Shown: one piece after another, positions 1 to 64,000 of the stretch
How the letters are laid out: each line of letters starts with the position of its first letter
How positions within the stretch are numbered: position 1 is the stretch's first letter
Assembly (NCBI GenBank): GCA_017559545.1
Contig: JAFYRK010000108.1
Coordinates: forward strand, 1-64,000
DNA length: 64,000 nucleotides
Direction: 5' to 3'
Source of the DNA: Bacteroidales bacterium
GTDB lineage: Bacteria; Bacteroidota; Bacteroidia; Bacteroidales; UBA932
Translations under genes and position numbers: made by a program
Notes under the pieces: model-generated
Database searches by the model: none
What the model was told of the DNA's origin: nothing
What the model saw: the letters and a program-made list of their open reading frames with translations, nothing else

Positions 1-46
1 ACTGATAATGTAGGGGTCAGCAGTTCAAGTCTGCTCGGGACTACCA
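1..46 (+). tRNA. tRNA-Ile (GAT), 3' part only
   Basis: The window begins inside this gene. The anticodon loop CTGATAA (anticodon GAT at 4-6), the variable loop, the T arm with GTTCAAGTC, and an encoded CCA end at 44-46 are all visible. The 5' half (D arm and acceptor strand) lies outside the window. It is followed five bases later by tRNA-Ala(TGC). An Ile-Ala pair is usual in 16S-23S spacers, but here a terminator rather than 23S follows. Confidence 0.88.
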
Positions 47-51
47 AGCAT

Positions 52-128
52 GGGGGTATAGCTCAGTTGGCTAGAGCACCTGCTTTGCAAGCAGGGGGTC
101 GTCGGTTCGACTCCGACTATCTCCACCA
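52..128 (+). tRNA. tRNA-Ala (TGC)
   Basis: This is a complete 77-nt tRNA. The acceptor stem GGGGGTA pairs with TATCTCC (two G-T pairs), the D arm is GCTCAGTTGGCTAGAGC, and the anticodon arm CCTGC-TTTGCAA-GCAGG carries TGC at 86-88. The T arm contains GGTTCGACTCC, and CCA is encoded at 126-128. It is co-transcribed with the preceding tRNA-Ile. Confidence 0.95.
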
Positions 129-162
129 AGAGTTCGACAATGACGTCGGACTCTTTTTTTTT
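129..162 (+). terminator. Rho-independent terminator of the tRNA-Ile/Ala unit
   Basis: A 10-bp stem, AGAGTTCGAC (129-138) with GTCGGACTCT (145-154, one G-T pair), has a 6-nt loop and a run of T to 162. It starts directly after the CCA of tRNA-Ala, so no 23S rRNA gene follows in this transcript. Confidence 0.85.
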
Positions 163-562
163 ATTCTACAGTAAGACTGGTAATTGACAAAACTGGTTGG
201 TGGAATCCTTGCAACTTGCTAAGCTACACCGGTTTATATAAATTAGATGAAAACGGATCCATCTATTGACTGATGACGCCATTGTTTTTATTGCTCTGAC
301 TATCAGACAGTTATAAAAAGGAATGTCTTTGTCAGTGCTTTAAAGGAGGGACTAAAGACATCTGTGATTTTAATAGATTGATAATCTGTTACTTAGAAAT
401 CTATGTGTTGTTAATCCAGAATGAGTCTTTCTTTTAGGATAGCATTTCTAAAGGTTGAGCCTATTGAGGTTGCATTTTTCAATGATAATATTCGAAGTCG
501 CGCAAAACAGCAATAATTTTCAGTAAATTTGTGACTGTTGTATAAACTTAAATAGTCTAATC
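163..562. other. 400-bp intergenic region, no gene seen
   Basis: I see no convincing reading frame or RNA gene here. A weak inverted repeat, TGTCTTTG (324-331) with TAAAGACA (353-360), is present but has no T-run. The last part holds the probable promoter of the downstream hexosaminidase. Confidence 0.5.
524..531 (+). promoter_or_regulatory. Bacteroidetes -7 element of the GH20 gene
   Basis: TAAATTTG matches the Bacteroidetes consensus TAnnTTTG. It lies 31 bases upstream of the GTG start at 563. No clear TTTG -33 element is present at the expected distance, so this is a partial match. Confidence 0.45.
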
Positions 563-2509
563 GTGAATAAAAAATTAAAAAATATCATAGCATTTACTGC
601 CTGTGTCTTTCTTGGAAGCATGTTTTTTCATGCAGACGCTCAGACAATCTATAATCTGACCCCAGTCCCATATCAGGTTATCCAGAAGGAGGGTGTTTAT
701 CGCTTTGATGGAGATCCAAAGGTGAGGTATGTAGCTGCGCCTCCGGGAAACATGCTGTCTGAGTCGTATATACTCAAGGTGGACAAGAGAGGTGTGACAA
801 TCATTTCATTTGATCAGGCAGGTGCATTTTATGCCAATCAGACATTGATGCAACTCATTGAAGATAACACTATTCCGTATTGCGAGATCCATGATTACCC
901 TCGTTTTCCATATAGAGGTGTGCATTTCGATGTGTCAAGACATTTCAGAAGCATAGACTTCCTGAAGAAGCAGATTGATGCAATGGCGATGTTCAAAATG
1001 AACCGTATGCATCTCCATCTTACTGATGCAGCCGGATGGCGTCTCCAGATTGATGCATATCCGAAACTTACAGAGTTTGCAGCCTGGCGTCCTCAGCATA
1101 CGTGGAAGGAATGGTGGGCGGGCAATCGTCATTATGCTCTTAAGGGTGAACCTGGGGCTTATGGCGGATACTATACAAAGGATGAGATTCGAGACCTTGT
1201 TCAGTATGCTCATGCTCACTACATTGAGGTTATTCCAGAGATAGAGATGCCGGGTCACAGCGAGGAGGTTCTGGCAGCATATCCGGAGCTTACATGCTCA
1301 GGAAAACCGTACACCCAAGGCGAATTCTGTGTCGGAAATGATGAGACTTTCAAGTTTCTTGAGACGGTGCTTGACGAGGTTATGGAGCTGTTCCCATCAG
1401 AATATATCCATATCGGAGGCGATGAGGCTAATAAGGAGCATTGGAAGAAATGTCCTAAGTGTCAGTTGCGCATGCAGGATGAAGGTCTTAAGGATGTGGA
1501 TGAGCTGCAGAGTTATATGATAAAGCGTATCGCGCGTTATGTTGAGTCGAAGGGCAGGAAGGTCATCGGATGGGACGAGATTCTTGATGGTGGTCTTGCT
1601 GAAGGAGCAGCCGTTATGTCATGGAGAGGAACAGAAGGTGGCATCGAGGCAATGGAAATGGGACACGACGTGATCATGACCCCAGGAAGATATTGCTATC
1701 TGGATCATGCACAAGATGCCCCGTTCAAGGAGCCGGAATCAATAGGAGGCTACCTTCCATTGGATTCTGTCTATGTATATGAGCCGGTGGAACCCAAAAT
1801 GCCGAAGGACAAGCTGCATCATATGCTTGGAGTACAGGCAAATCTGTGGACGGAGCATGTGGTTACAGATGCTCATGCGGAATATATGTATTGGCCAAGA
1901 ACGATTGCGATTGCAGAGACAGGCTGGAGTCAGCCTCATAAGAAGGATTTGCAGGATTTCCGCAGAAGGGCGTTGCTGGCTATTGAGGACTTGAGGGCAA
2001 AGGGCTATGAGACATTTGATATGGCGGCGGAATACGGCGAGCGCAAGCTTGCCCAGACAGGCCTGGACCATAAGGCAAAGGGTTGTAAGGTCTTCTATAA
2101 CAGACCGATACAAGAGTGGTATCAGGCTGCAGGCGAGGCTACTTTTACTGATGGTGTGATTGGTGGATGGACGTACAGTGACAACCGTTGGCAGGGCTTT
2201 CTGTCTGATATCGATGTGACGATTGATCTGGGTGAAGTCCAGCTGGTGAACTATGTTGGCGGAACCTTCATGCAGTTGATCGGACCTGGTGTGTTCATGC
2301 CTTCAAAAGTGGATATCCTGGTCTCGAAGGATGGTGAGAATTTTACATTGGTTACGACAGTATGGAACGATGTTCCGGTGACAGCTGCGGATCTTCTTTT
2401 TAAGGATTTCAGCACCATCTGTGACTGTAAGGCCCGGTATGTTCGATACCATGCTTACAGAAGCACGATGAGAGGCTTTCTCTTTCTTGACGAAGTCGTT
2501 GTAAATTAG
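563..2509 (+). CDS. Secreted GH20 beta-N-acetylhexosaminidase with C-terminal discoidin-like domain
   Basis: It should release terminal GlcNAc or GalNAc from glycans, probably in the periplasm or at the cell surface. Residues 1-26 form a signal peptide ending in ADA. A short N-terminal domain is followed by the GH20 barrel (about 110-460), with the signature HIGGDEANKEHW in which D287 and E288 are the expected catalytic pair for substrate-assisted catalysis. Residues about 515-648 look like an F5/8 type C (discoidin) sugar-binding domain. The start is GTG at 563, chosen because it opens a good signal peptide. The gene stands alone, with no SusC/D partner next to it. Family assignment is firm; the exact substrate is not known from sequence. 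Confidence 0.92.
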   Translation: MNKKLKNIIAFTACVFLGSMFFHADAQTIYNLTPVPYQVIQKEGVYRFDGDPKVRYVAAPPGNMLSESYILKVDKRGVTIISFDQAGAFYANQTLMQLIEDNTIPYCEIHDYPRFPYRGVHFDVSRHFRSIDFLKKQIDAMAMFKMNRMHLHLTDAAGWRLQIDAYPKLTEFAAWRPQHTWKEWWAGNRHYALKGEPGAYGGYYTKDEIRDLVQYAHAHYIEVIPEIEMPGHSEEVLAAYPELTCSGKPYTQGEFCVGNDETFKFLETVLDEVMELFPSEYIHIGGDEANKEHWKKCPKCQLRMQDEGLKDVDELQSYMIKRIARYVESKGRKVIGWDEILDGGLAEGAAVMSWRGTEGGIEAMEMGHDVIMTPGRYCYLDHAQDAPFKEPESIGGYLPLDSVYVYEPVEPKMPKDKLHHMLGVQANLWTEHVVTDAHAEYMYWPRTIAIAETGWSQPHKKDLQDFRRRALLAIEDLRAKGYETFDMAAEYGERKLAQTGLDHKAKGCKVFYNRPIQEWYQAAGEATFTDGVIGGWTYSDNRWQGFLSDIDVTIDLGEVQLVNYVGGTFMQLIGPGVFMPSKVDILVSKDGENFTLVTTVWNDVPVTAADLLFKDFSTICDCKARYVRYHAYRSTMRGFLFLDEVVVN

Positions 2510-2553
2510 TCTTTTCTGAAAGATGTAATACGCTATCGTATTGTAATTTTCCG

Positions 2554-2561
2554 TATATTTG
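2554..2561 (+). promoter_or_regulatory. -7 element upstream of the M20 hydrolase / lysine cluster
   Basis: TATATTTG fits TAnnTTTG. Transcription would begin only about 10 bases before the GTG at 2578, which argues for one of the ATG codons at 2596, 2602 or 2608 as the true start of the next gene. No clear -33 TTTG was found. Confidence 0.5.
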
Positions 2562-2601
2562 CAAAGAATGCGCTATTGTGTGTTCTTTGCATTTTATGTA
2601 T

Positions 2602-3681
2602 ATGGATATGGACTTTTTTCATAGGATTCTGAGTGTTGACTCTACCTCGGGCAAGGAGGCGGAACTGGCTGATATTCTGTCGGTTGAGCTTGCTGCGCCA
2701 GGAAGGAAGGTTGAAGTCTTTGAGGTGGGTGACGGCACAAAGAACATTATGGTGTCATGGGGAGAGCCTAAAGTGGTTTTCTGTACCCATATGGACACAG
2801 TCCCTCCATATGTTTCGCCTGTGTTTTCCGAGACTCGTGTGGAAGGACGTGGTACATGTGATGCAAAGGGTCAGGTATTCGCGATGTATGAGGCATGCAA
2901 GGCTCTTGAAGCAAGGGGCTGCGATGGTTTTGCCCTGCTGCTTCTGGCTGGTGAGGAGACTGGTTCATTTGGTGCCAAGGCATTTAGTACCATGGCGGAA
3001 GAGAAGGGAGTGATGTGGGACTATGTCATAGTCGGCGAGCCTACAGATAACTGCATGGCATCTGCCGCCAAGGGTACAAAGTCCTTTGATGTGACATTTA
3101 CAGGTCAGGCCTGTCACTCAGGTTACCCTCAGAACGGTCAGAGTGCCATCATGCATTTCAATGATTTCGTGAACGCTCTTCGTAGCATTGTCTTTCCAAT
3201 GGATCCTGTGCTTGGCGAGACCACATGGAATATCGGAAAGCTGTCAAGCGACAATCCTCAAAACATTCTCAGCGATTGTCTGACATGCAGGGTCTATTTC
3301 AGGACAACATTCGAGTCTGACCAGATGGTGTGTAACATAATGAAGAATATCGCCGGTCCGGAAGCAAGACTACGATTTGGAAGACCGAGGGTTCAGGATG
3401 GTTCGGATGTGGTGGCAAAGGATGTGGCTCCATGGCAGAAGGCTATGAATGTGACAGCATTCGGAGGCGATACGCCGAGCCGTTTTGAAGTTCTGGACGG
3501 CTTCATGTCTAAGCCGGTGGCTTTCGGAAGCGATGCGCCTCAGCTTACATGTTTCAAGAAAAAGATTCTCTGCGGACCGGGCTCTATACTCGTAGCTCAT
3601 CGTGATGAGGAATTTGTGTACATCCATGACCTTCAGACTGCAATCGACCAGTATGTAGCTATTTATGAAACCTTACAATAG
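2602..3681 (+). CDS. M20 family metallohydrolase, probable succinyl-diaminopimelate desuccinylase (DapE role)
   Basis: M20 enzymes (DapE, ArgE, carboxypeptidase G2) hydrolyse N-acyl amino acids using two metal ions. Visible ligands are H63 and D65 in CTHMDTVP, D87 in GRGTCDAKG, the acidic pair E118-E119 in GEETG, GEPTD further on, and a late H in AHRDEEF. It is the first gene of a block holding lysC, dapB, dapA, dapD, an aminotransferase and dapF, and no other desuccinylase is present, so the DapE step is the best inference. ArgE-like acetylornithine deacetylase is the main alternative. The frame is open from GTG 2578, but ATG 2602 is preferred because of the promoter position and because it gives a normal N terminus. 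About 100 bp separates it from lysC. Confidence 0.8.
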   Translation: MDMDFFHRILSVDSTSGKEAELADILSVELAAPGRKVEVFEVGDGTKNIMVSWGEPKVVFCTHMDTVPPYVSPVFSETRVEGRGTCDAKGQVFAMYEACKALEARGCDGFALLLLAGEETGSFGAKAFSTMAEEKGVMWDYVIVGEPTDNCMASAAKGTKSFDVTFTGQACHSGYPQNGQSAIMHFNDFVNALRSIVFPMDPVLGETTWNIGKLSSDNPQNILSDCLTCRVYFRTTFESDQMVCNIMKNIAGPEARLRFGRPRVQDGSDVVAKDVAPWQKAMNVTAFGGDTPSRFEVLDGFMSKPVAFGSDAPQLTCFKKKILCGPGSILVAHRDEEFVYIHDLQTAIDQYVAIYETLQ

Positions 3682-3775
3682 AAAGAAAACCAGGGGTAAC
3701 GTAGACAATATCATATATACTGCACGTACATTAATAGAAAGCATATATTAAACGAACTTACAATAGAAAGAAAAC
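3672..3775. repeat. Small repeat element flanked by 19-bp direct repeats, upstream of lysC
   Basis: The 19-mer CTTACAATAGAAAGAAAAC occurs at 3672-3690 (spanning the stop codon of the M20 gene) and exactly again at 3757-3775. The 66 bases between contain GGGTAACGTAGACA (3694-3707), then TCATA, CTGCACG and TTAATAGAA. The same ordered motifs recur in the element at 37986-38137, also between direct repeats. The origin is unknown. It forms most of the leader of lysC. Confidence 0.7.
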
Positions 3776-3785
3776 ATAAACATAT

Positions 3786-5162
3786 ATGATAATAATGAAA
3801 TTCGGCGGAACGTCCGTCGCAAATTTTGAAGCAATAACAAGAACAATTTTCATCATAGGCAGTAAGCTTGATCAGCAGCCTGTGGTTGTTGTGTCGGCAT
3901 TGTCCAAGATAACAGACCTTCTGTATAAGATATCAGAGGCCGCCGCATCACAGGACCAGGCGCAGATAACAGAGCTGCTCGGACAGCTTCGTCAGCGCCA
4001 CGTGGACCTGACCAAGGAGCTCCTTGAGCAGAGTCCGATGATTATGGAGCAAGCTCTGGAGCGTGTGAATGCAATATGCGACGAACTTGACAAGCTTGCT
4101 TATGCCGTGTGTGCAGTAGGTGAACTTTCTGATCGTAACAAGGCAATCATCATCTCGAACGGTGAACTGCTTTCTTCTACCATCATCTGCTTCACCATGA
4201 ATGCAAAAGGCATCAAGACCGGTTTCATTGATGCACGCACGATGATGGTGACCAATGACTCATACCTCAAGGGAGAACCTATCGTTGATGAGATATCACA
4301 GAGAGTTCCAGGTATCGTTGCGAATGCTTACGAGGGCATGAACGCAGTGATTACACAGGGCTTTATCGCTTCCAATATGGCTGGTGAGCAGACCGTACTC
4401 GGACGAGGTGGTTCGGATTATTCCGCATCACTGATAGGAATGGCTGTTGATGCCGAGCGCATCGAGATATGGACAGATGTTGACGGAGTTCGCACAGCAG
4501 ATCCTCGCAAGGTGAAGAATACCAAGTATCTTGAGAAGATCTCATTTGAGGAGGCTGCCGAGATGGCCCATTTTGGAGCAAAGGTGCTGCACCCGTTGAC
4601 CATAGAGCCTGCAGTGAAGAAGAACATTCCTCTTTATGTGCTCAATTCGATGAATCCTTCAGGAAAAGGAACGGCGATTCTGCGCAATGAACTCATTGAG
4701 GATGGCGTGAAGTCAGTTTCATTCAAGGAAAACATCAAGGTGATCAATATCTTCTCGATGCGAATGATCAATACATCCGGCTTCCTTCGCCGTGTGTTCG
4801 AGATCTTCAGTGAGAACAAGGTGTCTGTGGACTTGATCAGTACATCGGAGGCAAATATTTCTGTGACCGTTGATTCGGGAGAGAATATCGATAAGGTCGT
4901 TAATGAACTTTCTGAATTCTGCGACGTTATCGTGGATGATGACAAGGCCCAGGTGTCCGTTATCGGAAAGAACATCGTTCGTCTGAACGGAATGCTCAAG
5001 AAGACGTTTATGCCGCTCAAGAGATGTAATGTGTACATGATTTCACAGGGTGCGTCGTTTGTGAATATCAGCTTTGTGGTAGACCGTGAGGAACTTACCG
5101 AAGTGGTTCAGGACCTTCATGACCATCTCTTCGACAATCCGGAAGAATTGGAGACATTCTAG
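3786..5162 (+). CDS. lysC: Aspartokinase (monofunctional)
   Basis: It phosphorylates L-aspartate, the entry step to lysine/DAP, threonine and methionine. The N terminus carries the aspartokinase signature KFGGTSV, with GRGGSDYSA and WTDVDGV in the kinase domain. The C-terminal third has the two ACT-type regulatory regions (FSENKVSVDLISTSEANISV and QGASFVNISFVV), typical of feedback control by amino acids. At 458 aa it lacks a homoserine dehydrogenase domain. The start at ATG 3786 gives MIIMKFGG; ATG 3795 is equally possible. It is followed by dapB 38 bases later and so heads the DAP genes. Confidence 0.96.
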   Translation: MIIMKFGGTSVANFEAITRTIFIIGSKLDQQPVVVVSALSKITDLLYKISEAAASQDQAQITELLGQLRQRHVDLTKELLEQSPMIMEQALERVNAICDELDKLAYAVCAVGELSDRNKAIIISNGELLSSTIICFTMNAKGIKTGFIDARTMMVTNDSYLKGEPIVDEISQRVPGIVANAYEGMNAVITQGFIASNMAGEQTVLGRGGSDYSASLIGMAVDAERIEIWTDVDGVRTADPRKVKNTKYLEKISFEEAAEMAHFGAKVLHPLTIEPAVKKNIPLYVLNSMNPSGKGTAILRNELIEDGVKSVSFKENIKVINIFSMRMINTSGFLRRVFEIFSENKVSVDLISTSEANISVTVDSGENIDKVVNELSEFCDVIVDDDKAQVSVIGKNIVRLNGMLKKTFMPLKRCNVYMISQGASFVNISFVVDREELTEVVQDLHDHLFDNPEELETF

Positions 5163-5200
5163 CCAACTTTCATTATGGGCGAAGTTGAAGGATCTGTAAA

Positions 5201-5881
5201 ATGAAGACAAATATGAAATTATACATAAGTGGATACGGAAAAATGGGAAAGATGATCGAGAAGGTCATCATGTCCCGTGGACTGGAATATGCAGGCTGGA
5301 CAGAGGCAGTCACAGAGACTGATCCTGCTTTGGCAAAGGAGTGTGTATGTATCGACTTCACGACTCCAGCTGCTTTTAGAACCAACTACAGGTTCCTTGC
5401 GGAGAACTTCAAGGCAGTTGTGGTGGGTACTACAGGCTGGGGCGATATCAAGGATGAGGTAGTGGCATATTTCAAGAAGTGTGGTACACCTATGATTTGG
5501 GCGACTAACTTCTCTGTAGGTGTCAATGTTATGTTTGCAGTGACAGCCTACATGTCCAAGCTGCTTGGACAGTTTGGTGGCTATAGTCCATATATGGTCG
5601 AGATGCATCACTGCCATAAGTTGGATGCTCCGAGCGGAACTGCGAAGACTCTGTCAAGTTTCGTAGATGCGAATATGGGAGTGAAAACAGATATCCAATC
5701 CGTTAGGTGCGGTGAAATCCCAGGAACGCATACCGTTGGTTTTGAAGGCTTGAATGACAGACTCACATTCACCCATGAGGCTTTTTCCCGTGAGGGATTT
5801 GCTGCGGGTGCTGTGGAAGCTGCCCTTAGGACCGAAGGACTGACAGGAGTGCACGAATTCATTGAACTGTTCTTTGAATAG
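5201..5881 (+). CDS. dapB: 4-hydroxy-tetrahydrodipicolinate reductase
   Basis: It reduces the product of DapA using NAD(P)H in the DAP pathway. The N-terminal Rossmann motif is GYGKMGKM, followed by CIDFTTPAAF and VVGTTGW. The family signature HHCHKLDAPSGTAKTL holds the catalytic His and Lys. At 226 aa it is shorter than the E. coli enzyme (about 270), as many Bacteroidetes forms are. dapA begins three bases after its stop. Confidence 0.95.
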   Translation: MKTNMKLYISGYGKMGKMIEKVIMSRGLEYAGWTEAVTETDPALAKECVCIDFTTPAAFRTNYRFLAENFKAVVVGTTGWGDIKDEVVAYFKKCGTPMIWATNFSVGVNVMFAVTAYMSKLLGQFGGYSPYMVEMHHCHKLDAPSGTAKTLSSFVDANMGVKTDIQSVRCGEIPGTHTVGFEGLNDRLTFTHEAFSREGFAAGAVEAALRTEGLTGVHEFIELFFE

Positions 5882-5884
5882 TCA

Positions 5885-6796
5885 ATGTCATTATCAGAAA
5901 ACAAAATGAACAACATGTATAACATAGATTTAACCGGCTGTGGAACAGCGCTGATCACTCCGTTCAGGAATGGAGATGTCGACTATGAGGCATTCGCCGC
6001 TCTTGTAGACAGACAGGTGGAAGCAGGAATTGATTTCCTTGTACCTCTTGGAACAACAGGAGAGACTCCTTGTCTTGAGGATGAGGAGCGTATAAAGGTG
6101 CTGCAGATCGCCAAGGAACACTCGCAGGGCAGACCTGTGGTTGTTGGTGGCGGCACCAACTCGCTTCAGCATACCATCAGGAGCATGCAGATGCTCGAGC
6201 CTTATGGAGTGGATGCTTTCCTTATCGTAGTGCCGTATTATAACAAGCCTACCCAGGAGGGACAGTATCAGTACTTCAAGGCTGTTGCAGAGGCTACAGA
6301 CAAGCCTGTTGTACTTTATAATGTGCCAGGAAGAACAGGTGTGAACATGACTGCTGAGACAGCTCTCAGATTGGCTGAGATTCCAAACATTGTGGCAATC
6401 AAGGAGGCATCGGGCAACCGTGAGCAGATTGAGAAGATTCTTGCTGGTGCACCTGAAGGATTCCAGGTGTTGAGCGGAAACGATGACGACACTCTCTGGA
6501 TGATGCAGCAGGGTGGTGCGGGAATCATCAGCGTTGCCTCAAATGTGGCTCCTGAGCACATGGCTGCCTTTATCGGAGCTGTACGTGAGGGCGATATGGC
6601 AAAGGCAGAGCAGATGAACAAGGAACTGACTCCGCTTTTCATAAACTGCTTCGTAGAGAGCAATCCTATCCCTGCAAAGGCGGCGATGCATGCTATGGGC
6701 CTTATTGAGAATGAGCTTCGCCTCCCTCTTGTCCCTGCCCAGCAGAGCACATACGACCTCATGGTCGATACAATCAAACCTCTAGGATTATTATAA
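5885..6796 (+). CDS. dapA: 4-hydroxy-tetrahydrodipicolinate synthase
   Basis: It condenses pyruvate and aspartate semialdehyde. Visible features are GTALITPF near the N terminus, [18 protein letters not shown], the tyrosine in YNVPGRTG, and the Schiff-base lysine in AIKEASG. The length of about 300 aa is normal for the family. ATG 5885 is used; ATG 5906 and 5915 are in frame and 5915 would give a start closer to most homologues. It is tightly packed between dapB and dapD. Confidence 0.96.
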
Positions 6797-6798
6797 TT

Positions 6799-7569
6799 AT
6801 GACAGATATAGAAAAGTTCAATCAGACAATAGCAGACCTTGAAAGCGGCAAGGTTAGAGTCGCAGAGAAGGTCAATGGAGAATGGAAGGTAAACTCATGG
6901 GTCAAGGAGGTTATCCTAAGCGGATTCCGTCTAGGTAAGATGGAGGATATGAGCCAGGGACAGTTCTCATTCTTTGATAAGCATACAATTCCTACAAGAA
7001 GATTCACTGCAGAGAACGGTGTCCGTATCGTTCCCGGAGGAAGCAGTGTGCGTACAGGCGCTTATCTTGCACCTTCAGTGATCATGATGCCACCTGCATA
7101 TGTGAACATCGGTGCTTATGTAGATGAGGGAACCATGATCGACTCCCATGCGCTCGTGGGTTCATGCGCACAGGTGGGCAAGCATGTGCATCTTTCAGCA
7201 GCATCGCAGCTTGGCGGTGTGCTTGAGCCGGTAGGTGCGCTTCCGGTAATCATCGAGGATAATGTGTTCATCGGTGGAAACTGCGGTATCTACGAGGGTA
7301 CTATCGTTAAGGAGAATGCTGTTATCGGTACAGGTGTGATCATCAATGCATCGACCGCTATATTTGATGCGACTACGGGTGAGTATATCAGAGCAAACGA
7401 GAACGGTCAGATGGTGGTTCCGTCAGGTGCAGTGGTAGTTGCGGGTAGCCGTCCGATCAGCAAGGGACCTGGAGCGGAGCAGGGCGTGCACCTTTATTGC
7501 CCTGTGATCGTGAAGTATCGTGATGAGAAGACTTCCGGCTCGATTACACTTGAAGATATGCTTCGCTAG
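6799..7569 (+). CDS. dapD: Tetrahydrodipicolinate N-succinyltransferase
   Basis: It transfers succinyl from succinyl-CoA to tetrahydrodipicolinate, so this organism encodes the succinylase branch. The protein is a left-handed parallel beta-helix enzyme. A short helical N-terminal domain (to about 80) is followed by hexapeptide-type repeats rich in G-A-Y-V, G-T-M-I and V-F-I-G turns, including [11 protein letters not shown] and [12 protein letters not shown]. It starts two bases after dapA ends. The 112 bases that follow before the aminotransferase hold only a small CCTGCATGGCAGG hairpin near 7614. Confidence 0.94.
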
Positions 7570-7681
7570 CATTTCTGATAAAGTGTTGATATTTAAAGGT
7601 TTACGGGTTTGTCCTGCATGGCAGGGAAGGCGGGATACTTAGGTAAGTTGTTGGTTGATAGCTGGTTACGTGGAACAAAAA

Positions 7682-8863
7682 ATGTGTGCTGATATATTTT
7701 CCGAAGACGTAGGGTCATTCTTCAGGTCTCCTGTCAGAGAGATATTCAAGAAGGTTGACCTTAACTCCATATATTCCTTTGCCGGAGGTTATCCTTCTGC
7801 AGATACTTTTCCGTTGGCGGAAATTGACAGGACAATGTCTGAGGTGATCGCAAAGTACGGCAGCAAGGCGTTCCAGTATGGGGCGACGCAGGGCGTGCCG
7901 GAGCTGCGCGAAGCTGTGGCGAAGCGCTGCGGAGTGCCGGTGGAGCGTGTGCAGATCACTTCGTCCTCGCAGCAGGGTATAGATGTTTGCACAAGGGTGC
8001 TTGTGGATCCGGGTGATGTGATCCTTACATCAAGTCCATCGTACCTTGGTGCGCTGCAGTCATTTCGTTCGTATAGGGCGGACATCAAGGGAGTGAAGCA
8101 TGATGCCGGCATTGAAGCATTCGAAAAGGCATATGAGGATGTGATTGCCAAGGCTCATGCAGAAGGGAAGAAGATCAAGTTCCTCTACATGATACCTGAT
8201 TTTCAGAATCCGTCAGGCGAGTCGCTTACTCTTGAGGAACGCAAGATGCTTGTTGCACTGGCTCAGAAGCATGATTTTCTTATCGTTGAGGATAGTCCAT
8301 ACAGGGAACTCAGGTATGAGGGAGAACACATACCGACCATGTATAGTCTTGATCCGGATCGTGTGATACATCTGGGTTCATTCTCAAAGATATTCGCACC
8401 TGGATTCCGTCTTGGTTGGGCTATTGCCCATCCTGATATACTTGATAAGATATATGTGTGCAAGCAGTCTCTGGATCTTTGTCCGCCGATTTTCGATCAG
8501 TACGTGGCTGCTGAGTTCCTGGCAAGCGGACGTCTGGATGCTAATCTTGAAAAGAGCATAGCCCTTTACAAGGACAAACGCGACCATCTGTTGTCTCTTC
8601 TTGCTCAATATATGCCGGAGGGTATAGGATGGACACATCCAGAAGGAGGACTTTTCCTCTTCCTTACTATGCCAGAGGGCTTTGAGGCCGTGAAATTCTA
8701 TGATAAGGCTCTTGATGCCGGTGTCGCGTATGTGGCGGGAGAGTTCTTCCATCCTGATGGAAGTGGCAAGAATACTATGAGGATGAATTTCTCGTTCATG
8801 ACCAAGGAACGTATGACTGAAGGTGTCAGAATCCTGGCTGGGTTGCTGAGAGGGGAGATGTAA
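7682..8863 (+). CDS. PLP-dependent class I/II aminotransferase, candidate DapC step
   Basis: This is a fold-type I aminotransferase of the type related to 2-aminoadipate aminotransferase/MocR. It has FQYGATQGVPELREAV, the helix region SSSQQGIDV, the PLP-contact segment PDFQNPSGE, and the PLP lysine in GSFSKIFAPGFRLGW. Its place between dapD and dapF suggests it aminates N-succinyl-2-amino-6-oxopimelate, a step often done by ArgD or DapC in other bacteria. It is not the LL-DAP aminotransferase (DapL) type as far as I can see. The frame is open from TTG 7655, but ATG 7682 is preferred. It is spaced one base from dapF. Confidence 0.85.
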   Translation: MCADIFSEDVGSFFRSPVREIFKKVDLNSIYSFAGGYPSADTFPLAEIDRTMSEVIAKYGSKAFQYGATQGVPELREAVAKRCGVPVERVQITSSSQQGIDVCTRVLVDPGDVILTSSPSYLGALQSFRSYRADIKGVKHDAGIEAFEKAYEDVIAKAHAEGKKIKFLYMIPDFQNPSGESLTLEERKMLVALAQKHDFLIVEDSPYRELRYEGEHIPTMYSLDPDRVIHLGSFSKIFAPGFRLGWAIAHPDILDKIYVCKQSLDLCPPIFDQYVAAEFLASGRLDANLEKSIALYKDKRDHLLSLLAQYMPEGIGWTHPEGGLFLFLTMPEGFEAVKFYDKALDAGVAYVAGEFFHPDGSGKNTMRMNFSFMTKERMTEGVRILAGLLRGEM

Positions 8864-8864
8864 T

Positions 8865-9707
8865 ATGAAGCAAATGAAATTCTATAAATACCAAGGTGCA
8901 GGAAACGACTTCCTGATTGCAGACAATCGTGACGGCTCGGTGCAGCTTACCGCGGCGCAGATCGCTGCGCTGTGTGACCGTCGCTACGGCATCGGCGCTG
9001 ACGGCCTCATGCTTCTTGAGTCCAGCAATGAATATGACTTCCGCATGGTATATTATAATTCTGACGGATCTGGTGGCATGATGTGCGGCAATGGCGGACG
9101 TTGCATTGTTGCATTTGCCGCTGACAGAGGACTTGGTCATTTCGATTTCGATGCCGCTGACGGATTCCATACGGCTCAGATTCTGACCGCTGACGGTAAG
9201 GCTAAGACTGTGCGCCTGAAGATGAAGGATGTCCAGGAGTGTGTGCATTATGAGAGATTGACTGGCCCTGGTGCTGCTTCATGTGGTTATTTCCTTGATA
9301 CCGGCACTCGTCATTATGTCCGTTTTGTGGCATCAGTGGATACATATGATGTAGTGGGCGAAGGCCGTGACATCAGATACAATGCAGCTGAGTTGCAGCC
9401 TGTAGGCGCCAATGTCAATTATGTGGAGCCATTTGATGAGGGAGTCAAGGTGCGCACATATGAGAAAGGAGTCGAGGATGAGACCTTTGCCTGTGGTACA
9501 GGAATTGTAGCATCGTGCGTCGCTTCCTGCATCAAGGGCATTTGTCCATCAGAGAAATTCGCTGACGGAAGGGTGCGATATGATGTGAAAGCAAAGAGAG
9601 ACATGCTCTCAGTGGATTTTATTCTTACTGAAAATATGACTGCGCAGGATGTCTGGCTGACAGGCCCGGCAACTTATGTAGCCGAGATAATTGTTGATAT
9701 AGATTAG
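8865..9707 (+). CDS. dapF: Diaminopimelate epimerase
   Basis: It interconverts LL- and meso-DAP with two cysteines. The sequence opens with KYQGAGNDFL, has the first catalytic Cys in MMCGNGGRCI and the second in FACGTGIVASC, and keeps the family glycine-rich turns. The length of 280 aa is normal. It is the last DAP gene of the block; a lipoprotein gene begins three bases after its stop, so the transcript may continue. Confidence 0.96.
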   Translation: MKQMKFYKYQGAGNDFLIADNRDGSVQLTAAQIAALCDRRYGIGADGLMLLESSNEYDFRMVYYNSDGSGGMMCGNGGRCIVAFAADRGLGHFDFDAADGFHTAQILTADGKAKTVRLKMKDVQECVHYERLTGPGAASCGYFLDTGTRHYVRFVASVDTYDVVGEGRDIRYNAAELQPVGANVNYVEPFDEGVKVRTYEKGVEDETFACGTGIVASCVASCIKGICPSEKFADGRVRYDVKAKRDMLSVDFILTENMTAQDVWLTGPATYVAEIIVDID

Positions 9708-9709
9708 AT

Positions 9710-10456
9710 ATGAAGAAGATTTTATTTTGTGTGGCAGTGGCCATGTCGATGATTTCTTGTCTTGGCGGAAGTTCATTGACTCAGTCTTATACTGCAGATA
9801 TTACTTTTGAGTGTTCGTCCGACGTGTATGCAAACCTTTTCAAGGATAGTCTGTACGTTGTTTCTGACGGTGAGGGCTTTGTATATATGAACTACCCTCT
9901 GGTGTTTATGCAGAAGCAACAGGCAGGTATATTTAAGGGAGGTTTCCTGATGTCTTATCTCAAGGGTGAGGCAAACGGCAAGTTGGAGAAAGCACCAGCT
10001 GAGAATGATGCATTCAGGGTTCATGCCGCATCGGGTGCAAATGGTAGCTATACTTACGCTGTGTACTATGAGAATCCTGACGTGTCAATGAGACCTGAAT
10101 ACGATATCGAGTTCGGCTACAAAGATATTGGGACAAGTATATGTTCTCCGATTGGATGCTATGTGAACAACACTACACTGGTGGCTCGCAAGATCAAGGA
10201 GCATTTCAAGGATGGTGACAGGCTTGTCCTTACGGCTAAGGGTATATTGCCGGACGGCAAAACAACTCAAGCCAGCATCGTGCTTGCTGAGTTTACCGAG
10301 GCAAAGGATTCTGTCATGTATAATTGGACAGCATTTAACCTTTCGGCTCTTGGTTCGGTGGATTATATTGACTTTGAAGTCAAGTCGACAAATCCAGAGG
10401 TTCCGGAATACTTCTGCCTTGACGGCTATCTTGCATCTTTAAATATTGAATATTGA
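9710..10456 (+). CDS. Secreted lipoprotein, DUF4465-like, function unknown
   Basis: A lipoprotein signal is clear (hydrophobic stretch, then SMISC with the lipid-bearing Cys at about 17). The mature part is beta-rich. It has SYTYAVYYENPD, SICSPIGCYVNNTT and a late motif EYFCLDGYLASL, which resembles the end of DUF4465 proteins of Bacteroidetes. I infer an outer-membrane or periplasmic location. It follows dapF closely but a role in lysine synthesis is not evident. The family assignment is tentative. Confidence 0.7.
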   Translation: MKKILFCVAVAMSMISCLGGSSLTQSYTADITFECSSDVYANLFKDSLYVVSDGEGFVYMNYPLVFMQKQQAGIFKGGFLMSYLKGEANGKLEKAPAENDAFRVHAASGANGSYTYAVYYENPDVSMRPEYDIEFGYKDIGTSICSPIGCYVNNTTLVARKIKEHFKDGDRLVLTAKGILPDGKTTQASIVLAEFTEAKDSVMYNWTAFNLSALGSVDYIDFEVKSTNPEVPEYFCLDGYLASLNIEY

Positions 10457-10461
10457 TTCTT

Positions 10462-11139
10462 ATGAGGACAAATCAGGAGTATAAGGGCATGGCTCTGGCG
10501 GCGCTGAAAGGTAACTGGGCGCCATTTGTGGTCGCAACCATAATCATGATGGCGTTTATCTATGTGATCATGGGACCATATACGGTCGTATATCAGGCGT
10601 CCTTGGGTATGAACTCGCTTTCAATCGCTCCAATTTTCGCATGGACCGCAATAGCAATGTACCTTTTAGGATTACCCCTGTTGGCAATGCCTCTCGTTCT
10701 TGGATATGGTTATGCTTCAAACAGACTCGTTGCCGAGGGAGATAACCGAGCGGTCGGAAACCTTTTCCGTGATGGATTCGGCAGTTGGGGAAGAAAGGTC
10801 TGGGGAATGTTCCTGATGACTCTGTTTACTACGTTATGGTCTTTGCTTCTGATAATACCGGGATGTATCAAGTATTATGCATATGCATTGACTCCTTATA
10901 TCTTGATTGATAATCCGGAACTTTCAGCCAATCAGGCGATTAATCTAAGCATCAAGATGATGAAAGGACATAAGCTTGACCTCTTTATCTTACATCTTAG
11001 CTTTATCGGATGGTTTTTTCTTAGTATATTTACGTTGGGGATCGGACTTTTATGGCTTATGCCTTACATGATGGCAGCCCAGGCTGCATTCTATCAGGAC
11101 GTAAAGAAAGAATACAATCAATATATTATCCACAACTAA
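10462..11139 (+). CDS. Integral membrane protein, DUF975-like
   Basis: The protein has a soluble N terminus (RTNQEYKGMALAALKGNW, a pattern typical of DUF975) and about five hydrophobic segments between residues 25 and 215. It includes GYGYASNRLVAEGDN and a conserved-looking LSIKMMKGHKLDLF stretch before the last membrane helices. The ATG at 10462 is preferred over the TTG 10453 that overlaps the previous stop. Function is unknown; it is probably part of the same short operon as the lipoprotein upstream and the small membrane gene downstream. Confidence 0.75.
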   Translation: MRTNQEYKGMALAALKGNWAPFVVATIIMMAFIYVIMGPYTVVYQASLGMNSLSIAPIFAWTAIAMYLLGLPLLAMPLVLGYGYASNRLVAEGDNRAVGNLFRDGFGSWGRKVWGMFLMTLFTTLWSLLLIIPGCIKYYAYALTPYILIDNPELSANQAINLSIKMMKGHKLDLFILHLSFIGWFFLSIFTLGIGLLWLMPYMMAAQAAFYQDVKKEYNQYIIHN

Positions 11140-11150
11140 ATCTAACTATT

Positions 11151-11327
11151 ATGGTAGCAACAATTCTTTGGATTGCAGGTATCATCTGCTGCATCTGGTG
11201 CCTCAAGGATGTATGGACAAAAAAGAACGTAGACACTGTCATCAAGGTCCTCGTTACAATTGGACTTCTTTGCTTCAGCTGGCTCGGCCTTGCTGTATAT
11301 TATTTCATCCTTAAGGATAGACTCTAA
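11151..11327 (+). CDS. Small membrane protein (58 aa), two membrane segments
   Basis: The ATG at 11151 opens MVATILWIAGIICCIWCLKD, followed by a short charged loop (WTKKNVDTVIK) and a second hydrophobic helix ending in a basic tail (KDRL). The pattern is a hairpin of two helices with the loop carrying positive charge. It lies 11 bases after the DUF975-like gene and ends 8 bases from the convergent rimM. Function is unknown. The same frame is open further upstream, but that part overlaps the previous gene. Confidence 0.6.
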   Translation: MVATILWIAGIICCIWCLKDVWTKKNVDTVIKVLVTIGLLCFSWLGLAVYYFILKDRL

Positions 11328-11335
11328 TATAGAGA

Positions 11336-11848
11336 TTAAATAAGTCCTGCAGGAATCTGCATTATGATTTCCTGATATTCCGGATCTACGGAAAGGATAA
11401 GATCTTCATGGAGCGGTATTATTACTGCTCCATTTTCTGTTTCTACCTCTATGCAAGGATTCTTTGGGATGTCCATGAAGTCTGTAATCTCACCGACTTC
11501 CATGAGGGCCTCGTCGTCTTCCGCAGGAGTCAGCAGCATCCATCCCACGAGTGCTGCAAATCCGTCCTCTTCCAAAGACATTTCCGGAAGCTGGTCCTCT
11601 TCAATATATACCGCCTTTCCTGTGATCTCGTCAACATCTTCCATAGAGCAGATGCCTGTAAGGCGGACAAGGGCCTTTGTGTTGCCCCTCTTTGAGAATG
11701 ATTCAATATAAAAAGGAACCGGAAGTCCATCAAAGATGATGAACACCGGTTCCTTTAGGTTGATATCTTCAGGAGCAATCTCTCGGAAACCCATGACGAG
11801 TTCGCCATCAGTTCCATTTGATTTGAGCACCTGAGCTATCTGCAGCAT
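11336..11848 (-). CDS. rimM: Ribosome maturation factor RimM
   Basis: It assists late maturation of the 30S head by binding S19. The 170-aa protein has the N-terminal RimM beta-barrel (start MLQIAQVLKSNGTDGELV) and a C-terminal PRC-barrel region ending PLHEDLILSVDPEYQEIIMQIPAGL, the typical family ending. ATG 11848 is chosen: it lies four bases after the rpsP stop. The longer frame to 11881 would overlap rpsP. The rpsP-rimM order is a common ribosomal operon. Confidence 0.92.
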   Translation of the reverse strand: MLQIAQVLKSNGTDGELVMGFREIAPEDINLKEPVFIIFDGLPVPFYIESFSKRGNTKALVRLTGICSMEDVDEITGKAVYIEEDQLPEMSLEEDGFAALVGWMLLTPAEDDEALMEVGEITDFMDIPKNPCIEVETENGAVIIPLHEDLILSVDPEYQEIIMQIPAGLI

Positions 11849-11852
11849 AAGA

Positions 11853-12401
11853 TTACTCAGCTGGAGTTTCCTCAGCCTCAACTGCCTCAGCAGCAGCCTC
11901 GGCAGCAGCAGCCTCAGCGGCAGCGCGAGCAGCCTCCTCAGCCTCAGCCTTTCTCTTAGCGATAGCCTCAGCTCTCTCCTGATTTACCTTAGCCTCAGCT
12001 TCTACTGCAGCCTTGTGAGCAGCAGCAGCGTCCTTGCTAAGTCCCTCTTTCTTAGCGTTTACCTTAGCAGCCTTCTCAGACTTCCAGGCAGCGAGCTTTG
12101 CATCAGCCTGCTCCTGAGTAAGAGCGCCCTTCTTAACACCCTCCTGGAGGTGCTTTGCAAGGAGTACACCCTCGTAAGAGAGGAGACGCTTTGCAGTAAG
12201 TGTAGGCTGAGCACCTACGTTAAGCCATGCGAGTGCACGCTCAGCGTTGAGCATGATGGTAGCAGGGTTTGTGTTAGGGTTGTAAGAGCCGAGCTGCTCG
12301 ATGAAACGACCATCGCGAGGTGCGCGTGAATCAGCCACAACAATGTGGAAGAATGCGAAATTCTTCTTTCCGTGGCGCTGGAGACGAATTTTAACAGCCA
12401 T
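11853..12401 (-). CDS. rpsP: 30S ribosomal protein S16 with long Ala/Glu-rich tail
   Basis: The first 80 or so residues are standard S16 ([21 protein letters not shown] onward, then [13 protein letters not shown]). From about residue 85 to 182 there is an extra region: a lysine- and alanine-rich part, then a tail dominated by AEA repeats, likely a charged helix. Such extensions are known in Bacteroidetes S16, so it is not a frameshift artefact. It is co-transcribed with rimM; the -7 element lies at 12467-12474. Confidence 0.95.
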
Positions 12402-12466
12402 TGTGAATCTGTTTTTAAAAGTTAATTAATGTATTACCAATGTTTTCCTTCCCGAGGAAAAGCGCG

Positions 12467-12474
12467 CAAAGATA
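12467..12474 (-). promoter_or_regulatory. -7 element of rpsP-rimM
   Basis: Read on the minus strand this is TATCTTTG (TAnnTTTG). A near-match -33 element (ATTG, from CAAT at 12495-12498) lies 20 bases upstream. It sits back to back with the promoter of the plus-strand pentapeptide gene. Confidence 0.6.
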
Positions 12475-12478
12475 ACTA

Positions 12479-12510
12479 TTTGTTTCCAAATTTCCAATAA
12501 CTTATATTTG
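12479..12510 (+). promoter_or_regulatory. Full -33/-7 promoter of the pentapeptide channel gene
   Basis: TTTG (12479-12482), a 20-base spacer and TATATTTG (12503-12510) fit the Bacteroidetes sigma consensus exactly. The -7 box overlaps the TTG at 12508, so that codon cannot be the start; ATG 12535 gives a leader of about 18 bases. Confidence 0.75.
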
Positions 12511-12534
12511 CATGAAAATAGAACTCGTAGCTAT

Positions 12535-13416
12535 ATGATAGGATTTCCTTATACCAATCGTGTATTCGAGAGAGAACACTTTGAGAATGCAGATTATTTT
12601 CAAGCCGATTTCAGTGGTTCTGTGTTTAGATGCTGCTCTTTCAGGAATGTGCTCTTCAAAGAAGCAAATTTTCAGAATTGCGTTTTTGAAAACTGCACAG
12701 ATTGCAATGATATAGTGTTTGTCGACGCTAATCTGACAGGTTGCTCCATGTCTATATGCGTTTTTCGGAATATTAATTTTCATGGTGCGTCTTTTACCGA
12801 CGCGGTACTTACTAACGTTGACTTTGCTGGCTCGAATATGACTTCAGTAAAGTTCAGAGGAGCTCGTATGAATGGGGTCAATATCTCTATGTGCTCCCTC
12901 AACATGTCCTCGTTCGCAAACGCAGATATGACAAGAATCGATTATCTGCCAACCCGTCCCATCCCATATATGAGAGGACTTCATCTTTTCAGGAAGACAA
13001 AAATCATTGAGAATACGATTTTCATTACAGGAAACAGTCATCTTGAGTTTACGGATTATTGTATTTATGAACGTCGTAAGGATAAGTTCTTTGTCAGTGT
13101 CAATAATGTACATCCTTTGCTACGTCCGTTCGCAGTTTTGTTTCTGATCCTGTTTGGTGCGTTTACTGATTTCGGGCAATCTTTCACCAGGTGGTCATTA
13201 TGCACATTGGCTATCATCAGCACGTTTGCCATTTCTCCTGTCATCAGATGCGGAGAGTCTTTGTCTGACGCTTTTCTTGTGTCATTGCTGGCTTTTTTTG
13301 GCTTTGGAGATATTACTGGAGGCTATACTTATTTTTATGTCGCAGAGTCAATATTGGGATATTTTATGCTCGGAGCCCTTATTTCCTTGCTTACAAGTAA
13401 ATTGTCAATAAACTAA
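12535..13416 (+). CDS. Pentapeptide-repeat protein fused to a two-helix ion channel
   Basis: Residues about 10-135 are pentapeptide repeats (A/C-x-F or A-x-L every five residues, e.g. NADYFQADFSGSVF), forming a right-handed beta-helix. After a linker come two membrane helices (about 187-205 and 215-233), a pore-like segment with FFGFGDIT, and a last helix to residue 290. The pore segment resembles the potassium-channel filter TVGYGD but has F-F-G-F-G-D. I infer an inner-membrane channel with a cytoplasmic beta-helix sensor or scaffold. It is followed six bases later by a methyltransferase-like gene. Confidence 0.75.
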   Translation: MIGFPYTNRVFEREHFENADYFQADFSGSVFRCCSFRNVLFKEANFQNCVFENCTDCNDIVFVDANLTGCSMSICVFRNINFHGASFTDAVLTNVDFAGSNMTSVKFRGARMNGVNISMCSLNMSSFANADMTRIDYLPTRPIPYMRGLHLFRKTKIIENTIFITGNSHLEFTDYCIYERRKDKFFVSVNNVHPLLRPFAVLFLILFGAFTDFGQSFTRWSLCTLAIISTFAISPVIRCGESLSDAFLVSLLAFFGFGDITGGYTYFYVAESILGYFMLGALISLLTSKLSIN

Positions 13417-13422
13417 CTTTAT

Positions 13423-14484
13423 ATGAAAACAGAGATTTCTTCAAAGGTCAGTCTGGACGCTGATATAATGCAGGAACTGAAGTTCGGGTTTGATAAGTGT
13501 CAGTTTAATGATGGAGAGCTTCATCCTTGCGCCTATCATAAAGGCAGAGCGGAGTCTGAGATTTTCGGAATTGAAGATGGGGGAGGGTGTGAGTCTGCCA
13601 ATATTTCGCAGCGTAATGTATTCAAGTCGCCTATCATTTTCTCTCCGCAGATCAGCGAGCTGCTGGTAAGGTTAGGTGAAGGAGCGAGTATTGCAGGCGG
13701 ATGGTGGCTTATCAAGGAACAGCGTGATTGGCTGCATAGACATATAGCATCTATATTGCGAGGAAAGAGGGATGAATGTAGAATAATGGTTGCTGGCGTT
13801 GCTGGTTATGCTCACTTTTATTCATACCTGCGCATAATAATCAATGCTGCAAAAGAGGTTGGTTTCGATTGTAATAAATTATATGTGGATGTTTGCGATG
13901 CGTGTCTTACGCCTTTGATGGAAATCGCCGCGATTGAGAATTCAATCAGAAAGCCTCGCGCTTTTGTGCTCTTCCCATCTCTAAGATCAAAGTATGATAT
14001 TATGGGATATCAGCTGAATCTGTCATCGAGGAATATAAAATTCATCAGAGAGATCATGCCGGACATAAAGAAATGCCATATAAGGATAATTCATTGTAAT
14101 GTCGTTGATGTGCCGGATGAATGGTGGAGACTCAGGGGACGCTATGATGTCATTACCGAACATTTTCTGTTGTCTATGATGCAGAATCTTCACGAGTTTA
14201 TCCACGCTACCAGAAAGGCCTATTCGTTAATGCTCAAGCCAGAAGGTCATCTTTTGATGGCCTGCGGTGCAAATAGTCAAAGTTATATAGAAGAACTGAT
14301 TGATATTCATGGCCAGCATGGCTTGTCTCTCTTTGAGAATGATCATCAGAAGGTCTGGGATCCTTTTGGTATCAGTTTGAGTGATCTCCAGGATATGGCC
14401 AATAATATGGATCAAGCATCAGCTTTGCTTGATAATTGTATGATGGATCTTATTCTTAGCAGTAGTGTCAACAGGTCACTTTAG
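13423..14484 (+). CDS. SAM-dependent methyltransferase-like protein
   Basis: The central part has the order of motifs of a class I methyltransferase: a motif I-like strand-turn IMVAGVAGYAHF (about 120-131), an acidic strand end LYVDVCDAC (about 151-160), RIIHCNVVDVPDEW (about 223-236), YDVITEHFLLSMM (motif IV region) and LKPEGHLLMACG. The usual GxGxG is degenerate, so the enzyme may have an unusual substrate or may not methylate. The N-terminal 110 residues are unlike anything I recognise. It probably forms an operon with the pentapeptide channel. Confidence 0.6.
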   Translation: MKTEISSKVSLDADIMQELKFGFDKCQFNDGELHPCAYHKGRAESEIFGIEDGGGCESANISQRNVFKSPIIFSPQISELLVRLGEGASIAGGWWLIKEQRDWLHRHIASILRGKRDECRIMVAGVAGYAHFYSYLRIIINAAKEVGFDCNKLYVDVCDACLTPLMEIAAIENSIRKPRAFVLFPSLRSKYDIMGYQLNLSSRNIKFIREIMPDIKKCHIRIIHCNVVDVPDEWWRLRGRYDVITEHFLLSMMQNLHEFIHATRKAYSLMLKPEGHLLMACGANSQSYIEELIDIHGQHGLSLFENDHQKVWDPFGISLSDLQDMANNMDQASALLDNCMMDLILSSSVNRSL

Positions 14485-14557
14485 ATGATGTGAAAGGTGT
14501 TATTTTACTGCATTGATAAAAGAAAAATGTAGTTTTTTGAAAATTTCTGTAAAAAAG

Positions 14558-14588
14558 TTTGGAAGTTTCAAAAAAGTGCGTACCTTTG
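14558..14588 (+). promoter_or_regulatory. Consensus -33/-7 promoter of tRNA-Leu
   Basis: TTTG (14558-14561), exactly 19 bases, then TACCTTTG (14581-14588). This is the best match to the Bacteroidetes vegetative promoter in the window, 18 bases upstream of the tRNA. Confidence 0.88.
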
Positions 14589-14606
14589 CAATCCCAAAAC
14601 AAAGAA

Positions 14607-14689
14607 GCGGTGGTGGTGAAATGGTAGACACGCTACTTTGAGGGGGTAGTGGGCGTAAGCCTGTGCGAGTTCGAGTCTCGCCCACCGCA
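14607..14689 (+). tRNA. tRNA-Leu (GAG)
   Basis: The acceptor stem GCGGTGG pairs with CCACCGC, the D arm contains TGGTGAAATGGTAGACA, and the anticodon arm CTACT-TTGAGGG-GGTAG carries GAG at 14640-14642. The long variable arm (TGGGCGTAAGCCT) is typical of leucine tRNA, as is the T arm GAGTTCGAGTCTC. CCA is not encoded after the discriminator A. Confidence 0.95.
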
Positions 14690-14701
14690 CAATTTCACCA
14701 C

Positions 14702-14733
14702 AAGAGGAGAATCAAAAGATTCTCCTCTTTTTT
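14702..14733 (+). terminator. Terminator of tRNA-Leu
   Basis: A perfect 12-bp stem, AAGAGGAGAATC (14702-14713) with GATTCTCCTCTT (14718-14729), has an AAAA loop and a T-run. It can also serve the convergent gene ending at 14752, since the opposite strand has A-rich flanks. Confidence 0.88.
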
Positions 14734-14751
14734 GTATCCTGGTGGTTGTGG

Positions 14752-16251
14752 TTAATCTGTCTTATCTGTCTCATGTGTAATGGTTAGTTTGCTTCCGCAT
14801 TCCCGGCAGATAAGGTATTCTTCCTGAACCTTCACCCTGTGGTGACGACGTTCTGACCATTTTTTGATGGTCTTTGTTGAAATTGACTTTGCTGCCTGCT
14901 GAGATGTGTATAGGATATATTCATCATATTCGTAATATCTCGGTTCGCTCCATCCGGTCGTTTCCAGTGTGTGCGATTCCTTGCAGCCCTGGCATCTGGT
15001 GTACATGATCCAATTTTCGAGTTTGTACCCAAAACCGATTACTGCAAAGAAAACGACAACCAAGATCATCCAATACGGAAGAAATACAAGGTATGCCAAC
15101 ACTACGTATATCAGCACAGGAACAAACAGCAATGATTCATAAGTGTCGTTACTTATCTTCTTGAACCTTCCCATAAGCGACATGAGCGCTGGGAAGAACA
15201 TGATATGCGCGTTTAAAACTATCCAGCATATCAGCAACAGTATAGTGATAACAATAATCCTCAGGACCTTAGGTAATTCCTTAGCCTCCTGATTTTCCTT
15301 GATCACATCCTCAAGGTCATCGTACTTTGGCTTGACAACGTACGAGTGGCTGCGCAGCTTTATGAACAGGCGTGAGGCAACAATTCTCTGTCCGAAAGGA
15401 ATCCATCTTTCAAGGAACTTCATCTTCGAAGGGTCATCCATCTGATAGCTTACCACAGCATCATCCTTGAACAGGACCTTTACGGTTTCATACTCTCTTC
15501 TGGTTCTGAATTCCTTTACATGCAAAGGAAACTCAACCATCTTGCTTCCATCATCCCTGATGTCAATGGAGAGGGCATTGCCGTAATACTTCTTCATGAT
15601 CTTATCTAGCTTCGCCCCTTCTTTGAAATGCTTTTCCATCCAAGGAACGGTCACAAAGATGTAAGGCTTCTCCGTTGATGTTTCGGTTTTGACGCCAGGA
15701 ACACCGAACGAAAGCGTATGAACCACATCTGCGTCCGCGAGTGTATGGGTGTTGCCTCCTTCATCCTTTACAACTATCTTATATTTTTTGTCAGGATGAA
15801 TCTTGACAAAGCTGCAGACGGTGCCTACTTTCAAGTCGGCATCGTTATCAAGTTCCTCAACGACCAGCTCATTGCCGAAAGCTGTCATATGTACCCATCC
15901 TCTCTCTCCGTTTTCTGTCTCCACCTGGTAGTAAGAGGTTGCACAAGATAGGATTTCTACTTTTTCGCCTCTCTTCAGGACGCATACCTCGGACGAGCTG
16001 TCCGCGTTTCTGGAAGCTAACATAGAGGTGGTTTTCACTACCTCGGCTTTCTTTGTCTCAAAGGAAGGGTTAAGAGGAGTAAAGGCATCTGTGATGAGGA
16101 TGGTAGATCCTATGCAGAAAAATGATATCAGGCCGATGGTCCACGCATCGAACTTGTGGTTTCTTGGCTTACCGGATATCCAGAAGAACATTATCGTCTT
16201 CAATGCACGCCATAACGACTTGAACGGGTTTGTTTTTCCAGTCTGTTCCAT
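14752..16251 (-). CDS. Membrane protein with SH3-like domain and zinc-ribbon tail, function unknown
   Basis: The 499-aa protein starts with a short cytoplasmic part and one membrane helix (about 36-56, WTIGLISFFCIGSTILI). An exported bacterial SH3-like domain follows (about 75-125, with SYYQVETENGERGWVH). A large middle region of unknown fold ends in three or more membrane helices (about 325-400). The cytoplasmic tail has two CxxC pairs (RCQGCKE and ICRECGSK), suggesting a zinc ribbon. I cannot name a function; the layout suggests a cell-wall or stress sensor. It stands alone. Confidence 0.65.
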   Translation of the reverse strand: MEQTGKTNPFKSLWRALKTIMFFWISGKPRNHKFDAWTIGLISFFCIGSTILITDAFTPLNPSFETKKAEVVKTTSMLASRNADSSSEVCVLKRGEKVEILSCATSYYQVETENGERGWVHMTAFGNELVVEELDNDADLKVGTVCSFVKIHPDKKYKIVVKDEGGNTHTLADADVVHTLSFGVPGVKTETSTEKPYIFVTVPWMEKHFKEGAKLDKIMKKYYGNALSIDIRDDGSKMVEFPLHVKEFRTRREYETVKVLFKDDAVVSYQMDDPSKMKFLERWIPFGQRIVASRLFIKLRSHSYVVKPKYDDLEDVIKENQEAKELPKVLRIIVITILLLICWIVLNAHIMFFPALMSLMGRFKKISNDTYESLLFVPVLIYVVLAYLVFLPYWMILVVVFFAVIGFGYKLENWIMYTRCQGCKESHTLETTGWSEPRYYEYDEYILYTSQQAAKSISTKTIKKWSERRHHRVKVQEEYLICRECGSKLTITHETDKTD

Positions 16252-16411
16252 ATATAAAAGTTTATAGGTTATCTGACAAGGGCTTTAAGCTTAGATTGTA
16301 TAAAGATAGGATATAAATTCGTTAGTAACAATTACATTGACACAAAAACTATTTTTTTGCGCGCCCGAACACAGATAATGATTATCTTTACAAGTTATTA
16401 ACAATGAAAAC

Positions 16412-17290
16412 ATGCAGACACTGAAAAATGATGTGTTGACCGTTAAGGTCAGTGAGCATGGAGCGGAGCTCCAGAGCATTTGTAAAGGTGCAACCGAATA
16501 TCTGTGGCAGGGAGATCCTGCATATTGGGGCAGGCGCTCGCCTGTGCTGTTCCCGATTGTAGGAAGCGTCTGGGAGAAGCGTTATCGAGTGGATGGAGTC
16601 GAGTATGAACTCGGACAGCATGGCTTTGCTCGCGACATGGAGTTTACTCTTGTGGAGTCTACAGAAACAGAAGCCCGCTACAGGTTGGAGTCTACAGAGG
16701 AGACTTTGAGGAAATATCCATATCTGTTTGTGCTGGAAATAGCATACAGACTCCATGGAAGCGCAGTCGATGTAATATGGGAGGTCACTAATCCGTCTCA
16801 GGATAAGGATCTGCATTTCCAGATTGGCGCTCATCCTGCATTCATCTATCCTGACTACTCGAAGGAAAACAAGGAGCGTGGCTATCTTGTATTTGATCGC
16901 ACCGAGGGACTGGAGTGCATCAGAATTCAGGAGAAGGGTTGCGTGGATCCGGTTACAAAGCACCCATTGGAGGTACCTGCAGATGGCAGACTTCCGCTCG
17001 CCAGCGATACATTTGATGTAATCGATACCATCATGCTTCAGGACAGCCAGGTTCGTACGACAGAACTCCATCGAGCTGATGGAACCCCATGGCTCAAGGT
17101 GACTTTCGATGCTCCGGTTGTCGGAATCTGGTCTCCTCCAGGAAAGGTCGCGCCGTTCATCTGTCTGGAACCATGGTACGGACGTTGTGACAGCGCCGGA
17201 TATGAGGGCGAATACAAGGACAAGGATTGGATCAACACTCTTGCTCCTGGCCAGAAATTTTCAAGTGTATATACAATAGAGATATTATAA
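16412..17290 (+). CDS. Aldose 1-epimerase family protein (LacX/GalM-like)
   Basis: It is likely to interconvert sugar anomers. It is about 292 aa with family features: GAELQSI near the N terminus, YLWQGDPAYWGRRSPVLFP, GFARDMEF, and the histidine-bearing QIGAHPAF expected at the active site, plus late CLEPWYGRCD. The short N terminus and WGRRSPVLFP fit the LacX-like branch more than classical GalM. The start at ATG 16412 lacks a Shine-Dalgarno sequence, as usual here. Confidence 0.88.
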   Translation: MQTLKNDVLTVKVSEHGAELQSICKGATEYLWQGDPAYWGRRSPVLFPIVGSVWEKRYRVDGVEYELGQHGFARDMEFTLVESTETEARYRLESTEETLRKYPYLFVLEIAYRLHGSAVDVIWEVTNPSQDKDLHFQIGAHPAFIYPDYSKENKERGYLVFDRTEGLECIRIQEKGCVDPVTKHPLEVPADGRLPLASDTFDVIDTIMLQDSQVRTTELHRADGTPWLKVTFDAPVVGIWSPPGKVAPFICLEPWYGRCDSAGYEGEYKDKDWINTLAPGQKFSSVYTIEIL

Positions 17291-17304
17291 GGTAAGCCCC
17301 TTTA

Positions 17305-17320
17305 CTGGTATAAATACCGG
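17305..17320. promoter_or_regulatory. Palindrome upstream of feoAB, possible operator
   Basis: CTGGTATAAATACCGG is an almost perfect palindrome (one G-T pair) 16 bases before the feoAB start codon. Iron-uptake genes are often controlled by Fur or DtxR-type repressors, but the sequence does not let me assign a regulator. Confidence 0.3.
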
Positions 17321-17335
17321 ACAAGGTTAGAAAAT

Positions 17336-19762
17336 ATGAAGCTATCAGAGTTAAAGACAGGGGAGCGTGGCGTGGTCGTAAAGGTTTACGGTCACGGTGG
17401 TTTCCGTAAGAGGATCATCGAGATGGGCTTCGTCAAGGGAAGCAAGGTCAAGGTTATCCTGAATGCCCCTTTGAGGGATCCCATAGAGTACGAGATCATA
17501 GGGTATAAGGTGTCGCTCCGCCGTGAGGAGGCCGCGAAGATCGAGGTCATCAGCGAGAGCGAGGCTAAGCTCCTGCATGCGTCGCGTGAGGCTCTGCCTG
17601 CTCTGGAGGCCGGATCTGAAGACTGGATCGAGAGAGAGATGGGAGTTCTGGCAGAGGAGAGAAGAAAGATCATCAAGGTAGCCCTTGTCGGAAATCCGAA
17701 CTGCGGAAAGACATCTCTGTTCAACATGGCATCGGGCAGTCACGAGCATGTGGGAAACTACAGCGGTGTGACTGTTGACGCTAAGGAAGGAACCTTTGAC
17801 CATGGCGGATATACTTTCCAGCTGGTGGACCTTCCGGGAACATATTCGCTTTCGGCATATAGCCCGGAAGAACTTTATGTCCGCAAGAATCTTCTGGAGG
17901 ATATGCCGGACATCGTCATAAATGTGGTCGATGCCTCAAATCTTCAGAGAAATCTATACCTCACTACCCAGCTCATAGACATGAACCTGCGCGTGGTCAT
18001 GGCTATGAATATGTATGACGAACTCCAGGCAAAGGGTGACCAGCTGGATATCAAGCAGCTGGGATATCTTCTTGGAATGCCAATCGTGCCGACTGTCAGC
18101 CGCACGGGAAAGGGCATAGAGGAACTTTTCGACATTGTTATACAGGTATATGAGAAGAGTGATCCGCATCTGTCGCGCCATATACATATCAATCACGGAG
18201 CGGAGATCGAGCAGAGTATCGGTCGCCTCAAGGCATTGATAAAGAAGAATATTGATATTCGAAACAAGTACTCGACCCGATATCTCACAATCAAATATCT
18301 GGAGAATGACAAGGATGTCGAGGCAGTTGTTGAGTCTTTGCCTAACCGCGACGAGATCATTGCTGCCAGGTTTGAGGAGAATGCAAGGGTACGTAGCCTT
18401 ATGGGCTCAGGTTTGGAATCCTCTCTGGTGGATGCCAAGTATGCATTCGTACAGGGTGCGCTCGCCGAAACGTATGTCCCATATCAGGGAAAGAGAAAAC
18501 GTCAGACTATTACGGATAAGATAGATGCCTTTGTGACTGACAGGTGGTTTGCCTTCCCTATCTTCATTGCCTTACTGTATCTTGTATTTGACGGTACTTT
18601 CGTATTGGGAGAATATCCAATGCGTTGGATCGAGTGGCTGGTGTCGCATTTCTCGGCTTTCGTTTCTTCGATGATGGCGGATGGCTGGCTTAAGGATCTG
18701 GTTGTAGACGGAATCATAGGTGGAGTGGGCAGCGTGCTGGTCTTCCTGCCGAACATCATGCTTCTTTACTTGCTCATATCATTGTTGGAAGATTCCGGCT
18801 ATATGGCGCGTGCGGCCTTCATCATGGATCGTCTCATGCATAAGATCGGTCTTCACGGCAAGTCATTCATACCTATGATCATGGGATTCGGCTGTAATGT
18901 GCCGGCTGTGATGGCAGCAAGGACTATCGAGAGTCCGAAGAGCAGGATCATCACCATTCTGATAATTCCGTTGATGTCATGCGCAGGACGTATGCCTGTA
19001 TACATATTGATTGCTGGAGCATTCTTCCCTCGTCATGCAGGACTTGTGATGCTCGGGCTTTATGCCTTGGGAATCGTCCTGGCCATCATTGCCGCCAGGG
19101 TCATGAGCCGCTTCTTCAAGGATGACGACCTTCCTTTCGTGATGGAACTTCCTCCTTACCGCATTCCAACTGCCAAGTCCATCTTCCGTCATACTTGGGA
19201 GAAGGGTAAGCAGTATCTCCAGAAGATGAGTGGTATCATCCTGATATGCTCAATGGCAATCTGGTTCCTGGGCTACTTCCCTAATCATGATGCTTACGAT
19301 ACAGTAAAGGATCAGCAGGAACACTCATTCATAGGCTACATCGGAAAGACAATCGAGCCGGTGCTTGAACCTCTGGGATTTGACTGGAGGATGGGAGTCG
19401 GTATCGTTGCCGGAGTCGGTGCCAAGGAGCTTGTTGTGAGCACTCTCGGTGTCATGTATGCTGACGATCAGCCTGTTGAGGATATCACTTCAAGTCCTTT
19501 CCCTGTCACCTCGAGCGAAGTTGAGAGGTCTGCCCCGGAAGAAACCCGTCTGCAGAGGGCTCTCATAAACTCGGTGACCCCTGCCGGTGCTTTGGCCTAC
19601 ATGGTCTTCATATTGCTCTACTTCCCATGTATAGCAACCTTCATAGCCATAAAGAACGAAGGAGGAGGATGGAAATGGGCCATCATCACGGCAGTCTATA
19701 CCATAGTCCTTGCTTGGGTCGCTGCCTTCATAACTTTCAATCTCGCTTCTCTTTTCTTATAA
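17336..19762 (+). CDS. feoB: Ferrous iron transporter, FeoA-FeoB fusion
   Basis: It imports Fe(II) across the inner membrane. Residues 1-75 are a FeoA SH3-like domain. The G domain follows, with P-loop GNPNCGKTS from G119 and DLPGTYS at D165, then the helical spacer. The permease runs from about 390 to 808 with the two Gate-type repeats (GFGCNVPAVMA and MGVGIVAGVGAKELVVS). The FeoA-FeoB fusion is common in Bacteroidetes. A palindromic DNA repeat is read in frame at about residues 718-735 (SSPFPVTSSEVERSAPEE), in the loop between two late membrane helices. Confidence 0.95.
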   Translation: MKLSELKTGERGVVVKVYGHGGFRKRIIEMGFVKGSKVKVILNAPLRDPIEYEIIGYKVSLRREEAAKIEVISESEAKLLHASREALPALEAGSEDWIEREMGVLAEERRKIIKVALVGNPNCGKTSLFNMASGSHEHVGNYSGVTVDAKEGTFDHGGYTFQLVDLPGTYSLSAYSPEELYVRKNLLEDMPDIVINVVDASNLQRNLYLTTQLIDMNLRVVMAMNMYDELQAKGDQLDIKQLGYLLGMPIVPTVSRTGKGIEELFDIVIQVYEKSDPHLSRHIHINHGAEIEQSIGRLKALIKKNIDIRNKYSTRYLTIKYLENDKDVEAVVESLPNRDEIIAARFEENARVRSLMGSGLESSLVDAKYAFVQGALAETYVPYQGKRKRQTITDKIDAFVTDRWFAFPIFIALLYLVFDGTFVLGEYPMRWIEWLVSHFSAFVSSMMADGWLKDLVVDGIIGGVGSVLVFLPNIMLLYLLISLLEDSGYMARAAFIMDRLMHKIGLHGKSFIPMIMGFGCNVPAVMAARTIESPKSRIITILIIPLMSCAGRMPVYILIAGAFFPRHAGLVMLGLYALGIVLAIIAARVMSRFFKDDDLPFVMELPPYRIPTAKSIFRHTWEKGKQYLQKMSGIILICSMAIWFLGYFPNHDAYDTVKDQQEHSFIGYIGKTIEPVLEPLGFDWRMGVGIVAGVGAKELVVSTLGVMYADDQPVEDITSSPFPVTSSEVERSAPEETRLQRALINSVTPAGALAYMVFILLYFPCIATFIAIKNEGGGWKWAIITAVYTIVLAWVAAFITFNLASLFL
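19487..19531 (+). repeat. Palindromic repeat inside feoB
   Basis: The core at 19505-19531 (starting GTCACCTCGAGCGAAG, ending GAGAGGTCT) forms a hairpin through ACCTC (19508-19512) and GAGGT (19525-19529). It looks like the bacterial dispersed palindrome of the type GTCATCTCGAGCGAAG-n-GAGATCT. It is translated as part of FeoB without breaking the frame. Confidence 0.65.
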
Positions 19763-19769
19763 TGTGCCT

Positions 19770-19919
19770 ATGGGACTAACGACGGTTGGTTTTGTAACTG
19801 TTTGGTGTACAGCCTATTATGCTTTAAGGCGTTGTTTGTCCTCGGACGGTTGGGGAAGAGTATTCGAGGAGGAGATCAGAGTACGGAACGAGTGTTGCTA
19901 TGTCTGGTGGGAACTTTAA
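19770..19919 (+). CDS. Possible 49-aa small protein downstream of feoB
   Basis: ATG 19770, 7 bases after the feoB stop, opens MGLTTVGFVTVWCTAYYALR and continues to a cysteine- and tryptophan-rich end (NECCYVWWEL). The position recalls the small FeoB-associated membrane proteins seen after feoB in many bacteria, but the sequence is not a clear member. It ends 10 bases before ATG 19930 of the next gene. Confidence 0.3.
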   Translation: MGLTTVGFVTVWCTAYYALRRCLSSDGWGRVFEEEIRVRNECCYVWWEL

Positions 19920-19929
19920 TAAAACAGAC

Positions 19930-20538
19930 ATGAAGACACTTGTTGTATTTAATCATCCCTATGGAGGGAGCTACTGCAGCGCTATACTTGAGGCTGTGGA
20001 GGATGGAGTCAAGGATGGCGGCCAGGAGTGTCGCGTGATCAATCTTGATCAGGACGATTTTGATCCGGTGATGAGGGCCAAGGACCTGATTGCATTCAGT
20101 GGGGCTGGCAGGGCAGGAGAGTCAGCATTGGGAACCGTTGACGATCAGGTCATGGAATATAAGAAAGACCTGGAGTGGGCGGATCACCTTGTGATGATAT
20201 TTCCTATCTGGTGGATGACTATGCCGGCTATGATGAAAGGTTTTGTCGATAAGGTCATATTCCCGGCTGTGGCTTACAATATGGACAAAGGTAAGCTGGT
20301 TTCAAGACTGCCGATCAGAAAGGTTACAGTGATTACGACAATGAATACCCCTGCAGATGTGTATAGGGATAAGTTCAATAATTCCATCGAGGGATCGCTC
20401 ATCAAGGGAACATTCCGACAGATCGGCATACAGGACATCCAATGGATCAGTCTGAACGGTGTCAAGTCGGCAAGTCAGGAACAGCGCGTTACATGGCTGG
20501 ACGAGATATACCAGCAGTTTGCCGGAGGTAACCTTTAA
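19930..20538 (+). CDS. Flavodoxin-fold NAD(P)H:quinone oxidoreductase-like protein
   Basis: The protein has the NQO1/KefF-type pattern: strand 1 and the FMN/FAD phosphate loop in KTLVVFNHPYGGSY, then DHLVMIFPIWWMTMPAMMKGFVDKV, a strong family signature, and a C-terminal domain ending in TWLDEIYQQF. It probably reduces quinones or related electrophiles with NAD(P)H. The frame is open from ATG 19900, but ATG 19930 matches the usual N terminus. The gene overlaps the convergent nhaC-type gene by four bases. Confidence 0.85.
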   Translation: MKTLVVFNHPYGGSYCSAILEAVEDGVKDGGQECRVINLDQDDFDPVMRAKDLIAFSGAGRAGESALGTVDDQVMEYKKDLEWADHLVMIFPIWWMTMPAMMKGFVDKVIFPAVAYNMDKGKLVSRLPIRKVTVITTMNTPADVYRDKFNNSIEGSLIKGTFRQIGIQDIQWISLNGVKSASQEQRVTWLDEIYQQFAGGNL

Positions 20539-21821
20539 GAATATCGGCGCGGCAGACGGAAGATGATGGAGCAGATTGCGAACAAACCCATAATGAACGG
20601 GTAGTATAGATATCCGCTGATCGAGATTGATGAGATTCCTGCCAGTCCGGCAGCCATCAGCAGCTGGGCTCCGTATGGGATGAAGCCCTGTACAAGGCAT
20701 GAGAATGTGTCCATGATACTGGCTGCCTTTCGAGGATCGATGCCGAATCTTTCAGCTATATCACGTGCAATCTGTCCTGTGGTTATAATGGCTATAGTGT
20801 TGTTGGCGGTGCAGAGGTTGGCAAGCGAGACCAGTCCCGCTATGCTGAACTCTGCTCCACGTTTGCCACTGATTCTTCGGGTTAACCCGTTGACTATGTA
20901 GTCCAGACCCCCGTTTACACGGATCACTTCAAGCATTCCTCCGGCCAGCAGGGTCACCATGATCAGGTCTCCCATGTCACTGATGCCACTTCCGATAGTA
21001 CTGAGCCATCCGCTCCACGTAAGGTTGCCGGTCGCGAATCCCAGAATTGCATTTACAAAGATCCCTATAGTAAGCACTGCAGTTACGTTCAGTCCGGAAA
21101 GCGCCAGACCGATGATCAGTATATAAGGAATAAGCAGTAACCAGTTGACAGCACCGGCTTCCGGAGATGCCGTTACTGAGGAACCAAGAATTATATACAA
21201 TACAGTTACAACCAATGCGGCAGGTCCCACTATGCGCAGGTTGACCTTAAACTTGTCTGCCATGGAGCATCCAAGTGTTCTGGTGGCTGCTATGGTGGTG
21301 TCTGATATGAATGACAGGTTGTCTCCGAAGAAGGATCCTCCGACTATGATTCCAGTTATGAATGCCGTGTATGATGCCAGATTGTCACCGCCGGAGAGTG
21401 CCGGTGCTATACCGGCAGCAATCGGTACAAGTGCCACGATGGTGCCGACGCTGGTTCCGATGGACATAGAGATAAAACATGAAGCCAGGAAAAGTCCGGC
21501 GTAAATAAACTTGCCGGGAAGTATCCGCAAGGCCAGGTTTACGGTTGCGTCGATGGCTCCAATCTCCTTTGCGGTCGCTGCAAATGCACCTGCAAGGACA
21601 AATATCCATATCATCAGGAGCACATTCCTGTCGCCGGCTCCTTTTGAGAATACGCCGATCTTCTCTTCAAGACTGCCTCCTTTGCATATAGCTATAGCGT
21701 AAACCGAAGCAAGGAGAAATGCTGCGGAGATAGGAATCGCATAGAAATCCTGTGCGATGATACATGATATGAGGTAGAGTCCGAGGAATACGATAAGTGG
21801 ACTCAGTGCTTTCAGGCCCAT
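20535..21821 (-). CDS. Na+/H+ antiporter, NhaC family
   Basis: The 428-aa protein has about eleven hydrophobic segments and NhaC-type motifs: ASCFISMSIGTSVGTIVALVP, GGSFFGDNLSFISDTTIAA (a hallmark of the family) and ANLCTANNTIAIITTG. It exchanges sodium for protons at the inner membrane. The frame is open up to 22022, but that part overlaps queH and its promoter. ATG 21821 gives a normal NhaC start (MGLKALSPLIVFLGLYLI). Confidence 0.9.
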   Translation of the reverse strand: MGLKALSPLIVFLGLYLISCIIAQDFYAIPISAAFLLASVYAIAICKGGSLEEKIGVFSKGAGDRNVLLMIWIFVLAGAFAATAKEIGAIDATVNLALRILPGKFIYAGLFLASCFISMSIGTSVGTIVALVPIAAGIAPALSGGDNLASYTAFITGIIVGGSFFGDNLSFISDTTIAATRTLGCSMADKFKVNLRIVGPAALVVTVLYIILGSSVTASPEAGAVNWLLLIPYILIIGLALSGLNVTAVLTIGIFVNAILGFATGNLTWSGWLSTIGSGISDMGDLIMVTLLAGGMLEVIRVNGGLDYIVNGLTRRISGKRGAEFSIAGLVSLANLCTANNTIAIITTGQIARDIAERFGIDPRKAASIMDTFSCLVQGFIPYGAQLLMAAGLAGISSISISGYLYYPFIMGLFAICSIIFRLPRRYS

Positions 21822-21844
21822 ATGAAAATTAGTTTTAAGGGGAG

Positions 21845-21852
21845 CAAAGATA
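21845..21852 (-). promoter_or_regulatory. -7 element of the nhaC-type gene
   Basis: TATCTTTG read on the minus strand, 23 bases before ATG 21821. It lies 13 bases from the oppositely oriented -7 box of queH, so the two promoters overlap. Confidence 0.55.
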
Positions 21853-21865
21853 CTGAATTTAGAAT

Positions 21866-21873
21866 TATCTTTG
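21866..21873 (+). promoter_or_regulatory. -7 element of queH
   Basis: TATCTTTG on the plus strand, 58 bases before the queH ATG. No TTTG was found at the -33 distance. Confidence 0.5.
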
Positions 21874-21931
21874 TGCAGATTTCTTGACTTCACTCTTAAT
21901 GGACGAAGTTGCTTGATAGCTAGCGAAAGAA

Positions 21932-22552
21932 ATGGCAAAAAGAAAAAATAATATAATACAGGCGCCGATGGGGGAGACGACGGTTCTTCTCCACACATGC
22001 TGTGCACCGTGTTCAAGTGCAATCATAGAGGCTCTGCTTCAGAGCGGCATTACTCCCATTATATATTATTGTAATCCCAACATCTATCCCAGGGAGGAGT
22101 ACGAAATCCGCAAGAACGAGTGCTCCAGATATGCCGAGTCTCTCGGACTGGAGATCGTTGACGCAGATTATGATCATGAGAACTGGCTCTCTGAAATCAA
22201 GGGACTGGAACGCGAACCGGAGAGGGGAGGACGTTGCTTGAAATGCTTCAGATTAAGACTCCTTAAAACAGCACAGTATGCTCGCAAGAGAGGAATAAAG
22301 GTCATCACCACCACACTGGCATCGTCACGATGGAAGTCCTTGGATCAGATCAATGAAGCCGGCAACTGGGCAGTTGACGTCAGTCGTATTGAGGAAAACA
22401 ATATCCCACCAGATGACCGGCAGGTGATATGGTGGGATCAGAATTGGCGTAAAAACGGTCTTCAGGAACGTCGTCTCCAGATCATTAAGGAGTATGACTT
22501 CTACAACCAGCTTTATTGTGGCTGTGAATTCAGCCTGCGTAAAGATGTCTAG
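21932..22552 (+). CDS. queH: Epoxyqueuosine reductase QueH
   Basis: It performs the last step of queuosine synthesis in tRNA, replacing QueG. The diagnostic cysteines are visible: HTCCAPC (C23, C24, C27), GGRCLKC (C102, C105) and YCGCEFS near the C terminus, with the family stretches YCNPNIYPREEYEIRK and TTTLASSRWK. These cysteines bind an iron-sulfur cluster and a mononuclear iron in studied members. The 206-aa length is normal. Confidence 0.92.
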   Translation: MAKRKNNIIQAPMGETTVLLHTCCAPCSSAIIEALLQSGITPIIYYCNPNIYPREEYEIRKNECSRYAESLGLEIVDADYDHENWLSEIKGLEREPERGGRCLKCFRLRLLKTAQYARKRGIKVITTTLASSRWKSLDQINEAGNWAVDVSRIEENNIPPDDRQVIWWDQNWRKNGLQERRLQIIKEYDFYNQLYCGCEFSLRKDV

Positions 22553-22995
22553 AATGCAGGCGCACAGTCTGCTGCAGCCGTTGACTTGACCTCAACGCAG
22601 CTATCCTTTACTTCATCAGGCACGTCCTCTCGCACATAGGTGCTCACGTCCGCCGAACCGTTCAGTGCTGTAAGGACCATCGTGTTGTCGTCGGTGAACG
22701 TCATGCTGTATTTGCTTCCCCATGCACTTCCATCAGAGTATGTGCCAGACAGTGTGCTATTCTCGGACGACCATGTGCCGGAATAATGCTTATGACGGCC
22801 ACCGCCGATCTGCTGATAAAGTTCAAAGCCCCCGTTCACTTCAAAGACAGCATAGATGTCAGCTTCAAAATCTTCTGGAACGTAGTGCCACTCGCCGGCC
22901 AGTTTTGCCTTATAGTCTATATTTTTATCCTCTTTCTTGCAACTGATGGCAGCAAGCATCATCAGCGCAGTAAGTATAAATAGCGTCCTTTTCAT
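22549..22995 (-). CDS. Lipocalin-like lipoprotein, copy 2 of subtilase-lipocalin unit
   Basis: The lipoprotein signal ends in LAAISC (Cys at about 19). The mature part matches the paralogue at 24980-25402: GEWH, ADIYAVFEVNGGFELYQ, a GTW turn, LSGTYSDG-W, and PDEVKDSCVEV. The pattern suggests a small beta-barrel of the lipocalin-like families of Bacteroidetes. Its ATG shares a base with the stop of the upstream subtilase (TAATG), implying translational coupling. The role is unknown; a chaperone or inhibitor of the protease is one inference. Confidence 0.7.
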   Translation of the reverse strand: MKRTLFILTALMMLAAISCKKEDKNIDYKAKLAGEWHYVPEDFEADIYAVFEVNGGFELYQQIGGGRHKHYSGTWSSENSTLSGTYSDGSAWGSKYSMTFTDDNTMVLTALNGSADVSTYVREDVPDEVKDSCVEVKSTAAADCAPAF

Positions 22996-24983
22996 TAGAA
23001 CCATCCTCCATTTTCTGAATATACACCTCTGGATATGATCGAGAGTTCGCGAGATATCTCAGTGCCTCCTACGTTAGCGTAAACTCTGATCTTTGCCGAG
23101 CCATTCTTCATGCATGCGATGTTGAGCACTCCTTTCTCGATTCTTGGACTCGAAGCCAATCCGAGAGTCTTCTTTGCATCATCATCAATCTCAACGCTAA
23201 GGTATGTAAGATCATCATAGGACTCTCCGAAGAAATCTTCCAGGCTGATGGATGAAGTCGTGCCGCTCTTTATCATGACAGATGGTGTGCCTTCTATCTG
23301 CATAAGCAGCTTCCACGCATCTATTGCGCCTGTTCCCATGCGTGTCCTATATGGCCTGAGGGAAAACGAAAGATCTTTGAACGGCTTGAGATCAGCTTCT
23401 GCAATAAGCTGATTGATGTCATTTACCGAAGTCAGAAGCAATGATGTGAATTCTTCTCTCGTGAATCTCTTTCCGAGTTTTCCTGCATACGATACTCCAA
23501 GTGCAGCCACTCCGGACACATGAGGGCATGCCATCGATGTGCCCTGCATCCATGCATAGTCTGATGCAACTTCGCTGATGCATGTGGAGAGAATCTGGCT
23601 TATGTTCTCTTCCTCCTTGTACGAACCGATCCATAAGTCTCCTCCAGGTGCGGCAAGATTGCAGCCTTTTCCGTAGTTTGTATATCCGGCAGGCAGATAG
23701 TCTGCTCCGAGACCGGTTACAGAAACGCATACAGGCAACGCTCCAGGATAATCAGACTCGCTGGCAGACTCATTTCCCGCTGCAAATATTATTATATTTG
23801 ACTCCAGTGCGGGGTGTTTTGCATTCTTAGGGTGTATGAAATAGTTGATAGCTCTGTACTCCAGCGGTGCATTGTCCATGAATGACTTGTCGTTCTCGAA
23901 GGTATATGCAGGGTATCCGTATGAGCATTGTGCTATGCATGCTCCGTTGTCGGCAGCATACATCAGCGCTTCTGCCATACCTGCGTCGCCTGCGGAACCA
24001 GCTCCCTCAAAAAGCTGACACGTCATCAGGCGTACTCCGTCCCCGTTGCCGCTTCCACCTGCAATCGAACTGACACCCAATCCGTTGCCATTCACTGCTC
24101 CTATGATACCTGCTACGTGTGTGCCGTGTCCGGTTTCCCCGGCTGATTCCCAGTTGATTGCCCCATGTGAACCGGAGCCCTTGTAGAAGTTGTATCCGTA
24201 GATGTCGTCGATATAATCGTTGCCGTCATCATCTACGCCTTTGACTCCATTAAGTTCTGCTTCATTCACCCACATAGCTGCCTCAAGGTCAGGGTGAGTG
24301 TATTTTACTGGTGCGTCGCAGATGGCTACGATGACGTCCGGAGTGCCGGTGGTAAGTTTCCATGCGTCCATCACTCCTACGTCAGCCCCTGCACGTGCTG
24401 TCGCTGCAACCTTCTTGTCGCCGGTGTTGTTGAGGTTCCACTGGTATGAGTTCATCGGGTCGTCAAACGGTATTGTTGCTCCCTCTTGTGCTGCGGCCAT
24501 GAGTTTTGGTTGAGGCCTGAATGGGATGCTCTTGCAGTCAGATGCTGGTTTCGCCAGGTTATTGAACTGTACGAGGCATATCTCAGGACGCATGGCGACT
24601 TCTTGTGCAATACGACGCACCGGAATGCTCTCGTCAAATGTGATGGTGAACCATCTGTGCAGACCGAGTTCGCGTGCCACTTCCTTGTTTTTAGGCATGT
24701 GGCTCAGCGCAGGCTCGAAGCCTCTGATCTCCATACCGGAAAATAGTTCATATGCAACTCTATCGATTTCTCCTTTCTCTATTCTGGCTACAGTCTGTTC
24801 GTCAACGTATATGAGAAGGAAGCCCTTCTGGTGGTCTGCAGACATTCTTCCGGCGGACTTTGTCGCCAAAGCCAATTCGGATTCGCTCGGCTCGGGAACG
24901 GACGAAGTGTCAATCTCAGATATACATGAAGCTGCGGTCATCACACTTGTGATAACCGCTATGATAAATCTGCAATGTCTCAT
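22995..24983 (-). CDS. S8 subtilisin-like serine protease, lipoprotein, copy 2
   Basis: A lipoprotein signal (TAASC) is followed by a propeptide-like region (about 25-190). The catalytic domain has the triad D223 (VAICDAPVKYTHPDL), H289 (GHGTHVAG) and S483 (GTSMACPHVSG), with the oxyanion asparagine in FAAGNES. A C-terminal beta domain (about 570-662) ends in SENGGWF. The paralogue at 25432 has the same architecture and ends DNGGWL. It is probably anchored to the outer membrane. Its start overlaps the stop of the preceding lipocalin gene (ATGA). Confidence 0.9.
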   Translation of the reverse strand: MRHCRFIIAVITSVMTAASCISEIDTSSVPEPSESELALATKSAGRMSADHQKGFLLIYVDEQTVARIEKGEIDRVAYELFSGMEIRGFEPALSHMPKNKEVARELGLHRWFTITFDESIPVRRIAQEVAMRPEICLVQFNNLAKPASDCKSIPFRPQPKLMAAAQEGATIPFDDPMNSYQWNLNNTGDKKVAATARAGADVGVMDAWKLTTGTPDVIVAICDAPVKYTHPDLEAAMWVNEAELNGVKGVDDDGNDYIDDIYGYNFYKGSGSHGAINWESAGETGHGTHVAGIIGAVNGNGLGVSSIAGGSGNGDGVRLMTCQLFEGAGSAGDAGMAEALMYAADNGACIAQCSYGYPAYTFENDKSFMDNAPLEYRAINYFIHPKNAKHPALESNIIIFAAGNESASESDYPGALPVCVSVTGLGADYLPAGYTNYGKGCNLAAPGGDLWIGSYKEEENISQILSTCISEVASDYAWMQGTSMACPHVSGVAALGVSYAGKLGKRFTREEFTSLLLTSVNDINQLIAEADLKPFKDLSFSLRPYRTRMGTGAIDAWKLLMQIEGTPSVMIKSGTTSSISLEDFFGESYDDLTYLSVEIDDDAKKTLGLASSPRIEKGVLNIACMKNGSAKIRVYANVGGTEISRELSIISRGVYSENGGWF

Positions 24984-25402
24984 CTGCTTCTTACTTCTAT
25001 TTCGCAGGTTTCCTTGATCTCGGAAGGGATTTTGGCCTTTTCAAAGACTGATTCTTCGGCTGTATCGTTATAGGATGTCAATGTAAGGACATTGTTTACG
25101 ATGGTCACTTTGTATGCGGCAGCCCAGTCCTCTCCATCGTTGTATTTACCTGTGAGGAGGTCTTCCTCAAGGTTCCATGTACCTCTGTAAAGGCGGTATG
25201 CTCCCTCTACAATCTTCTGGTAAAGTTCAAAGGTTCCGTTATCAGCGAAACTGATGTAAATGTCTGCGTCAAGCGACACGGTGGTGCTGTGCCACTCTGT
25301 GCAGAGCTTCTGCTTAAGGGTGAGCTGTGGCTGGGTGCCTCCCTTTTCACCGCATGAAGCCAACAGCATAAGTGCAGATATGAGGTAGATTAATCTTTTC
25401 AT
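24980..25402 (-). CDS. Lipocalin-like lipoprotein, copy 1 of subtilase-lipocalin unit
   Basis: Signal peptide with lipobox LLASC, then a beta-rich 120-residue domain: EWHSTTVSLDADIYISF, NGTFELYQKIVEG, YRGTWN, LTGKYNDGEDW, and IPSEIKETCEIEV. These are the same landmarks as in the copy at 22549. It lies 29 bases after the subtilase at 25432 and overlaps the next subtilase by four bases, so all four genes are likely one transcript. Confidence 0.7.
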   Translation of the reverse strand: MKRLIYLISALMLLASCGEKGGTQPQLTLKQKLCTEWHSTTVSLDADIYISFADNGTFELYQKIVEGAYRLYRGTWNLEEDLLTGKYNDGEDWAAAYKVTIVNNVLTLTSYNDTAEESVFEKAKIPSEIKETCEIEVRSR

Positions 25403-25431
25403 GTGGATGTGTGTTTAAGTAAACGGAATGT

Positions 25432-27510
25432 TTATAGCCAGCCGCCGTTGTCTGTGGCGAACGGTCTTGATACGATGGATATTTCACGAGAATATTTCAT
25501 TTCTCCGATGCCATCTTCGGTTGTGGTGTCCTTGCCGACTGCTGCGCTGAGAGTTATCTTTCCGGCTCCGATATTGTTGCACTGAATCTCAAGATATCCA
25601 TCTTTGATAACTGGGTCAGAAGCCAGGCCGAGTGATGTGCGTGATTCCTCGTCAATGTCAATGGTATATTCATCATGTGCGTTGCAGTATTTGCTTAGAT
25701 TGATCTTCACTGCCTTGCCTGCTTCTGCCATGACAGAAGGGGTTCCTTCTATCGCCATGAGGAATTTCCATGCGTCAAGCGCGCCTGTGCCCATGTTGTT
25801 GTGGTAACAGGTTCCTGCTGTGTACTGGTCAAGGTCATTTACGGAGGTCAGCAGGAGTGAAGTCATTTCTTCTCTGGTGAGTTTCTTTCCAAGTTTCTTG
25901 GCATATGATATTCCAAGTGCAACAACACCTGATACATGTGGACAGGCCATTGACGTTCCCTGCATGTACACATAATGTTTACCTTTTTCAGTCTCAATAC
26001 CAGGAGATGGTGTTGCTGATCCTGAAACTCCTGTTGAAAGAATCGTTGTGCTGTAGTCGTATTTATCTGCATTGGCTCCAGCGGCTGCCAATTCAGTGAC
26101 TTCTCCGCCAGGTGCTGCAATCTTACATCCTGGGCCGTAGTTGGTGTATTGTGCCGGCATGAAATCGCATCTGAACGCAGTTACAGATATTACATATGGC
26201 AGTGCTCCAGGGTAGATCGAGTATGGGTTCTGGTGGTTTCCAGCAGCAAATATAGCCATATTGCCCACGAGGGACTCGTGGTTGCTGTTTGCTGGGTCAA
26301 GGAAATATTTCAGTGCGGCATTCTCGAGTGTAGATGGCTTGATGTTGACTCCATTTACCTCTCCACCGTTGATGTAGAGATCGTCGCTTGTAATGATGTT
26401 GGAGTTTCCATATGAGCATTGTGCAATGCATGCTCCATTGTCGGCAGCGTAGATGAATGCGGCTGCATTCTGTGCATCTGTGCAGTATGATGAGCCCTGG
26501 AAGATCTGGCAGGTCATAAGTCTTACGCCGTCTCCGTTGCCGGTTCCTCCCGCAATTGAACTGACTCCCTTGCCATTGTTGTTTGTTGCTCCGATGATAC
26601 CGGCAACATGGGTTCCGTGGCCGCTTCCGGCAAAACTGTTGAGTGCGCTACCCTTGATAGTGGCAACTTGTTCTCCATTAAGGGCGCCATTTACGTAGTC
26701 GGCGTTTATTGCAAAGCAGTTTACGAAATTGAATCCGTTTTTGTCGTCTATGAATCCGTTGCCATCGTCATCCACTCCTGCTTCTCCATTGATCTCAGCT
26801 TCATTACTCCATACGGCATTCACCAGGTCCTCGTGTCTTGTCAATATTGCGCAGTCAAATACAGCAACAACAACGCTTGGATCGCCTCCTGTAAGCCTCC
26901 ATGCGTCCTTTACTCCGATGTCAGCTCCAGCTACCGAACCCTTTGCAATGGTTCCGTCGTTTACGAGATTCCACTGGTGCGCAGCAAATGTGTCGTTGAA
27001 TGTGATTGTTGACTCGCTTTGTGGGGCTGGGGAAGACTTTGTCACAGGTACTTCCTTAAAAGGGTATGCCTTCCCATCCCATACAGGTTGTACGGATCTG
27101 TTGTACTGTATAGAGCGTACTCTGCGGGATGCCGCCATTGTTGCAGCTACGGTTTCCGGTCTTGTCTGTGGGTCGAATCCTACGACGAACCATTGGTCAA
27201 GGCCATATTTTCGTGCCACCTCCATGTTCTTTGGTTTTACCGGAATTGCGGGAGTGAACGATGTGACGGCGATGTCCGGAAGAACCTCTTTTGAGATTTC
27301 AGTGAATCTCCCGTCTTCTATTGTCTTGACAGTCCCGGCGTCGAGTCTTACCAGCAGCGTGCCAGGAATTGGCTCTCCTTCACAGCTGCCGACAAGCTTT
27401 GCGCTGAGGGTGTGCTGTTCCTGCACTTGCGGTGTGTATTCGCTGATTTCCTTTGTGCATGAAATGCTGACAAGCACAAGGGCTGTCAGAATAGTGTGTG
27501 ATGTTTTCAT
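25432..27510 (-). CDS. S8 subtilisin-like serine protease, lipoprotein, copy 1
   Basis: Lipobox LVSISC near residue 18. An N-terminal region with IPGTLLVRLD resembles the propeptide of fervidolysin-type subtilases. The triad is D219 (VVAVFDCAILTRHEDL), H301 (SGHGTHVAG) and S520 (GTSMACPHVSG), with FAAGNHQ for the oxyanion. The C-terminal domain ends in DNGGWL. Compared with copy 2 it has extra loops (about 30 aa), mainly after the calcium-like DDDGNGFIDD segment. It starts 13 bases after the S41 protease gene. Confidence 0.9.
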   Translation of the reverse strand: MKTSHTILTALVLVSISCTKEISEYTPQVQEQHTLSAKLVGSCEGEPIPGTLLVRLDAGTVKTIEDGRFTEISKEVLPDIAVTSFTPAIPVKPKNMEVARKYGLDQWFVVGFDPQTRPETVAATMAASRRVRSIQYNRSVQPVWDGKAYPFKEVPVTKSSPAPQSESTITFNDTFAAHQWNLVNDGTIAKGSVAGADIGVKDAWRLTGGDPSVVVAVFDCAILTRHEDLVNAVWSNEAEINGEAGVDDDGNGFIDDKNGFNFVNCFAINADYVNGALNGEQVATIKGSALNSFAGSGHGTHVAGIIGATNNNGKGVSSIAGGTGNGDGVRLMTCQIFQGSSYCTDAQNAAAFIYAADNGACIAQCSYGNSNIITSDDLYINGGEVNGVNIKPSTLENAALKYFLDPANSNHESLVGNMAIFAAGNHQNPYSIYPGALPYVISVTAFRCDFMPAQYTNYGPGCKIAAPGGEVTELAAAGANADKYDYSTTILSTGVSGSATPSPGIETEKGKHYVYMQGTSMACPHVSGVVALGISYAKKLGKKLTREEMTSLLLTSVNDLDQYTAGTCYHNNMGTGALDAWKFLMAIEGTPSVMAEAGKAVKINLSKYCNAHDEYTIDIDEESRTSLGLASDPVIKDGYLEIQCNNIGAGKITLSAAVGKDTTTEDGIGEMKYSREISIVSRPFATDNGGWL

Positions 27511-27523
27511 ATAGTCTTAACGA

Positions 27524-29131
27524 TTATAGGGAGATAAGCGCCTTTTTCAGTTGCTCATCATATCTGAGTCTGATCTGCACTCCTGCTTTCTGGAACCAGT
27601 ATCTTGTAGCAAGTTCTTCCTCAATGAACGGTATGATCTCGTCCTTCTTCAGTCTGAGGAATTGTTCCTTTTCCATGTTGAGTGCCTTTTCCATAGCTGT
27701 GAGCTCGGCCTGCATTGTCTCTGCAAGTCCGTCCTCCTCCAGCTCTTTCTTCATCTGGTCATAAAGGGTTCTTGCGCTGCTTCGGTAGTCAAAATCCTGT
27801 GTCTTCGCGAACTCTACGAAATCCTCCCAATCGGCATCGCTGAAGTGGTAATTGTCTACAGCCGGGAGGCTTTCATGACGACGTGAGAAGTCAATCGCAT
27901 ACTGGTCTATGACGCCGCCCAGTACAAGAGCATAGACGAGTCTGCTATATTCTTTGTGCTCAATCTTTATGTCAGGGGTGATTCCTCCTCCGTCTCGTAC
28001 AATACGTCCGGAGGCTGTTTTGAATTCAGTTGTAAGCGAGTCTGGAATATGGCCTACGCTACCGTCCGCATTTCTGCGGCTGTAGTCAATCGCCTGCACG
28101 CAGCGTCCGCTAGGTGTATAGTATTTTGCGGTAGTCACCTTCATCTTGCCGTTATATGGGAGCGGACGGATGGATTGAACCAATCCCTTTCCGTAGCTTC
28201 GTGTACCCATGATTACACCTCTGTCGTGGTCCTGAATCGCTCCTGCGACAATCTCAGATGCTGATGCTGAGCCGGAATCAATGAGCACGATAATAGGCAT
28301 TTCAGTATCAACTGGCTCCAGTGAAGTGCGGTATTCGTATGATGAAGCGGCGCTGTTGCCCTTTGAGGTGACAGCGAGAGTGTTCTTTGGAAGGAAGATA
28401 GAGAGGATGTTCACAGCCTCGCTCATGAGACCGCCGCCATTGCCTCGCAGGTCGAGAACAAACCTCTTCATTCCGGCCTTCTTCAGCTCTATGAACTTTG
28501 TCCTTACTTCTGCGCCGACATTTTCTGTGAATCCGGAAAGAAGCAGGTAGCCTGTTGAGTCGTCAAGCATTGCCGCGTACTCCACGTCAGGGAGATGGAT
28601 CCTCTCGCGCACAACCGGAACATCAAGTGTGTCTCCTGTACGAGCCTTCTTTACGGTGAAGATGACAGTAGTTCCGGGTTTTCCTTTCATCCTGTCGGTG
28701 CTTTCCTTGATCTCCAGTTCCTTTGTCAGGACTCCATCGATCGCTACGATCTCGTCACCGCATACAAGTCCGGCCTTTACTGCAGGGGAACCGGCGTATG
28801 GTTCGTTGATGATCACGTTGCTGCCCTTTGGCTTATGGATGATTGCTCCGATACCTCCGTAGGTGTTTGAAAGCATCATCTGGAGGTCGTCATTTTCCTC
28901 TTCCGGTATATACACGGTGTATGGGTCAAGAGCTTCGAGCATCGCATCGACTCCTGCTCTCATTATTCTATCCACGGGAAGGGAATCCACATATGAGCTG
29001 TTCAACTCCTTGACGATACCGTTGTGGATCTCTGTCCATTTTCCGAGCTTGAAGCTCTTTGACTGGCCTGCAGCAGTTGTAGCTGCAAAAAAAGTCACGG
29101 CGATAGCCGCGATGGTATATAATTTTCTCAT
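27524..29131 (-). CDS. S41 family C-terminal processing protease
   Basis: A signal peptide (about 1-22) leads to an N-terminal helical domain, a PDZ domain (about 85-170, YGGIGAII and GLVCGDEIVAIDG) and the S41 catalytic domain with LRGNGGG, the nucleophile region DSGSASASE and the lysine in SYGKGLVQ. A C-terminal helical part of about 150 residues is typical of Bacteroidetes members. It probably degrades or trims periplasmic proteins. It is the first gene of the minus-strand protease island. Confidence 0.92.
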   Translation of the reverse strand: MRKLYTIAAIAVTFFAATTAAGQSKSFKLGKWTEIHNGIVKELNSSYVDSLPVDRIMRAGVDAMLEALDPYTVYIPEEENDDLQMMLSNTYGGIGAIIHKPKGSNVIINEPYAGSPAVKAGLVCGDEIVAIDGVLTKELEIKESTDRMKGKPGTTVIFTVKKARTGDTLDVPVVRERIHLPDVEYAAMLDDSTGYLLLSGFTENVGAEVRTKFIELKKAGMKRFVLDLRGNGGGLMSEAVNILSIFLPKNTLAVTSKGNSAASSYEYRTSLEPVDTEMPIIVLIDSGSASASEIVAGAIQDHDRGVIMGTRSYGKGLVQSIRPLPYNGKMKVTTAKYYTPSGRCVQAIDYSRRNADGSVGHIPDSLTTEFKTASGRIVRDGGGITPDIKIEHKEYSRLVYALVLGGVIDQYAIDFSRRHESLPAVDNYHFSDADWEDFVEFAKTQDFDYRSSARTLYDQMKKELEEDGLAETMQAELTAMEKALNMEKEQFLRLKKDEIIPFIEEELATRYWFQKAGVQIRLRYDEQLKKALISL

Positions 29132-29135
29132 ACCA

Positions 29136-29143
29136 CAAAAGTA
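29136..29143 (-). promoter_or_regulatory. -7 element of the S41/S8 protease island
   Basis: TACTTTTG read on the minus strand, only 4 bases before ATG 29131. If used, the mRNA would be nearly leaderless. Confidence 0.4.
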
Positions 29144-29156
29144 CGAAATATTTTTA

Positions 29157-29164
29157 TACCTTTG
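29157..29164 (+). promoter_or_regulatory. -7 element of rdgB-recO
   Basis: TACCTTTG, 33 bases upstream of ATG 29198, back to back with the protease promoter. Confidence 0.5.
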
Positions 29165-29197
29165 CGCCGGTTTAATAAGTAATGAAAAGCAGTTTAT

Positions 29198-29827
29198 ATG
29201 AAGATTGTGTTTGCAACGGGAAATGTAGGCAAACTGCGTGAGGCGTCAGAAATCTTAGGCGAGGGCTTTGAACTCGTTTCTCTCGCCGATGTGGGGATAT
29301 TGGAAGATATTCCTGAAACAGGAAATACATTGAGAGCCAACTCATTGCAGAAGGCTCAATATCTATATGAAAAGTTGGGCTGTAACTGTTTTGCCGACGA
29401 TACAGGACTGGAGGTAGATGCCTTGGGTGGCGCTCCAGGCGTGTACACAGCTCGTTATGCGGGAGATGATAAGGACTTCAACAAGAACATGGACAAGGTC
29501 CTTTATGAACTTGGCGTAATCGAAGGTGAGGCCAGAATGGCGGAATCCTTTGGCCTCAAGGTTAAGAAGGTTTCCAGAAGAGCCCGCTTCAAGAGTGTCA
29601 TCACTCTCATCATAGACGGCCAGATCAGAGTGTTTGAAGGTGCTCTTGAGGGCGTAATTGCGCGTGAGAAGTCCGGTAACGGCGGCTTTGGATATGATCC
29701 AATATTCATCGCAGACGAGTATCCCGGTCTTACATTGGCAGACATTTCCGAGGAAGAGAAGAACGCCATCTCCCATAGGGGCAAGGCCCTTCGTGCAATG
29801 GCGGCCTGGCTGCATGAAAATGCCTGA
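29198..29827 (+). CDS. rdgB: Non-canonical purine NTP pyrophosphatase (RdgB/HAM1)
   Basis: It removes dITP, XTP and similar bases from the nucleotide pool. The N terminus FATGNVGKLREA is the family signature, followed by ADDTGLEVDALGGAPGVYTARYAG, GNGGFGYDPIF and ISHRGKALRAM. The length of 209 aa is normal. Directly after its stop lies a palindromic repeat, then recO. Confidence 0.95.
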   Translation: MKIVFATGNVGKLREASEILGEGFELVSLADVGILEDIPETGNTLRANSLQKAQYLYEKLGCNCFADDTGLEVDALGGAPGVYTARYAGDDKDFNKNMDKVLYELGVIEGEARMAESFGLKVKKVSRRARFKSVITLIIDGQIRVFEGALEGVIAREKSGNGGFGYDPIFIADEYPGLTLADISEEEKNAISHRGKALRAMAAWLHENA

Positions 29828-29831
29828 ATTA

Positions 29832-29857
29832 TCATCCCGAGCGAAGTCAAGGGACCT
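29832..29857 (+). repeat. Palindromic repeat between rdgB and recO
   Basis: The 26 bases begin TCATCCCGAGCGAAGTC and end GGGACCT, with TCCC (29835-29838) facing GGGA (29851-29854). It resembles the same group of dispersed palindromes as the repeats in feoB and rsgA, and starts 4 bases after the rdgB stop. Confidence 0.55.
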
Positions 29858-29869
29858 AAAACGTAAGTC

Positions 29870-30523
29870 ATGACAAAGAATACCGAACTGATAGTTCTGC
29901 ATACCACCAAGTTCGGTGAGAACTCTCTCGTCGTCCATACTCTCAGCAGGGAATATGGACGACGAAGTTTTCTTGTGCGCGGCGTCGGGAAGAAGTCCGG
30001 TATGTCGCTTTTTCTGCCTTTGACGCTTCTGGAGGGCGATGTTATAGAGTCTTCAAAATCAACACTCTTTACTGTCAAAGGTCTGGTTTCACGCGCTCCG
30101 TTGATGGGTATCAGGAACAGCATCTACAAGAACACCATGACAATGTTCATGGCTGAGGTCATGTTCCGTGTCCTGAAGGACGGGATGTATGAGCAGGGTA
30201 TGTATGAGTGGTGTGAGAAGAATATTCTTCTTCTTGATGCAATACAGACCGATTTCAGTAACTTCCATATCAGGTTCCTTTTGGAGCTGGCTGTCCAGCT
30301 GGGTTTCCGTCCGGAGACCGAAGACCTCATGCCGTTTGTGGGTGACCATTATCCTCTTGTCCGGCAGTTCATGACGTTGCCGTTCGCAGACTCTATGCTG
30401 GTACCTCTCAATGGGCCTGTAAGAAACGAAATAGCGGAGGAAATCCTCCGCTACATAGAATTTCATACCGACTCAGCGGTAAACGTAAACTCCCTGAAAG
30501 TTCTCCGCGAACTCTTCGCCTAG
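29870..30523 (+). CDS. recO: DNA repair protein RecO
   Basis: It loads RecA on SSB-coated DNA in the RecFOR pathway. The N-terminal OB fold shows ELIVLHTTKFGENSLVV, GRRSFLVRGVGKK; the C-terminal helical domain has FRVLKDGMYEQGMYEW and FLLELAVQLGFRPE. The zinc cysteines of some RecO proteins are absent, as in other Bacteroidetes. It ends four bases into the convergent U32 gene. Confidence 0.9.
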   Translation: MTKNTELIVLHTTKFGENSLVVHTLSREYGRRSFLVRGVGKKSGMSLFLPLTLLEGDVIESSKSTLFTVKGLVSRAPLMGIRNSIYKNTMTMFMAEVMFRVLKDGMYEQGMYEWCEKNILLLDAIQTDFSNFHIRFLLELAVQLGFRPETEDLMPFVGDHYPLVRQFMTLPFADSMLVPLNGPVRNEIAEEILRYIEFHTDSAVNVNSLKVLRELFA

Positions 30524-31848
30524 ACTTCCGGCCAGACGTAGACTTTGTCGCTGCGGCGAAGGCGGGACTCTTCAATGGCGCGGCATGCTGTCTCGTTGCA
30601 ACCGTCGCCGCACAGGCTGAGAGCCTCTTCGCGTGCTCCAGGGACAACCTTGCTCCAGTCGATTGCTATTGAGCAGTATGTTCCCTTGGTTGCTTCCTGT
30701 ACTGGCTTAAGGTCGACACGGATTTCAGGAATGGTATACTCTACACAACCTGATGTAGGTCCTATTATGAGGATCTTGTCCCCAACTCTCAATGGGTGTG
30801 ACTCCACAAGAATCTCGGCAACTCCGAGTTTGCCGAACCAGTTGGTGACCTTTCCACTATATACTTTCTTACGGGTTGCGGTGCTGCCGTATACATCACA
30901 CCACTCTCCCATCTTCGCTCCCTGGTAGTATCCTCCCCAGAATCCTCTGTTGAATACTTCCTCCAGTTCTGCCTTCATAGACTCTCCGAGCTCCGGTGTG
31001 TATGTGCCATCGCATACTGCGTCGGCAGCGCGACGGTAGCATGATGCCACTCGCTTCACATATTCGGCCGAACGTGCACGTCCTTCAATCTTGAACACTG
31101 TAACTCCAGCGTCGATGATCTTGTCCATGAACTCGATGGTACACAGGTCCTTAGGTGACATGATGTACTTGTTGTCGATCTCCAGCTGCATGCCTGTTTC
31201 CCTATCCTCGACCTTGTATGCACGGCGGCAAAGCTGGAAGCATGAACCGCGATTTGCTGATGCTCCATATTCATGAAGGCTGAGGTAGCATTTCCCTGAA
31301 ATAGCCATGCAGAGTGCTCCGTGTGCGAACATCTCGATCTCTACGATGCGGCCTGATGGTCCGCAGATCTGTTCCTCATCAATGATCCTTTTGATCTCCT
31401 TTACCTGTCCGAGATTCAGTTCGCGGGCAAGTACAATCACGTCAGCGAACTGCGCATAGAAACGCAATGCTTCGATGTTCGAGATGCTGAGCTGGGTGGA
31501 GATATGCACTTCCACTCCAATCTGACGTGCGTAGATGATGGCTGCCATGTCAGAGGCGATCACGGCTGTTATGCCGGCTGCCTTGGCTGCATCCAGCGTA
31601 CGTCTCATATCCTCAAGGTCTTCGCCGAAAAGGGCGATGTTGAGGGTGAGGTATGTCTTGACACCATACTTAGAGCAGATGCGTACGATCTCCTCAAGGT
31701 CAGTCATCTTGAAATTGTTGGCGGAGTGTGACCTCATGTTGAGTTTCTCAACTCCGAAGTACACGGAGTCTGCTCCTCCCTGTATGGCTGCGTGCAGGCA
31801 CTCGAAGTTGCCTGCAGGGGCCATGATCTCCAGTTTCTTCTTTTCCAT
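30520..31848 (-). CDS. U32 family protein, probable tRNA hydroxylation enzyme TrhP-like
   Basis: The start LEIMAPAGNFECLHAAIQGGADSVYFG is the U32 pattern. The conserved cysteine block appears as GALCMAISGKCYL then RGSCFQLCRRAY. Members of this length (442 aa) with that block match the YegQ/TrhP branch, which makes 5-hydroxyuridine at tRNA position 34, rather than collagenase. It shares one base with the upstream polyprenyl synthase gene, so the two are likely co-transcribed. Confidence 0.85.
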   Translation of the reverse strand: MEKKKLEIMAPAGNFECLHAAIQGGADSVYFGVEKLNMRSHSANNFKMTDLEEIVRICSKYGVKTYLTLNIALFGEDLEDMRRTLDAAKAAGITAVIASDMAAIIYARQIGVEVHISTQLSISNIEALRFYAQFADVIVLARELNLGQVKEIKRIIDEEQICGPSGRIVEIEMFAHGALCMAISGKCYLSLHEYGASANRGSCFQLCRRAYKVEDRETGMQLEIDNKYIMSPKDLCTIEFMDKIIDAGVTVFKIEGRARSAEYVKRVASCYRRAADAVCDGTYTPELGESMKAELEEVFNRGFWGGYYQGAKMGEWCDVYGSTATRKKVYSGKVTNWFGKLGVAEILVESHPLRVGDKILIIGPTSGCVEYTIPEIRVDLKPVQEATKGTYCSIAIDWSKVVPGAREEALSLCGDGCNETACRAIEESRLRRSDKVYVWPEV

Positions 31849-32834
31849 TATTTTGTTCTACCTATCAGTTTCTTGGCATAGTTTTCAAGCAGGGCGGCCT
31901 TTTCAGGAGAGAGTCCCAACTGGGTGATGTGTCCCATTGCCTGTGTGTGCAGTCTTATGATCTCCTGTTTTGCCTCCTCGCCGACCTCAAGTGCTGCATA
32001 GATGTCCTTGACAGCAGCAATTTTGGCAGTTCTCTGTTCTTCAGTCTCTATCGGCATCTCCATGGCGGCAAGCAGTTGCTCGCGTACCTGTCCCGATGCC
32101 TTCTCGAAGGCCCTGGTAGTCAGCCAGTTCTTCTTGTTGTTGAGGATGTCGCCTCCGATTGCCTTTCCGAACACCTTAGGGTCGGCATAAGTGTCTAGCC
32201 AGTCGTCAGCAACCTGGAATGCCAATCCGAGGTCATATCCATATTTATACAGGAGGTCGCACTCGTAAGCAGGAGCTTCCGCAATTATTGCTCCGAGCTT
32301 TGCGGCACATGCTATCAGCACAGCGGTCTTTAGTCCGATCATCTTCAGATAGCTTGACATCGGTACAATGTCATTCTTTTCGAAATCCATGTCGTACTGC
32401 TGACCCTCGCATACTTCTGCGGCTGTCTGGGAGAACAGTTCAAGTGCCTGAGGAAGCACATGAGCCGGTGCCTTGGCTATCATCTTGTAGCTTTCGATCG
32501 ACATTACGTCACCCGATAGTATGGCAGTGTTCTCATCCCACCTGCGGTACACAGTCGGCACTCCGCGACGCACTTCTGCCTTGTCCATGATGTCGTCGTG
32601 AATCAAGGTAAAGCTGTGGAAGACTTCTATTGCAGCAGCTGGTATAAGAATCTCCTCGTTGAAAGTGTCCTTGTATAGCGCGTATGTAGTGAGGCACAGG
32701 CGAGGGCGGATTCTCTTTCCTCCTATCTGGATCATGTACCTGAGCGGGTCGTAAAGTCCCGCAGGCTCCGGAGTGAATGACAGATTGTCGAACATCTCCT
32801 TCAGAGCAGCGTCAATATGGGTTTCCTGTATCAT
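31848..32834 (-). CDS. Polyprenyl diphosphate synthase (IspA/geranylgeranyl type)
   Basis: It elongates isoprenoid chains from IPP and an allylic primer. The first aspartate-rich motif is HDDIMD, preceded by GGKRIRPRL; the second aspartate region is QVADDWLDTYAD, with the following K in GKAIGGDILNNKKNWL. The residues before the first motif suggest a short-chain product (C15 or C20). The -7 box lies at 32857-32864. Confidence 0.92.
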   Translation of the reverse strand: MIQETHIDAALKEMFDNLSFTPEPAGLYDPLRYMIQIGGKRIRPRLCLTTYALYKDTFNEEILIPAAAIEVFHSFTLIHDDIMDKAEVRRGVPTVYRRWDENTAILSGDVMSIESYKMIAKAPAHVLPQALELFSQTAAEVCEGQQYDMDFEKNDIVPMSSYLKMIGLKTAVLIACAAKLGAIIAEAPAYECDLLYKYGYDLGLAFQVADDWLDTYADPKVFGKAIGGDILNNKKNWLTTRAFEKASGQVREQLLAAMEMPIETEEQRTAKIAAVKDIYAALEVGEEAKQEIIRLHTQAMGHITQLGLSPEKAALLENYAKKLIGRTK

Positions 32835-32856
32835 GGTGTTTAAAATCTACAATATG

Positions 32857-32864
32857 CAAAGGTA
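32857..32864 (-). promoter_or_regulatory. -7 element of the polyprenyl synthase / U32 operon
   Basis: TACCTTTG on the minus strand, 22 bases before ATG 32834. It faces away from the rsgA promoter. Confidence 0.55.
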
Positions 32865-32886
32865 GTGATTTTTGTTGTGTTTTTGT

Positions 32887-32894
32887 TATCTTTG
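32887..32894 (+). promoter_or_regulatory. -7 element of rsgA
   Basis: TATCTTTG, 4 bases before ATG 32899. The mRNA would be leaderless or nearly so if this box is used. Confidence 0.45.
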
Positions 32895-32898
32895 CAAC

Positions 32899-33936
32899 AT
32901 GATTATAAATGGACAAGCGACAGTAGTAAAACATACCGGTAGCCACTATCTGCTGGCTCAACTCCCCCAGTGGGATCTCTTTCCGGCAGTGTTGAGAGGA
33001 AAGATCAGGCTTAAGGGCAGCACTGCGACCAACCCAGTTGCGGTTGGTGACCATGTGACATTCTCTGTAGATGTTCCGGATGATGCTTTTGTGCAGGAGG
33101 GCGGTGTGCTGACCGATGACGGAAGAAGGGTCTCGATGGAGTATCTCATTCTGGAGAACCCTGCGGCCATCACTGCGGTACAGCAAAGAAAGAACTACAT
33201 CATCCGCAAGTCTACAAATCTTTCGCGCCAGTCGCATATCATCGCGGCCAATCTTGACCGTGCATTCATAATCGCAACCATAGATTATCCTGAAATCAAA
33301 CTTCCGTTCCTGGACAGGATTCTGGTGACATGTGAGGTGTACAATATCCCTGTGACCATAGTCCTGAACAAGGTCGATCTTTATCGAGAGTCCCATGCGG
33401 AAATGCTTGAAGCATTCCATGAGATATATGAGGGTGCAGGCTATCCTGTCATGGAAGTATCGGCTCTTACAGGTGAGGGAGTAGATGCCCTCAGAGAGGC
33501 CTGCTGCGGACATGTTTCGCTGTTCTCGGGAGTATCCGGTGTCGGCAAATCATCGCTCATCAAGGCCCTTGACCCATCGCTTGATCCGAGGGTCGGTGAA
33601 ATCTCGGATGTTCACCTTCAGGGTAAGCATACAACCACATTCTATGAGATGTATGCCCTTTCTACCTGTCATTCTGAACATGGTGAAGAATCTCATGGTT
33701 TCATCGTTGACACTCCAGGTCTTCGCGGCTTCGGACTGGTAGATCTCAAGAAGGAAGAGATCGCGCTTTACTTCCCGGAAATGCTGAAGGTTTCGGAGAA
33801 CTGCCGCTTCGCTCCATGTACACATACGCATGAACCCGGATGTGCAGTAAAGGAGGCTGTAGAAGCAGGGGAAATCAGCTATGACCGCTACTCTTCATAC
33901 CTTGGTATGCTTGACGAAGAGGGGAAATACAGATAA
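32899..33936 (+). CDS. rsgA: Ribosome small subunit-dependent GTPase A
   Basis: It is a late 30S assembly GTPase with circularly permuted G motifs. An N-terminal OB fold (about 1-85) is followed by NKVD (G4), SGVSGVGKSSL (G1), HTTT (switch) and DTPGLRGFG (G3). The C-terminal zinc knuckle is visible in NCRFAPCTHTHEPGC. Between the HTTT switch and G3 there are about 12 extra residues (STCHSEHGEESHG) encoded by a palindromic DNA repeat. ATG 32899 is chosen over an upstream TTG. The stop overlaps the next start (TAATG). Confidence 0.94.
   Translation: MIINGQATVVKHTGSHYLLAQLPQWDLFPAVLRGKIRLKGSTATNPVAVGDHVTFSVDVPDDAFVQEGGVLTDDGRRVSMEYLILENPAAITAVQQRKNYIIRKSTNLSRQSHIIAANLDRAFIIATIDYPEIKLPFLDRILVTCEVYNIPVTIVLNKVDLYRESHAEMLEAFHEIYEGAGYPVMEVSALTGEGVDALREACCGHVSLFSGVSGVGKSSLIKALDPSLDPRVGEISDVHLQGKHTTTFYEMYALSTCHSEHGEESHGFIVDTPGLRGFGLVDLKKEEIALYFPEMLKVSENCRFAPCTHTHEPGCAVKEAVEAGEISYDRYSSYLGMLDEEGKYR
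33666..33698 (+). repeat. Palindromic repeat inside rsgA
   Basis: GTCATTCTGAACATGGTGAA then GAATCTCATGG forms a hairpin with ATTCT (33671-33675) and AGAAT (33687-33691). It resembles the widespread repeat type GTCATTCTGAGCGAAG-n-AGAATCT. It is in frame and translated as CHSEHGEESHG. Confidence 0.7.
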
Positions 33937-35333
33937 TGAAACCAATCAACAAAGACATACTGAAACTGGCTATCCCGAGCATCCTGGCCAATATTACCGT
34001 GCCGCTGGTCGGAATGGTGGACATTGCCGTGGCTGGACATCTTGATGTCAATGCAGCAACTATGATCGGTGGCATAGCGATAGGTTCCATGCTTTTCGAT
34101 CTGCTGTACTGGAACTTCGGTTTCCTTCGTGTCGGTACAGGCGGCCTGGCAGCGCAGGCATACGGCCGTGGCGACCGCAAGGAATGCGCCCGCATTCTTG
34201 CGCGTGCCCTCGGCATCGCCCTGGCATGTGCTCTGGTACTGATAGCAATCCAGTGGATATTTGTCAAGGCAGCTTTTCTGGTTGTGGATTCAAGTCCTGA
34301 GGTCCAGACCCTTGCTACAAAATACTTCTTCATCCGTATATGGGCCGCCCCGGCAACCCTCAGTCTCATGGCTCTCAAGGGCTGGTTCATAGGAATGCAG
34401 GATAGTGTCAGCGCTATGGCCACGGATATGACGGTCAATGGAATGAACGTCCTTATGAGCATAATCCTCTCTCTCGGATTTGCTGTCGGGGGTCTGCATT
34501 ATGACGGAATGGGATTCACCGGAGTGGCGGCAGGAACTGTCGTAGCCCAGTATTCGGGATTGACGGTGGCTCTGCTTCTTCTGCTTTGGAAATATCGTAA
34601 GAACACGCTTTCGACTCTGGCTTTGCCGGAACTCAGAGGTCTGTTCAAGGGTGACGAGACCCGTCGCTTCTTCGTAATGAACGCTGATCTTTATGTGCGT
34701 TCGCTCTGCTTCATAGCAATCTACATCGGCTTTACAATCATCTCTGCACGCTACGGTGATGTGCTCCTTGCTGTCAGCTCCATACTGATGAAACTTCTGA
34801 TGATATTCTCATATTTCACAGATGGATTCGCATATGCCGGAGAAGCATTGGTCGGAAAATATATAGGTGCCAGGGATCGTGGGATGTTGAGCCAGAGCAT
34901 CAGGTGGATATTTGTCTGGAGTATGGGATTGGCTCTGCTCTTTATGGGCGTATATCATTTTGCAGGTATGCCTCTGCTGCGTATGATGACTTCTGATGCT
35001 TCGGTTATAGAAGCTTCAATCGCCTTTCTTCCATGGCTTCTCCTGATGCCGCCGGTGGGATGCGCTGCATTTACTTGGGATGGCATATTTATCGGAGCTA
35101 CGGCTTCAAAAGGACTTCGCAACTCTATGTTCTGGGCTGTAGTGGCCTTTGTGTCTGTGTGGGTGATCGGAATACTCTGTCTTACCATCATGGTAGAAAG
35201 ACAGACCGTCGCACCGGATCAGTGCGACGGTCTTGCTATGCATGTGCTGATGGCGGCATACTTTGCTCACCTTCTTGCCCGTACGGTTTATCTGACTGCA
35301 AAGGCCAGAAAATCAGTGCTTTCTGCTATTTGA
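33936..35333 (+). CDS. MATE family efflux transporter (DinF-like)
   Basis: The protein has twelve predicted membrane segments and the two-fold MATE repeat. Early motifs are AIPSILANITVPLVGMVDIAVAGHL and FGFLRVGTGGLAAQAYGRGD, typical of the DinF branch. It should export cationic compounds using a sodium or proton gradient. Translation is coupled to rsgA by the TAATG overlap. It converges with the SGNH gene, overlapping by eight bases. Confidence 0.9.
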   Translation: MKPINKDILKLAIPSILANITVPLVGMVDIAVAGHLDVNAATMIGGIAIGSMLFDLLYWNFGFLRVGTGGLAAQAYGRGDRKECARILARALGIALACALVLIAIQWIFVKAAFLVVDSSPEVQTLATKYFFIRIWAAPATLSLMALKGWFIGMQDSVSAMATDMTVNGMNVLMSIILSLGFAVGGLHYDGMGFTGVAAGTVVAQYSGLTVALLLLLWKYRKNTLSTLALPELRGLFKGDETRRFFVMNADLYVRSLCFIAIYIGFTIISARYGDVLLAVSSILMKLLMIFSYFTDGFAYAGEALVGKYIGARDRGMLSQSIRWIFVWSMGLALLFMGVYHFAGMPLLRMMTSDASVIEASIAFLPWLLLMPPVGCAAFTWDGIFIGATASKGLRNSMFWAVVAFVSVWVIGILCLTIMVERQTVAPDQCDGLAMHVLMAAYFAHLLARTVYLTAKARKSVLSAI

Positions 35334-36420
35334 TGCCGTACTTCTTAAGAATCTTGAGAATAGGTTTTTCGATTGATTCTGCCCAAAGGGTGTAACCGTA
35401 ATCGTCAGGGTGAGTTCCGTCTACCGAAGTGTCGTGTGATGGCAAGGACGCGTCAGGAACGATAAAGTATACGTCCTTATATTTCTTGCACGCTTCTTTC
35501 ATAAGTCTTGCCGCTGTTTCCTGCTTTGCTCTTTCTCTATTGTCTGTAGATACGCAGAAGTTTCTATTCTCTCGGTATATTGTCTGCTGGAAAATCAGCG
35601 GAATGCCAGGGTGGGCAGCCTGAATCTTTTCAATGAATGGGAAGAGTCTTTCCTCGATCATTTGTGCATCAGGATTTGAGAATGAGTCAAAAATGAGTGC
35701 GTCAACCTTAGCGTCACAGAGAACATCAGCAAAATAAGGCTGCATCTTGCAGTTGCCGCTACAACCGAGGCTGAGAATCTGAAGGCCTGTGTTTCTCATG
35801 AACTGCATAGGGTAGCTCATGCCTCCACGGCTGGTGCTGATGCCATGGGTGTAGCTGGAACCGAAGATTCCGATACGATGTCTGAAAGGAGATTCGAGAG
35901 GCTCGATATAGGCGCCTTCCTGAATTCCTATCTGTGCGGAGTAAACCTCAGAATATATAGGAAGATAGAGCATGCATTCCTTTTCGGAATCATCCATATT
36001 TCTGATGATCACCAGGTTATCTTCGCTTTTATCTCCATGGTTGGTGGCTCCTGATTCTGCATAGATCCATTTGCCGTCCTTTTTGATATAGAGGTCATAT
36101 CCTCTATATGCGATCGGCATTGTTGATACTGAAGCCCACTCCCAGCCGAAGTCAGTCTTTACGGTGATTACTGTGGAATTTGTCTTGAAGAGCACAGCCA
36201 TGCCGGCAGGACAGCGTACCTGTCTGTTTTCGCCCTTTGTGAATCCTTTGTACTTTACGGTATCCACTCTATGGTATGGATTCGGAGTATTTTCATGAAT
36301 CTTACCGATAAGATTGAGTTCGGAAGCCTCTGTGAATACATACTTGACATCGTTTGGAGTCTGAGCCAGTGTGCAAAGTGAAAGTGCAGTGGCTGCAAAA
36401 ATTAGAATTAGACGTTTCAT
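35326..36420 (-). CDS. Secreted SGNH/GDSL hydrolase with GxDLY-type N-terminal domain
   Basis: Signal peptide at 1-19 (ending CTLAQ). The N-terminal beta domain carries RGYDLYIKKDGKW, the GxDLY motif of a domain usually paired with SGNH hydrolases. The catalytic domain has the nucleophile block GIFGSSYTHG, GCSGNCKM for the oxyanion Gly/Asn, and the DGTHPDDYG block with the catalytic Asp/His. It is likely to be a carbohydrate esterase acting outside the inner membrane; the substrate is unknown. Confidence 0.85.
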   Translation of the reverse strand: MKRLILIFAATALSLCTLAQTPNDVKYVFTEASELNLIGKIHENTPNPYHRVDTVKYKGFTKGENRQVRCPAGMAVLFKTNSTVITVKTDFGWEWASVSTMPIAYRGYDLYIKKDGKWIYAESGATNHGDKSEDNLVIIRNMDDSEKECMLYLPIYSEVYSAQIGIQEGAYIEPLESPFRHRIGIFGSSYTHGISTSRGGMSYPMQFMRNTGLQILSLGCSGNCKMQPYFADVLCDAKVDALIFDSFSNPDAQMIEERLFPFIEKIQAAHPGIPLIFQQTIYRENRNFCVSTDNRERAKQETAARLMKEACKKYKDVYFIVPDASLPSHDTSVDGTHPDDYGYTLWAESIEKPILKILKKYGIK

Positions 36421-36517
36421 GGTATTATTATCAGTTACTTTTATCCTTTCGTCAGTATAAAACCGCAGTTTGTCGGAATTCGGAGGGCGAATTTATTAAA
36501 AAATTCTTCAAATTTTA

Positions 36518-36525
36518 TAACTTTG
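36518..36525 (+). promoter_or_regulatory. -7 element upstream of the MFS phosphate-ester transporter
   Basis: TAACTTTG ends one base before the ATG at 36527, so that codon is unlikely to be the start and ATG 36566 is preferred. Confidence 0.45.
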
Positions 36526-36565
36526 TATGCTTTGTTTGTATACGTGTGGCTTTTTGATTTTTTTT

Positions 36566-37954
36566 ATGGGTCTATACCGATTTTACAGAATAAGCAAACC
36601 CTCAGCGGAGAAAGTTCCGCAGGAGCAGGTGATATCTACGTACAAGTCTCTCAGAAACAAGACTTTCTGGGGGGCTACGATTGCATATAGCCTGTACTAT
36701 ATCTGTAGAATGAGTGTCAGCATCTTCAAACAGCCCCTCATCGATGGGGATGTCCTTACAGCAGGACAGTTGGGACTCATAGGATCTTCGTTCATGTTCG
36801 TATATGCCATCGGTAAATTCCTGAACGGCTTCATAGCCGACTATTGCAACATCCGTCGCTTCATGGCCACCGGACTTTTCGTGTCGGCTCTCGTGAACTT
36901 CCTGATGGCAGTGTCAGGAATATTCCACAGCATGCTCCCTTCGGTGCTCATATTCGTTCTTTTCGCCATCCTTTGGGGAATGAACGGACTTTCGCAGTCA
37001 ATGGGTTCCGCTCCAGGAGTCATCAGCCTTTCAAGGTGGTTCCCTCTTTCAAAGAGAGGCTCATACTATAGCCTGTTCAGCACAAGTCCTGATATAGGAA
37101 AATTCTTCTCGTACCTGATACTGGGTTGGATCTGCGGAGTAGCAGGATGGCAGTTCGGCTTTCTTGCCGCATCTGCCGCTGGCCTTGCCGGAGCCGGTAT
37201 CATCCTTCTGATGGTGTCGGATACTCCTGAAAGCAAGGGACTTCCGTCTGTGCAGGAACTCTCTGGTGAGACCCTTACAAAGGTAGATAAGAAGCCTACA
37301 AAGGAACTTCAGAAGTTTGTGCTGAAACACCCGGGAGTGTGGGTCATCGCCCTATCAAGTGCATTCCTATACATCACAAAGAATGCTGTAGACGGTTGGG
37401 GAGTGCTCTTCCTCCAGGAGGCGAGAGGCTTTGAAATGAGCGAGGCGACGAGAATCCTTGCATATTCGGTTGGATTCAGCATCGCAGGCACAGTATCTGC
37501 CGGATGGCTTTCTGACAAGGTGTTCAAAGGCAACCGTATCAAGCCGGCTCTGATCTCCGGAATCATGTGCGCGGTTTCTCTGTCTTTCTTCCTTTTCGTT
37601 GGAGGAAGCTACCTTATGAACATAGTATATGTCTCGATGTTCAGCTTCTCGATGGGAGTGCTTTATTGCGTGGTTGCGGGTCTGATGGCGGTGGATATCG
37701 TTCCGAGAAAGGCTACAGGAGCTGCGCTGGGAATAGTTGGAATTTCGAGCTATGTGGCAGCGGGACTACAGGATATAACAAGCGGATATCTCATTCAGTA
37801 CAACACTACAGAGGTTATGAATGCGGCAGGCGAGCTGAATAAGGTATATGATTTTGGACCTGTTTCGTGGTTCTGGGTTGTGGCTGCAGTGATATCGTTC
37901 GTCCTTCCGGTGCTCAACTGGAACAAGCTCCGCACCCGCACCTTGCAGGACTGA
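36566..37954 (+). CDS. MFS transporter, organophosphate:phosphate antiporter type
   Basis: The 462-aa protein has twelve membrane segments. NKTFWGATIAYSLYYICRMS resembles the UhpT/GlpT family start (a first helix with Y and R facing the pore), and GLIGSSFMFVYAIGKFLNGFIAD and GMNGLSQSMGSAPGV are OPA-like. It may exchange a sugar or glycerol phosphate for phosphate. It lies upstream of malQ, but a 198-bp gap with a repeat element separates them. Confidence 0.82.
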   Translation: MGLYRFYRISKPSAEKVPQEQVISTYKSLRNKTFWGATIAYSLYYICRMSVSIFKQPLIDGDVLTAGQLGLIGSSFMFVYAIGKFLNGFIADYCNIRRFMATGLFVSALVNFLMAVSGIFHSMLPSVLIFVLFAILWGMNGLSQSMGSAPGVISLSRWFPLSKRGSYYSLFSTSPDIGKFFSYLILGWICGVAGWQFGFLAASAAGLAGAGIILLMVSDTPESKGLPSVQELSGETLTKVDKKPTKELQKFVLKHPGVWVIALSSAFLYITKNAVDGWGVLFLQEARGFEMSEATRILAYSVGFSIAGTVSAGWLSDKVFKGNRIKPALISGIMCAVSLSFFLFVGGSYLMNIVYVSMFSFSMGVLYCVVAGLMAVDIVPRKATGAALGIVGISSYVAAGLQDITSGYLIQYNTTEVMNAAGELNKVYDFGPVSWFWVVAAVISFVLPVLNWNKLRTRTLQD

Positions 37955-37985
37955 CGCACAACCTTCAAAAAACAGAAAGAATAGA

Positions 37986-38137
37986 ACAACATAAAAATAA
38001 CCATCAGTTTGGAACGAAGTGATGGTAAGTCCTCCTCCCGAGGAGGAGGATTTAGGAGGAGGGTAACGTAGACAGGTTTCATACGCCTGCACGACGTTAA
38101 ATAGAATGAAAGTATAGATACAACATAAAAATAACCA
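37986..38137. repeat. Composite palindromic element between 18-bp direct repeats, upstream of malQ
   Basis: The 18-mer ACAACATAAAAATAACCA occurs at 37986-38003 and exactly again at 38120-38137. Between them are: a CCATCA/TGATGG inverted repeat (38001-38006 and 38020-38025), a perfect TCCTCCTC-CC-GAGGAGGA hairpin (38030-38047), and GGGTAACGTAGACA (38061-38074). The last begins a nested palindrome: TAACGT (38064-38069) with ACGTTA (38094-38099), and CAGG (38073-38076) with CCTG (38086-38089). GGGTAACGTAGACA, TCATA, CTGCACG and TTAA-TAGAA are shared in order with the element at 3672-3775. Confidence 0.75.
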
Positions 38138-38152
38138 AATAACATTAATAAT

Positions 38153-40555
38153 ATGAAACTCAACATCAGCATTGAATACAGGACAAGCTGGGGCGAAGAA
38201 ATCGTCCTTTGTCTTGGAGGAAAGCGCTACCCTCTCGTTTATACAACAGAGGGAATCTGGGAGGGCGAGATCGCTCGCGTGAACCTCTCTAAGACAGCCG
38301 AGTACTCATATGAGGTTGTTCGCGATGGCCAGACTGTACGCAAGGAGTGGAAGAAGCATTTTCTTGCACTGCCTGAGGGCGTCGAGCCAAAGGAACTCAC
38401 AGTCTATGACAGATGGAACGACCGTCCGACAGACTCTCCTTTCTATTCATCAGCATTCACAAACGCTATCTTCGGCAGACCTGCAGAGAAGGCAAAGAAG
38501 GCTCCTAAGGGTGTCAATGCCGTTATCCAGGTAGCCGCTCCGACTCTTCGCCCTAACGAAGTTCTTGCTCTCGCAGGCAGCGGAAAGGCTCTCAAGGAGT
38601 GGACAAAGGTTGTTCCTTTTGACGGTTCAGACTATCCATATTGGACTCTCGCTCTCAATGTGACAGAACCATTCGCATACAAGATTCTTATTGCTGATAA
38701 GGATACACTTGCTCCTGTAGCATGGGAGGATGGCGAGAACAGATGGTTTGCTTCGCTTCCTCAGGAAGATGAGGTTGTGGTTGAGGCTGATCTTCAGGTT
38801 CGTTTCAGCGGTCGTGACTGGAAGGGAGCAGGTACTGCGATCCCAGTATTCTCGCTCCGCACAGAGGATGACTTCGGAGTAGGTGAGTTCTATGACCTCA
38901 AGAAGATGGTTGACTGGGCTGCAGCTACAGGTCAGAGCATCCTCCAGCTTCTCCCGATCAACGATACTACAATGCTCCACACATGGGAGGATTCATACCC
39001 ATATAATCCTAACTCGACATTCGCACTTCACCCTCAGTTCCTGCACCTTCCTGCGGCGGGCGTGAAGGAGGACGAGGCTTACAAGGCCCTTAAGGCTGAG
39101 CTTAACGCTCTCGAGCAGATTGACTATGAGCGTGTGAACAATGCTAAGCTCGAGCTTCTCCACAAGGCGTTTGACAAGACATTCAAGAAGCTCTCCGCTA
39201 CAGCAGGTTATCAGGCATTCGTAGAGAAGAATGCTCACTGGCTCCTTCCTTACGCTGCTTTCTGCGTGCTTCGTGACATCAACGGAACTCCGGATTTCTC
39301 ACAGTGGAAGGGATATGCGAAATACAACAAGAAGAAGGTTGCTGCATTCTGCGAGGAGCATAAGGCAGAGGTCGACTTCTGGTGCTTCGTTCAGTACCAC
39401 CTTGATCTCCAGCTCTCAGAGGTATGCAAGTATGCACACTCGAAGGGTGTGATCTTCAAGGGTGACCTTCCTATCGGAATCAGCCGCACCAGCGTGGACG
39501 CATGGCTCTACCCTGAGCTCTTCCATATGGACTCGCAGGCGGGAGCACCACCTGATGCATTCTCTGCTGACGGCCAGAACTGGGGATTCCCTACATATAA
39601 CTGGGAGAAGATGGCAGAGGATGATTTCGCATGGTGGAAGTCTCGTCTTGCAAAGATGTCCGAGTACTTCGATGCATTCCGTATTGACCATATCCTCGGC
39701 TTCTTCCGCATATGGGAGATTCCGCTTTGGACACAGAGCGGTCTCAACGGCTACTTCAATCCTGCACTTCCTTTCCCTGCACATGAACTCCAGAGTCAGG
39801 GATTTGATGTGACCAATTTCGACCTCTTCATGGAGGATCCACGTAAGACAGGTCACTACCATCCTAAGATCGGCGCAAAGTCAACTCAGGGCTATCAGTG
39901 GCTTGATGCGTACCGCAAGGCAGCTTACGATCGTCTCTACGAAGACTTCTTCTATCGTCGCAACAACGAGTTCTGGAAGGAGAAGGCTATGCAGAAGCTT
40001 CCTGCGCTTCTTGACTCTACAGGAATGCTCGCATGCGGTGAGGACCTTGGAATGATTCCGGCTACTGTGCCTCAGGTAATGGCAGACCTTAGAATCCTTT
40101 CACTTGAGATCCAGCGCATGCCTAAGTCAGTAGAGGAGACATTTGCACATCCGGCAAACTACCCATACCTGTCAGTATGTACAACTTCAACACATGACAT
40201 GAACCCTATCCGTGCATGGTGGGAGGAAGACCGTCAGGTAACTGAGCAGTTCTGGCATATGATTCTTGGTAACCAGGGCGAGGCTCCATACTTCTGCGAG
40301 CCATGGATCTGCCGCCAGATCCTCGACCAGCACCTGTGGTCGCCTGCAATGCTGACAGTGCTTCCGCTTCAGGACTGGCTCTCGATGGACGGCGCACTCC
40401 GTCGCCTCAATCCTCACGATGAGCGTATCAATGTCCCTGCAAACTCACGCCATTACTGGCGTTACAGAATGCACCTGACAGTAGAGCAGCTCGCGGCAGC
40501 CAAGGAGTTCAACGACACTCTTGCCGGCATGATCGCTTCAAGCGGTCGTTGTTAA
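38153..40555 (+). CDS. malQ: 4-alpha-glucanotransferase (amylomaltase, GH77) with N-terminal starch-binding domains
   Basis: It rearranges maltodextrins in the cytoplasm, making longer chains and free glucose. Two CBM20-like domains occupy about residues 1-95 and 120-225. The GH77 domain follows from FGVGEFYDLKKMVDWAA, with LQLLPINDT, PYNPNSTFALHPQFL, the nucleophile D512 in FRIDHILGFFRIW, the acid/base E630 in CGEDLG, and STHDMNPIR for the third Asp. It has no signal peptide. The long form with CBM20 domains is usual in Bacteroidetes. It ends at a strong bidirectional terminator. Confidence 0.94.
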   Translation: MKLNISIEYRTSWGEEIVLCLGGKRYPLVYTTEGIWEGEIARVNLSKTAEYSYEVVRDGQTVRKEWKKHFLALPEGVEPKELTVYDRWNDRPTDSPFYSSAFTNAIFGRPAEKAKKAPKGVNAVIQVAAPTLRPNEVLALAGSGKALKEWTKVVPFDGSDYPYWTLALNVTEPFAYKILIADKDTLAPVAWEDGENRWFASLPQEDEVVVEADLQVRFSGRDWKGAGTAIPVFSLRTEDDFGVGEFYDLKKMVDWAAATGQSILQLLPINDTTMLHTWEDSYPYNPNSTFALHPQFLHLPAAGVKEDEAYKALKAELNALEQIDYERVNNAKLELLHKAFDKTFKKLSATAGYQAFVEKNAHWLLPYAAFCVLRDINGTPDFSQWKGYAKYNKKKVAAFCEEHKAEVDFWCFVQYHLDLQLSEVCKYAHSKGVIFKGDLPIGISRTSVDAWLYPELFHMDSQAGAPPDAFSADGQNWGFPTYNWEKMAEDDFAWWKSRLAKMSEYFDAFRIDHILGFFRIWEIPLWTQSGLNGYFNPALPFPAHELQSQGFDVTNFDLFMEDPRKTGHYHPKIGAKSTQGYQWLDAYRKAAYDRLYEDFFYRRNNEFWKEKAMQKLPALLDSTGMLACGEDLGMIPATVPQVMADLRILSLEIQRMPKSVEETFAHPANYPYLSVCTTSTHDMNPIRAWWEEDRQVTEQFWHMILGNQGEAPYFCEPWICRQILDQHLWSPAMLTVLPLQDWLSMDGALRRLNPHDERINVPANSRHYWRYRMHLTVEQLAAAKEFNDTLAGMIASSGRC

Positions 40556-40593
40556 TCTTCTGGCGCCTAAGTGATTGGTGCTCAGTAAATTGT

Positions 40594-40627
40594 AAAAACC
40601 GCGTGCTGCCAAAAGCACGCGGTTTTT
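40594..40627. terminator. Bidirectional terminator between malQ and the response regulator
   Basis: A perfect 14-bp stem: AAAAACCGCGTGCT (40594-40607), loop GCCAAA, AGCACGCGGTTTTT (40614-40627). A- and T-runs on both sides make it work for both convergent genes. Confidence 0.9.
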
Positions 40628-40662
40628 GTAAATGCTTGATGGTTAGCGCTTTGTGTGCCAGG

Positions 40663-41418
40663 CTATTTTTCAAGCCAGTTCATGAAATCGTCCACTCGGG
40701 AACGGCTGACAGTCATCTCGAACGATGACTCGGGCGATGCTATGATGCGCAGCCTGCCGGTCTGCTTGATTATGCTTCTGATGGCCTTCATGGAAATGAT
40801 GCAGCTTCGTGAGATACGGAAGAAGTCGGCAGGATTGAGCTCGTCGTTGATTACATCAAGAGATGAGTCTATGATGTAGCGCTGCTCGTCAAACGTCACC
40901 AGATAATTGTTCTTTTCTTCGGAGTATACATATGCGATTTCGGAAGTCTTCAACGGCACAATTCTGTCGTTGATCTTTATGATGTAACGCTCCTTGTATT
41001 CCTTCTTTGGGGCATTCTTGCCTTCCATGAGTTTCATAAGCGCCTCAATGTCTACGCTGCCTCCCCTCGAGCGTACGCGGGAAACAGCTCGTTGCAAGGC
41101 ATCGGCATCTACAGGCTTGAGCAGATAGTCGATGCTTCCTGCCTCAAATGCCTTGAGTGCATAACTGTCATAAGCTGTGGTCATTATGACCTTAGCCTTT
41201 ATATCGACCTGTCTGAATATCTCGAAGCAGATGCCGTCTGCGAGTTCCACGTCCATGAAGATTACATCAACGCTGTTTGCAGGGTCTCTAAGCCATGCAA
41301 CAGCGCTATTGACTGATGTCGCTGTTCCTACGACATCCATGTCAGGATAGTTCTGTGCAAGTAATCTTGTCAGGCTTCTCTGAGCCATGATTTCGTCTTC
41401 AACTATCAGTACTTTCAT
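40663..41418 (-). CDS. LytTR-type response regulator
   Basis: The receiver domain (1-115) has the acidic pocket E7-D8-E9, phosphorylation site D56 (IFMDVEL), T in MTTAYDSYA and the conserved K in YLLKP. The LytTR DNA-binding domain (about 145-250) is recognised by YIIKINDRIVPLKTSEIAYVYSEEKNNYLVTFD. It is spaced six bases from the sensor kinase gene upstream. Its position next to the starch genes makes them plausible targets, which is an inference only. Confidence 0.92.
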   Translation of the reverse strand: MKVLIVEDEIMAQRSLTRLLAQNYPDMDVVGTATSVNSAVAWLRDPANSVDVIFMDVELADGICFEIFRQVDIKAKVIMTTAYDSYALKAFEAGSIDYLLKPVDADALQRAVSRVRSRGGSVDIEALMKLMEGKNAPKKEYKERYIIKINDRIVPLKTSEIAYVYSEEKNNYLVTFDEQRYIIDSSLDVINDELNPADFFRISRSCIISMKAIRSIIKQTGRLRIIASPESSFEMTVSRSRVDDFMNWLEK

Positions 41419-41424
41419 AAGTAT

Positions 41425-42804
41425 CTACAATAAAGGTAAGGTTACACTATAGCTTTTCCCGTCGTTTTCTATTTCAATAGTCTTGCCTGACAGATCCATA
41501 TACTGTTGGCGTATGTACTTGTGTCCCAATCCTGTAGACTCGACGCGAGTTACCTTGGGAATGATGTTGTTGCACACTTTCAGCTTGTCGTCAATGACCT
41601 CTATGCTTATCTTGAGAGGGTTGTCGGAAGTTACTGCATTGTGCTTTGTCGCATTTTCAATGATAAGTTGTACCGAACATGGAAGTACATATCTTGTCAT
41701 TTCCTTGTCAGGAATATTGATCTCTACATCAAATCCTTCAGGGAATCTCAACCTGAGGAGGTCTACATACTGGGCTACAAACGCCAGTTCGTCGCGGAGC
41801 GGAACAATGTCTTCGTCCTCGCTCTTGATCATGTAACGGTAGATGCCGGCAAGCTTATGAATGTAAGTACTGGCCTCCTTTGACTTTCCCTCACACACCA
41901 GACAATCAAGAATATTCAGGGAATTGAACAGGAAGTGCGGGTTGACCTGTCCCTTGAGCTTCAGATAACGGTATTGAGCCATATTGGCTTTCTCTCGCTC
42001 ATGGTGCATTTCAACCTTCGCAGATATTGCATAATTAACAACGAAGACCATACAGTAGACTGTTGTCTGTGTAAGGATTGAAACAAGGAAGAGGAGTACA
42101 AAATCCTGCATGAAATCCAGGTGCATCTTGAACGGGAATCCCGATCCTGCAAGAAGGGTCTCAAGTAGCGAACATGCCAGCATGAATGCGCATCCTGATG
42201 CAATTCTAAGAAGTCTTGAAGTGTCTTTGTGCCTGTTTATAATGTTCCTTATATACAGTAGGTTGACGCAGATAAGTACAATGATTCCCACTGGGTTAGA
42301 CAGCACTTGGATCGTGAGCTCGAACACCTTTTCCGCTCCAAGAGGCTGCTGAGAATAAATGGACATTATGGCTAGTCGCAGAATGAATATTCCTCCTGCC
42401 GCAAGTAAGGTCCACTTGAGCGTTGATGCTGGAATTCCGTTGCCGGACTTCATCTTTGGGAAGAGTTCAGAGACACCTACGACGCACCATCCAAGAATTT
42501 CTGTAGTAACTGCTGTCGATACTGCATGCACGGCATATGGAGAACTGATGAATGTTTCCAGAATGCTTGCTCCGAGTGTACCGAACAGGTAACCCAGAAT
42601 GTTTGATATGATGATGATGGATGCTGTGAACTCGATGTTGAGATTCTTTCTGAAACACACCAGCAGCACCATGGTCATTGTGAGCAGCGTGAGCAGCAGT
42701 TCGTCCTCTATGCCGGCTAGACGGCAGGTCAGGGCTACGACTGCATGCAGAAGTGCGAACAAATGGATGATCCACATGGGCCTTATGTTGGAAAAAGAAG
42801 TCAT
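41425..42804 (-). CDS. LytS-like sensor histidine kinase
   Basis: About seven to eight membrane helices (residues 10-270) precede a His-kinase domain of the LytS/YehU type, with the phospho-acceptor block LKGQVNPHFLFNSLN and the ATP-lid region PCSVQLIIENATKHNAV and STGLGHKYIRQQY. The frame is open to 42894, but ATG 42804 (MTSFSNIRPMWIIHLF) is the better start since the upstream part has no membrane character. It is divergent from the MFS carrier gene, with 161 bases between their starts. Confidence 0.9.
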   Translation of the reverse strand: MTSFSNIRPMWIIHLFALLHAVVALTCRLAGIEDELLLTLLTMTMVLLVCFRKNLNIEFTASIIIISNILGYLFGTLGASILETFISSPYAVHAVSTAVTTEILGWCVVGVSELFPKMKSGNGIPASTLKWTLLAAGGIFILRLAIMSIYSQQPLGAEKVFELTIQVLSNPVGIIVLICVNLLYIRNIINRHKDTSRLLRIASGCAFMLACSLLETLLAGSGFPFKMHLDFMQDFVLLFLVSILTQTTVYCMVFVVNYAISAKVEMHHEREKANMAQYRYLKLKGQVNPHFLFNSLNILDCLVCEGKSKEASTYIHKLAGIYRYMIKSEDEDIVPLRDELAFVAQYVDLLRLRFPEGFDVEINIPDKEMTRYVLPCSVQLIIENATKHNAVTSDNPLKISIEVIDDKLKVCNNIIPKVTRVESTGLGHKYIRQQYMDLSGKTIEIENDGKSYSVTLPLL

Positions 42805-42915
42805 CTGTTTACATTTTAATGCCGAAGATAGCAATTTCATCTCAAAAATACGACAATTCATCGGATTCTTCTCACAATTCGTCATCAGAATCACTCATCT
42901 ATTATATATAATAGT

Positions 42916-42923
42916 TATATTCG
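42916..42923 (+). promoter_or_regulatory. Possible -7 element of the MFS maltodextrin carrier
   Basis: TATATTCG is one base off TAnnTTTG and lies 42 bases before ATG 42966. The same octamer occurs at 62691-62698 before the pullulanase gene. Confidence 0.3.
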
Positions 42924-42965
42924 TGAACTTATACACACTGATAACTATAACCAAAAAATAAAATA

Positions 42966-44276
42966 ATGCAAAAACGTAATTTGACCTTTGGGCAGCTTTG
43001 GAACATCAGCTTCGGATTCTTCGGAGTACAGATAGCCTATTCGCTTCAGAGCGCCAACATCAGCCGTATTTTTGCGACTCTTGGAGCTGACCCACACAGC
43101 CTCAGCTTCTTCTGGATTCTACCTCCCCTCATGGGTATGATCGTTCAGCCGCTCGTAGGAAAGTACAGCGACAACACTTGGACACGTTTCGGTCGTCGTA
43201 TCCCTTATCTTTTCCTCGGATCCCTCATCGCTATCGCAGTGATGTGTCTCCTTCCTAATGCAGGAAACTTCAACCTCACATTTGCCGGTGCGATGATCTT
43301 CGGTGTCGTGGCCCTTATGCTGCTCGATACATCCATCAACATGGCTATGCAGCCGTTCAAGATGCTTGTCGGTGACATGGTTACAGATGAGCAGAAGGGT
43401 AAGGCATATTCAATCCAGAGTTTCCTCGTGAATGCAGGTGGTGTCGTAGGATTCATCTTCCCGTTCCTCCTCGCATGGCTTGGTATTGCCAACGTTGCTC
43501 CAGAAGGACAGGTGCCTGATTCAGTTAAGTATTCATTCTACATTGGCGCAGCCATCCTCATCCTTTGCGTTCTCTTCACAACATTCAAGGTGAGGGAGAT
43601 GCCGCCGAAGGAATATGCTGAGTTCCATGGTATCGACCTCGCAAAGAAGGAAACTGAAGGAAAGGGCCCTGGAATGTTCGAACTCCTCAAGAAGGCTCCA
43701 AGCGCATTCTGGACAGTAGGTGTCGTCCAGTTCTTCTGCTGGGCTGCATTCCTTTTCATGTGGACATATACCAACGGTGCTATCGCTGATACAGTATGGG
43801 GCACTTCAGACGTGAAGTCTGCAGGCTACCAGGAGGCAGGTAACTGGGTGGGTATTCTCTTCGGAATCCAGTCGGTAGGTTCTGTCCTCTGGGCACTTGT
43901 GATCCCTAAGTTCAAGGACATCAAGACTGCTTATGTTGTCAGCCTCCTCATCGGTGCAGTTGGTTTCGCGTCTGTATTCTTCGTCCGCGACCAGTATCTG
44001 CTCTCGATTTCATTCCTCCTTATCGGAGTTGCGTGGGCAGCAATGCTTGCAGTACCGTTCACGCTCCTTACAAACTCACTTTCAGGCGATCATATCGGAA
44101 CATACCTCGGTCTGTTCAACGGTACCATCTGCTTGCCTCAGATTGTAGCGGCAGCATGTGGCGGACTTCTTCTTAAGCTTGTCGGTGGTGCTCAGGTGAA
44201 CATGTTCATTGTTGCAGCAGTACTTCTTGTACTCGGTGCAGTGGCAGTGAGATTCGTCAAGGAAGGCAAGAACTAA
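42966..44276 (+). CDS. MFS transporter, SLC45/sucrose-maltose type
   Basis: Twelve membrane segments, with NISFGFFGVQIAYSLQSANISRIF and QPLVGKYSDNTWTRFGRRIPYL, the latter a clear signature of the sucrose/maltose-carrier branch (R-x-G-R-R). In Bacteroidetes such carriers sit in starch or sucrose loci and move maltose or maltodextrins over the inner membrane. It is the first gene before the sus-like block and is 58 bases from susC. Confidence 0.88.
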   Translation: MQKRNLTFGQLWNISFGFFGVQIAYSLQSANISRIFATLGADPHSLSFFWILPPLMGMIVQPLVGKYSDNTWTRFGRRIPYLFLGSLIAIAVMCLLPNAGNFNLTFAGAMIFGVVALMLLDTSINMAMQPFKMLVGDMVTDEQKGKAYSIQSFLVNAGGVVGFIFPFLLAWLGIANVAPEGQVPDSVKYSFYIGAAILILCVLFTTFKVREMPPKEYAEFHGIDLAKKETEGKGPGMFELLKKAPSAFWTVGVVQFFCWAAFLFMWTYTNGAIADTVWGTSDVKSAGYQEAGNWVGILFGIQSVGSVLWALVIPKFKDIKTAYVVSLLIGAVGFASVFFVRDQYLLSISFLLIGVAWAAMLAVPFTLLTNSLSGDHIGTYLGLFNGTICLPQIVAAACGGLLLKLVGGAQVNMFIVAAVLLVLGAVAVRFVKEGKN

Positions 44277-44334
44277 GAAATCCTCAATGGATATAATAAA
44301 TCATCATACAATCTACTAACCAAACAAAATTCTT

Positions 44335-47300
44335 ATGAATAGAATCATGACTCTTTGTGTATCCTTCGTGCTGTCATGCATTATGGGTGCACAGGTATTC
44401 GCCCAGAGCGGATATGAGGTAAGCGGAGTCGTTGTTGATGCTATCGGTCCGGTAATCGGAGCGACCGTTGTTGAGCAGGGCTCGTCGAACGGTACTTCCA
44501 CCGGTCTGGACGGCGACTTCGTCCTTACTGTTTCTAGTGCAGATGCCGTTGTAGAAGTAAGCTGCATCGGCTATGCGGCACAGACATTTACGGCTTCACA
44601 GATGCCTAAGACAATTACTCTGGCTGAGGATACGGAATTCCTCGATGAGGTGGTAGTCATCGGTTACGGTACTGTGAGGAAGGAAGACATGACAGGATCG
44701 GTAACAGCAATCAAGACAGAGGAACTCAACAGAGGAGCGATTGTCAATACTCAGGACATGCTCAAGGGTAAGGTTCCTGGACTTCATGTGATTCCTGGTG
44801 ACGGCGGTCCCGGATCATCATCTCAGATCCGTATCCGTGGAGCAGCTTCATTGTCGGCATCGAATGACCCTCTTATCGTTATTGATGGTGTTCCAGTGGC
44901 TCATAGTGCCGGCGCAGGAATGTCCAACCCTCTCGACATGATCAACGCCAATGACATCGAGTCCTTCACAATCCTCAAGGACGCTTCATCAGCAGCCATC
45001 TACGGTTCTCGTGCATCTAACGGTGTCATCCTCATCACAACGAAGAAGGGTAAGGGAAGCAGACCTCAGGTGTCGTATAACGGTAGCGTAAGCGTACAGA
45101 ATAATTCGGAGAGGCTTCCTGTGATGACTCCGACCGAATTCCGTGAATTTGTTGCTGAAGCATATGCTCAGGGATCGAAGCAGCAGGAATGGGTGAGCGG
45201 TAAGCTGGGTAAGGTCAATACAGACTGGCAGTCTCTTATATTCCGTACCGCTGTTTCACATGACCACAATGTCAGTGTCAACGGAAACCTCAAGGAGGTG
45301 ATGCCGTACCGTGTTTCACTCGGCTATACTGATCAGGAAGGTACTCTCATCGGATCAAGCTATGACAGAGGTACCATCGACTTCAGCCTTGCACCTTCAC
45401 TCCTTGACAAGCACCTTACAATCAATCTCAATGCAAAAGGAGTGTACTCATATGCTGACTATGCAGATGGCGGCGCTGTAGGTACTGCGGCATTTTTCAA
45501 TCCGACACTTGATCCATATTTCCGCAATGAAGACGGATCGGTGAATACTGACTTCTGCCACGGATACTTCAACTATGGATCGGTTCTTGAAGACGGAACA
45601 TTTGCAAGCACCGGCTCAATCTCCCCTCTCTCAATGCTTTATGACAAGGTAGCCAACGAACGTGCGCTCCGCTTTGTCGGTAGTGCGGCTATTGACTATA
45701 AGGTTCATGGATTCGAGGCCTTGAGATTCAATGTAAGCCTTGGTATGGACGTATCAAGAGGCGATAAATATGATGGAGTGAATCCATATTCCGTACAGGC
45801 TTGGGGCGACACAGAGAACAGAGGCCCCGGAAAGTACAGCAAGTCATATTCGATTGCAAAGAACCACGTACTCGAAGCATATGCGAACTATAACGAGGAA
45901 TGGGGCATCCATAAGCTTGACGTGATGGCCGGTTACTCATGGCAGCATGTGTACAATGGAGGCCGCGGAATCACTTATATGAATGAGACTGACGAGGTTT
46001 ACCTCAAGCCTGGTCAGACAGTTGACACACAGTACCTTTATGGCGCAGCTGAAAGCTATCTGGTTTCATTCTATGGCCGTGTCAATTATTCCATAGCTTC
46101 AAAGTACCTCTTCACAGCCTCACTCCGTACAGACGGTTCTTCGAAGTTCTCTCCAAAGACACGTTGGGGTATCTTCCCTTCCGGAGCGTTTGCATGGAAC
46201 ATCAAGGAAGAAGGCTTCCTTAAGGACGTAAGACCGGTATCGCAGCTTAAGCTTCGCCTCTCGGCAGGTATGACCGGACAGCAGGATGGCATTGACAACT
46301 ATGCTCATCTTGCCAGATATAGTGTGACGAACAGTACGGACTTCAAATATTTCATGGGTAATGACGGAGGCTTGACAATAGATGGCTATAACCAGATGAT
46401 GTCACCTAAGGCATATGACCCGGACATCAAATGGGAAACGACCACCACATATAATGTCGGTGTTGACTTCGGTTTCCTCGGTGACCGCATCACCGGTAAC
46501 GTGGATGCATATCTGCGTAACACCAACGATCTTCTTAATACAGTGAATATCCCTACAGGTTCGAACTTCGGTAACTCGCTTTTCACCAACATCGGATCTC
46601 TCCAGAACAAGGGTCTTGAGTTCGCATTCAACTTCATTCCTGTGCAGACAAATGACTGGCATCTGTCTGTCGGTGTCAACGGAACATTCCAGGACACCAA
46701 GTTCACGAAGTTGAATTCTACCGATGATGAGGAATATTACATCCCTGTAACCGGTGGAGTCGGAAAGGGAACAGGTACCATGCTCAGCCGTCATCAGGAG
46801 GGTTTTGCACCATACAGTTTCTATGTGTATGAGCAGATTTATGACAGAAGGGGCAATCCTGTCCAGAATGCATTCGTTGACCGCAGTGGTCCTGACGGAA
46901 AGCCTGACGGTGAGATCACAGAGGCAGACCGTTACTGTGCCGGTGACCCTAATCCGGACTTCTACTATGGTCTCAACCTGAAACTCTCTTACAAGAACTG
47001 GGACTTCGGTTTCAACGGACATGGTTCTCTCGGATACAAGGTATTCAACAACTTCGCTTCAGCTAACTCTACTGCGTTTGTCGATGTGAACCAGTCGCAG
47101 CTTGCAAACTTTGCGACTGCTGTCAAGAATACCGGATTTACTGCAGCAAACTCCGGTGAGCAGTGGCTCTCTGATATGTTCGTTGAGGACGCATCATTCT
47201 TCCGTATGGACGATATCAATGTCGGATATACTTTCAAGGATATCCGTAACTGGGGTGGAAGCATAAGAGTTGCAGCCGGTTGCCAGAACGTATTTGTTCT

Positions 47301-47406
47301 TACCGGATTCAGCGGTATTGACCCTGAGGTCGGATTGGACGGCGTATCAAATTCTTTCTGGCCAAGACCTCGCACTTTCTCGCTTCGTCTGAACATTAAC
47401 TTCTAA
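44335..47406 (+). CDS. SusC-like TonB-dependent receptor, locus 1
   Basis: It imports oligosaccharides over the outer membrane. Signal peptide (1-23, ending VFAQ), then a carboxypeptidase D-like N-terminal domain (VSGVVVDAIGPVIGATVVEQG), the TonB box/plug start EVVVIGYGTVRKEDMTGSV, plug domain (to about 240, VINTQDMLKGKVPGL-like and SRASNGVILITTKKG), and a 22-strand barrel ending in the aromatic C terminus SLRLNINF. At 1023 aa the length is typical. It is closely similar throughout to the second SusC at 57617, so one is likely a duplicate of the other. Confidence 0.95.
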   Translation: MNRIMTLCVSFVLSCIMGAQVFAQSGYEVSGVVVDAIGPVIGATVVEQGSSNGTSTGLDGDFVLTVSSADAVVEVSCIGYAAQTFTASQMPKTITLAEDTEFLDEVVVIGYGTVRKEDMTGSVTAIKTEELNRGAIVNTQDMLKGKVPGLHVIPGDGGPGSSSQIRIRGAASLSASNDPLIVIDGVPVAHSAGAGMSNPLDMINANDIESFTILKDASSAAIYGSRASNGVILITTKKGKGSRPQVSYNGSVSVQNNSERLPVMTPTEFREFVAEAYAQGSKQQEWVSGKLGKVNTDWQSLIFRTAVSHDHNVSVNGNLKEVMPYRVSLGYTDQEGTLIGSSYDRGTIDFSLAPSLLDKHLTINLNAKGVYSYADYADGGAVGTAAFFNPTLDPYFRNEDGSVNTDFCHGYFNYGSVLEDGTFASTGSISPLSMLYDKVANERALRFVGSAAIDYKVHGFEALRFNVSLGMDVSRGDKYDGVNPYSVQAWGDTENRGPGKYSKSYSIAKNHVLEAYANYNEEWGIHKLDVMAGYSWQHVYNGGRGITYMNETDEVYLKPGQTVDTQYLYGAAESYLVSFYGRVNYSIASKYLFTASLRTDGSSKFSPKTRWGIFPSGAFAWNIKEEGFLKDVRPVSQLKLRLSAGMTGQQDGIDNYAHLARYSVTNSTDFKYFMGNDGGLTIDGYNQMMSPKAYDPDIKWETTTTYNVGVDFGFLGDRITGNVDAYLRNTNDLLNTVNIPTGSNFGNSLFTNIGSLQNKGLEFAFNFIPVQTNDWHLSVGVNGTFQDTKFTKLNSTDDEEYYIPVTGGVGKGTGTMLSRHQEGFAPYSFYVYEQIYDRRGNPVQNAFVDRSGPDGKPDGEITEADRYCAGDPNPDFYYGLNLKLSYKNWDFGFNGHGSLGYKVFNNFASANSTAFVDVNQSQLANFATAVKNTGFTAANSGEQWLSDMFVEDASFFRMDDINVGYTFKDIRNWGGSIRVAAGCQNVFVLTGFSGIDPEVGLDGVSNSFWPRPRTFSLRLNINF

Positions 47407-47421
47407 TTGATGTGGATAGAT

Positions 47422-49128
47422 ATGAAATTGAATCTTAAAAATATATTTTCTGCTGCGGCTGTTGCCCTCATGTCTACTGCCTGCATCGGAGATCTTGATA
47501 CAATCCCTCTGAATGAGACAGAGGTAACCTCTGAAGTTGCTTATGGCGCAAATGAGCTTGCATACCTTCAGGGCCTGACAAAGCTGTATGCGCAGTTCGC
47601 ATCGAACAACACAGATGACATCATTGTAAAGGATGGTGGATCATCCGAGCTTATCCGTACGTTCTGGTCTACCCAGGAGATTTCAACCGACGCATGTAAA
47701 GTGGGTTGGGGTAACGATGACTGGGCACAGGACCTTAATAACAACACATGGTCACCTGCTCATAACCACATGATCTATTCGGTGTACATCCGCACACTTC
47801 AGGGTGTGGCTTATGTGAACGAGTATCTCCGTCAGACAGAATCAAGCAGACTGGATTCAAGAGGAGTGAGCCCTGAGCTTGCAGCGAAGATCCAGCAGTT
47901 CCGTGCAGAGGCTCGTTTCCTCCGTGCATATTTCTACTGGATGGCGTTTGATTCGTTTGGTAAAGTGCCGTTCTCAGTTGAGGATACTCCTATCGGAGGT
48001 GGAAATAATCCTCCTCAGAAAAACAGTGACTATATATTCAACTTCATCGTTGATGAACTCGAGGAACTTGCAAAAGACGGTAGTGCGATGCCTGAGGCAC
48101 AGTCGAACTATCCTCGTGCCGACAAGGGTTCATGCCTTGGTCTTCTTGCGAGACTTTATCTGAATGCAAAGGTTTACACCGGAACAGAAATGTACGACAA
48201 GGCAAAGTCAACATGTGAGCGTATTTATCAGCTTGGGTATTCTATCTGCCCTGATTATGCCGCACTTTTCAGAGGTGATAACGGAGAGAATGCTGCCGCA
48301 AGGGATGAGTTCCTGTTCTCTGTGGCATATCACAGTGAAAACACTAAGTCGTACGGAGGTACCACCTTCCTTAATCTTGCGTCGGTAGCTTCTGAAGATG
48401 GAGATAACAAGTGGTGGACCATCATCGGTACAAAGGGTGGAGATATCGCTTGGGCCGGCATCCGTACTCCATACGAGTATGTCTCCAAGTACTTTAATGT
48501 AAAGAATCCAAGATACGATTTTAATCCAGGCCTTGCTTGCACTACAGAGGAACTTCTTACAAGAGATCTCGGATATGATGTAGAAGACAACCGAGGAAGG
48601 CTGTTCTATATCTTCGGAAGAGAACAGGATATCAAGAATGAAGAGGAGTTGTACATCTTCCTCCACGGATGGAGTTGTCTTAAGTTCAACAATCATCCTC
48701 ACAACATGACGGCAGAGGATTTCGAAGCAGAATCTGTCAAAAATACCAATTCTGACATTGATTTCCCTCTCATCCGTCTCGGAGAGATCCATCTCATCTA
48801 TGCTGAGGCTTGTATGCATGTCGGCGGAGACGCTTCAGCAAAGCTTGCTGAACTTGCTTCCCGTGCAGGTGTCGCTCCAACGGCTCAGTCCGGAGTAACA
48901 GAAGACTGGCTGATTGCAGAACGTGCACGTGAGCTTATGTGGGAAGGCCATCGTCGTACCGACCTTATCCGTTATGACAAGTATACATCAGGTGATTTTC
49001 TTTGGAAATTCAAGGGTGGAGAATTGAATGGAAAGGCTCTCGATGATTACAAGAAAGTCTATGCCATTCCTAAGACCGAACGAGAAGGAAATCCAGATCT
49101 TGAGCAGAACGAAGGATACGTAGAATAA
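47422..49128 (+). CDS. SusD-like surface glycan-binding lipoprotein, locus 1
   Basis: It covers the SusC pore and captures starch oligomers. Lipobox STAC (Cys about 21). The body shows SusD landmarks: FRAEARFLRAYFYWMAFDSFGKVPF, YPRADKGSCLGLLARLYLNAKVY, and FPLIRLGEIHLIYAEACMH then AERARELMWEGHRRTDLIRYDKY. ATG 47422 is chosen over TTG/ATG 47407-47410 because it directly opens the signal peptide. It lies 15 bases after susC, the normal arrangement. Confidence 0.95.
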   Translation: MKLNLKNIFSAAAVALMSTACIGDLDTIPLNETEVTSEVAYGANELAYLQGLTKLYAQFASNNTDDIIVKDGGSSELIRTFWSTQEISTDACKVGWGNDDWAQDLNNNTWSPAHNHMIYSVYIRTLQGVAYVNEYLRQTESSRLDSRGVSPELAAKIQQFRAEARFLRAYFYWMAFDSFGKVPFSVEDTPIGGGNNPPQKNSDYIFNFIVDELEELAKDGSAMPEAQSNYPRADKGSCLGLLARLYLNAKVYTGTEMYDKAKSTCERIYQLGYSICPDYAALFRGDNGENAAARDEFLFSVAYHSENTKSYGGTTFLNLASVASEDGDNKWWTIIGTKGGDIAWAGIRTPYEYVSKYFNVKNPRYDFNPGLACTTEELLTRDLGYDVEDNRGRLFYIFGREQDIKNEEELYIFLHGWSCLKFNNHPHNMTAEDFEAESVKNTNSDIDFPLIRLGEIHLIYAEACMHVGGDASAKLAELASRAGVAPTAQSGVTEDWLIAERARELMWEGHRRTDLIRYDKYTSGDFLWKFKGGELNGKALDDYKKVYAIPKTEREGNPDLEQNEGYVE

Positions 49129-49162
49129 TTTTATAAACCAACACACTTAAAAATAAAACATT

Positions 49163-50413
49163 ATGAAATTCAACAAATTCTTTATGGTAATGGCTGCTGC
49201 AGCAACTGTATTCGCAGCCTGCAACAAGGAAGGTGGCAATGAAGGTGGTGATGACCTTGCAGATGTTGCTCCTGAATTTACTACTGACCTTGAAGATATC
49301 ATCGTAACTGAGGAGACTCTCGAGGCCGAGCTTACTTTCTCTTACAGCGCAGCTGACTTCGGCGTTGCAACTCAGATCAACTATGCTATCGAAGCTCAGA
49401 TCGGTACAGGTAACAAGGCTGTTGTCGCAACAAGCACAACAACAGAAGCAAAGGTTACTCTTGAGGACCTTAACTATGAACTCGTTACAGTTCTCAACAT
49501 CCCTCTCGGAGTGGCTACTGACGTAAACTTCTACGTGAGCGCTCAGATGGGATCATCAGCAAAGCTTTACTCACAGCCTCAGACAGTAAAGGTTACAGCT
49601 ATCGAAGCTGGTCCTAAGAAGTCTGAGTGGGGTCTTGTCGGTACAATCAACGGTTGGGCTAAACCAGATATCAAGATGTTTGATGTTGATGGCTACTTCG
49701 TTGCTTACAATGTAGAGCTTACTGACACTGATGAGTTCAAGATCCGCGCTAACGAGGAGTGGAATGATGCAAAGAACTATGGTACTGAGATCAAGGGTAC
49801 TTTTGCTCCTAACACTATCATTCCTGTCATCACAAGCGGTGGCTCTTGCAATATCGGAGTTACTACAGCCGGTACTTATGATATCTATTTCGTAATAGAT
49901 GCAACTGATGAGAATAATCCTGGTACAGTTTACCTCATGGAAGCAGGTAAGACTCCTGATCAGGCTGGTGAGGCTGAGGTTGTGTATATTGACCCTTCTG
50001 CTGAGAAGTTCAACGTAGGACTTTCAGGAGACATTCTCGGTTGGGATACTCCTGCATACGAGACTAATGACCGTGCTGCTTTTGTTACAAAGGAGGTTAC
50101 TGACGCAGATACTTATGCCGGAACTTATACATTTGAACTTGCTTCTGTGTCGTTTGCAGAGAACGAACTATTCAAGGTGCGAATCAACGATGGATGGTTT
50201 GGCTACAATCAGGTAACTGTTGAGGGCCTCAGTGTTACACCTGAGCAGGCAAAGGATGGTGACGGAAATCTTCTTTACAACGAGGATCAGACTCCTAAAT
50301 ATGACGATGGTGCTAACCTCATTGTAGGCGAAGCTGGTACTTATAAGATGACCCTTACATTTGCTTGGAATGGTCTGAATGCATCTGAAATCGTTGCAAC
50401 TTTCACAAAGTAA
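49163..50413 (+). CDS. SusE/SusF-like starch-binding outer-membrane lipoprotein
   Basis: Lipobox FAAC (Cys about 20), then an Ig-like SusE N-terminal domain (about 35-150). Two starch-binding domains follow, one at about 155-275 (SEWGLVGTINGW, DGYFVAYNVEL, DEFKIRANEEWNDAKNYG, AGTYDIYFVID, VYLMEAGKTP) and a shorter one at about 280-416 (FNVGLSGDILGWDTPAYE). The first is clearly homologous to a domain inserted in the amylase encoded next. It probably helps hold starch at the surface. Confidence 0.88.
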   Translation: MKFNKFFMVMAAAATVFAACNKEGGNEGGDDLADVAPEFTTDLEDIIVTEETLEAELTFSYSAADFGVATQINYAIEAQIGTGNKAVVATSTTTEAKVTLEDLNYELVTVLNIPLGVATDVNFYVSAQMGSSAKLYSQPQTVKVTAIEAGPKKSEWGLVGTINGWAKPDIKMFDVDGYFVAYNVELTDTDEFKIRANEEWNDAKNYGTEIKGTFAPNTIIPVITSGGSCNIGVTTAGTYDIYFVIDATDENNPGTVYLMEAGKTPDQAGEAEVVYIDPSAEKFNVGLSGDILGWDTPAYETNDRAAFVTKEVTDADTYAGTYTFELASVSFAENELFKVRINDGWFGYNQVTVEGLSVTPEQAKDGDGNLLYNEDQTPKYDDGANLIVGEAGTYKMTLTFAWNGLNASEIVATFTK

Positions 50414-50422
50414 TTCTCTTAT

Positions 50423-50483
50423 GAGGTCGGCCTTATAACCGGCCTCTTTCAATGACCAGCAGACCCTGACCGGTCTGCTGGTC
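50423..50483 (+). promoter_or_regulatory. Two hairpins between susE-like gene and amylase
   Basis: The first is GAGGTCGG (50423-50430) with CCGGCCTC (50439-50446), followed by TTTC. The second is a perfect 12-bp stem, GACCAGCAGACC (50454-50465) with GGTCTGCTGGTC (50472-50483). They lie 25-85 bases before the amylase ATG. They may lower read-through or protect the 3' end of the upstream mRNA; neither has a full T-run. Confidence 0.6.
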
Positions 50484-50507
50484 ACAACGTAACAAACATA
50501 AGAAGAA

Positions 50508-53123
50508 ATGAAGAAGATATTGTTTTTCCTTTCGGCCGTTGTCCTTATGGCAGCGTGCGATACAGCTGAACCCTCGGTACCTGATGGACCTACGTTTGAC
50601 CTGTCTACCCTGGTGGCAGGCTTGAACACCGATCCTCAGACACCGGATGCCGACAAGGCTTGTGTCATTTATTACAAGGCAGACTCAAAGTCTCCTTTCT
50701 ACAACTATTCCGACGATATTTATGCCCATATCGGCGTAGTTGATGGCACATGGAAGTTCGTGCAGGCAGGCTGGACCGAAAACAAGGACAAGTGCAGGTT
50801 CATTCCTGTCGAAAGCAACGTGTGGAAACTTCCTCTGGAGCCTACGATCCGCGAATATTTCGGAGCAGGGAATTCCGCAGTGGAAAGGATCGGTGTGGTT
50901 GTCAGAAATGCAGACGGAACGAAGCAGACTGAGGACCTGTTCATAAGTGTGAATGATGAGAAGAATCAGTTCGTTCCTGCCGAGGTAAAGATGCTCCCGC
51001 TTCCTGCTGGAGCAGAGCACGGAATCAACTACAATGAGGACGGTTCGGTGACTCTCGTATTCTATGAAAAGGACAAGAACGGCAAGAGATATGACTATTG
51101 TTACCTCATCGGCGAATTCAGCGGCTGGGAACGCCAGGATGCATATATCATGAATCGTGACGAGGAGGCCGGATGCTGGTGGTACACCATGACAGGTGTG
51201 GATGCGGACAAGGAATACATGTTCCAGTACTATGTCGGAAACGTGGGCGGTGACAAGAGACGATATGCGGATCCGTATTCGGAAGTGGTGTATGAGCAGT
51301 ATGACAAATACGTTTCATCTTCGACTTATCCTAACATGCCAAAATTCCCTTCACAGACAAGCGGAGCTGTATCCGCATTCCAGGTAAACCGTCCTGAGTA
51401 TGATTGGGATGTCGAGGATTATCAGATTGCTGACGAGAATGACCTCGTGATATATGAGCTTCTTTTCCGTGACTTCACTGCAACGAAGGATATCAATGGA
51501 GCGATGCAGAAACTCGACTACCTCAGGAGTCTCGGAGTCAATGCGATTGAGCTCATGCCTATCCAGGAGTTCAGTGGAGCTGACAGCTGGGGATATAATC
51601 CTATCGCATATTTCGCTCTTGAGAAGGCGTATGGTACCCGTGAAATGTACAAGGAGTTCATAGATGAGTGCCACAAGAAAGGTATGGCTGTCATAGTGGA
51701 TGTAGTATACAACCACGTACATGAGGACCATGCGATGGCTGGCCTCTATTTCGATTGGAGCAGTTTCAAGCCGACAGCAAATAACCCTTGGTTCAATGTC
51801 ACTGCACCACATCCTTTCAGTGTATTCCATGACTGGAATCATGAGAACCAGATGGTTCGTGACCATATAAAGAAGAGCCTTACGTACCTCATAGAGGAAT
51901 ATAAGGTGGACGGATTCCGTTTTGACCTTACAAAGGGCTTCACCAACAAACAGAGCACTGAGTCTTCGGCTTCGAATTATGATGCTTCGCGCGTGGCGAT
52001 CCTCAAGGATTACGGTTCGCATATCAAGAATGTGGATCATAATGCAGTTGTGATCCTCGAGCATTTCGCTGACACTGAAAACAAGGATCTTGCTGCGGCA
52101 GGAATGAAGGTGTGGAGAAATATGAATCACGCTTTCCGTTCGTCGGTAAGCGGATCTATGAAAGGCGTCGACTTCTCGGGGTTATGGACAGGTTCCGGTG
52201 CTCCTTTCGGTACTTATGTGGGCTTCATGGAGAGCCATGACGAGGAACGTACTTGCTACGGTGCCACTACTGCTGTTGATAACCAGTCGGTCAAATGGGG
52301 AATCTGCGGTACTTTCACAGATGATTGGAAGACAGACATTGCCATGAGTGCAGATGGGGATTTCTTTGTTGCCCGAAGTGTTGAATTTGCCGCAAACGAC
52401 AAGTTCAAGATCCGTGGTAACGGTACATGGGACGATGCCTACAACTACGGTGCATCAAGCGCTGGATACAAACTTCCTTTGAATAAAGGATATGGCTTGA
52501 CCGTTGGCTCCGGATCGCAGAACATGGCTGTACCTGCTGCCGGCAAGTATGATATATATTTCAATCCTGATGCCAAGACGATATGGCTTATGGAGGAGGG
52601 CAAGAGACCTGAGGCAATAGTGGTTGAAGATATAGAGCCGCTTGAGAGGGCTATGCGCCGTTCGGCATGTAATGCTGCGTTCTTCCTTACTGTTCCAGGT
52701 CCGAAGATGATCTGGCAGTTCGGTGAACTCGGATATGACATCTCCATCGAAGAAGGAGGACGTACAGGCAGGAAACCTCTCCACTGGGAATATTACGATG
52801 TCCCTGCAAGAAGGGAACTGTACGATACATATGTAGACCTGCTGAGGTTCCGTAAGGATAATCCTGAATTCTTCAGGCAGGATGCCGAATTCAGCTGGAA
52901 GGTCGGATCGACGAACCATCCAGGCAAGGTCATTACCTGTGCTGCTGTAGGAAAACGTTTCACAGTAGTTGGAAACTTCGGTACAGGAAGTCAGACCATA
53001 AGCGTTGACACCAAGGAGGACGCAACATGGTACAACTACTTCGACAGGACCGAAACCTACTCGGGACAGACATTTGACATCACTCTCAACGAGGGAGACT
53101 TCCGTGTCCTCGTGAATTGGTAG
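50508..53123 (+). CDS. GH13 alpha-amylase lipoprotein with an inserted starch-binding domain
   Basis: A surface-type starch hydrolase. Lipobox LMAAC (Cys 17), an N-terminal beta domain (about 45-155), an E-set/CBM48-like domain (about 175-260), and the GH13 barrel from about 310. Catalytic residues are D473 (DGFRFDL), E518 (VVILEHF) and D578 (ESHDEER). Directly after D578, at about residues 595-706, lies a SusE-type starch-binding domain (VKWGICGTFTDDW, DKFKIRGNGTWDDAYNYG, AGKYDIYFNPD, IWLMEEGKRP). The barrel then resumes with ACNAAFFLTVPGPKMIWQFGE. The neighbouring paralogue lacks this insert. Confidence 0.93.
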   Translation: MKKILFFLSAVVLMAACDTAEPSVPDGPTFDLSTLVAGLNTDPQTPDADKACVIYYKADSKSPFYNYSDDIYAHIGVVDGTWKFVQAGWTENKDKCRFIPVESNVWKLPLEPTIREYFGAGNSAVERIGVVVRNADGTKQTEDLFISVNDEKNQFVPAEVKMLPLPAGAEHGINYNEDGSVTLVFYEKDKNGKRYDYCYLIGEFSGWERQDAYIMNRDEEAGCWWYTMTGVDADKEYMFQYYVGNVGGDKRRYADPYSEVVYEQYDKYVSSSTYPNMPKFPSQTSGAVSAFQVNRPEYDWDVEDYQIADENDLVIYELLFRDFTATKDINGAMQKLDYLRSLGVNAIELMPIQEFSGADSWGYNPIAYFALEKAYGTREMYKEFIDECHKKGMAVIVDVVYNHVHEDHAMAGLYFDWSSFKPTANNPWFNVTAPHPFSVFHDWNHENQMVRDHIKKSLTYLIEEYKVDGFRFDLTKGFTNKQSTESSASNYDASRVAILKDYGSHIKNVDHNAVVILEHFADTENKDLAAAGMKVWRNMNHAFRSSVSGSMKGVDFSGLWTGSGAPFGTYVGFMESHDEERTCYGATTAVDNQSVKWGICGTFTDDWKTDIAMSADGDFFVARSVEFAANDKFKIRGNGTWDDAYNYGASSAGYKLPLNKGYGLTVGSGSQNMAVPAAGKYDIYFNPDAKTIWLMEEGKRPEAIVVEDIEPLERAMRRSACNAAFFLTVPGPKMIWQFGELGYDISIEEGGRTGRKPLHWEYYDVPARRELYDTYVDLLRFRKDNPEFFRQDAEFSWKVGSTNHPGKVITCAAVGKRFTVVGNFGTGSQTISVDTKEDATWYNYFDRTETYSGQTFDITLNEGDFRVLVNW

Positions 53124-53167
53124 TACCTACCTTAGTCCGGAATGTGAAAATCAACATCAGTTTAATT

Positions 53168-55594
53168 ATGATACGTAAATTTTTAACCAATCTTCTTGTC
53201 GTGTCGTTTGTGGCGTTCGGTGCCATGTCGTGCGAGAAGGAGCAGACTCCGCCTGAGGATCAGGGAGGAGTTGACAATTCGACCGAAGAATCTGTTACAG
53301 GGGATTCCAGTTGTAATGCAGCTGGAAATGAGAGCTTTATCGAGAACCCTTTGGCTGATAACACCGCTACGGCTCTTTGGGTAACCCCTGAACTTCCAAA
53401 CGCAGATGAACCGGCTACAATTTCATTCAGAGCAGGTAAGAGATCCAAACTTTTTGGATATACCGGTGATGTCTATGCTCATATCGGTGTCCTTGAGTAC
53501 GGCGTATGGAAATATGTACAGGCTGATTGGGAGGAAAATATAGACAAGTGCAAGTTCACCAAGGACGAGACTCTGGCCAACACATGGCATCTTGAACTTG
53601 GCCCGACAATACGTGATTATTTCTCAAGCGGCACGACTGCAGTCACTCAGATAGGAGTGGTGATCCGCAGTGAGGACAGTAAGTTGAAAGGTATTGAGGA
53701 GGATAGCTTCATTGCAGTGCAGGATGACCTTTATGAGCCGTTCCTGCCAGGTGATGCTGTGAGCGCATCCATGCCTGCGGGATGTAAGTATGGTATCAAT
53801 GTGGATGGAAACCAGATTACATTCGTTCTTCACGACAAGGATAAGAGAGGTGAGCATAAGGACTATGCATACATCATGGGTGACTTCAACGACTGGACTC
53901 TTACAAACGATGACAAGAGCCGCATGTACCGTGATGATGCCAACGGATGCTGGTGGATCACTGTGAGCAACCTTGACCCTGATGTGGAGTACTGCTACCA
54001 GTTCTATGTCGGAGACCGCTCGACCAAGGAGGGTGAGCCTGATAAGGTCATCAGACTTTCAGACGCATTCTCTGAGAAGATACTAAATCCTGATGCAGAC
54101 AAGTGGAATAAGATATATCCGGCAGATGAAATGGTTTATCCGGGCGACAAGGGTGCTTCCGGTGCCGTTTCGTGCGTGAAGATCAACAGAGATAATTTCG
54201 TATGGGATCCGTTTACATTCAAGAACAAGGAGTGCCCTGTGATCTACGAAATGCTTTTCGGAGACTTTACTGAGACCCATGACATCGTGGGAGCCATCGG
54301 TAAGCTGGATTATCTCAAGACTCTCGGCATCAATGCGGTAGAACTCATGCCTATCCAGGAGTTTGATGGAAACGAAAGCTGGGGATATAACCCTACTCAC
54401 TACTTTGCCCTTGATAAGGCCTATGGTACACGTGAACAGTACAAGACATTCATCAACGAGTGCCACAAGAGAGGTATCGCAGTGATACTTGACGTCGTTT
54501 ATAACCACAGTACAGGTGCGTCTCCTCTTGCCCAGATATATTGGGACTCAAGCACAAACAAGACTGCATCCAACAATCCATACTTCAATGTGGATGCTCC
54601 GCATCCAATGAGTGTATTCCATGACTTCAACCATACGGTTCCATTCGTTCAGGACCTTGTAAAGCGCAGCCTTGTCTACTTGATCGAAGAGTACAATGTG
54701 GACGGATTCCGTTTCGACCTTTCAAAGGGATTTACCCAGAATAGTTCATGGGACAATGTGGATGCTGCACGCGTGAGCCTCATCAAGGATTATGCAAGGG
54801 CAATCAAGGCTGCTGATCCGGACAGCTACATCATTCTCGAGCACTGGGGAGACTACAGCGAGGAGTCTGATTATGTCAGGAATGACATGCATCCTTGGAA
54901 GAAGATGAACTACGAGTACTGCGAGACTGCTATGGGTTACAAGGCAGACCTCAGCGGAACTCACAAGTATCTTGATGGCACTTGGGGCGCAACAGGTTGG
55001 GTTACCTTCATGGAGAGCCACGACGAGGAGCGTATGGCATACAAGCAGGAGAAGCATGGTGCATCTTCAGTCAAGGGTAATCTCAAGAACAGCATGCAGA
55101 ACCTTGCACTCAATGCGGTATGCTTCCTCGGAACACCTGGTCCGAAGATGATCTGGCAGATGGGTGAGCTCGGATATAACTACAACAAGTGGTGTTCTTC
55201 AGATGGTACCGACTACACTGGTACAGAAGAGCATGAAACTGACAGAAAGCCGGTCAAGTGGGACTATTATAATGTGCCTGAACGTAAGGCCTTATATGAT
55301 GTCTACTGCACGATGAATGAGCTTCGTAATGACAACCCTGACCTGTTCGGCAAGGGAGCATATTACACAAGTACAATGTCGTCATGGCCACTCAAGACCT
55401 TCGAACTTGATAAGAACGGCAAGAAGGTGTATGGCTATGTTAACTATCATGGTCAGGATAGTGGGGCTAAGACACTCAATATCCCAAGCGGTACATGGAC
55501 AGATATCCTTTCAAAAAAGACTGTATATGGCGGAAACTATACACTCTACCCAGGTGAGGCCCTTGTTCTGGTAAATTCATCAGTTGTAAAGTAA
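53168..55594 (+). CDS. GH13 alpha-amylase lipoprotein
   Basis: A paralogue of the preceding amylase without the inserted domain. Lipobox GAMSC (Cys 22), N-terminal beta domain, E-set domain (AYIMGDFNDW), GH13 barrel with D517 (DGFRFDLSKG), E558 (YIILEHW) and D619 (ESHDEER), followed by the uninterrupted ALNAVCFLGTPGPKMIWQMGE. A C-terminal beta domain ends the protein. ATG 53168 is chosen over an in-frame ATG at 53117 that overlaps the previous gene. The two enzymes probably act together at the cell surface. Confidence 0.93.
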   Translation: MIRKFLTNLLVVSFVAFGAMSCEKEQTPPEDQGGVDNSTEESVTGDSSCNAAGNESFIENPLADNTATALWVTPELPNADEPATISFRAGKRSKLFGYTGDVYAHIGVLEYGVWKYVQADWEENIDKCKFTKDETLANTWHLELGPTIRDYFSSGTTAVTQIGVVIRSEDSKLKGIEEDSFIAVQDDLYEPFLPGDAVSASMPAGCKYGINVDGNQITFVLHDKDKRGEHKDYAYIMGDFNDWTLTNDDKSRMYRDDANGCWWITVSNLDPDVEYCYQFYVGDRSTKEGEPDKVIRLSDAFSEKILNPDADKWNKIYPADEMVYPGDKGASGAVSCVKINRDNFVWDPFTFKNKECPVIYEMLFGDFTETHDIVGAIGKLDYLKTLGINAVELMPIQEFDGNESWGYNPTHYFALDKAYGTREQYKTFINECHKRGIAVILDVVYNHSTGASPLAQIYWDSSTNKTASNNPYFNVDAPHPMSVFHDFNHTVPFVQDLVKRSLVYLIEEYNVDGFRFDLSKGFTQNSSWDNVDAARVSLIKDYARAIKAADPDSYIILEHWGDYSEESDYVRNDMHPWKKMNYEYCETAMGYKADLSGTHKYLDGTWGATGWVTFMESHDEERMAYKQEKHGASSVKGNLKNSMQNLALNAVCFLGTPGPKMIWQMGELGYNYNKWCSSDGTDYTGTEEHETDRKPVKWDYYNVPERKALYDVYCTMNELRNDNPDLFGKGAYYTSTMSSWPLKTFELDKNGKKVYGYVNYHGQDSGAKTLNIPSGTWTDILSKKTVYGGNYTLYPGEALVLVNSSVVK

Positions 55595-55609
55595 AAGATT
55601 TTGAATAAT

Positions 55610-57541
55610 ATGAGAAAATATATACTCCTCCTTTGCACTCTTTGCCTTGGACTTGTGTCTTGTGTAAAGGAAAATATGACAGGCGTCGATGCTGATGGAC
55701 TTACTACATTCAAGGCGGTTCATGCTGATGCCCAGACAAAGACTGTTCTTGAAGGTCTGACTCCTATGTGGACACCTGCTGACAAGATCAGTGTTTATGA
55801 CGGTAAGAACAACGAATTCGCAAACTCATTGTCTGCGCCTGCCCTTACTGCTGAATTCAAGGGCAAGCTGAAAGGGCAGGGAGCAGGTCGCGAAAGCTTC
55901 ATGGCTGCCTCTCCATACAGCGATGCCTACAGCTTCTCTTTTTTGGGTTCGATTGTCTCAGGTCTGGAAGTGCCTGCAGAACAGACTGCAGTGGAGGGAA
56001 GCTATGACCCGAAGGCAGCTCCTGCTGTCGCATATTCGACATCGACAAATCTTTCATTCAATAATGCATATTCTCTCGTGAAGTTCACCATTGTTTCAGA
56101 TGGTGTCACAGAGGTCAGCTTTGAGGGTAATGCTGGCGAAATCCTTGCCGGTAAGATGAATGTGACCAAGGAGTCTCCTTTGAAGATATCCGTTACAAAG
56201 GGAGAGGCAAAGGTTGTCCTTAAAGGCGAATTCAAGAAAGGTTCGACATATTACCTTTCCACTGTTCCTGTGGTTCTTACTGGCGGATTCAAGGCTGTAC
56301 TCAAGACTTCTGCAGGCGAAACCGTGGAGTCTATGGTGTTTACCAACCCTGTAGGACTCGAGCGCAGCGGAATGGTGAATCTCGGTAATCTTTCTCTCGA
56401 TCCGAACGAGTCGGAGCTTCCAAGTGTCCCTGGCGTAGCGGAGGAAGGCTATCTGTATTTCAAGCCAACTGCTGACTGGACAGCGAACGGTGCGCACATT
56501 GCGGCGTTCTTCTGGAAGGACGAGACTGACAACACATGGGTCGACCTTGTCGAGGATGCTGAGGAAGGAGTTTACAAGTGTGAGACACCTGAGGGATACA
56601 GCAATATAATCTTTGTAAGCATAAAGGCTGGTGCAGTGAACCATTGGGACAACAAGCTTGTTCAGACCACTGACCTGACTGTTCCTGCTGGGGAGAAAGT
56701 ATGCTTCGTTCCTACAGGCAAGGACGGCGAAGGCAAGGTTACGGGAGAGTGGACTGCATATCCTCCTACAGATGTACCTGCAGATCCTAATCCTGGCAAC
56801 CCTGGCGGTGATGTGGAGACTGTAGAGACAATCTACCTCCGTCCTAATTCGAACTGGCTTGAGGCCGGTGCGCGTTTTGCCGCTTATTTCTTTGAGGGAG
56901 CGAACAATACATGGGTGAGCCTGACAGCAGATGCCGAGGCAAATGTCTTCAAGTGTGATGTTCCTGACGGATATAGCAACGTTATCTTCGTCAGAATGAA
57001 TCCGGGCGTTTCTGACAACAGATGGAATACTGATGCGGATGTCGATCCTAACAAGCCGGTTTGGAATCAGACACCTGACCTGTTCGTTCCTTCTGCAGGA
57101 AGCTCGAGCATATGCTACGTCGTCACTCCTGGCACATGGGGCGAGGATGGTTACTGGACAACATATCCGCCAGTGGTGACAGAGCCGGATCCGACTCCGG
57201 ACCCTGGTACAGGAGAGAATCCGAACCCTGGCACAGGCGGAGAGGAGATTACTGCATGTAAGCTGACGCTAAAGGTCAATAAAGCCATCACATGGTATGA
57301 CAAATATATTTATTCATGGGATGCGAATGGCGAAATTCTCGGTACTTGGCCAGGAGTAAAGTTGGGCTGGGTCGGAGAAGAAGGTGACTACTATGTCTAC
57401 TATCATGATTTCGATAAGTCTCTGAATGGTAAGAAAATCAATTATATCATCAGTGGTGACGGCGCACAGACAAAAGACCTGACTGTAACCCTCAACGGAG
57501 CCAACACGACTGTCACAGTCGAACAGAGCGATCTGAATTAA
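55610..57541 (+). CDS. Fimbrillin-like lipoprotein fused to three glycan-binding domains
   Basis: Lipobox GLVSC (Cys 18). Residues about 20-270 follow the Mfa1/FimA-like pattern of Bacteroidetes surface lipoproteins (KTVLEGLTPMWTPADKISVYDG and a C-terminal GMVNLGNLSL). Then come two related modules (about 280-385 and 406-525: YLYFKPTADWTANGAHIAAFFW and YLRPNSNWLEAGARFAAYFF). After a Pro/Gly linker (about 527-547) comes a CBM26-like module (IYSWDANGEILGTWPGVKLG). It closes the first starch locus and probably binds starch at the cell surface. ATG 55610 is preferred over TTG 55601. Confidence 0.8.
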   Translation: MRKYILLLCTLCLGLVSCVKENMTGVDADGLTTFKAVHADAQTKTVLEGLTPMWTPADKISVYDGKNNEFANSLSAPALTAEFKGKLKGQGAGRESFMAASPYSDAYSFSFLGSIVSGLEVPAEQTAVEGSYDPKAAPAVAYSTSTNLSFNNAYSLVKFTIVSDGVTEVSFEGNAGEILAGKMNVTKESPLKISVTKGEAKVVLKGEFKKGSTYYLSTVPVVLTGGFKAVLKTSAGETVESMVFTNPVGLERSGMVNLGNLSLDPNESELPSVPGVAEEGYLYFKPTADWTANGAHIAAFFWKDETDNTWVDLVEDAEEGVYKCETPEGYSNIIFVSIKAGAVNHWDNKLVQTTDLTVPAGEKVCFVPTGKDGEGKVTGEWTAYPPTDVPADPNPGNPGGDVETVETIYLRPNSNWLEAGARFAAYFFEGANNTWVSLTADAEANVFKCDVPDGYSNVIFVRMNPGVSDNRWNTDADVDPNKPVWNQTPDLFVPSAGSSSICYVVTPGTWGEDGYWTTYPPVVTEPDPTPDPGTGENPNPGTGGEEITACKLTLKVNKAITWYDKYIYSWDANGEILGTWPGVKLGWVGEEGDYYVYYHDFDKSLNGKKINYIISGDGAQTKDLTVTLNGANTTVTVEQSDLN

Positions 57542-57571
57542 ATCCCAGACACTTCATTTGGCCTGAGGATT

Positions 57572-57608
57572 GTTTATCTGGTTTAGAAAGATTATAAATC
57601 AGATAAAC
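57572..57608 (+). promoter_or_regulatory. 13-bp inverted repeat just upstream of the second susC
   Basis: GTTTATCTGGTTT (57572-57584) pairs with AAATCAGATAAAC (57596-57608), one G-T pair, loop of 11. It ends 8 bases before ATG 57617. It could be an operator, or an RNA hairpin that limits ribosome access. No T-run follows. Confidence 0.5.
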
Positions 57609-57616
57609 TGACTCAT

Positions 57617-60600
57617 ATGGACAGATGTAGAAATATTCTGACGTCACTTGCACTGCTTTGTGCAAGTGACGTTATTTTATCCGCACAGGGCGGATATGGG
57701 GTCACAGGAACTGTGGAGGACAGTGTCGGCCCCGTGATAGGTGCCACTGTGGTAGAACAGGGTACCTCAAACGGTACTGTTACCGGACTGGACGGAGGCT
57801 TCTCGCTTATTGTCTCCAGTCCTGATTCTCCGGTTGAAATCAGTTGTGTAGGATATGTGTCGCAGGTATATCCGGCCTCCCAGGTACCTGAAACAGTTAC
57901 TCTGAAGGAAGACTCGGAATTTCTTGACGAGGTAGTGGTCATCGGTTATGGAACTGCGAAGAAGGATGACATGACCGGATCAATAATAGCCTTCAAGGCA
58001 GAAGACCTTAACAGAGGAACTGTGGTCAATACTCAGGACATGCTCAAAGGTAAAGTTCCAGGCCTGCTTGTGACTCCTGGTGACGGAGGTCCGGGATCCG
58101 GATCGCGTATACGTATCAGAGGCTCCGCTTCTCTCAATGCTTCAAATGATCCTCTTATAGTCATCGACGGGGTCCCGATAGCTCACGGTGCGGCTGGGGC
58201 TATGTCAAATCCGTTGGACCTGCTCAATCCCGATGATATCGAATCATTTACGATATTGAAGGATGCTTCTGCAGCGGCGATCTATGGTTCACGCGCATCG
58301 AACGGTGTCATCATCATCACAACTAAGAAAGGTTATGGAGCCAAGCCGAAAGTTACTTATACGGGTTCGGTGAGCCTGCAGCATATTTCCGGCAAGGTGC
58401 CGGTAATGTCGCCGTCCGAACTTGTGGACTTTTATTCGCAGGTATATCCTGCGGGGACTCCGACGGGAAACCGGATACAGGCTCTGATGGGAGACGAGCG
58501 CACAGATTGGCAGGACCTGATATTCCGTCCGGCATTTCTGACCGATCATAATGTCAGTGTGTCGGGAAATGTCCGCAACAGGATGCCGTATAGGGCATCT
58601 GTCGCATATCTTGGCCAGCAGGGAACCTTGAAGGAGGCCAGATATGATAGGGGAACGGTGGATGTAACCCTTTCTCCGGACTTCTTTGACAAACATCTCC
58701 GTCTTGACATCAATGCAAAAGGAGTGTACTCGTACCAGGACTATTCTGACGGCGGCACTGTACAGACTGCCGCATTCTTCAATCCGACACAGGATCCTTA
58801 CTGGAGGAATCCGGACGGTTCGATTGACTATACGACCACGAACGGATTCTGGAACTATGGAAACGGTGTAGGAAACCTCTTTGCACCGAATGTTCTTGTG
58901 GGACCAAGCCCGCTATCGATGCTGTATGATAATCTGAGCGATGCCCGCTCGGGTCGTTTCATAGGCCGTGCGGCCGTCGATTATAAGGTGCATGGCTTCG
59001 AGGCTCTGAGTTTCAACGTGAGCGCTGGATTGGATATCACCGTTACCGATTCATATAACGGAGTGGTTCCGGGTTCATTTCAGGCTTATACCGACACTGC
59101 AAATCTTGGTGTCGGCAGATATAATCGCGGCTACAATCTCAGCCGCAGCCAGACATTTGAGGCCTATGCGTCATTCAAGGACTCATGGGGTATCCACAGT
59201 CTGGATGCCGTGGCCGGATATTCATGGCAGAACAATTACTCGGCAAACCGCAGTATAAATTATTTCAATGTAACCCATCAGCCGAACCTGAATCCTGGTG
59301 AGACCATTGATTCAAGGTATCTGATGTATAGGAGCGAGAACTTTCTGGTTTCGTTCTACGGACGTGTGAACTACACGATTGATTCCAGATATGTATTCAC
59401 CTTCACAGCCCGAGGAGACGGCTCAAGCAAGTTCAGTGCGGCTCACAGATGGGGATTTTTCCCTTCCGGAGCCTTTGCGTGGAACATAGCGCACGAACCA
59501 TTCCTCAAGGATGTAAAGGCTGTTTCTGCTTTGAAGTTCAGGTTCTCGATCGGTCAGACCGGCCAGCAGGACGGTATCGGAGACTATGTGTATCTGGCAC
59601 GCTATAATATGTCTAACAACCCGTCTTACATGTATAACATGGGTAATGAGAATTTCATGAACATGTTGACTCCGCAGGCTTATGACCCTTTGATCAAGTG
59701 GGAGACTACGACTACTTATAATGTCGGCATTGACTATGGATTCTTCGACGACAGGCTGAGCGGAAGCATTGACGCATACCTGCGTGATACAAAAGACCTG
59801 CTCAACTCCGTTCAGGTGCCTATGGGCTCGAATTTCGGAAACAAGCTTATGACGAATATCGGCTCCATCCGCAACACAGGTCTGGAGTTCTCTGTCAGTG
59901 GAATACCCGTTCAGACAGATTCATGGAGCGTTCAGGTCGGCTTTAATGGCACATTCCAGGAGACCGTCTTAACTAAACTCAATGTTACTGAAGATGATAA
60001 TTACTACATAGAGACCGGTAACATTACCAAAGGAACGGGAGGATATCTCTCACGCCAGATGGTCGGTTATGCTCCATATACATACTATACATATAAGCAG
60101 AAGTATGATGCGGACGGAAAACCGCTCCAGAACCAGTTCGAGGACCTGGATAGTGATGGGGAAATAACAGATGGTGACAGGTATATGACAGGCAAGAGTC
60201 CGGCTCCGAAATTCTATTATGGACTCAACCTGAAGGTCGGATACAAGAACTGGGACTTCGGTCTCAATGGTCACGGTTCTGCTGGTGTGTGGATATTCAA
60301 CGACTTTGCATCGGCTAACTCTACTGCCAGTCTGGACCTTAATTCGGGAGCTCTTCCTAATCAGGCTAAACTGGTGAAGAATACCGGATTCGTCGAGCCG
60401 AACAGTGCTCAGCAGTGGTACTCTGATTACTTCCTGGAGAACGGTTCGTTCTTCCGTCTGGATGATGTGAACATGGGATACACCTTCAAGGATATAGGAC
60501 GATGGGGGACTAACATACGTCTTGCGCTCAGCATGCAGAATGTCTTCATTCTGACCGGCTACAGCGGACCTGACCCGGAAACCACTTCCGAAAACGGTAT

Positions 60601-60661
60601 CGATAACACCATGTGGCCACGCTCCCGTACCTACTCCCTCCGCCTGAATGTAAAATTTTAA
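57617..60661 (+). CDS. SusC-like TonB-dependent receptor, locus 2
   Basis: The architecture is the same as locus 1: signal peptide ending LSAQ, carboxypeptidase D-like domain (VTGTVEDSVGPVIGATVVEQG), TonB box EVVVIGYGTAKKDDMTGSI, plug with MLKGKVPGLLVTPGDGG and SRASNGVIIITTKKG, and a barrel ending SLRLNVKF. Long stretches match locus 1 closely (for example NDPLIVIDGVP and FTILKDAS-AAIYGS). It likely takes a related alpha-glucan. Unusually, 206 bases separate it from its susD. Confidence 0.95.
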   Translation: MDRCRNILTSLALLCASDVILSAQGGYGVTGTVEDSVGPVIGATVVEQGTSNGTVTGLDGGFSLIVSSPDSPVEISCVGYVSQVYPASQVPETVTLKEDSEFLDEVVVIGYGTAKKDDMTGSIIAFKAEDLNRGTVVNTQDMLKGKVPGLLVTPGDGGPGSGSRIRIRGSASLNASNDPLIVIDGVPIAHGAAGAMSNPLDLLNPDDIESFTILKDASAAAIYGSRASNGVIIITTKKGYGAKPKVTYTGSVSLQHISGKVPVMSPSELVDFYSQVYPAGTPTGNRIQALMGDERTDWQDLIFRPAFLTDHNVSVSGNVRNRMPYRASVAYLGQQGTLKEARYDRGTVDVTLSPDFFDKHLRLDINAKGVYSYQDYSDGGTVQTAAFFNPTQDPYWRNPDGSIDYTTTNGFWNYGNGVGNLFAPNVLVGPSPLSMLYDNLSDARSGRFIGRAAVDYKVHGFEALSFNVSAGLDITVTDSYNGVVPGSFQAYTDTANLGVGRYNRGYNLSRSQTFEAYASFKDSWGIHSLDAVAGYSWQNNYSANRSINYFNVTHQPNLNPGETIDSRYLMYRSENFLVSFYGRVNYTIDSRYVFTFTARGDGSSKFSAAHRWGFFPSGAFAWNIAHEPFLKDVKAVSALKFRFSIGQTGQQDGIGDYVYLARYNMSNNPSYMYNMGNENFMNMLTPQAYDPLIKWETTTTYNVGIDYGFFDDRLSGSIDAYLRDTKDLLNSVQVPMGSNFGNKLMTNIGSIRNTGLEFSVSGIPVQTDSWSVQVGFNGTFQETVLTKLNVTEDDNYYIETGNITKGTGGYLSRQMVGYAPYTYYTYKQKYDADGKPLQNQFEDLDSDGEITDGDRYMTGKSPAPKFYYGLNLKVGYKNWDFGLNGHGSAGVWIFNDFASANSTASLDLNSGALPNQAKLVKNTGFVEPNSAQQWYSDYFLENGSFFRLDDVNMGYTFKDIGRWGTNIRLALSMQNVFILTGYSGPDPETTSENGIDNTMWPRSRTYSLRLNVKF

Positions 60662-60669
60662 AAGGTATC

Positions 60670-60850
60670 GAGATTGCCACGTCGCTGATGCTCCTCGCAA
60701 TGACGTATACACTCATTCAGTATGGACACACTCCCTACGAATAGACGTGAATGCTCGTTAACTATGGACATACCCTACGAATAGACGTGAATGCTCGTTA
60801 ACTATGGACACACACGTCATTGCGAAGCCCTTCAGGGCTGTGGCAATCTC
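60670..60850. repeat. 181-bp inverted-repeat element with internal tandem repeats, between susC and susD
   Basis: The ends match as inverted repeats in two blocks: GAGATTGCCAC (60670-60680) with GTGGCAATCTC (60840-60850), and CGCAATGACGT (60696-60706) with ACGTCATTGCG (60814-60824), each separated by 15 bases. Inside are two copies of a 40-42 bp unit, starting TATGGACA and ending GCTCGTTAAC (60721-60762 and 60763-60802), plus a third partial start at 60803. The ends resemble the dispersed bacterial palindrome GTCATTGCGA-n-GGCAATCTC. Confidence 0.85.
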
Positions 60851-60867
60851 ATAAACAAGAATGCAAT

Positions 60868-62496
60868 ATGAAATGGACAATATACATAGCGGCTGTTGCC
60901 GCACTTCTCACCTCCTGTGTGCGGGATCTGGATACTCTTCCTTTGGACAAGACGGAACCGGTGTCCGAATACGTTTACGGTAATTCCGAGGAGGCATATC
61001 TTGCGGGCTTGACGCGCCTTTATTTTCAGTTTGTCACAAATGATCTGACGGACATGCAGCCAATGGATGGTGGCGCTTCGGAGCTGATCCGTGCCTTCTG
61101 GTCGGTACAGGAAATCACTACCGATGAGGTAAAATGTTCATGGGAAAATGACGCCTGGGTGCGTGCCTTGAACACGAATACATGGACAGGAGTCCAGAAT
61201 GATGCTATCTATGCGGTATATGTACGCACGCTCCAAGGTGTGGCCTTCGTGAACGAATATCTTCGCCAGACGACCCCAGACAAGCTGGCGTCTCGCGGGG
61301 TTTCCGCTGAACTTGCGGCAACAATCCAGACATACCGTGCCGAGGCAAGATTTATCAGAGCCTATCTCTACTGGATTGCTCTCGACTGCTTCGGAAATGT
61401 TCCTTTTACTACAGAGAACTCTCAGTTCGGAGGTACATATTTCCCTACGCAGGCCCCACGTCAGCAGGTGTTTGACTATTGCGTGGGGGAGCTGAAATCC
61501 CTGATGGCAGATGATAGCCCCATGCTATCTGCGCACTCTCTCTATCCTCGTGCCGATAAAGGTTCGGCTGCCGGTCTGCTGGCCCGTATGTACTTGAATG
61601 CCAAGGTGTACATTGGGGTTGACATGTCCCAGGAAGCTAAGGCTTTATGCGAGGATATATTCGCCATGGGCTACCAGCTCAGTCCATCATACGCCAACCT
61701 TTTCAGGGGTGATAACGGTCAGAATGCATCTGCCCGTGCGGAGTTTCTCTGGGCAGTCGATTATGATAACAATAATATCAACTCCTATGGTGGAACGACG
61801 TATATACTTAGTGCCTCAATGGCCTCGACTGACATTACGGATTCATCCAGACCGAACGGTCAGGTCAATGGCTGGGCAGGCTTGCGTACTCCTTATGAAT
61901 TCGTATCAAAATACTACGATGTTTCGGGACAGAATTATCAGACAGGAGACTACCAGACACTTGACAAGAGGGGAGAGATCTTCTACATAAAGGGTCGCAG
62001 CGAATCTATGGAGGGTGCTCTGTACAACTTTATGAACGGATGGACTTGCTTGAAATTCAATAATATACCATCAAATGAGACCAATCAGTCATACCTTCCG
62101 CAATCGGCGACCATGAGCAACTCCAATGTTGACTTCCCGATGATCCGCCTTGCGGAAATCTACCTGATCTACGCTGAGGCGTGCATGAACCTTGACGTCC
62201 AGGAAGAAGCACTTCCGTACATGCAGGCCCTCGCCACCCGCGCCGGGGTCGCTCCGCCGTCGGAAATCACTCCGGATTTCCTCCTTGCCGAGCGCGCCCG
62301 TGAGCTCTTGTGGGAGGCCCACCGCCGCACCGACCTCATACGCTTCGGCCTCTTCCATACAGATGGCCTTCTCTGGCCGTACAAGGGCGGTGACTCATAC
62401 GCCGGTGCGGCCTTTCCGGCCTATCGCTGCATCTTCCCGCTCCCTCCGACCGAGCTGGCCACTAACAAGGCCCTTGTCCAGAACCCAGGGTACTAG
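60868..62496 (+). CDS. SusD-like surface glycan-binding lipoprotein, locus 2
   Basis: Lipobox LLTSC (Cys 17). Landmarks match locus 1: YRAEARFIRAYLYWIALDCFGNVPF, YPRADKGSAAGLLARMYLNAKVY, FPMIRLAEIYLIYAEACMN and AERARELLWEAHRRTDLIRFGLF. The frame extends upstream to 60820, but that part lies in the repeat element; ATG 60868 opens the signal peptide. The last 250 bases are notably GC-richer than the rest of the gene. Confidence 0.94.
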   Translation: MKWTIYIAAVAALLTSCVRDLDTLPLDKTEPVSEYVYGNSEEAYLAGLTRLYFQFVTNDLTDMQPMDGGASELIRAFWSVQEITTDEVKCSWENDAWVRALNTNTWTGVQNDAIYAVYVRTLQGVAFVNEYLRQTTPDKLASRGVSAELAATIQTYRAEARFIRAYLYWIALDCFGNVPFTTENSQFGGTYFPTQAPRQQVFDYCVGELKSLMADDSPMLSAHSLYPRADKGSAAGLLARMYLNAKVYIGVDMSQEAKALCEDIFAMGYQLSPSYANLFRGDNGQNASARAEFLWAVDYDNNNINSYGGTTYILSASMASTDITDSSRPNGQVNGWAGLRTPYEFVSKYYDVSGQNYQTGDYQTLDKRGEIFYIKGRSESMEGALYNFMNGWTCLKFNNIPSNETNQSYLPQSATMSNSNVDFPMIRLAEIYLIYAEACMNLDVQEEALPYMQALATRAGVAPPSEITPDFLLAERARELLWEAHRRTDLIRFGLFHTDGLLWPYKGGDSYAGAAFPAYRCIFPLPPTELATNKALVQNPGY

Positions 62497-62537
62497 AGTG
62501 TGTTCGGTAAACGCTTGTATATCAGTGTTTTGTGTTG

Positions 62538-62567
62538 TCTCCTTGCTCCCTTTTGGCGGCAAGGAGA
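62538..62567 (+). terminator. Hairpin after susD of locus 2
   Basis: TCTCCTTGC (62538-62546) pairs with GCAAGGAGA (62559-62567) across a 12-base loop. There is no T-run, so it may be a weak terminator or a 3' end stabiliser. Confidence 0.4.
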
Positions 62568-62690
62568 TAATGTAAGTAGCTGATTCATACTTGCTTCTTG
62601 ATTTCAAGGTTCATCAGCAAATTCCGGCCGTTCGTCATAATGTTTCAACATTTGGGTTTTATATATTGAAAATATATAAGAAATAATCCC

Positions 62691-62698
62691 TATATTCG
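62691..62698 (+). promoter_or_regulatory. Possible -7 element of the pullulanase gene
   Basis: TATATTCG (one base off TAnnTTTG), 61 bases before ATG 62760. The rest of the 263-bp gap before this gene shows only the hairpin at 62538-62567. Confidence 0.3.
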
Positions 62699-62759
62699 TA
62701 AGATTTGTAAAAACAAGCAGGTTGCTGAACCAGTCAATACAGATATAACACAAAACATT

Positions 62760-64000
62760 ATGATATCAATGAAGAATTTTCTGATGGGAACAATGGCTGC
62801 GGCCTTAATGGTCTCTTGCGCTTCAGACGGCGCGCTTATCGTACCGAAGGATACACTTGAGGAGTGTGTCTACATGGGAGAAAAGACACAGTTTGCAGTG
62901 TGGGCTCCTGATGCTGAGGCAGCTCAGCTCAAGCTCTACAACACAGCTGAAGAGGAAACTCCGTTCAAGACTGTGGACATGATGCTTGGAAAGGACGGTC
63001 TGTGGAAAACGACCGTAAAGGAGGACGTCAAGGGTACTTTCTATACTTTCCAGGTCAAGAAGAACGGCCAGTGGCTTGAGGAGACTGCCGGTATCGCTGC
63101 AAAGGCAGTAGGTGTGAACGGCTGGAGAGGTGCTGTTATCGATTGGAATGAGACAGATCCGGAAGGATGGGCAGAAGATAAGAGTCCGCAGATCGCAAAG
63201 TCAGACATCATCGTCTATGAGATGCACCACAGGGATTTCTCTATCCACCAGACTTCAGGCGTAACCAACAAGGGTAAATATCTCGCTCTTACAGAGGAGG
63301 GAACAAAGAACCCTGACGGCCTCGCAACAGGTATCGACCACCTCAAGGAGATCGGAGTGACTTATATTCAGCTCCTTCCGTCGACAGACTTCATCACAGT
63401 GGACGAGACACACCTTGAGAACAACCAGTATAACTGGGGATATGATCCTTTCAACTACAACGCAGTAGAGGGATCATACTCGACAGACCCATACAACCCT
63501 GTAACACGTATCAAGGAGTTCAAGCAGATGATCCAGGCTCTTCACAAGGCTGGCTTCCGCGTGATCCTCGACGTGGTATACAACCACACTACAGATGCTT
63601 CAAAGACAGGTTTCGAGCGCACAATGCCGGGTTACTTCTACCGTATGCGTGAGGACGGAACATTCTTCGACGGCTCAGGCTGCGGCAATGAGACTGCATC
63701 GGAGCAGGCTATGTTCCAGAAGTACATGCTCGAGTCTCTCGAGTGGTGGATGAAGGAGTACCATATCGACGGCTTCCGTTTCGATCTCATGGCAATCCAC
63801 GACATCGAGACCATGAACCTCATCAGTGAGCGTCTCCACGCTATTGATCCTGAGGTTGTGAGCTATGGTGAGGGTTGGGCGGCACAGGCTCCTGCATACC
63901 CGGCAGAGCAGATAGCTCTCAAGTCGAATACATACATGCTTGACAAGGTAGGAGCATTCAGCGACAATATCCGTGATGCTGTCCGCGGACCTCTCGGCTG
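62760..64000 (+). CDS. pulA: Type I pullulanase lipoprotein, GH13 (3' end outside window)
   Basis: It cleaves alpha-1,6 branches of pullulan and amylopectin. Lipobox MVSC (Cys 20), then an E-set domain (about 30-125, TQFAVWAPDAEAAQLKLY) and the GH13 barrel with YEMHHRDFS. The signature YNWGYDP at 224-230 is diagnostic of type I pullulanase. The catalytic nucleophile is D342 (DGFRFDL) and the acid/base is E371 (SYGEGW). The reading frame is open to the window end, after 413 codons. ATG 62769 is an alternative start. It is the debranching partner of the amylases upstream. Confidence 0.93.
   Translation, partial: MISMKNFLMGTMAAALMVSCASDGALIVPKDTLEECVYMGEKTQFAVWAPDAEAAQLKLYNTAEEETPFKTVDMMLGKDGLWKTTVKEDVKGTFYTFQVKKNGQWLEETAGIAAKAVGVNGWRGAVIDWNETDPEGWAEDKSPQIAKSDIIVYEMHHRDFSIHQTSGVTNKGKYLALTEEGTKNPDGLATGIDHLKEIGVTYIQLLPSTDFITVDETHLENNQYNWGYDPFNYNAVEGSYSTDPYNPVTRIKEFKQMIQALHKAGFRVILDVVYNHTTDASKTGFERTMPGYFYRMREDGTFFDGSGCGNETASEQAMFQKYMLESLEWWMKEYHIDGFRFDLMAIHDIETMNLISERLHAIDPEVVSYGEGWAAQAPAYPAEQIALKSNTYMLDKVGAFSDNIRDAVRGPLG

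What the first reader, a model, noticed from the sequence alone, without database searches (positions are those of the whole stretch)
52288..52630. SusE-type starch-binding domain inserted in the GH13 catalytic domain
Right after the third catalytic residue (D578 in ESHDEER) about 110 residues match, landmark by landmark, the starch-binding domain of the SusE-like protein encoded just upstream. The tandem paralogue lacks it and its barrel sequence is continuous. So the domain probably moved within the locus into a catalytic-site loop, placing a binding surface at the active site, as the inserted CBM of SusG does with a different module and place.
Basis: seen in the sequence. Interest (0 to 1): 0.75.

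Follow-up and report, generated by a model that had tools for sequence, protein, structure and literature searches.

The report
Starch-binding domain inside an amylase barrel
A starch-cutting enzyme of a likely gut bacterium has a SusE/SusF-type module inserted into its catalytic domain a few residues after an active-site residue; the module likely came from the neighbouring starch-capture protein in an ancestor within the genus and is predicted to hold starch close to the cutting site.

Summary

It is not a recent local move. A complete insert was read in 23 of 300 sampled genomes of one genus (Candidatus Cryptobacteroides-like Bacteroidales) and in no genome outside it among 393 order-level and 295 class-level genomes searched (overlapping samples). 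Trees are consistent with one ancestral gain from a SusE-type repeat within the genus and at least one loss, but do not prove it. The tandem paralogue is a separate GH13 lineage, not the pre-insertion copy.

SusG's CBM58 sits in another loop and is at most a distant fold relative, so the analogy is good but not exact. Starch binding, orientation and function are untested. Verdict: real, a new variant of a known kind.

The parts
50508..53123 (+). GH13 enzyme, 871 aa, predicted surface lipoprotein (Cys17), BoGH13ASus/GH13_47-like
   Evidence: ORF; Pfam Alpha-amylase 1.9e-26 (LPAM_1 lipobox only sub-threshold, 15.4 bits against 20); best PDB match 8dge 552 bits; Foldseek ranks 1-14 are BoGH13ASus (1-12) and RmGH13_47A (13-14)
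50616..51377 (+). N-terminal region (res ~37-290), aligned with the part of BoGH13ASus that holds CBM98 and CBM48
   Evidence: phmmer alignment 22-585 to 8dge; CBM98/CBM48 naming from passages of PMC11633381; no Pfam CBM48 hit on this protein; boundaries not resolved here
51447..52250 (+). Catalytic barrel, part before the insert (res ~314-581), with D473 (51924-51926), E518 (52059-52061) and D578 (52239-52241)
   Evidence: Alignments; all three invariant in the 67 aligned rows; model strands
52263..52640 (+). Inserted SusE/SusF-type (X25-like) module with linkers, res ~586-711, in the beta7-alpha7 loop
52296..52595 (+). Beta-sandwich core of the insert (res 597-696)
   Evidence: DSSP of model; insert-alone model pLDDT 93.1
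52326..52445 (+). Predicted starch-binding residues W607 (52326), K634 (52407), R636 (52413), W641 (52428), N646 (52443)
   Evidence: identical in 119 of 119 distinct inserts; in 83 SusE-type domains W607 83, R636 80, W641 79, K634 78, N646 45; binding itself untested
52638..53120 (+). Rest of barrel (alpha7, beta8) and C-terminal domain
   Evidence: alignments; model
49163..50413 (+). SusE-like protein; its domain at res 155-266 (49625-49960) is the homologue of the insert
   Evidence: Pfam SusE 3.5e-9 on res 36-125 (N-terminal domain); BLASTP; hmmsearch 97 bits
53117..55594 (+). Tandem GH13 without the insert; separate paralogue lineage
   Evidence: tree placement (long branch)

Best explanation
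The GH13 enzyme has a SusE/SusF-type (X25-like) module inserted in the loop that follows catalytic Asp578, and this module likely binds starch and would hold the chain close to the cleft while the barrel cuts it. The enzyme is a predicted outer-surface lipoprotein of a sus-type locus (SusC, SusD, SusE-like, GH13), so its products would pass to the neighbouring SusC/SusD transporter. The module most likely arose once, in an ancestor within this genus, when a repeat of the upstream SusE-like protein was copied into the beta7-alpha7 loop, and was likely lost later in at least one lineage. Shown here: homology, position, invariance of the candidate binding residues, distribution in the samples. 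Predicted: the fold. Inferred: starch binding, orientation, effect on activity, single gain and donor.
Confidence: 0.74

Rival explanations
1. The insert is a fold-conserved module that works as a protein-docking or spacing element (to SusE-like, SusCD or the membrane side) rather than as a starch-binding site.
For: PMC7848910 passages argue that the inserted CBM4s of a GH10 surface enzyme act largely independently of the catalytic domain, and report that SusG's CBM58 makes no hydrogen bonds with its catalytic domain. Individual X25 modules of Sca5/Sas20 failed to bind alone (PMC9112005 passages).
Against: The two Trp and the Lys/Asn expected for sugar binding are identical in 119 of 119 distinct inserts, stricter than in the 83 SusE-type domains.
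Confidence: 0.12
2. The domain was moved recently inside this very locus, from this genome's SusE-like protein into this enzyme.
For: 42% identity to the neighbour; the tree that joins the two local domains is not significantly rejected (dlnL 21.8, p-AU 0.175).
Against: The insert is up to 72% identical to inserts of other species, which are its nearest rows by path, and the same loop holds it in 23 sampled species.
Confidence: 0.04
3. The same loop received SusE-type domains more than once in the genus (convergent insertion), for example separately in L130.
For: One clade of inserted GH13s is rejected on the 53-row tree (p-AU 0.00025); inserts need 2 changes in the careful CBM tree.
Against: Without the L130/L048 pair one clade fits slightly better than the free tree found; L048's loop ends look like those of inserted genes; the quick CBM tree puts all 26 inserts on one side of a branch, support 77.
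Confidence: 0.1

Closest known systems
SusG of Bacteroides thetaiotaomicron (GH13_36 with inserted CBM58)
   Same: Surface GH13 alpha-amylase of a sus locus interrupted by one starch-binding module (passages of PMC5735674 and PMC11633381).
SusE/SusF starch-binding modules (X25) of B. thetaiotaomicron and Sca5 of Ruminococcus bromii
   Same: Fold and, within the genus, candidate binding residues; SusE, SusF and Sca5 modules are called X25 in passages of PMC9112005.
   Different: Those stand in tandem in non-catalytic proteins; here a single copy interrupts a catalytic domain.
BoGH13ASus of Bacteroides ovatus (GH13_47; CBM98-CBM48-GH13)
   Same: Closest solved homologue over the enzyme outside the insert: 552 bits, Foldseek rank 1.
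   Different: No inserted module.
Xyn10C/Pm25-type GH10 xylanases with inserted CBM4s
   Same: PUL surface enzyme interrupted by CBMs, with a SusE-analogue gene upstream (passages of PMC7848910).
   Different: Other enzyme family, other CBM family, beta3-alpha3 loop.
Bacillus acidopullulyticus pullulanase (CBM41-X45a-X25-X45b...)
   Different: The matched stretch is at chain residues 163-264 of 2wan, ahead of the catalytic domain by the module order in that abstract, not inside it.

Membership tests
GH13 catalytic domain | Catalytic Asp/Glu/Asp in a (beta/alpha)8 barrel | tested here: met
   D473, E518, D578 invariant in 67 rows; Pfam PF00128 1.9e-26; model
GH13_47 subfamily | Closest to BoGH13ASus and RmGH13_47A by sequence and fold | tested here: met
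   top PDB hits 8dge/8dl1/8xx9/8xxa; Foldseek ranks 1-14; no CAZy assignment could be run
GH13_47 subfamily | alpha-amylase activity that tolerates alpha-1,6 linkages (passage of PMC11239784) | not testable with these tools
   no biochemistry
SusE/SusF-type (X25) starch-binding module | Sequence homology to SusE-type repeats | tested here: met
SusE/SusF-type (X25) starch-binding module | X25 beta-sandwich fold | tested here: met
SusE/SusF-type (X25) starch-binding module | Two stacking Trp plus polar partners kept | tested here: met
   W607, W641, K634, N646 in 119 of 119 distinct inserts; their identification as the sugar site is inferred
SusE/SusF-type (X25) starch-binding module | Binds maltooligosaccharides | not testable with these tools
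   no binding data
CBM58 (SusG) | Match to PF20756 over its cut-off | tested here: not met
   20.7 bits against 24 for the whole protein, 16 for the insert alone
CBM58 (SusG) | Insertion in domain B | tested here: not met
   insert follows beta7

The most novel reading that the evidence does not exclude
The module is a starch clamp that rises from the catalytic face beside Asp578, so that one polypeptide grips and cuts the same chain; it was made by copying a repeat of the capture protein next door into the enzyme, and its gain and loss within one genus is a natural on/off experiment for what a binding module at an active site does.
Probability: 0.35. Interest if true: 0.68.

Novelty: new variant of a known kind. 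Interest (0 to 1): 0.52.

Why it matters
Surface enzymes of glycan-uptake loci can be interrupted by binding modules; in both cases I read about (SusG, Xyn10C/Pm25) the module sits in the beta3-alpha3 region. Here a module of the capture-protein family sits in the loop of a catalytic residue, in a genus seen in many herbivore-gut MAGs (titles), with uninserted orthologues and a likely loss in close relatives. That makes the question of what an inserted CBM contributes testable with natural pairs, and suggests that parts can move between the capture protein and the enzyme of one locus.

Tried and rejected
Rejected: part of the barrel (model); chance similarity; an insert shared with distant amylases. 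For the last: in the order sample (393 genomes, 195 with a match at E <= 1e-8) and the class sample (295 genomes, 40 with a match at E <= 1e-15; the samples overlap) only the window's own genome spans the insert. The order table is cut but sorted by E-value. 29 loci of the order sample were read, all uninterrupted, and three odd long hits (G338, G521, G747) were read and are uninterrupted. Considered and not adopted: the module being CBM58; the tandem paralogue as pre-insertion twin.

Led nowhere: no model coordinates are laid in the Python box, so distance and direction of W607/W641 to D578 could not be measured. NCBIfam has no model for the insert. Foldseek on the insert alone gave no PDB match at E <= 0.001; the fold argument rests on VIA-align's second look, where families not listed are not excluded. 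PF20756 was found in 1 of 119 order genomes; hhalign of the inserts against that one SusG-like protein was weak (probability 40%). PF16411 did not help to date the insert. Named genome-contig loci: 14 of 80 carry the insert, 60 have a 30-51 residue loop, 6 (L053, L058, L064, L084, L097, L110) were not read by my motif pair; several of the 14 are the same contigs as G-handle genomes (equal contig lengths). G147 has the insert split over two contig ends and is not counted; G207 has it half deleted and is not counted as complete. Rows dropped before trees: near-duplicates over 97% identity and two of every three far uninserted rows; nine long-branch rows and the SusE rows of seven loci; the paralogue and all but 25 chosen uninserted rows; the L130/L048 pair. 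In one search domains under 40 bits or outside 90-135 aa were left out, and 15 loci taken as duplicates, two of which (L040, L043) had no stand-in in that tree. Literature: the titles and abstract starts listed (one search found no paper) describe no such insert; subscription papers are mostly not held, so this is not a claim that it is unpublished.

Full report
What is there. The window holds a sus-type locus: transporter (42966), SusC (44335), SusD (47407), a SusE-like protein (49163-50413), the GH13 enzyme of the finding (50508-53123, 871 aa), a second GH13 (53117-55594), a modular lipoprotein (55601), a second SusC/SusD pair and a third GH13 that runs off the end (the SusC/SusD/transporter names are my reading of the ORFs, Pfam was run on the SusE-like, GH13 and modular proteins only). 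The window's genome is 2.1 Mb in 150 contigs, 69% complete. Many other named relatives are Bacteroidales MAGs from goat, deer, buffalo, cow, yak or horse guts.

The insert. Between Asp578 (ESHDEER) and helix alpha7 lie about 126 residues that the paralogue and the solved B. ovatus homologue replace by a short loop. BLASTP against the SusE-like protein: 42% over 113 columns, E 2e-19. For 26 inserts against 83 SusE-type domains hhalign gives probability 100, E 5.7e-43.

Binding residues. In 119 distinct inserts W597, G601, W607, D610, F633, K634, R636, W641, N646, G648, Y681, D682 and W693 are identical in every one. In 83 SusE-type domains W607 is kept in 83, W641 in 79, K634 in 78, N646 in 45. 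For SusG, the passages I read name W287, W299, K304, N330 and Y260 among the sugar contacts (PMC5735674). In a weak phmmer alignment (E 0.14) SusG chain residue 276 faces W641; that this is W299 rests on my own offset of 23. That these residues bind starch here is inference.

Distribution. In the genus sample of 300 genomes I read a complete insert in 23 (the window's own included), a half-deleted one in 1 (G207, 89-residue loop) and saw a split one over contig ends in 1 (G147). The 20 further genomes fetched for loop-only hits are all uninterrupted; I did not fetch every such genome. In 393 order-level genomes and 295 class-level genomes only the window's own spans the insert; 29 order loci and three odd hits were read and are uninterrupted. 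Among 80 named loci 14 carry it, 60 do not, 6 could not be read. All 120 listed database proteins nearest to the region carry it, as expected from how they were ranked.

Neighbourhood. In 18 of 23 complete-insert genomes an ORF with domains of this type (hmmsearch) ends within 400 bases upstream of the enzyme, weakly in two (G103 20 bits; G266 14 and 17 bits); 2 enzymes start at the contig end and 3 show none, one of them with under 1 kb upstream. L156 (G313) has SusC/SusD-like ORFs and a 389-residue ORF there instead (my reading).

Origin. In the quick CBM tree the 26 inserts lie on one side of a branch (support 77). In the careful tree the inserts plus four SusE repeats of two uninserted species (L164/G279, L166/G222) form a set (99/86) inside a set of 44 rows with 18 SusE-type repeats (100/97). 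The donor was therefore probably a SusE-type repeat of the same genus; that it was the repeat next door is inference from gene order. Cautions: 112 columns, long-branch warnings, midpoint root, and the quick tree places the two d5 repeats of L164 and L166 elsewhere. The window's insert is nearest to other inserts (up to 72% identity), so the move is old. The AU test rejects neither the local pair (p 0.175) nor one insert clade (p 0.43). On the GH13 tree, built from the stretch before the insert, one clade of inserted genes is rejected (p 0.00025): inserted L130 and uninserted L048 are sisters (100/100), and the window's trio stands apart from the other 24 inserted rows at an unsupported fork. 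Without the L130/L048 pair one clade fits slightly better than the free tree found (p 0.535; 49% of 200 bootstrap trees have it). L048 has a 30-residue loop with ICVG and RRAG at its ends; C583 and G585 are each present in 111 of 119 inserts, and no other uninserted gene printed has both, which I read as a loss in L048. The paralogue at 53117 falls among Bacteroides-type rows on a long branch.

Mechanism, with steps marked. Shown: module identity by sequence, place, conservation, distribution. Predicted: the fold. From established knowledge (recalled): loops after beta strands of a (beta/alpha)8 barrel lie on the catalytic face, so a module in the beta7-alpha7 loop leaves the barrel on that face. 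Inferred: it binds starch, holds the chain near the cleft, raises action on insoluble or long chains. Not measured: where its sugar site points.

Known comparison. Passages of PMC5735674, PMC11633381, PMC7848910, PMC9112005 and PMC11239784 give SusG/CBM58 in domain B, BoGH13ASus as GH13_47 with CBM98 and CBM48, GH10 enzymes with inserted CBM4s, X25 modules of SusE/SusF/Sca5, and alpha-1,6 tolerance in GH13_47. I also looked at passages of PMC11046441 and PMC7618045. The primary SusG, SusE/F and BoGH13ASus papers were not read (the latter two were not held). The finding is therefore a new variant of a known theme, an interrupted surface glycoside hydrolase, with a module type and a place that I did not see described.

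Noticed in passing
55601-57541: 646-aa predicted lipoprotein with repeated YLYFKPTADW-type modules and a C-terminal CBM26-looking piece (my reading); no Pfam family at E <= 1. A possible unnamed starch-binding module.
   Followed up: no
57617-63998: A second SusC/SusD-like pair followed by another GH13 with a CBM48 hit that runs off the window, so two sus-type units lie in tandem.
   Followed up: no
L159:6941-9637 (G207): The insert is half deleted in frame (89-residue loop, second half of the module gone); a decaying copy or an assembly artefact.
   Followed up: partly
L048:9572-12160 and L085: Two records, one titled horse feces, with a 30-residue loop (others mostly 33-38); the flanks of L048 look like those of inserted genes: likely secondary loss.
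   Followed up: partly
L156, L157 (G313, G130): Inserted enzymes without a SusE-type ORF directly upstream, so the insert persists without that neighbour.
   Followed up: partly
L182/L234 (G407): SusG-type CBM58 (PF20756) was found in only 1 of 119 order genomes sampled.
   Followed up: no
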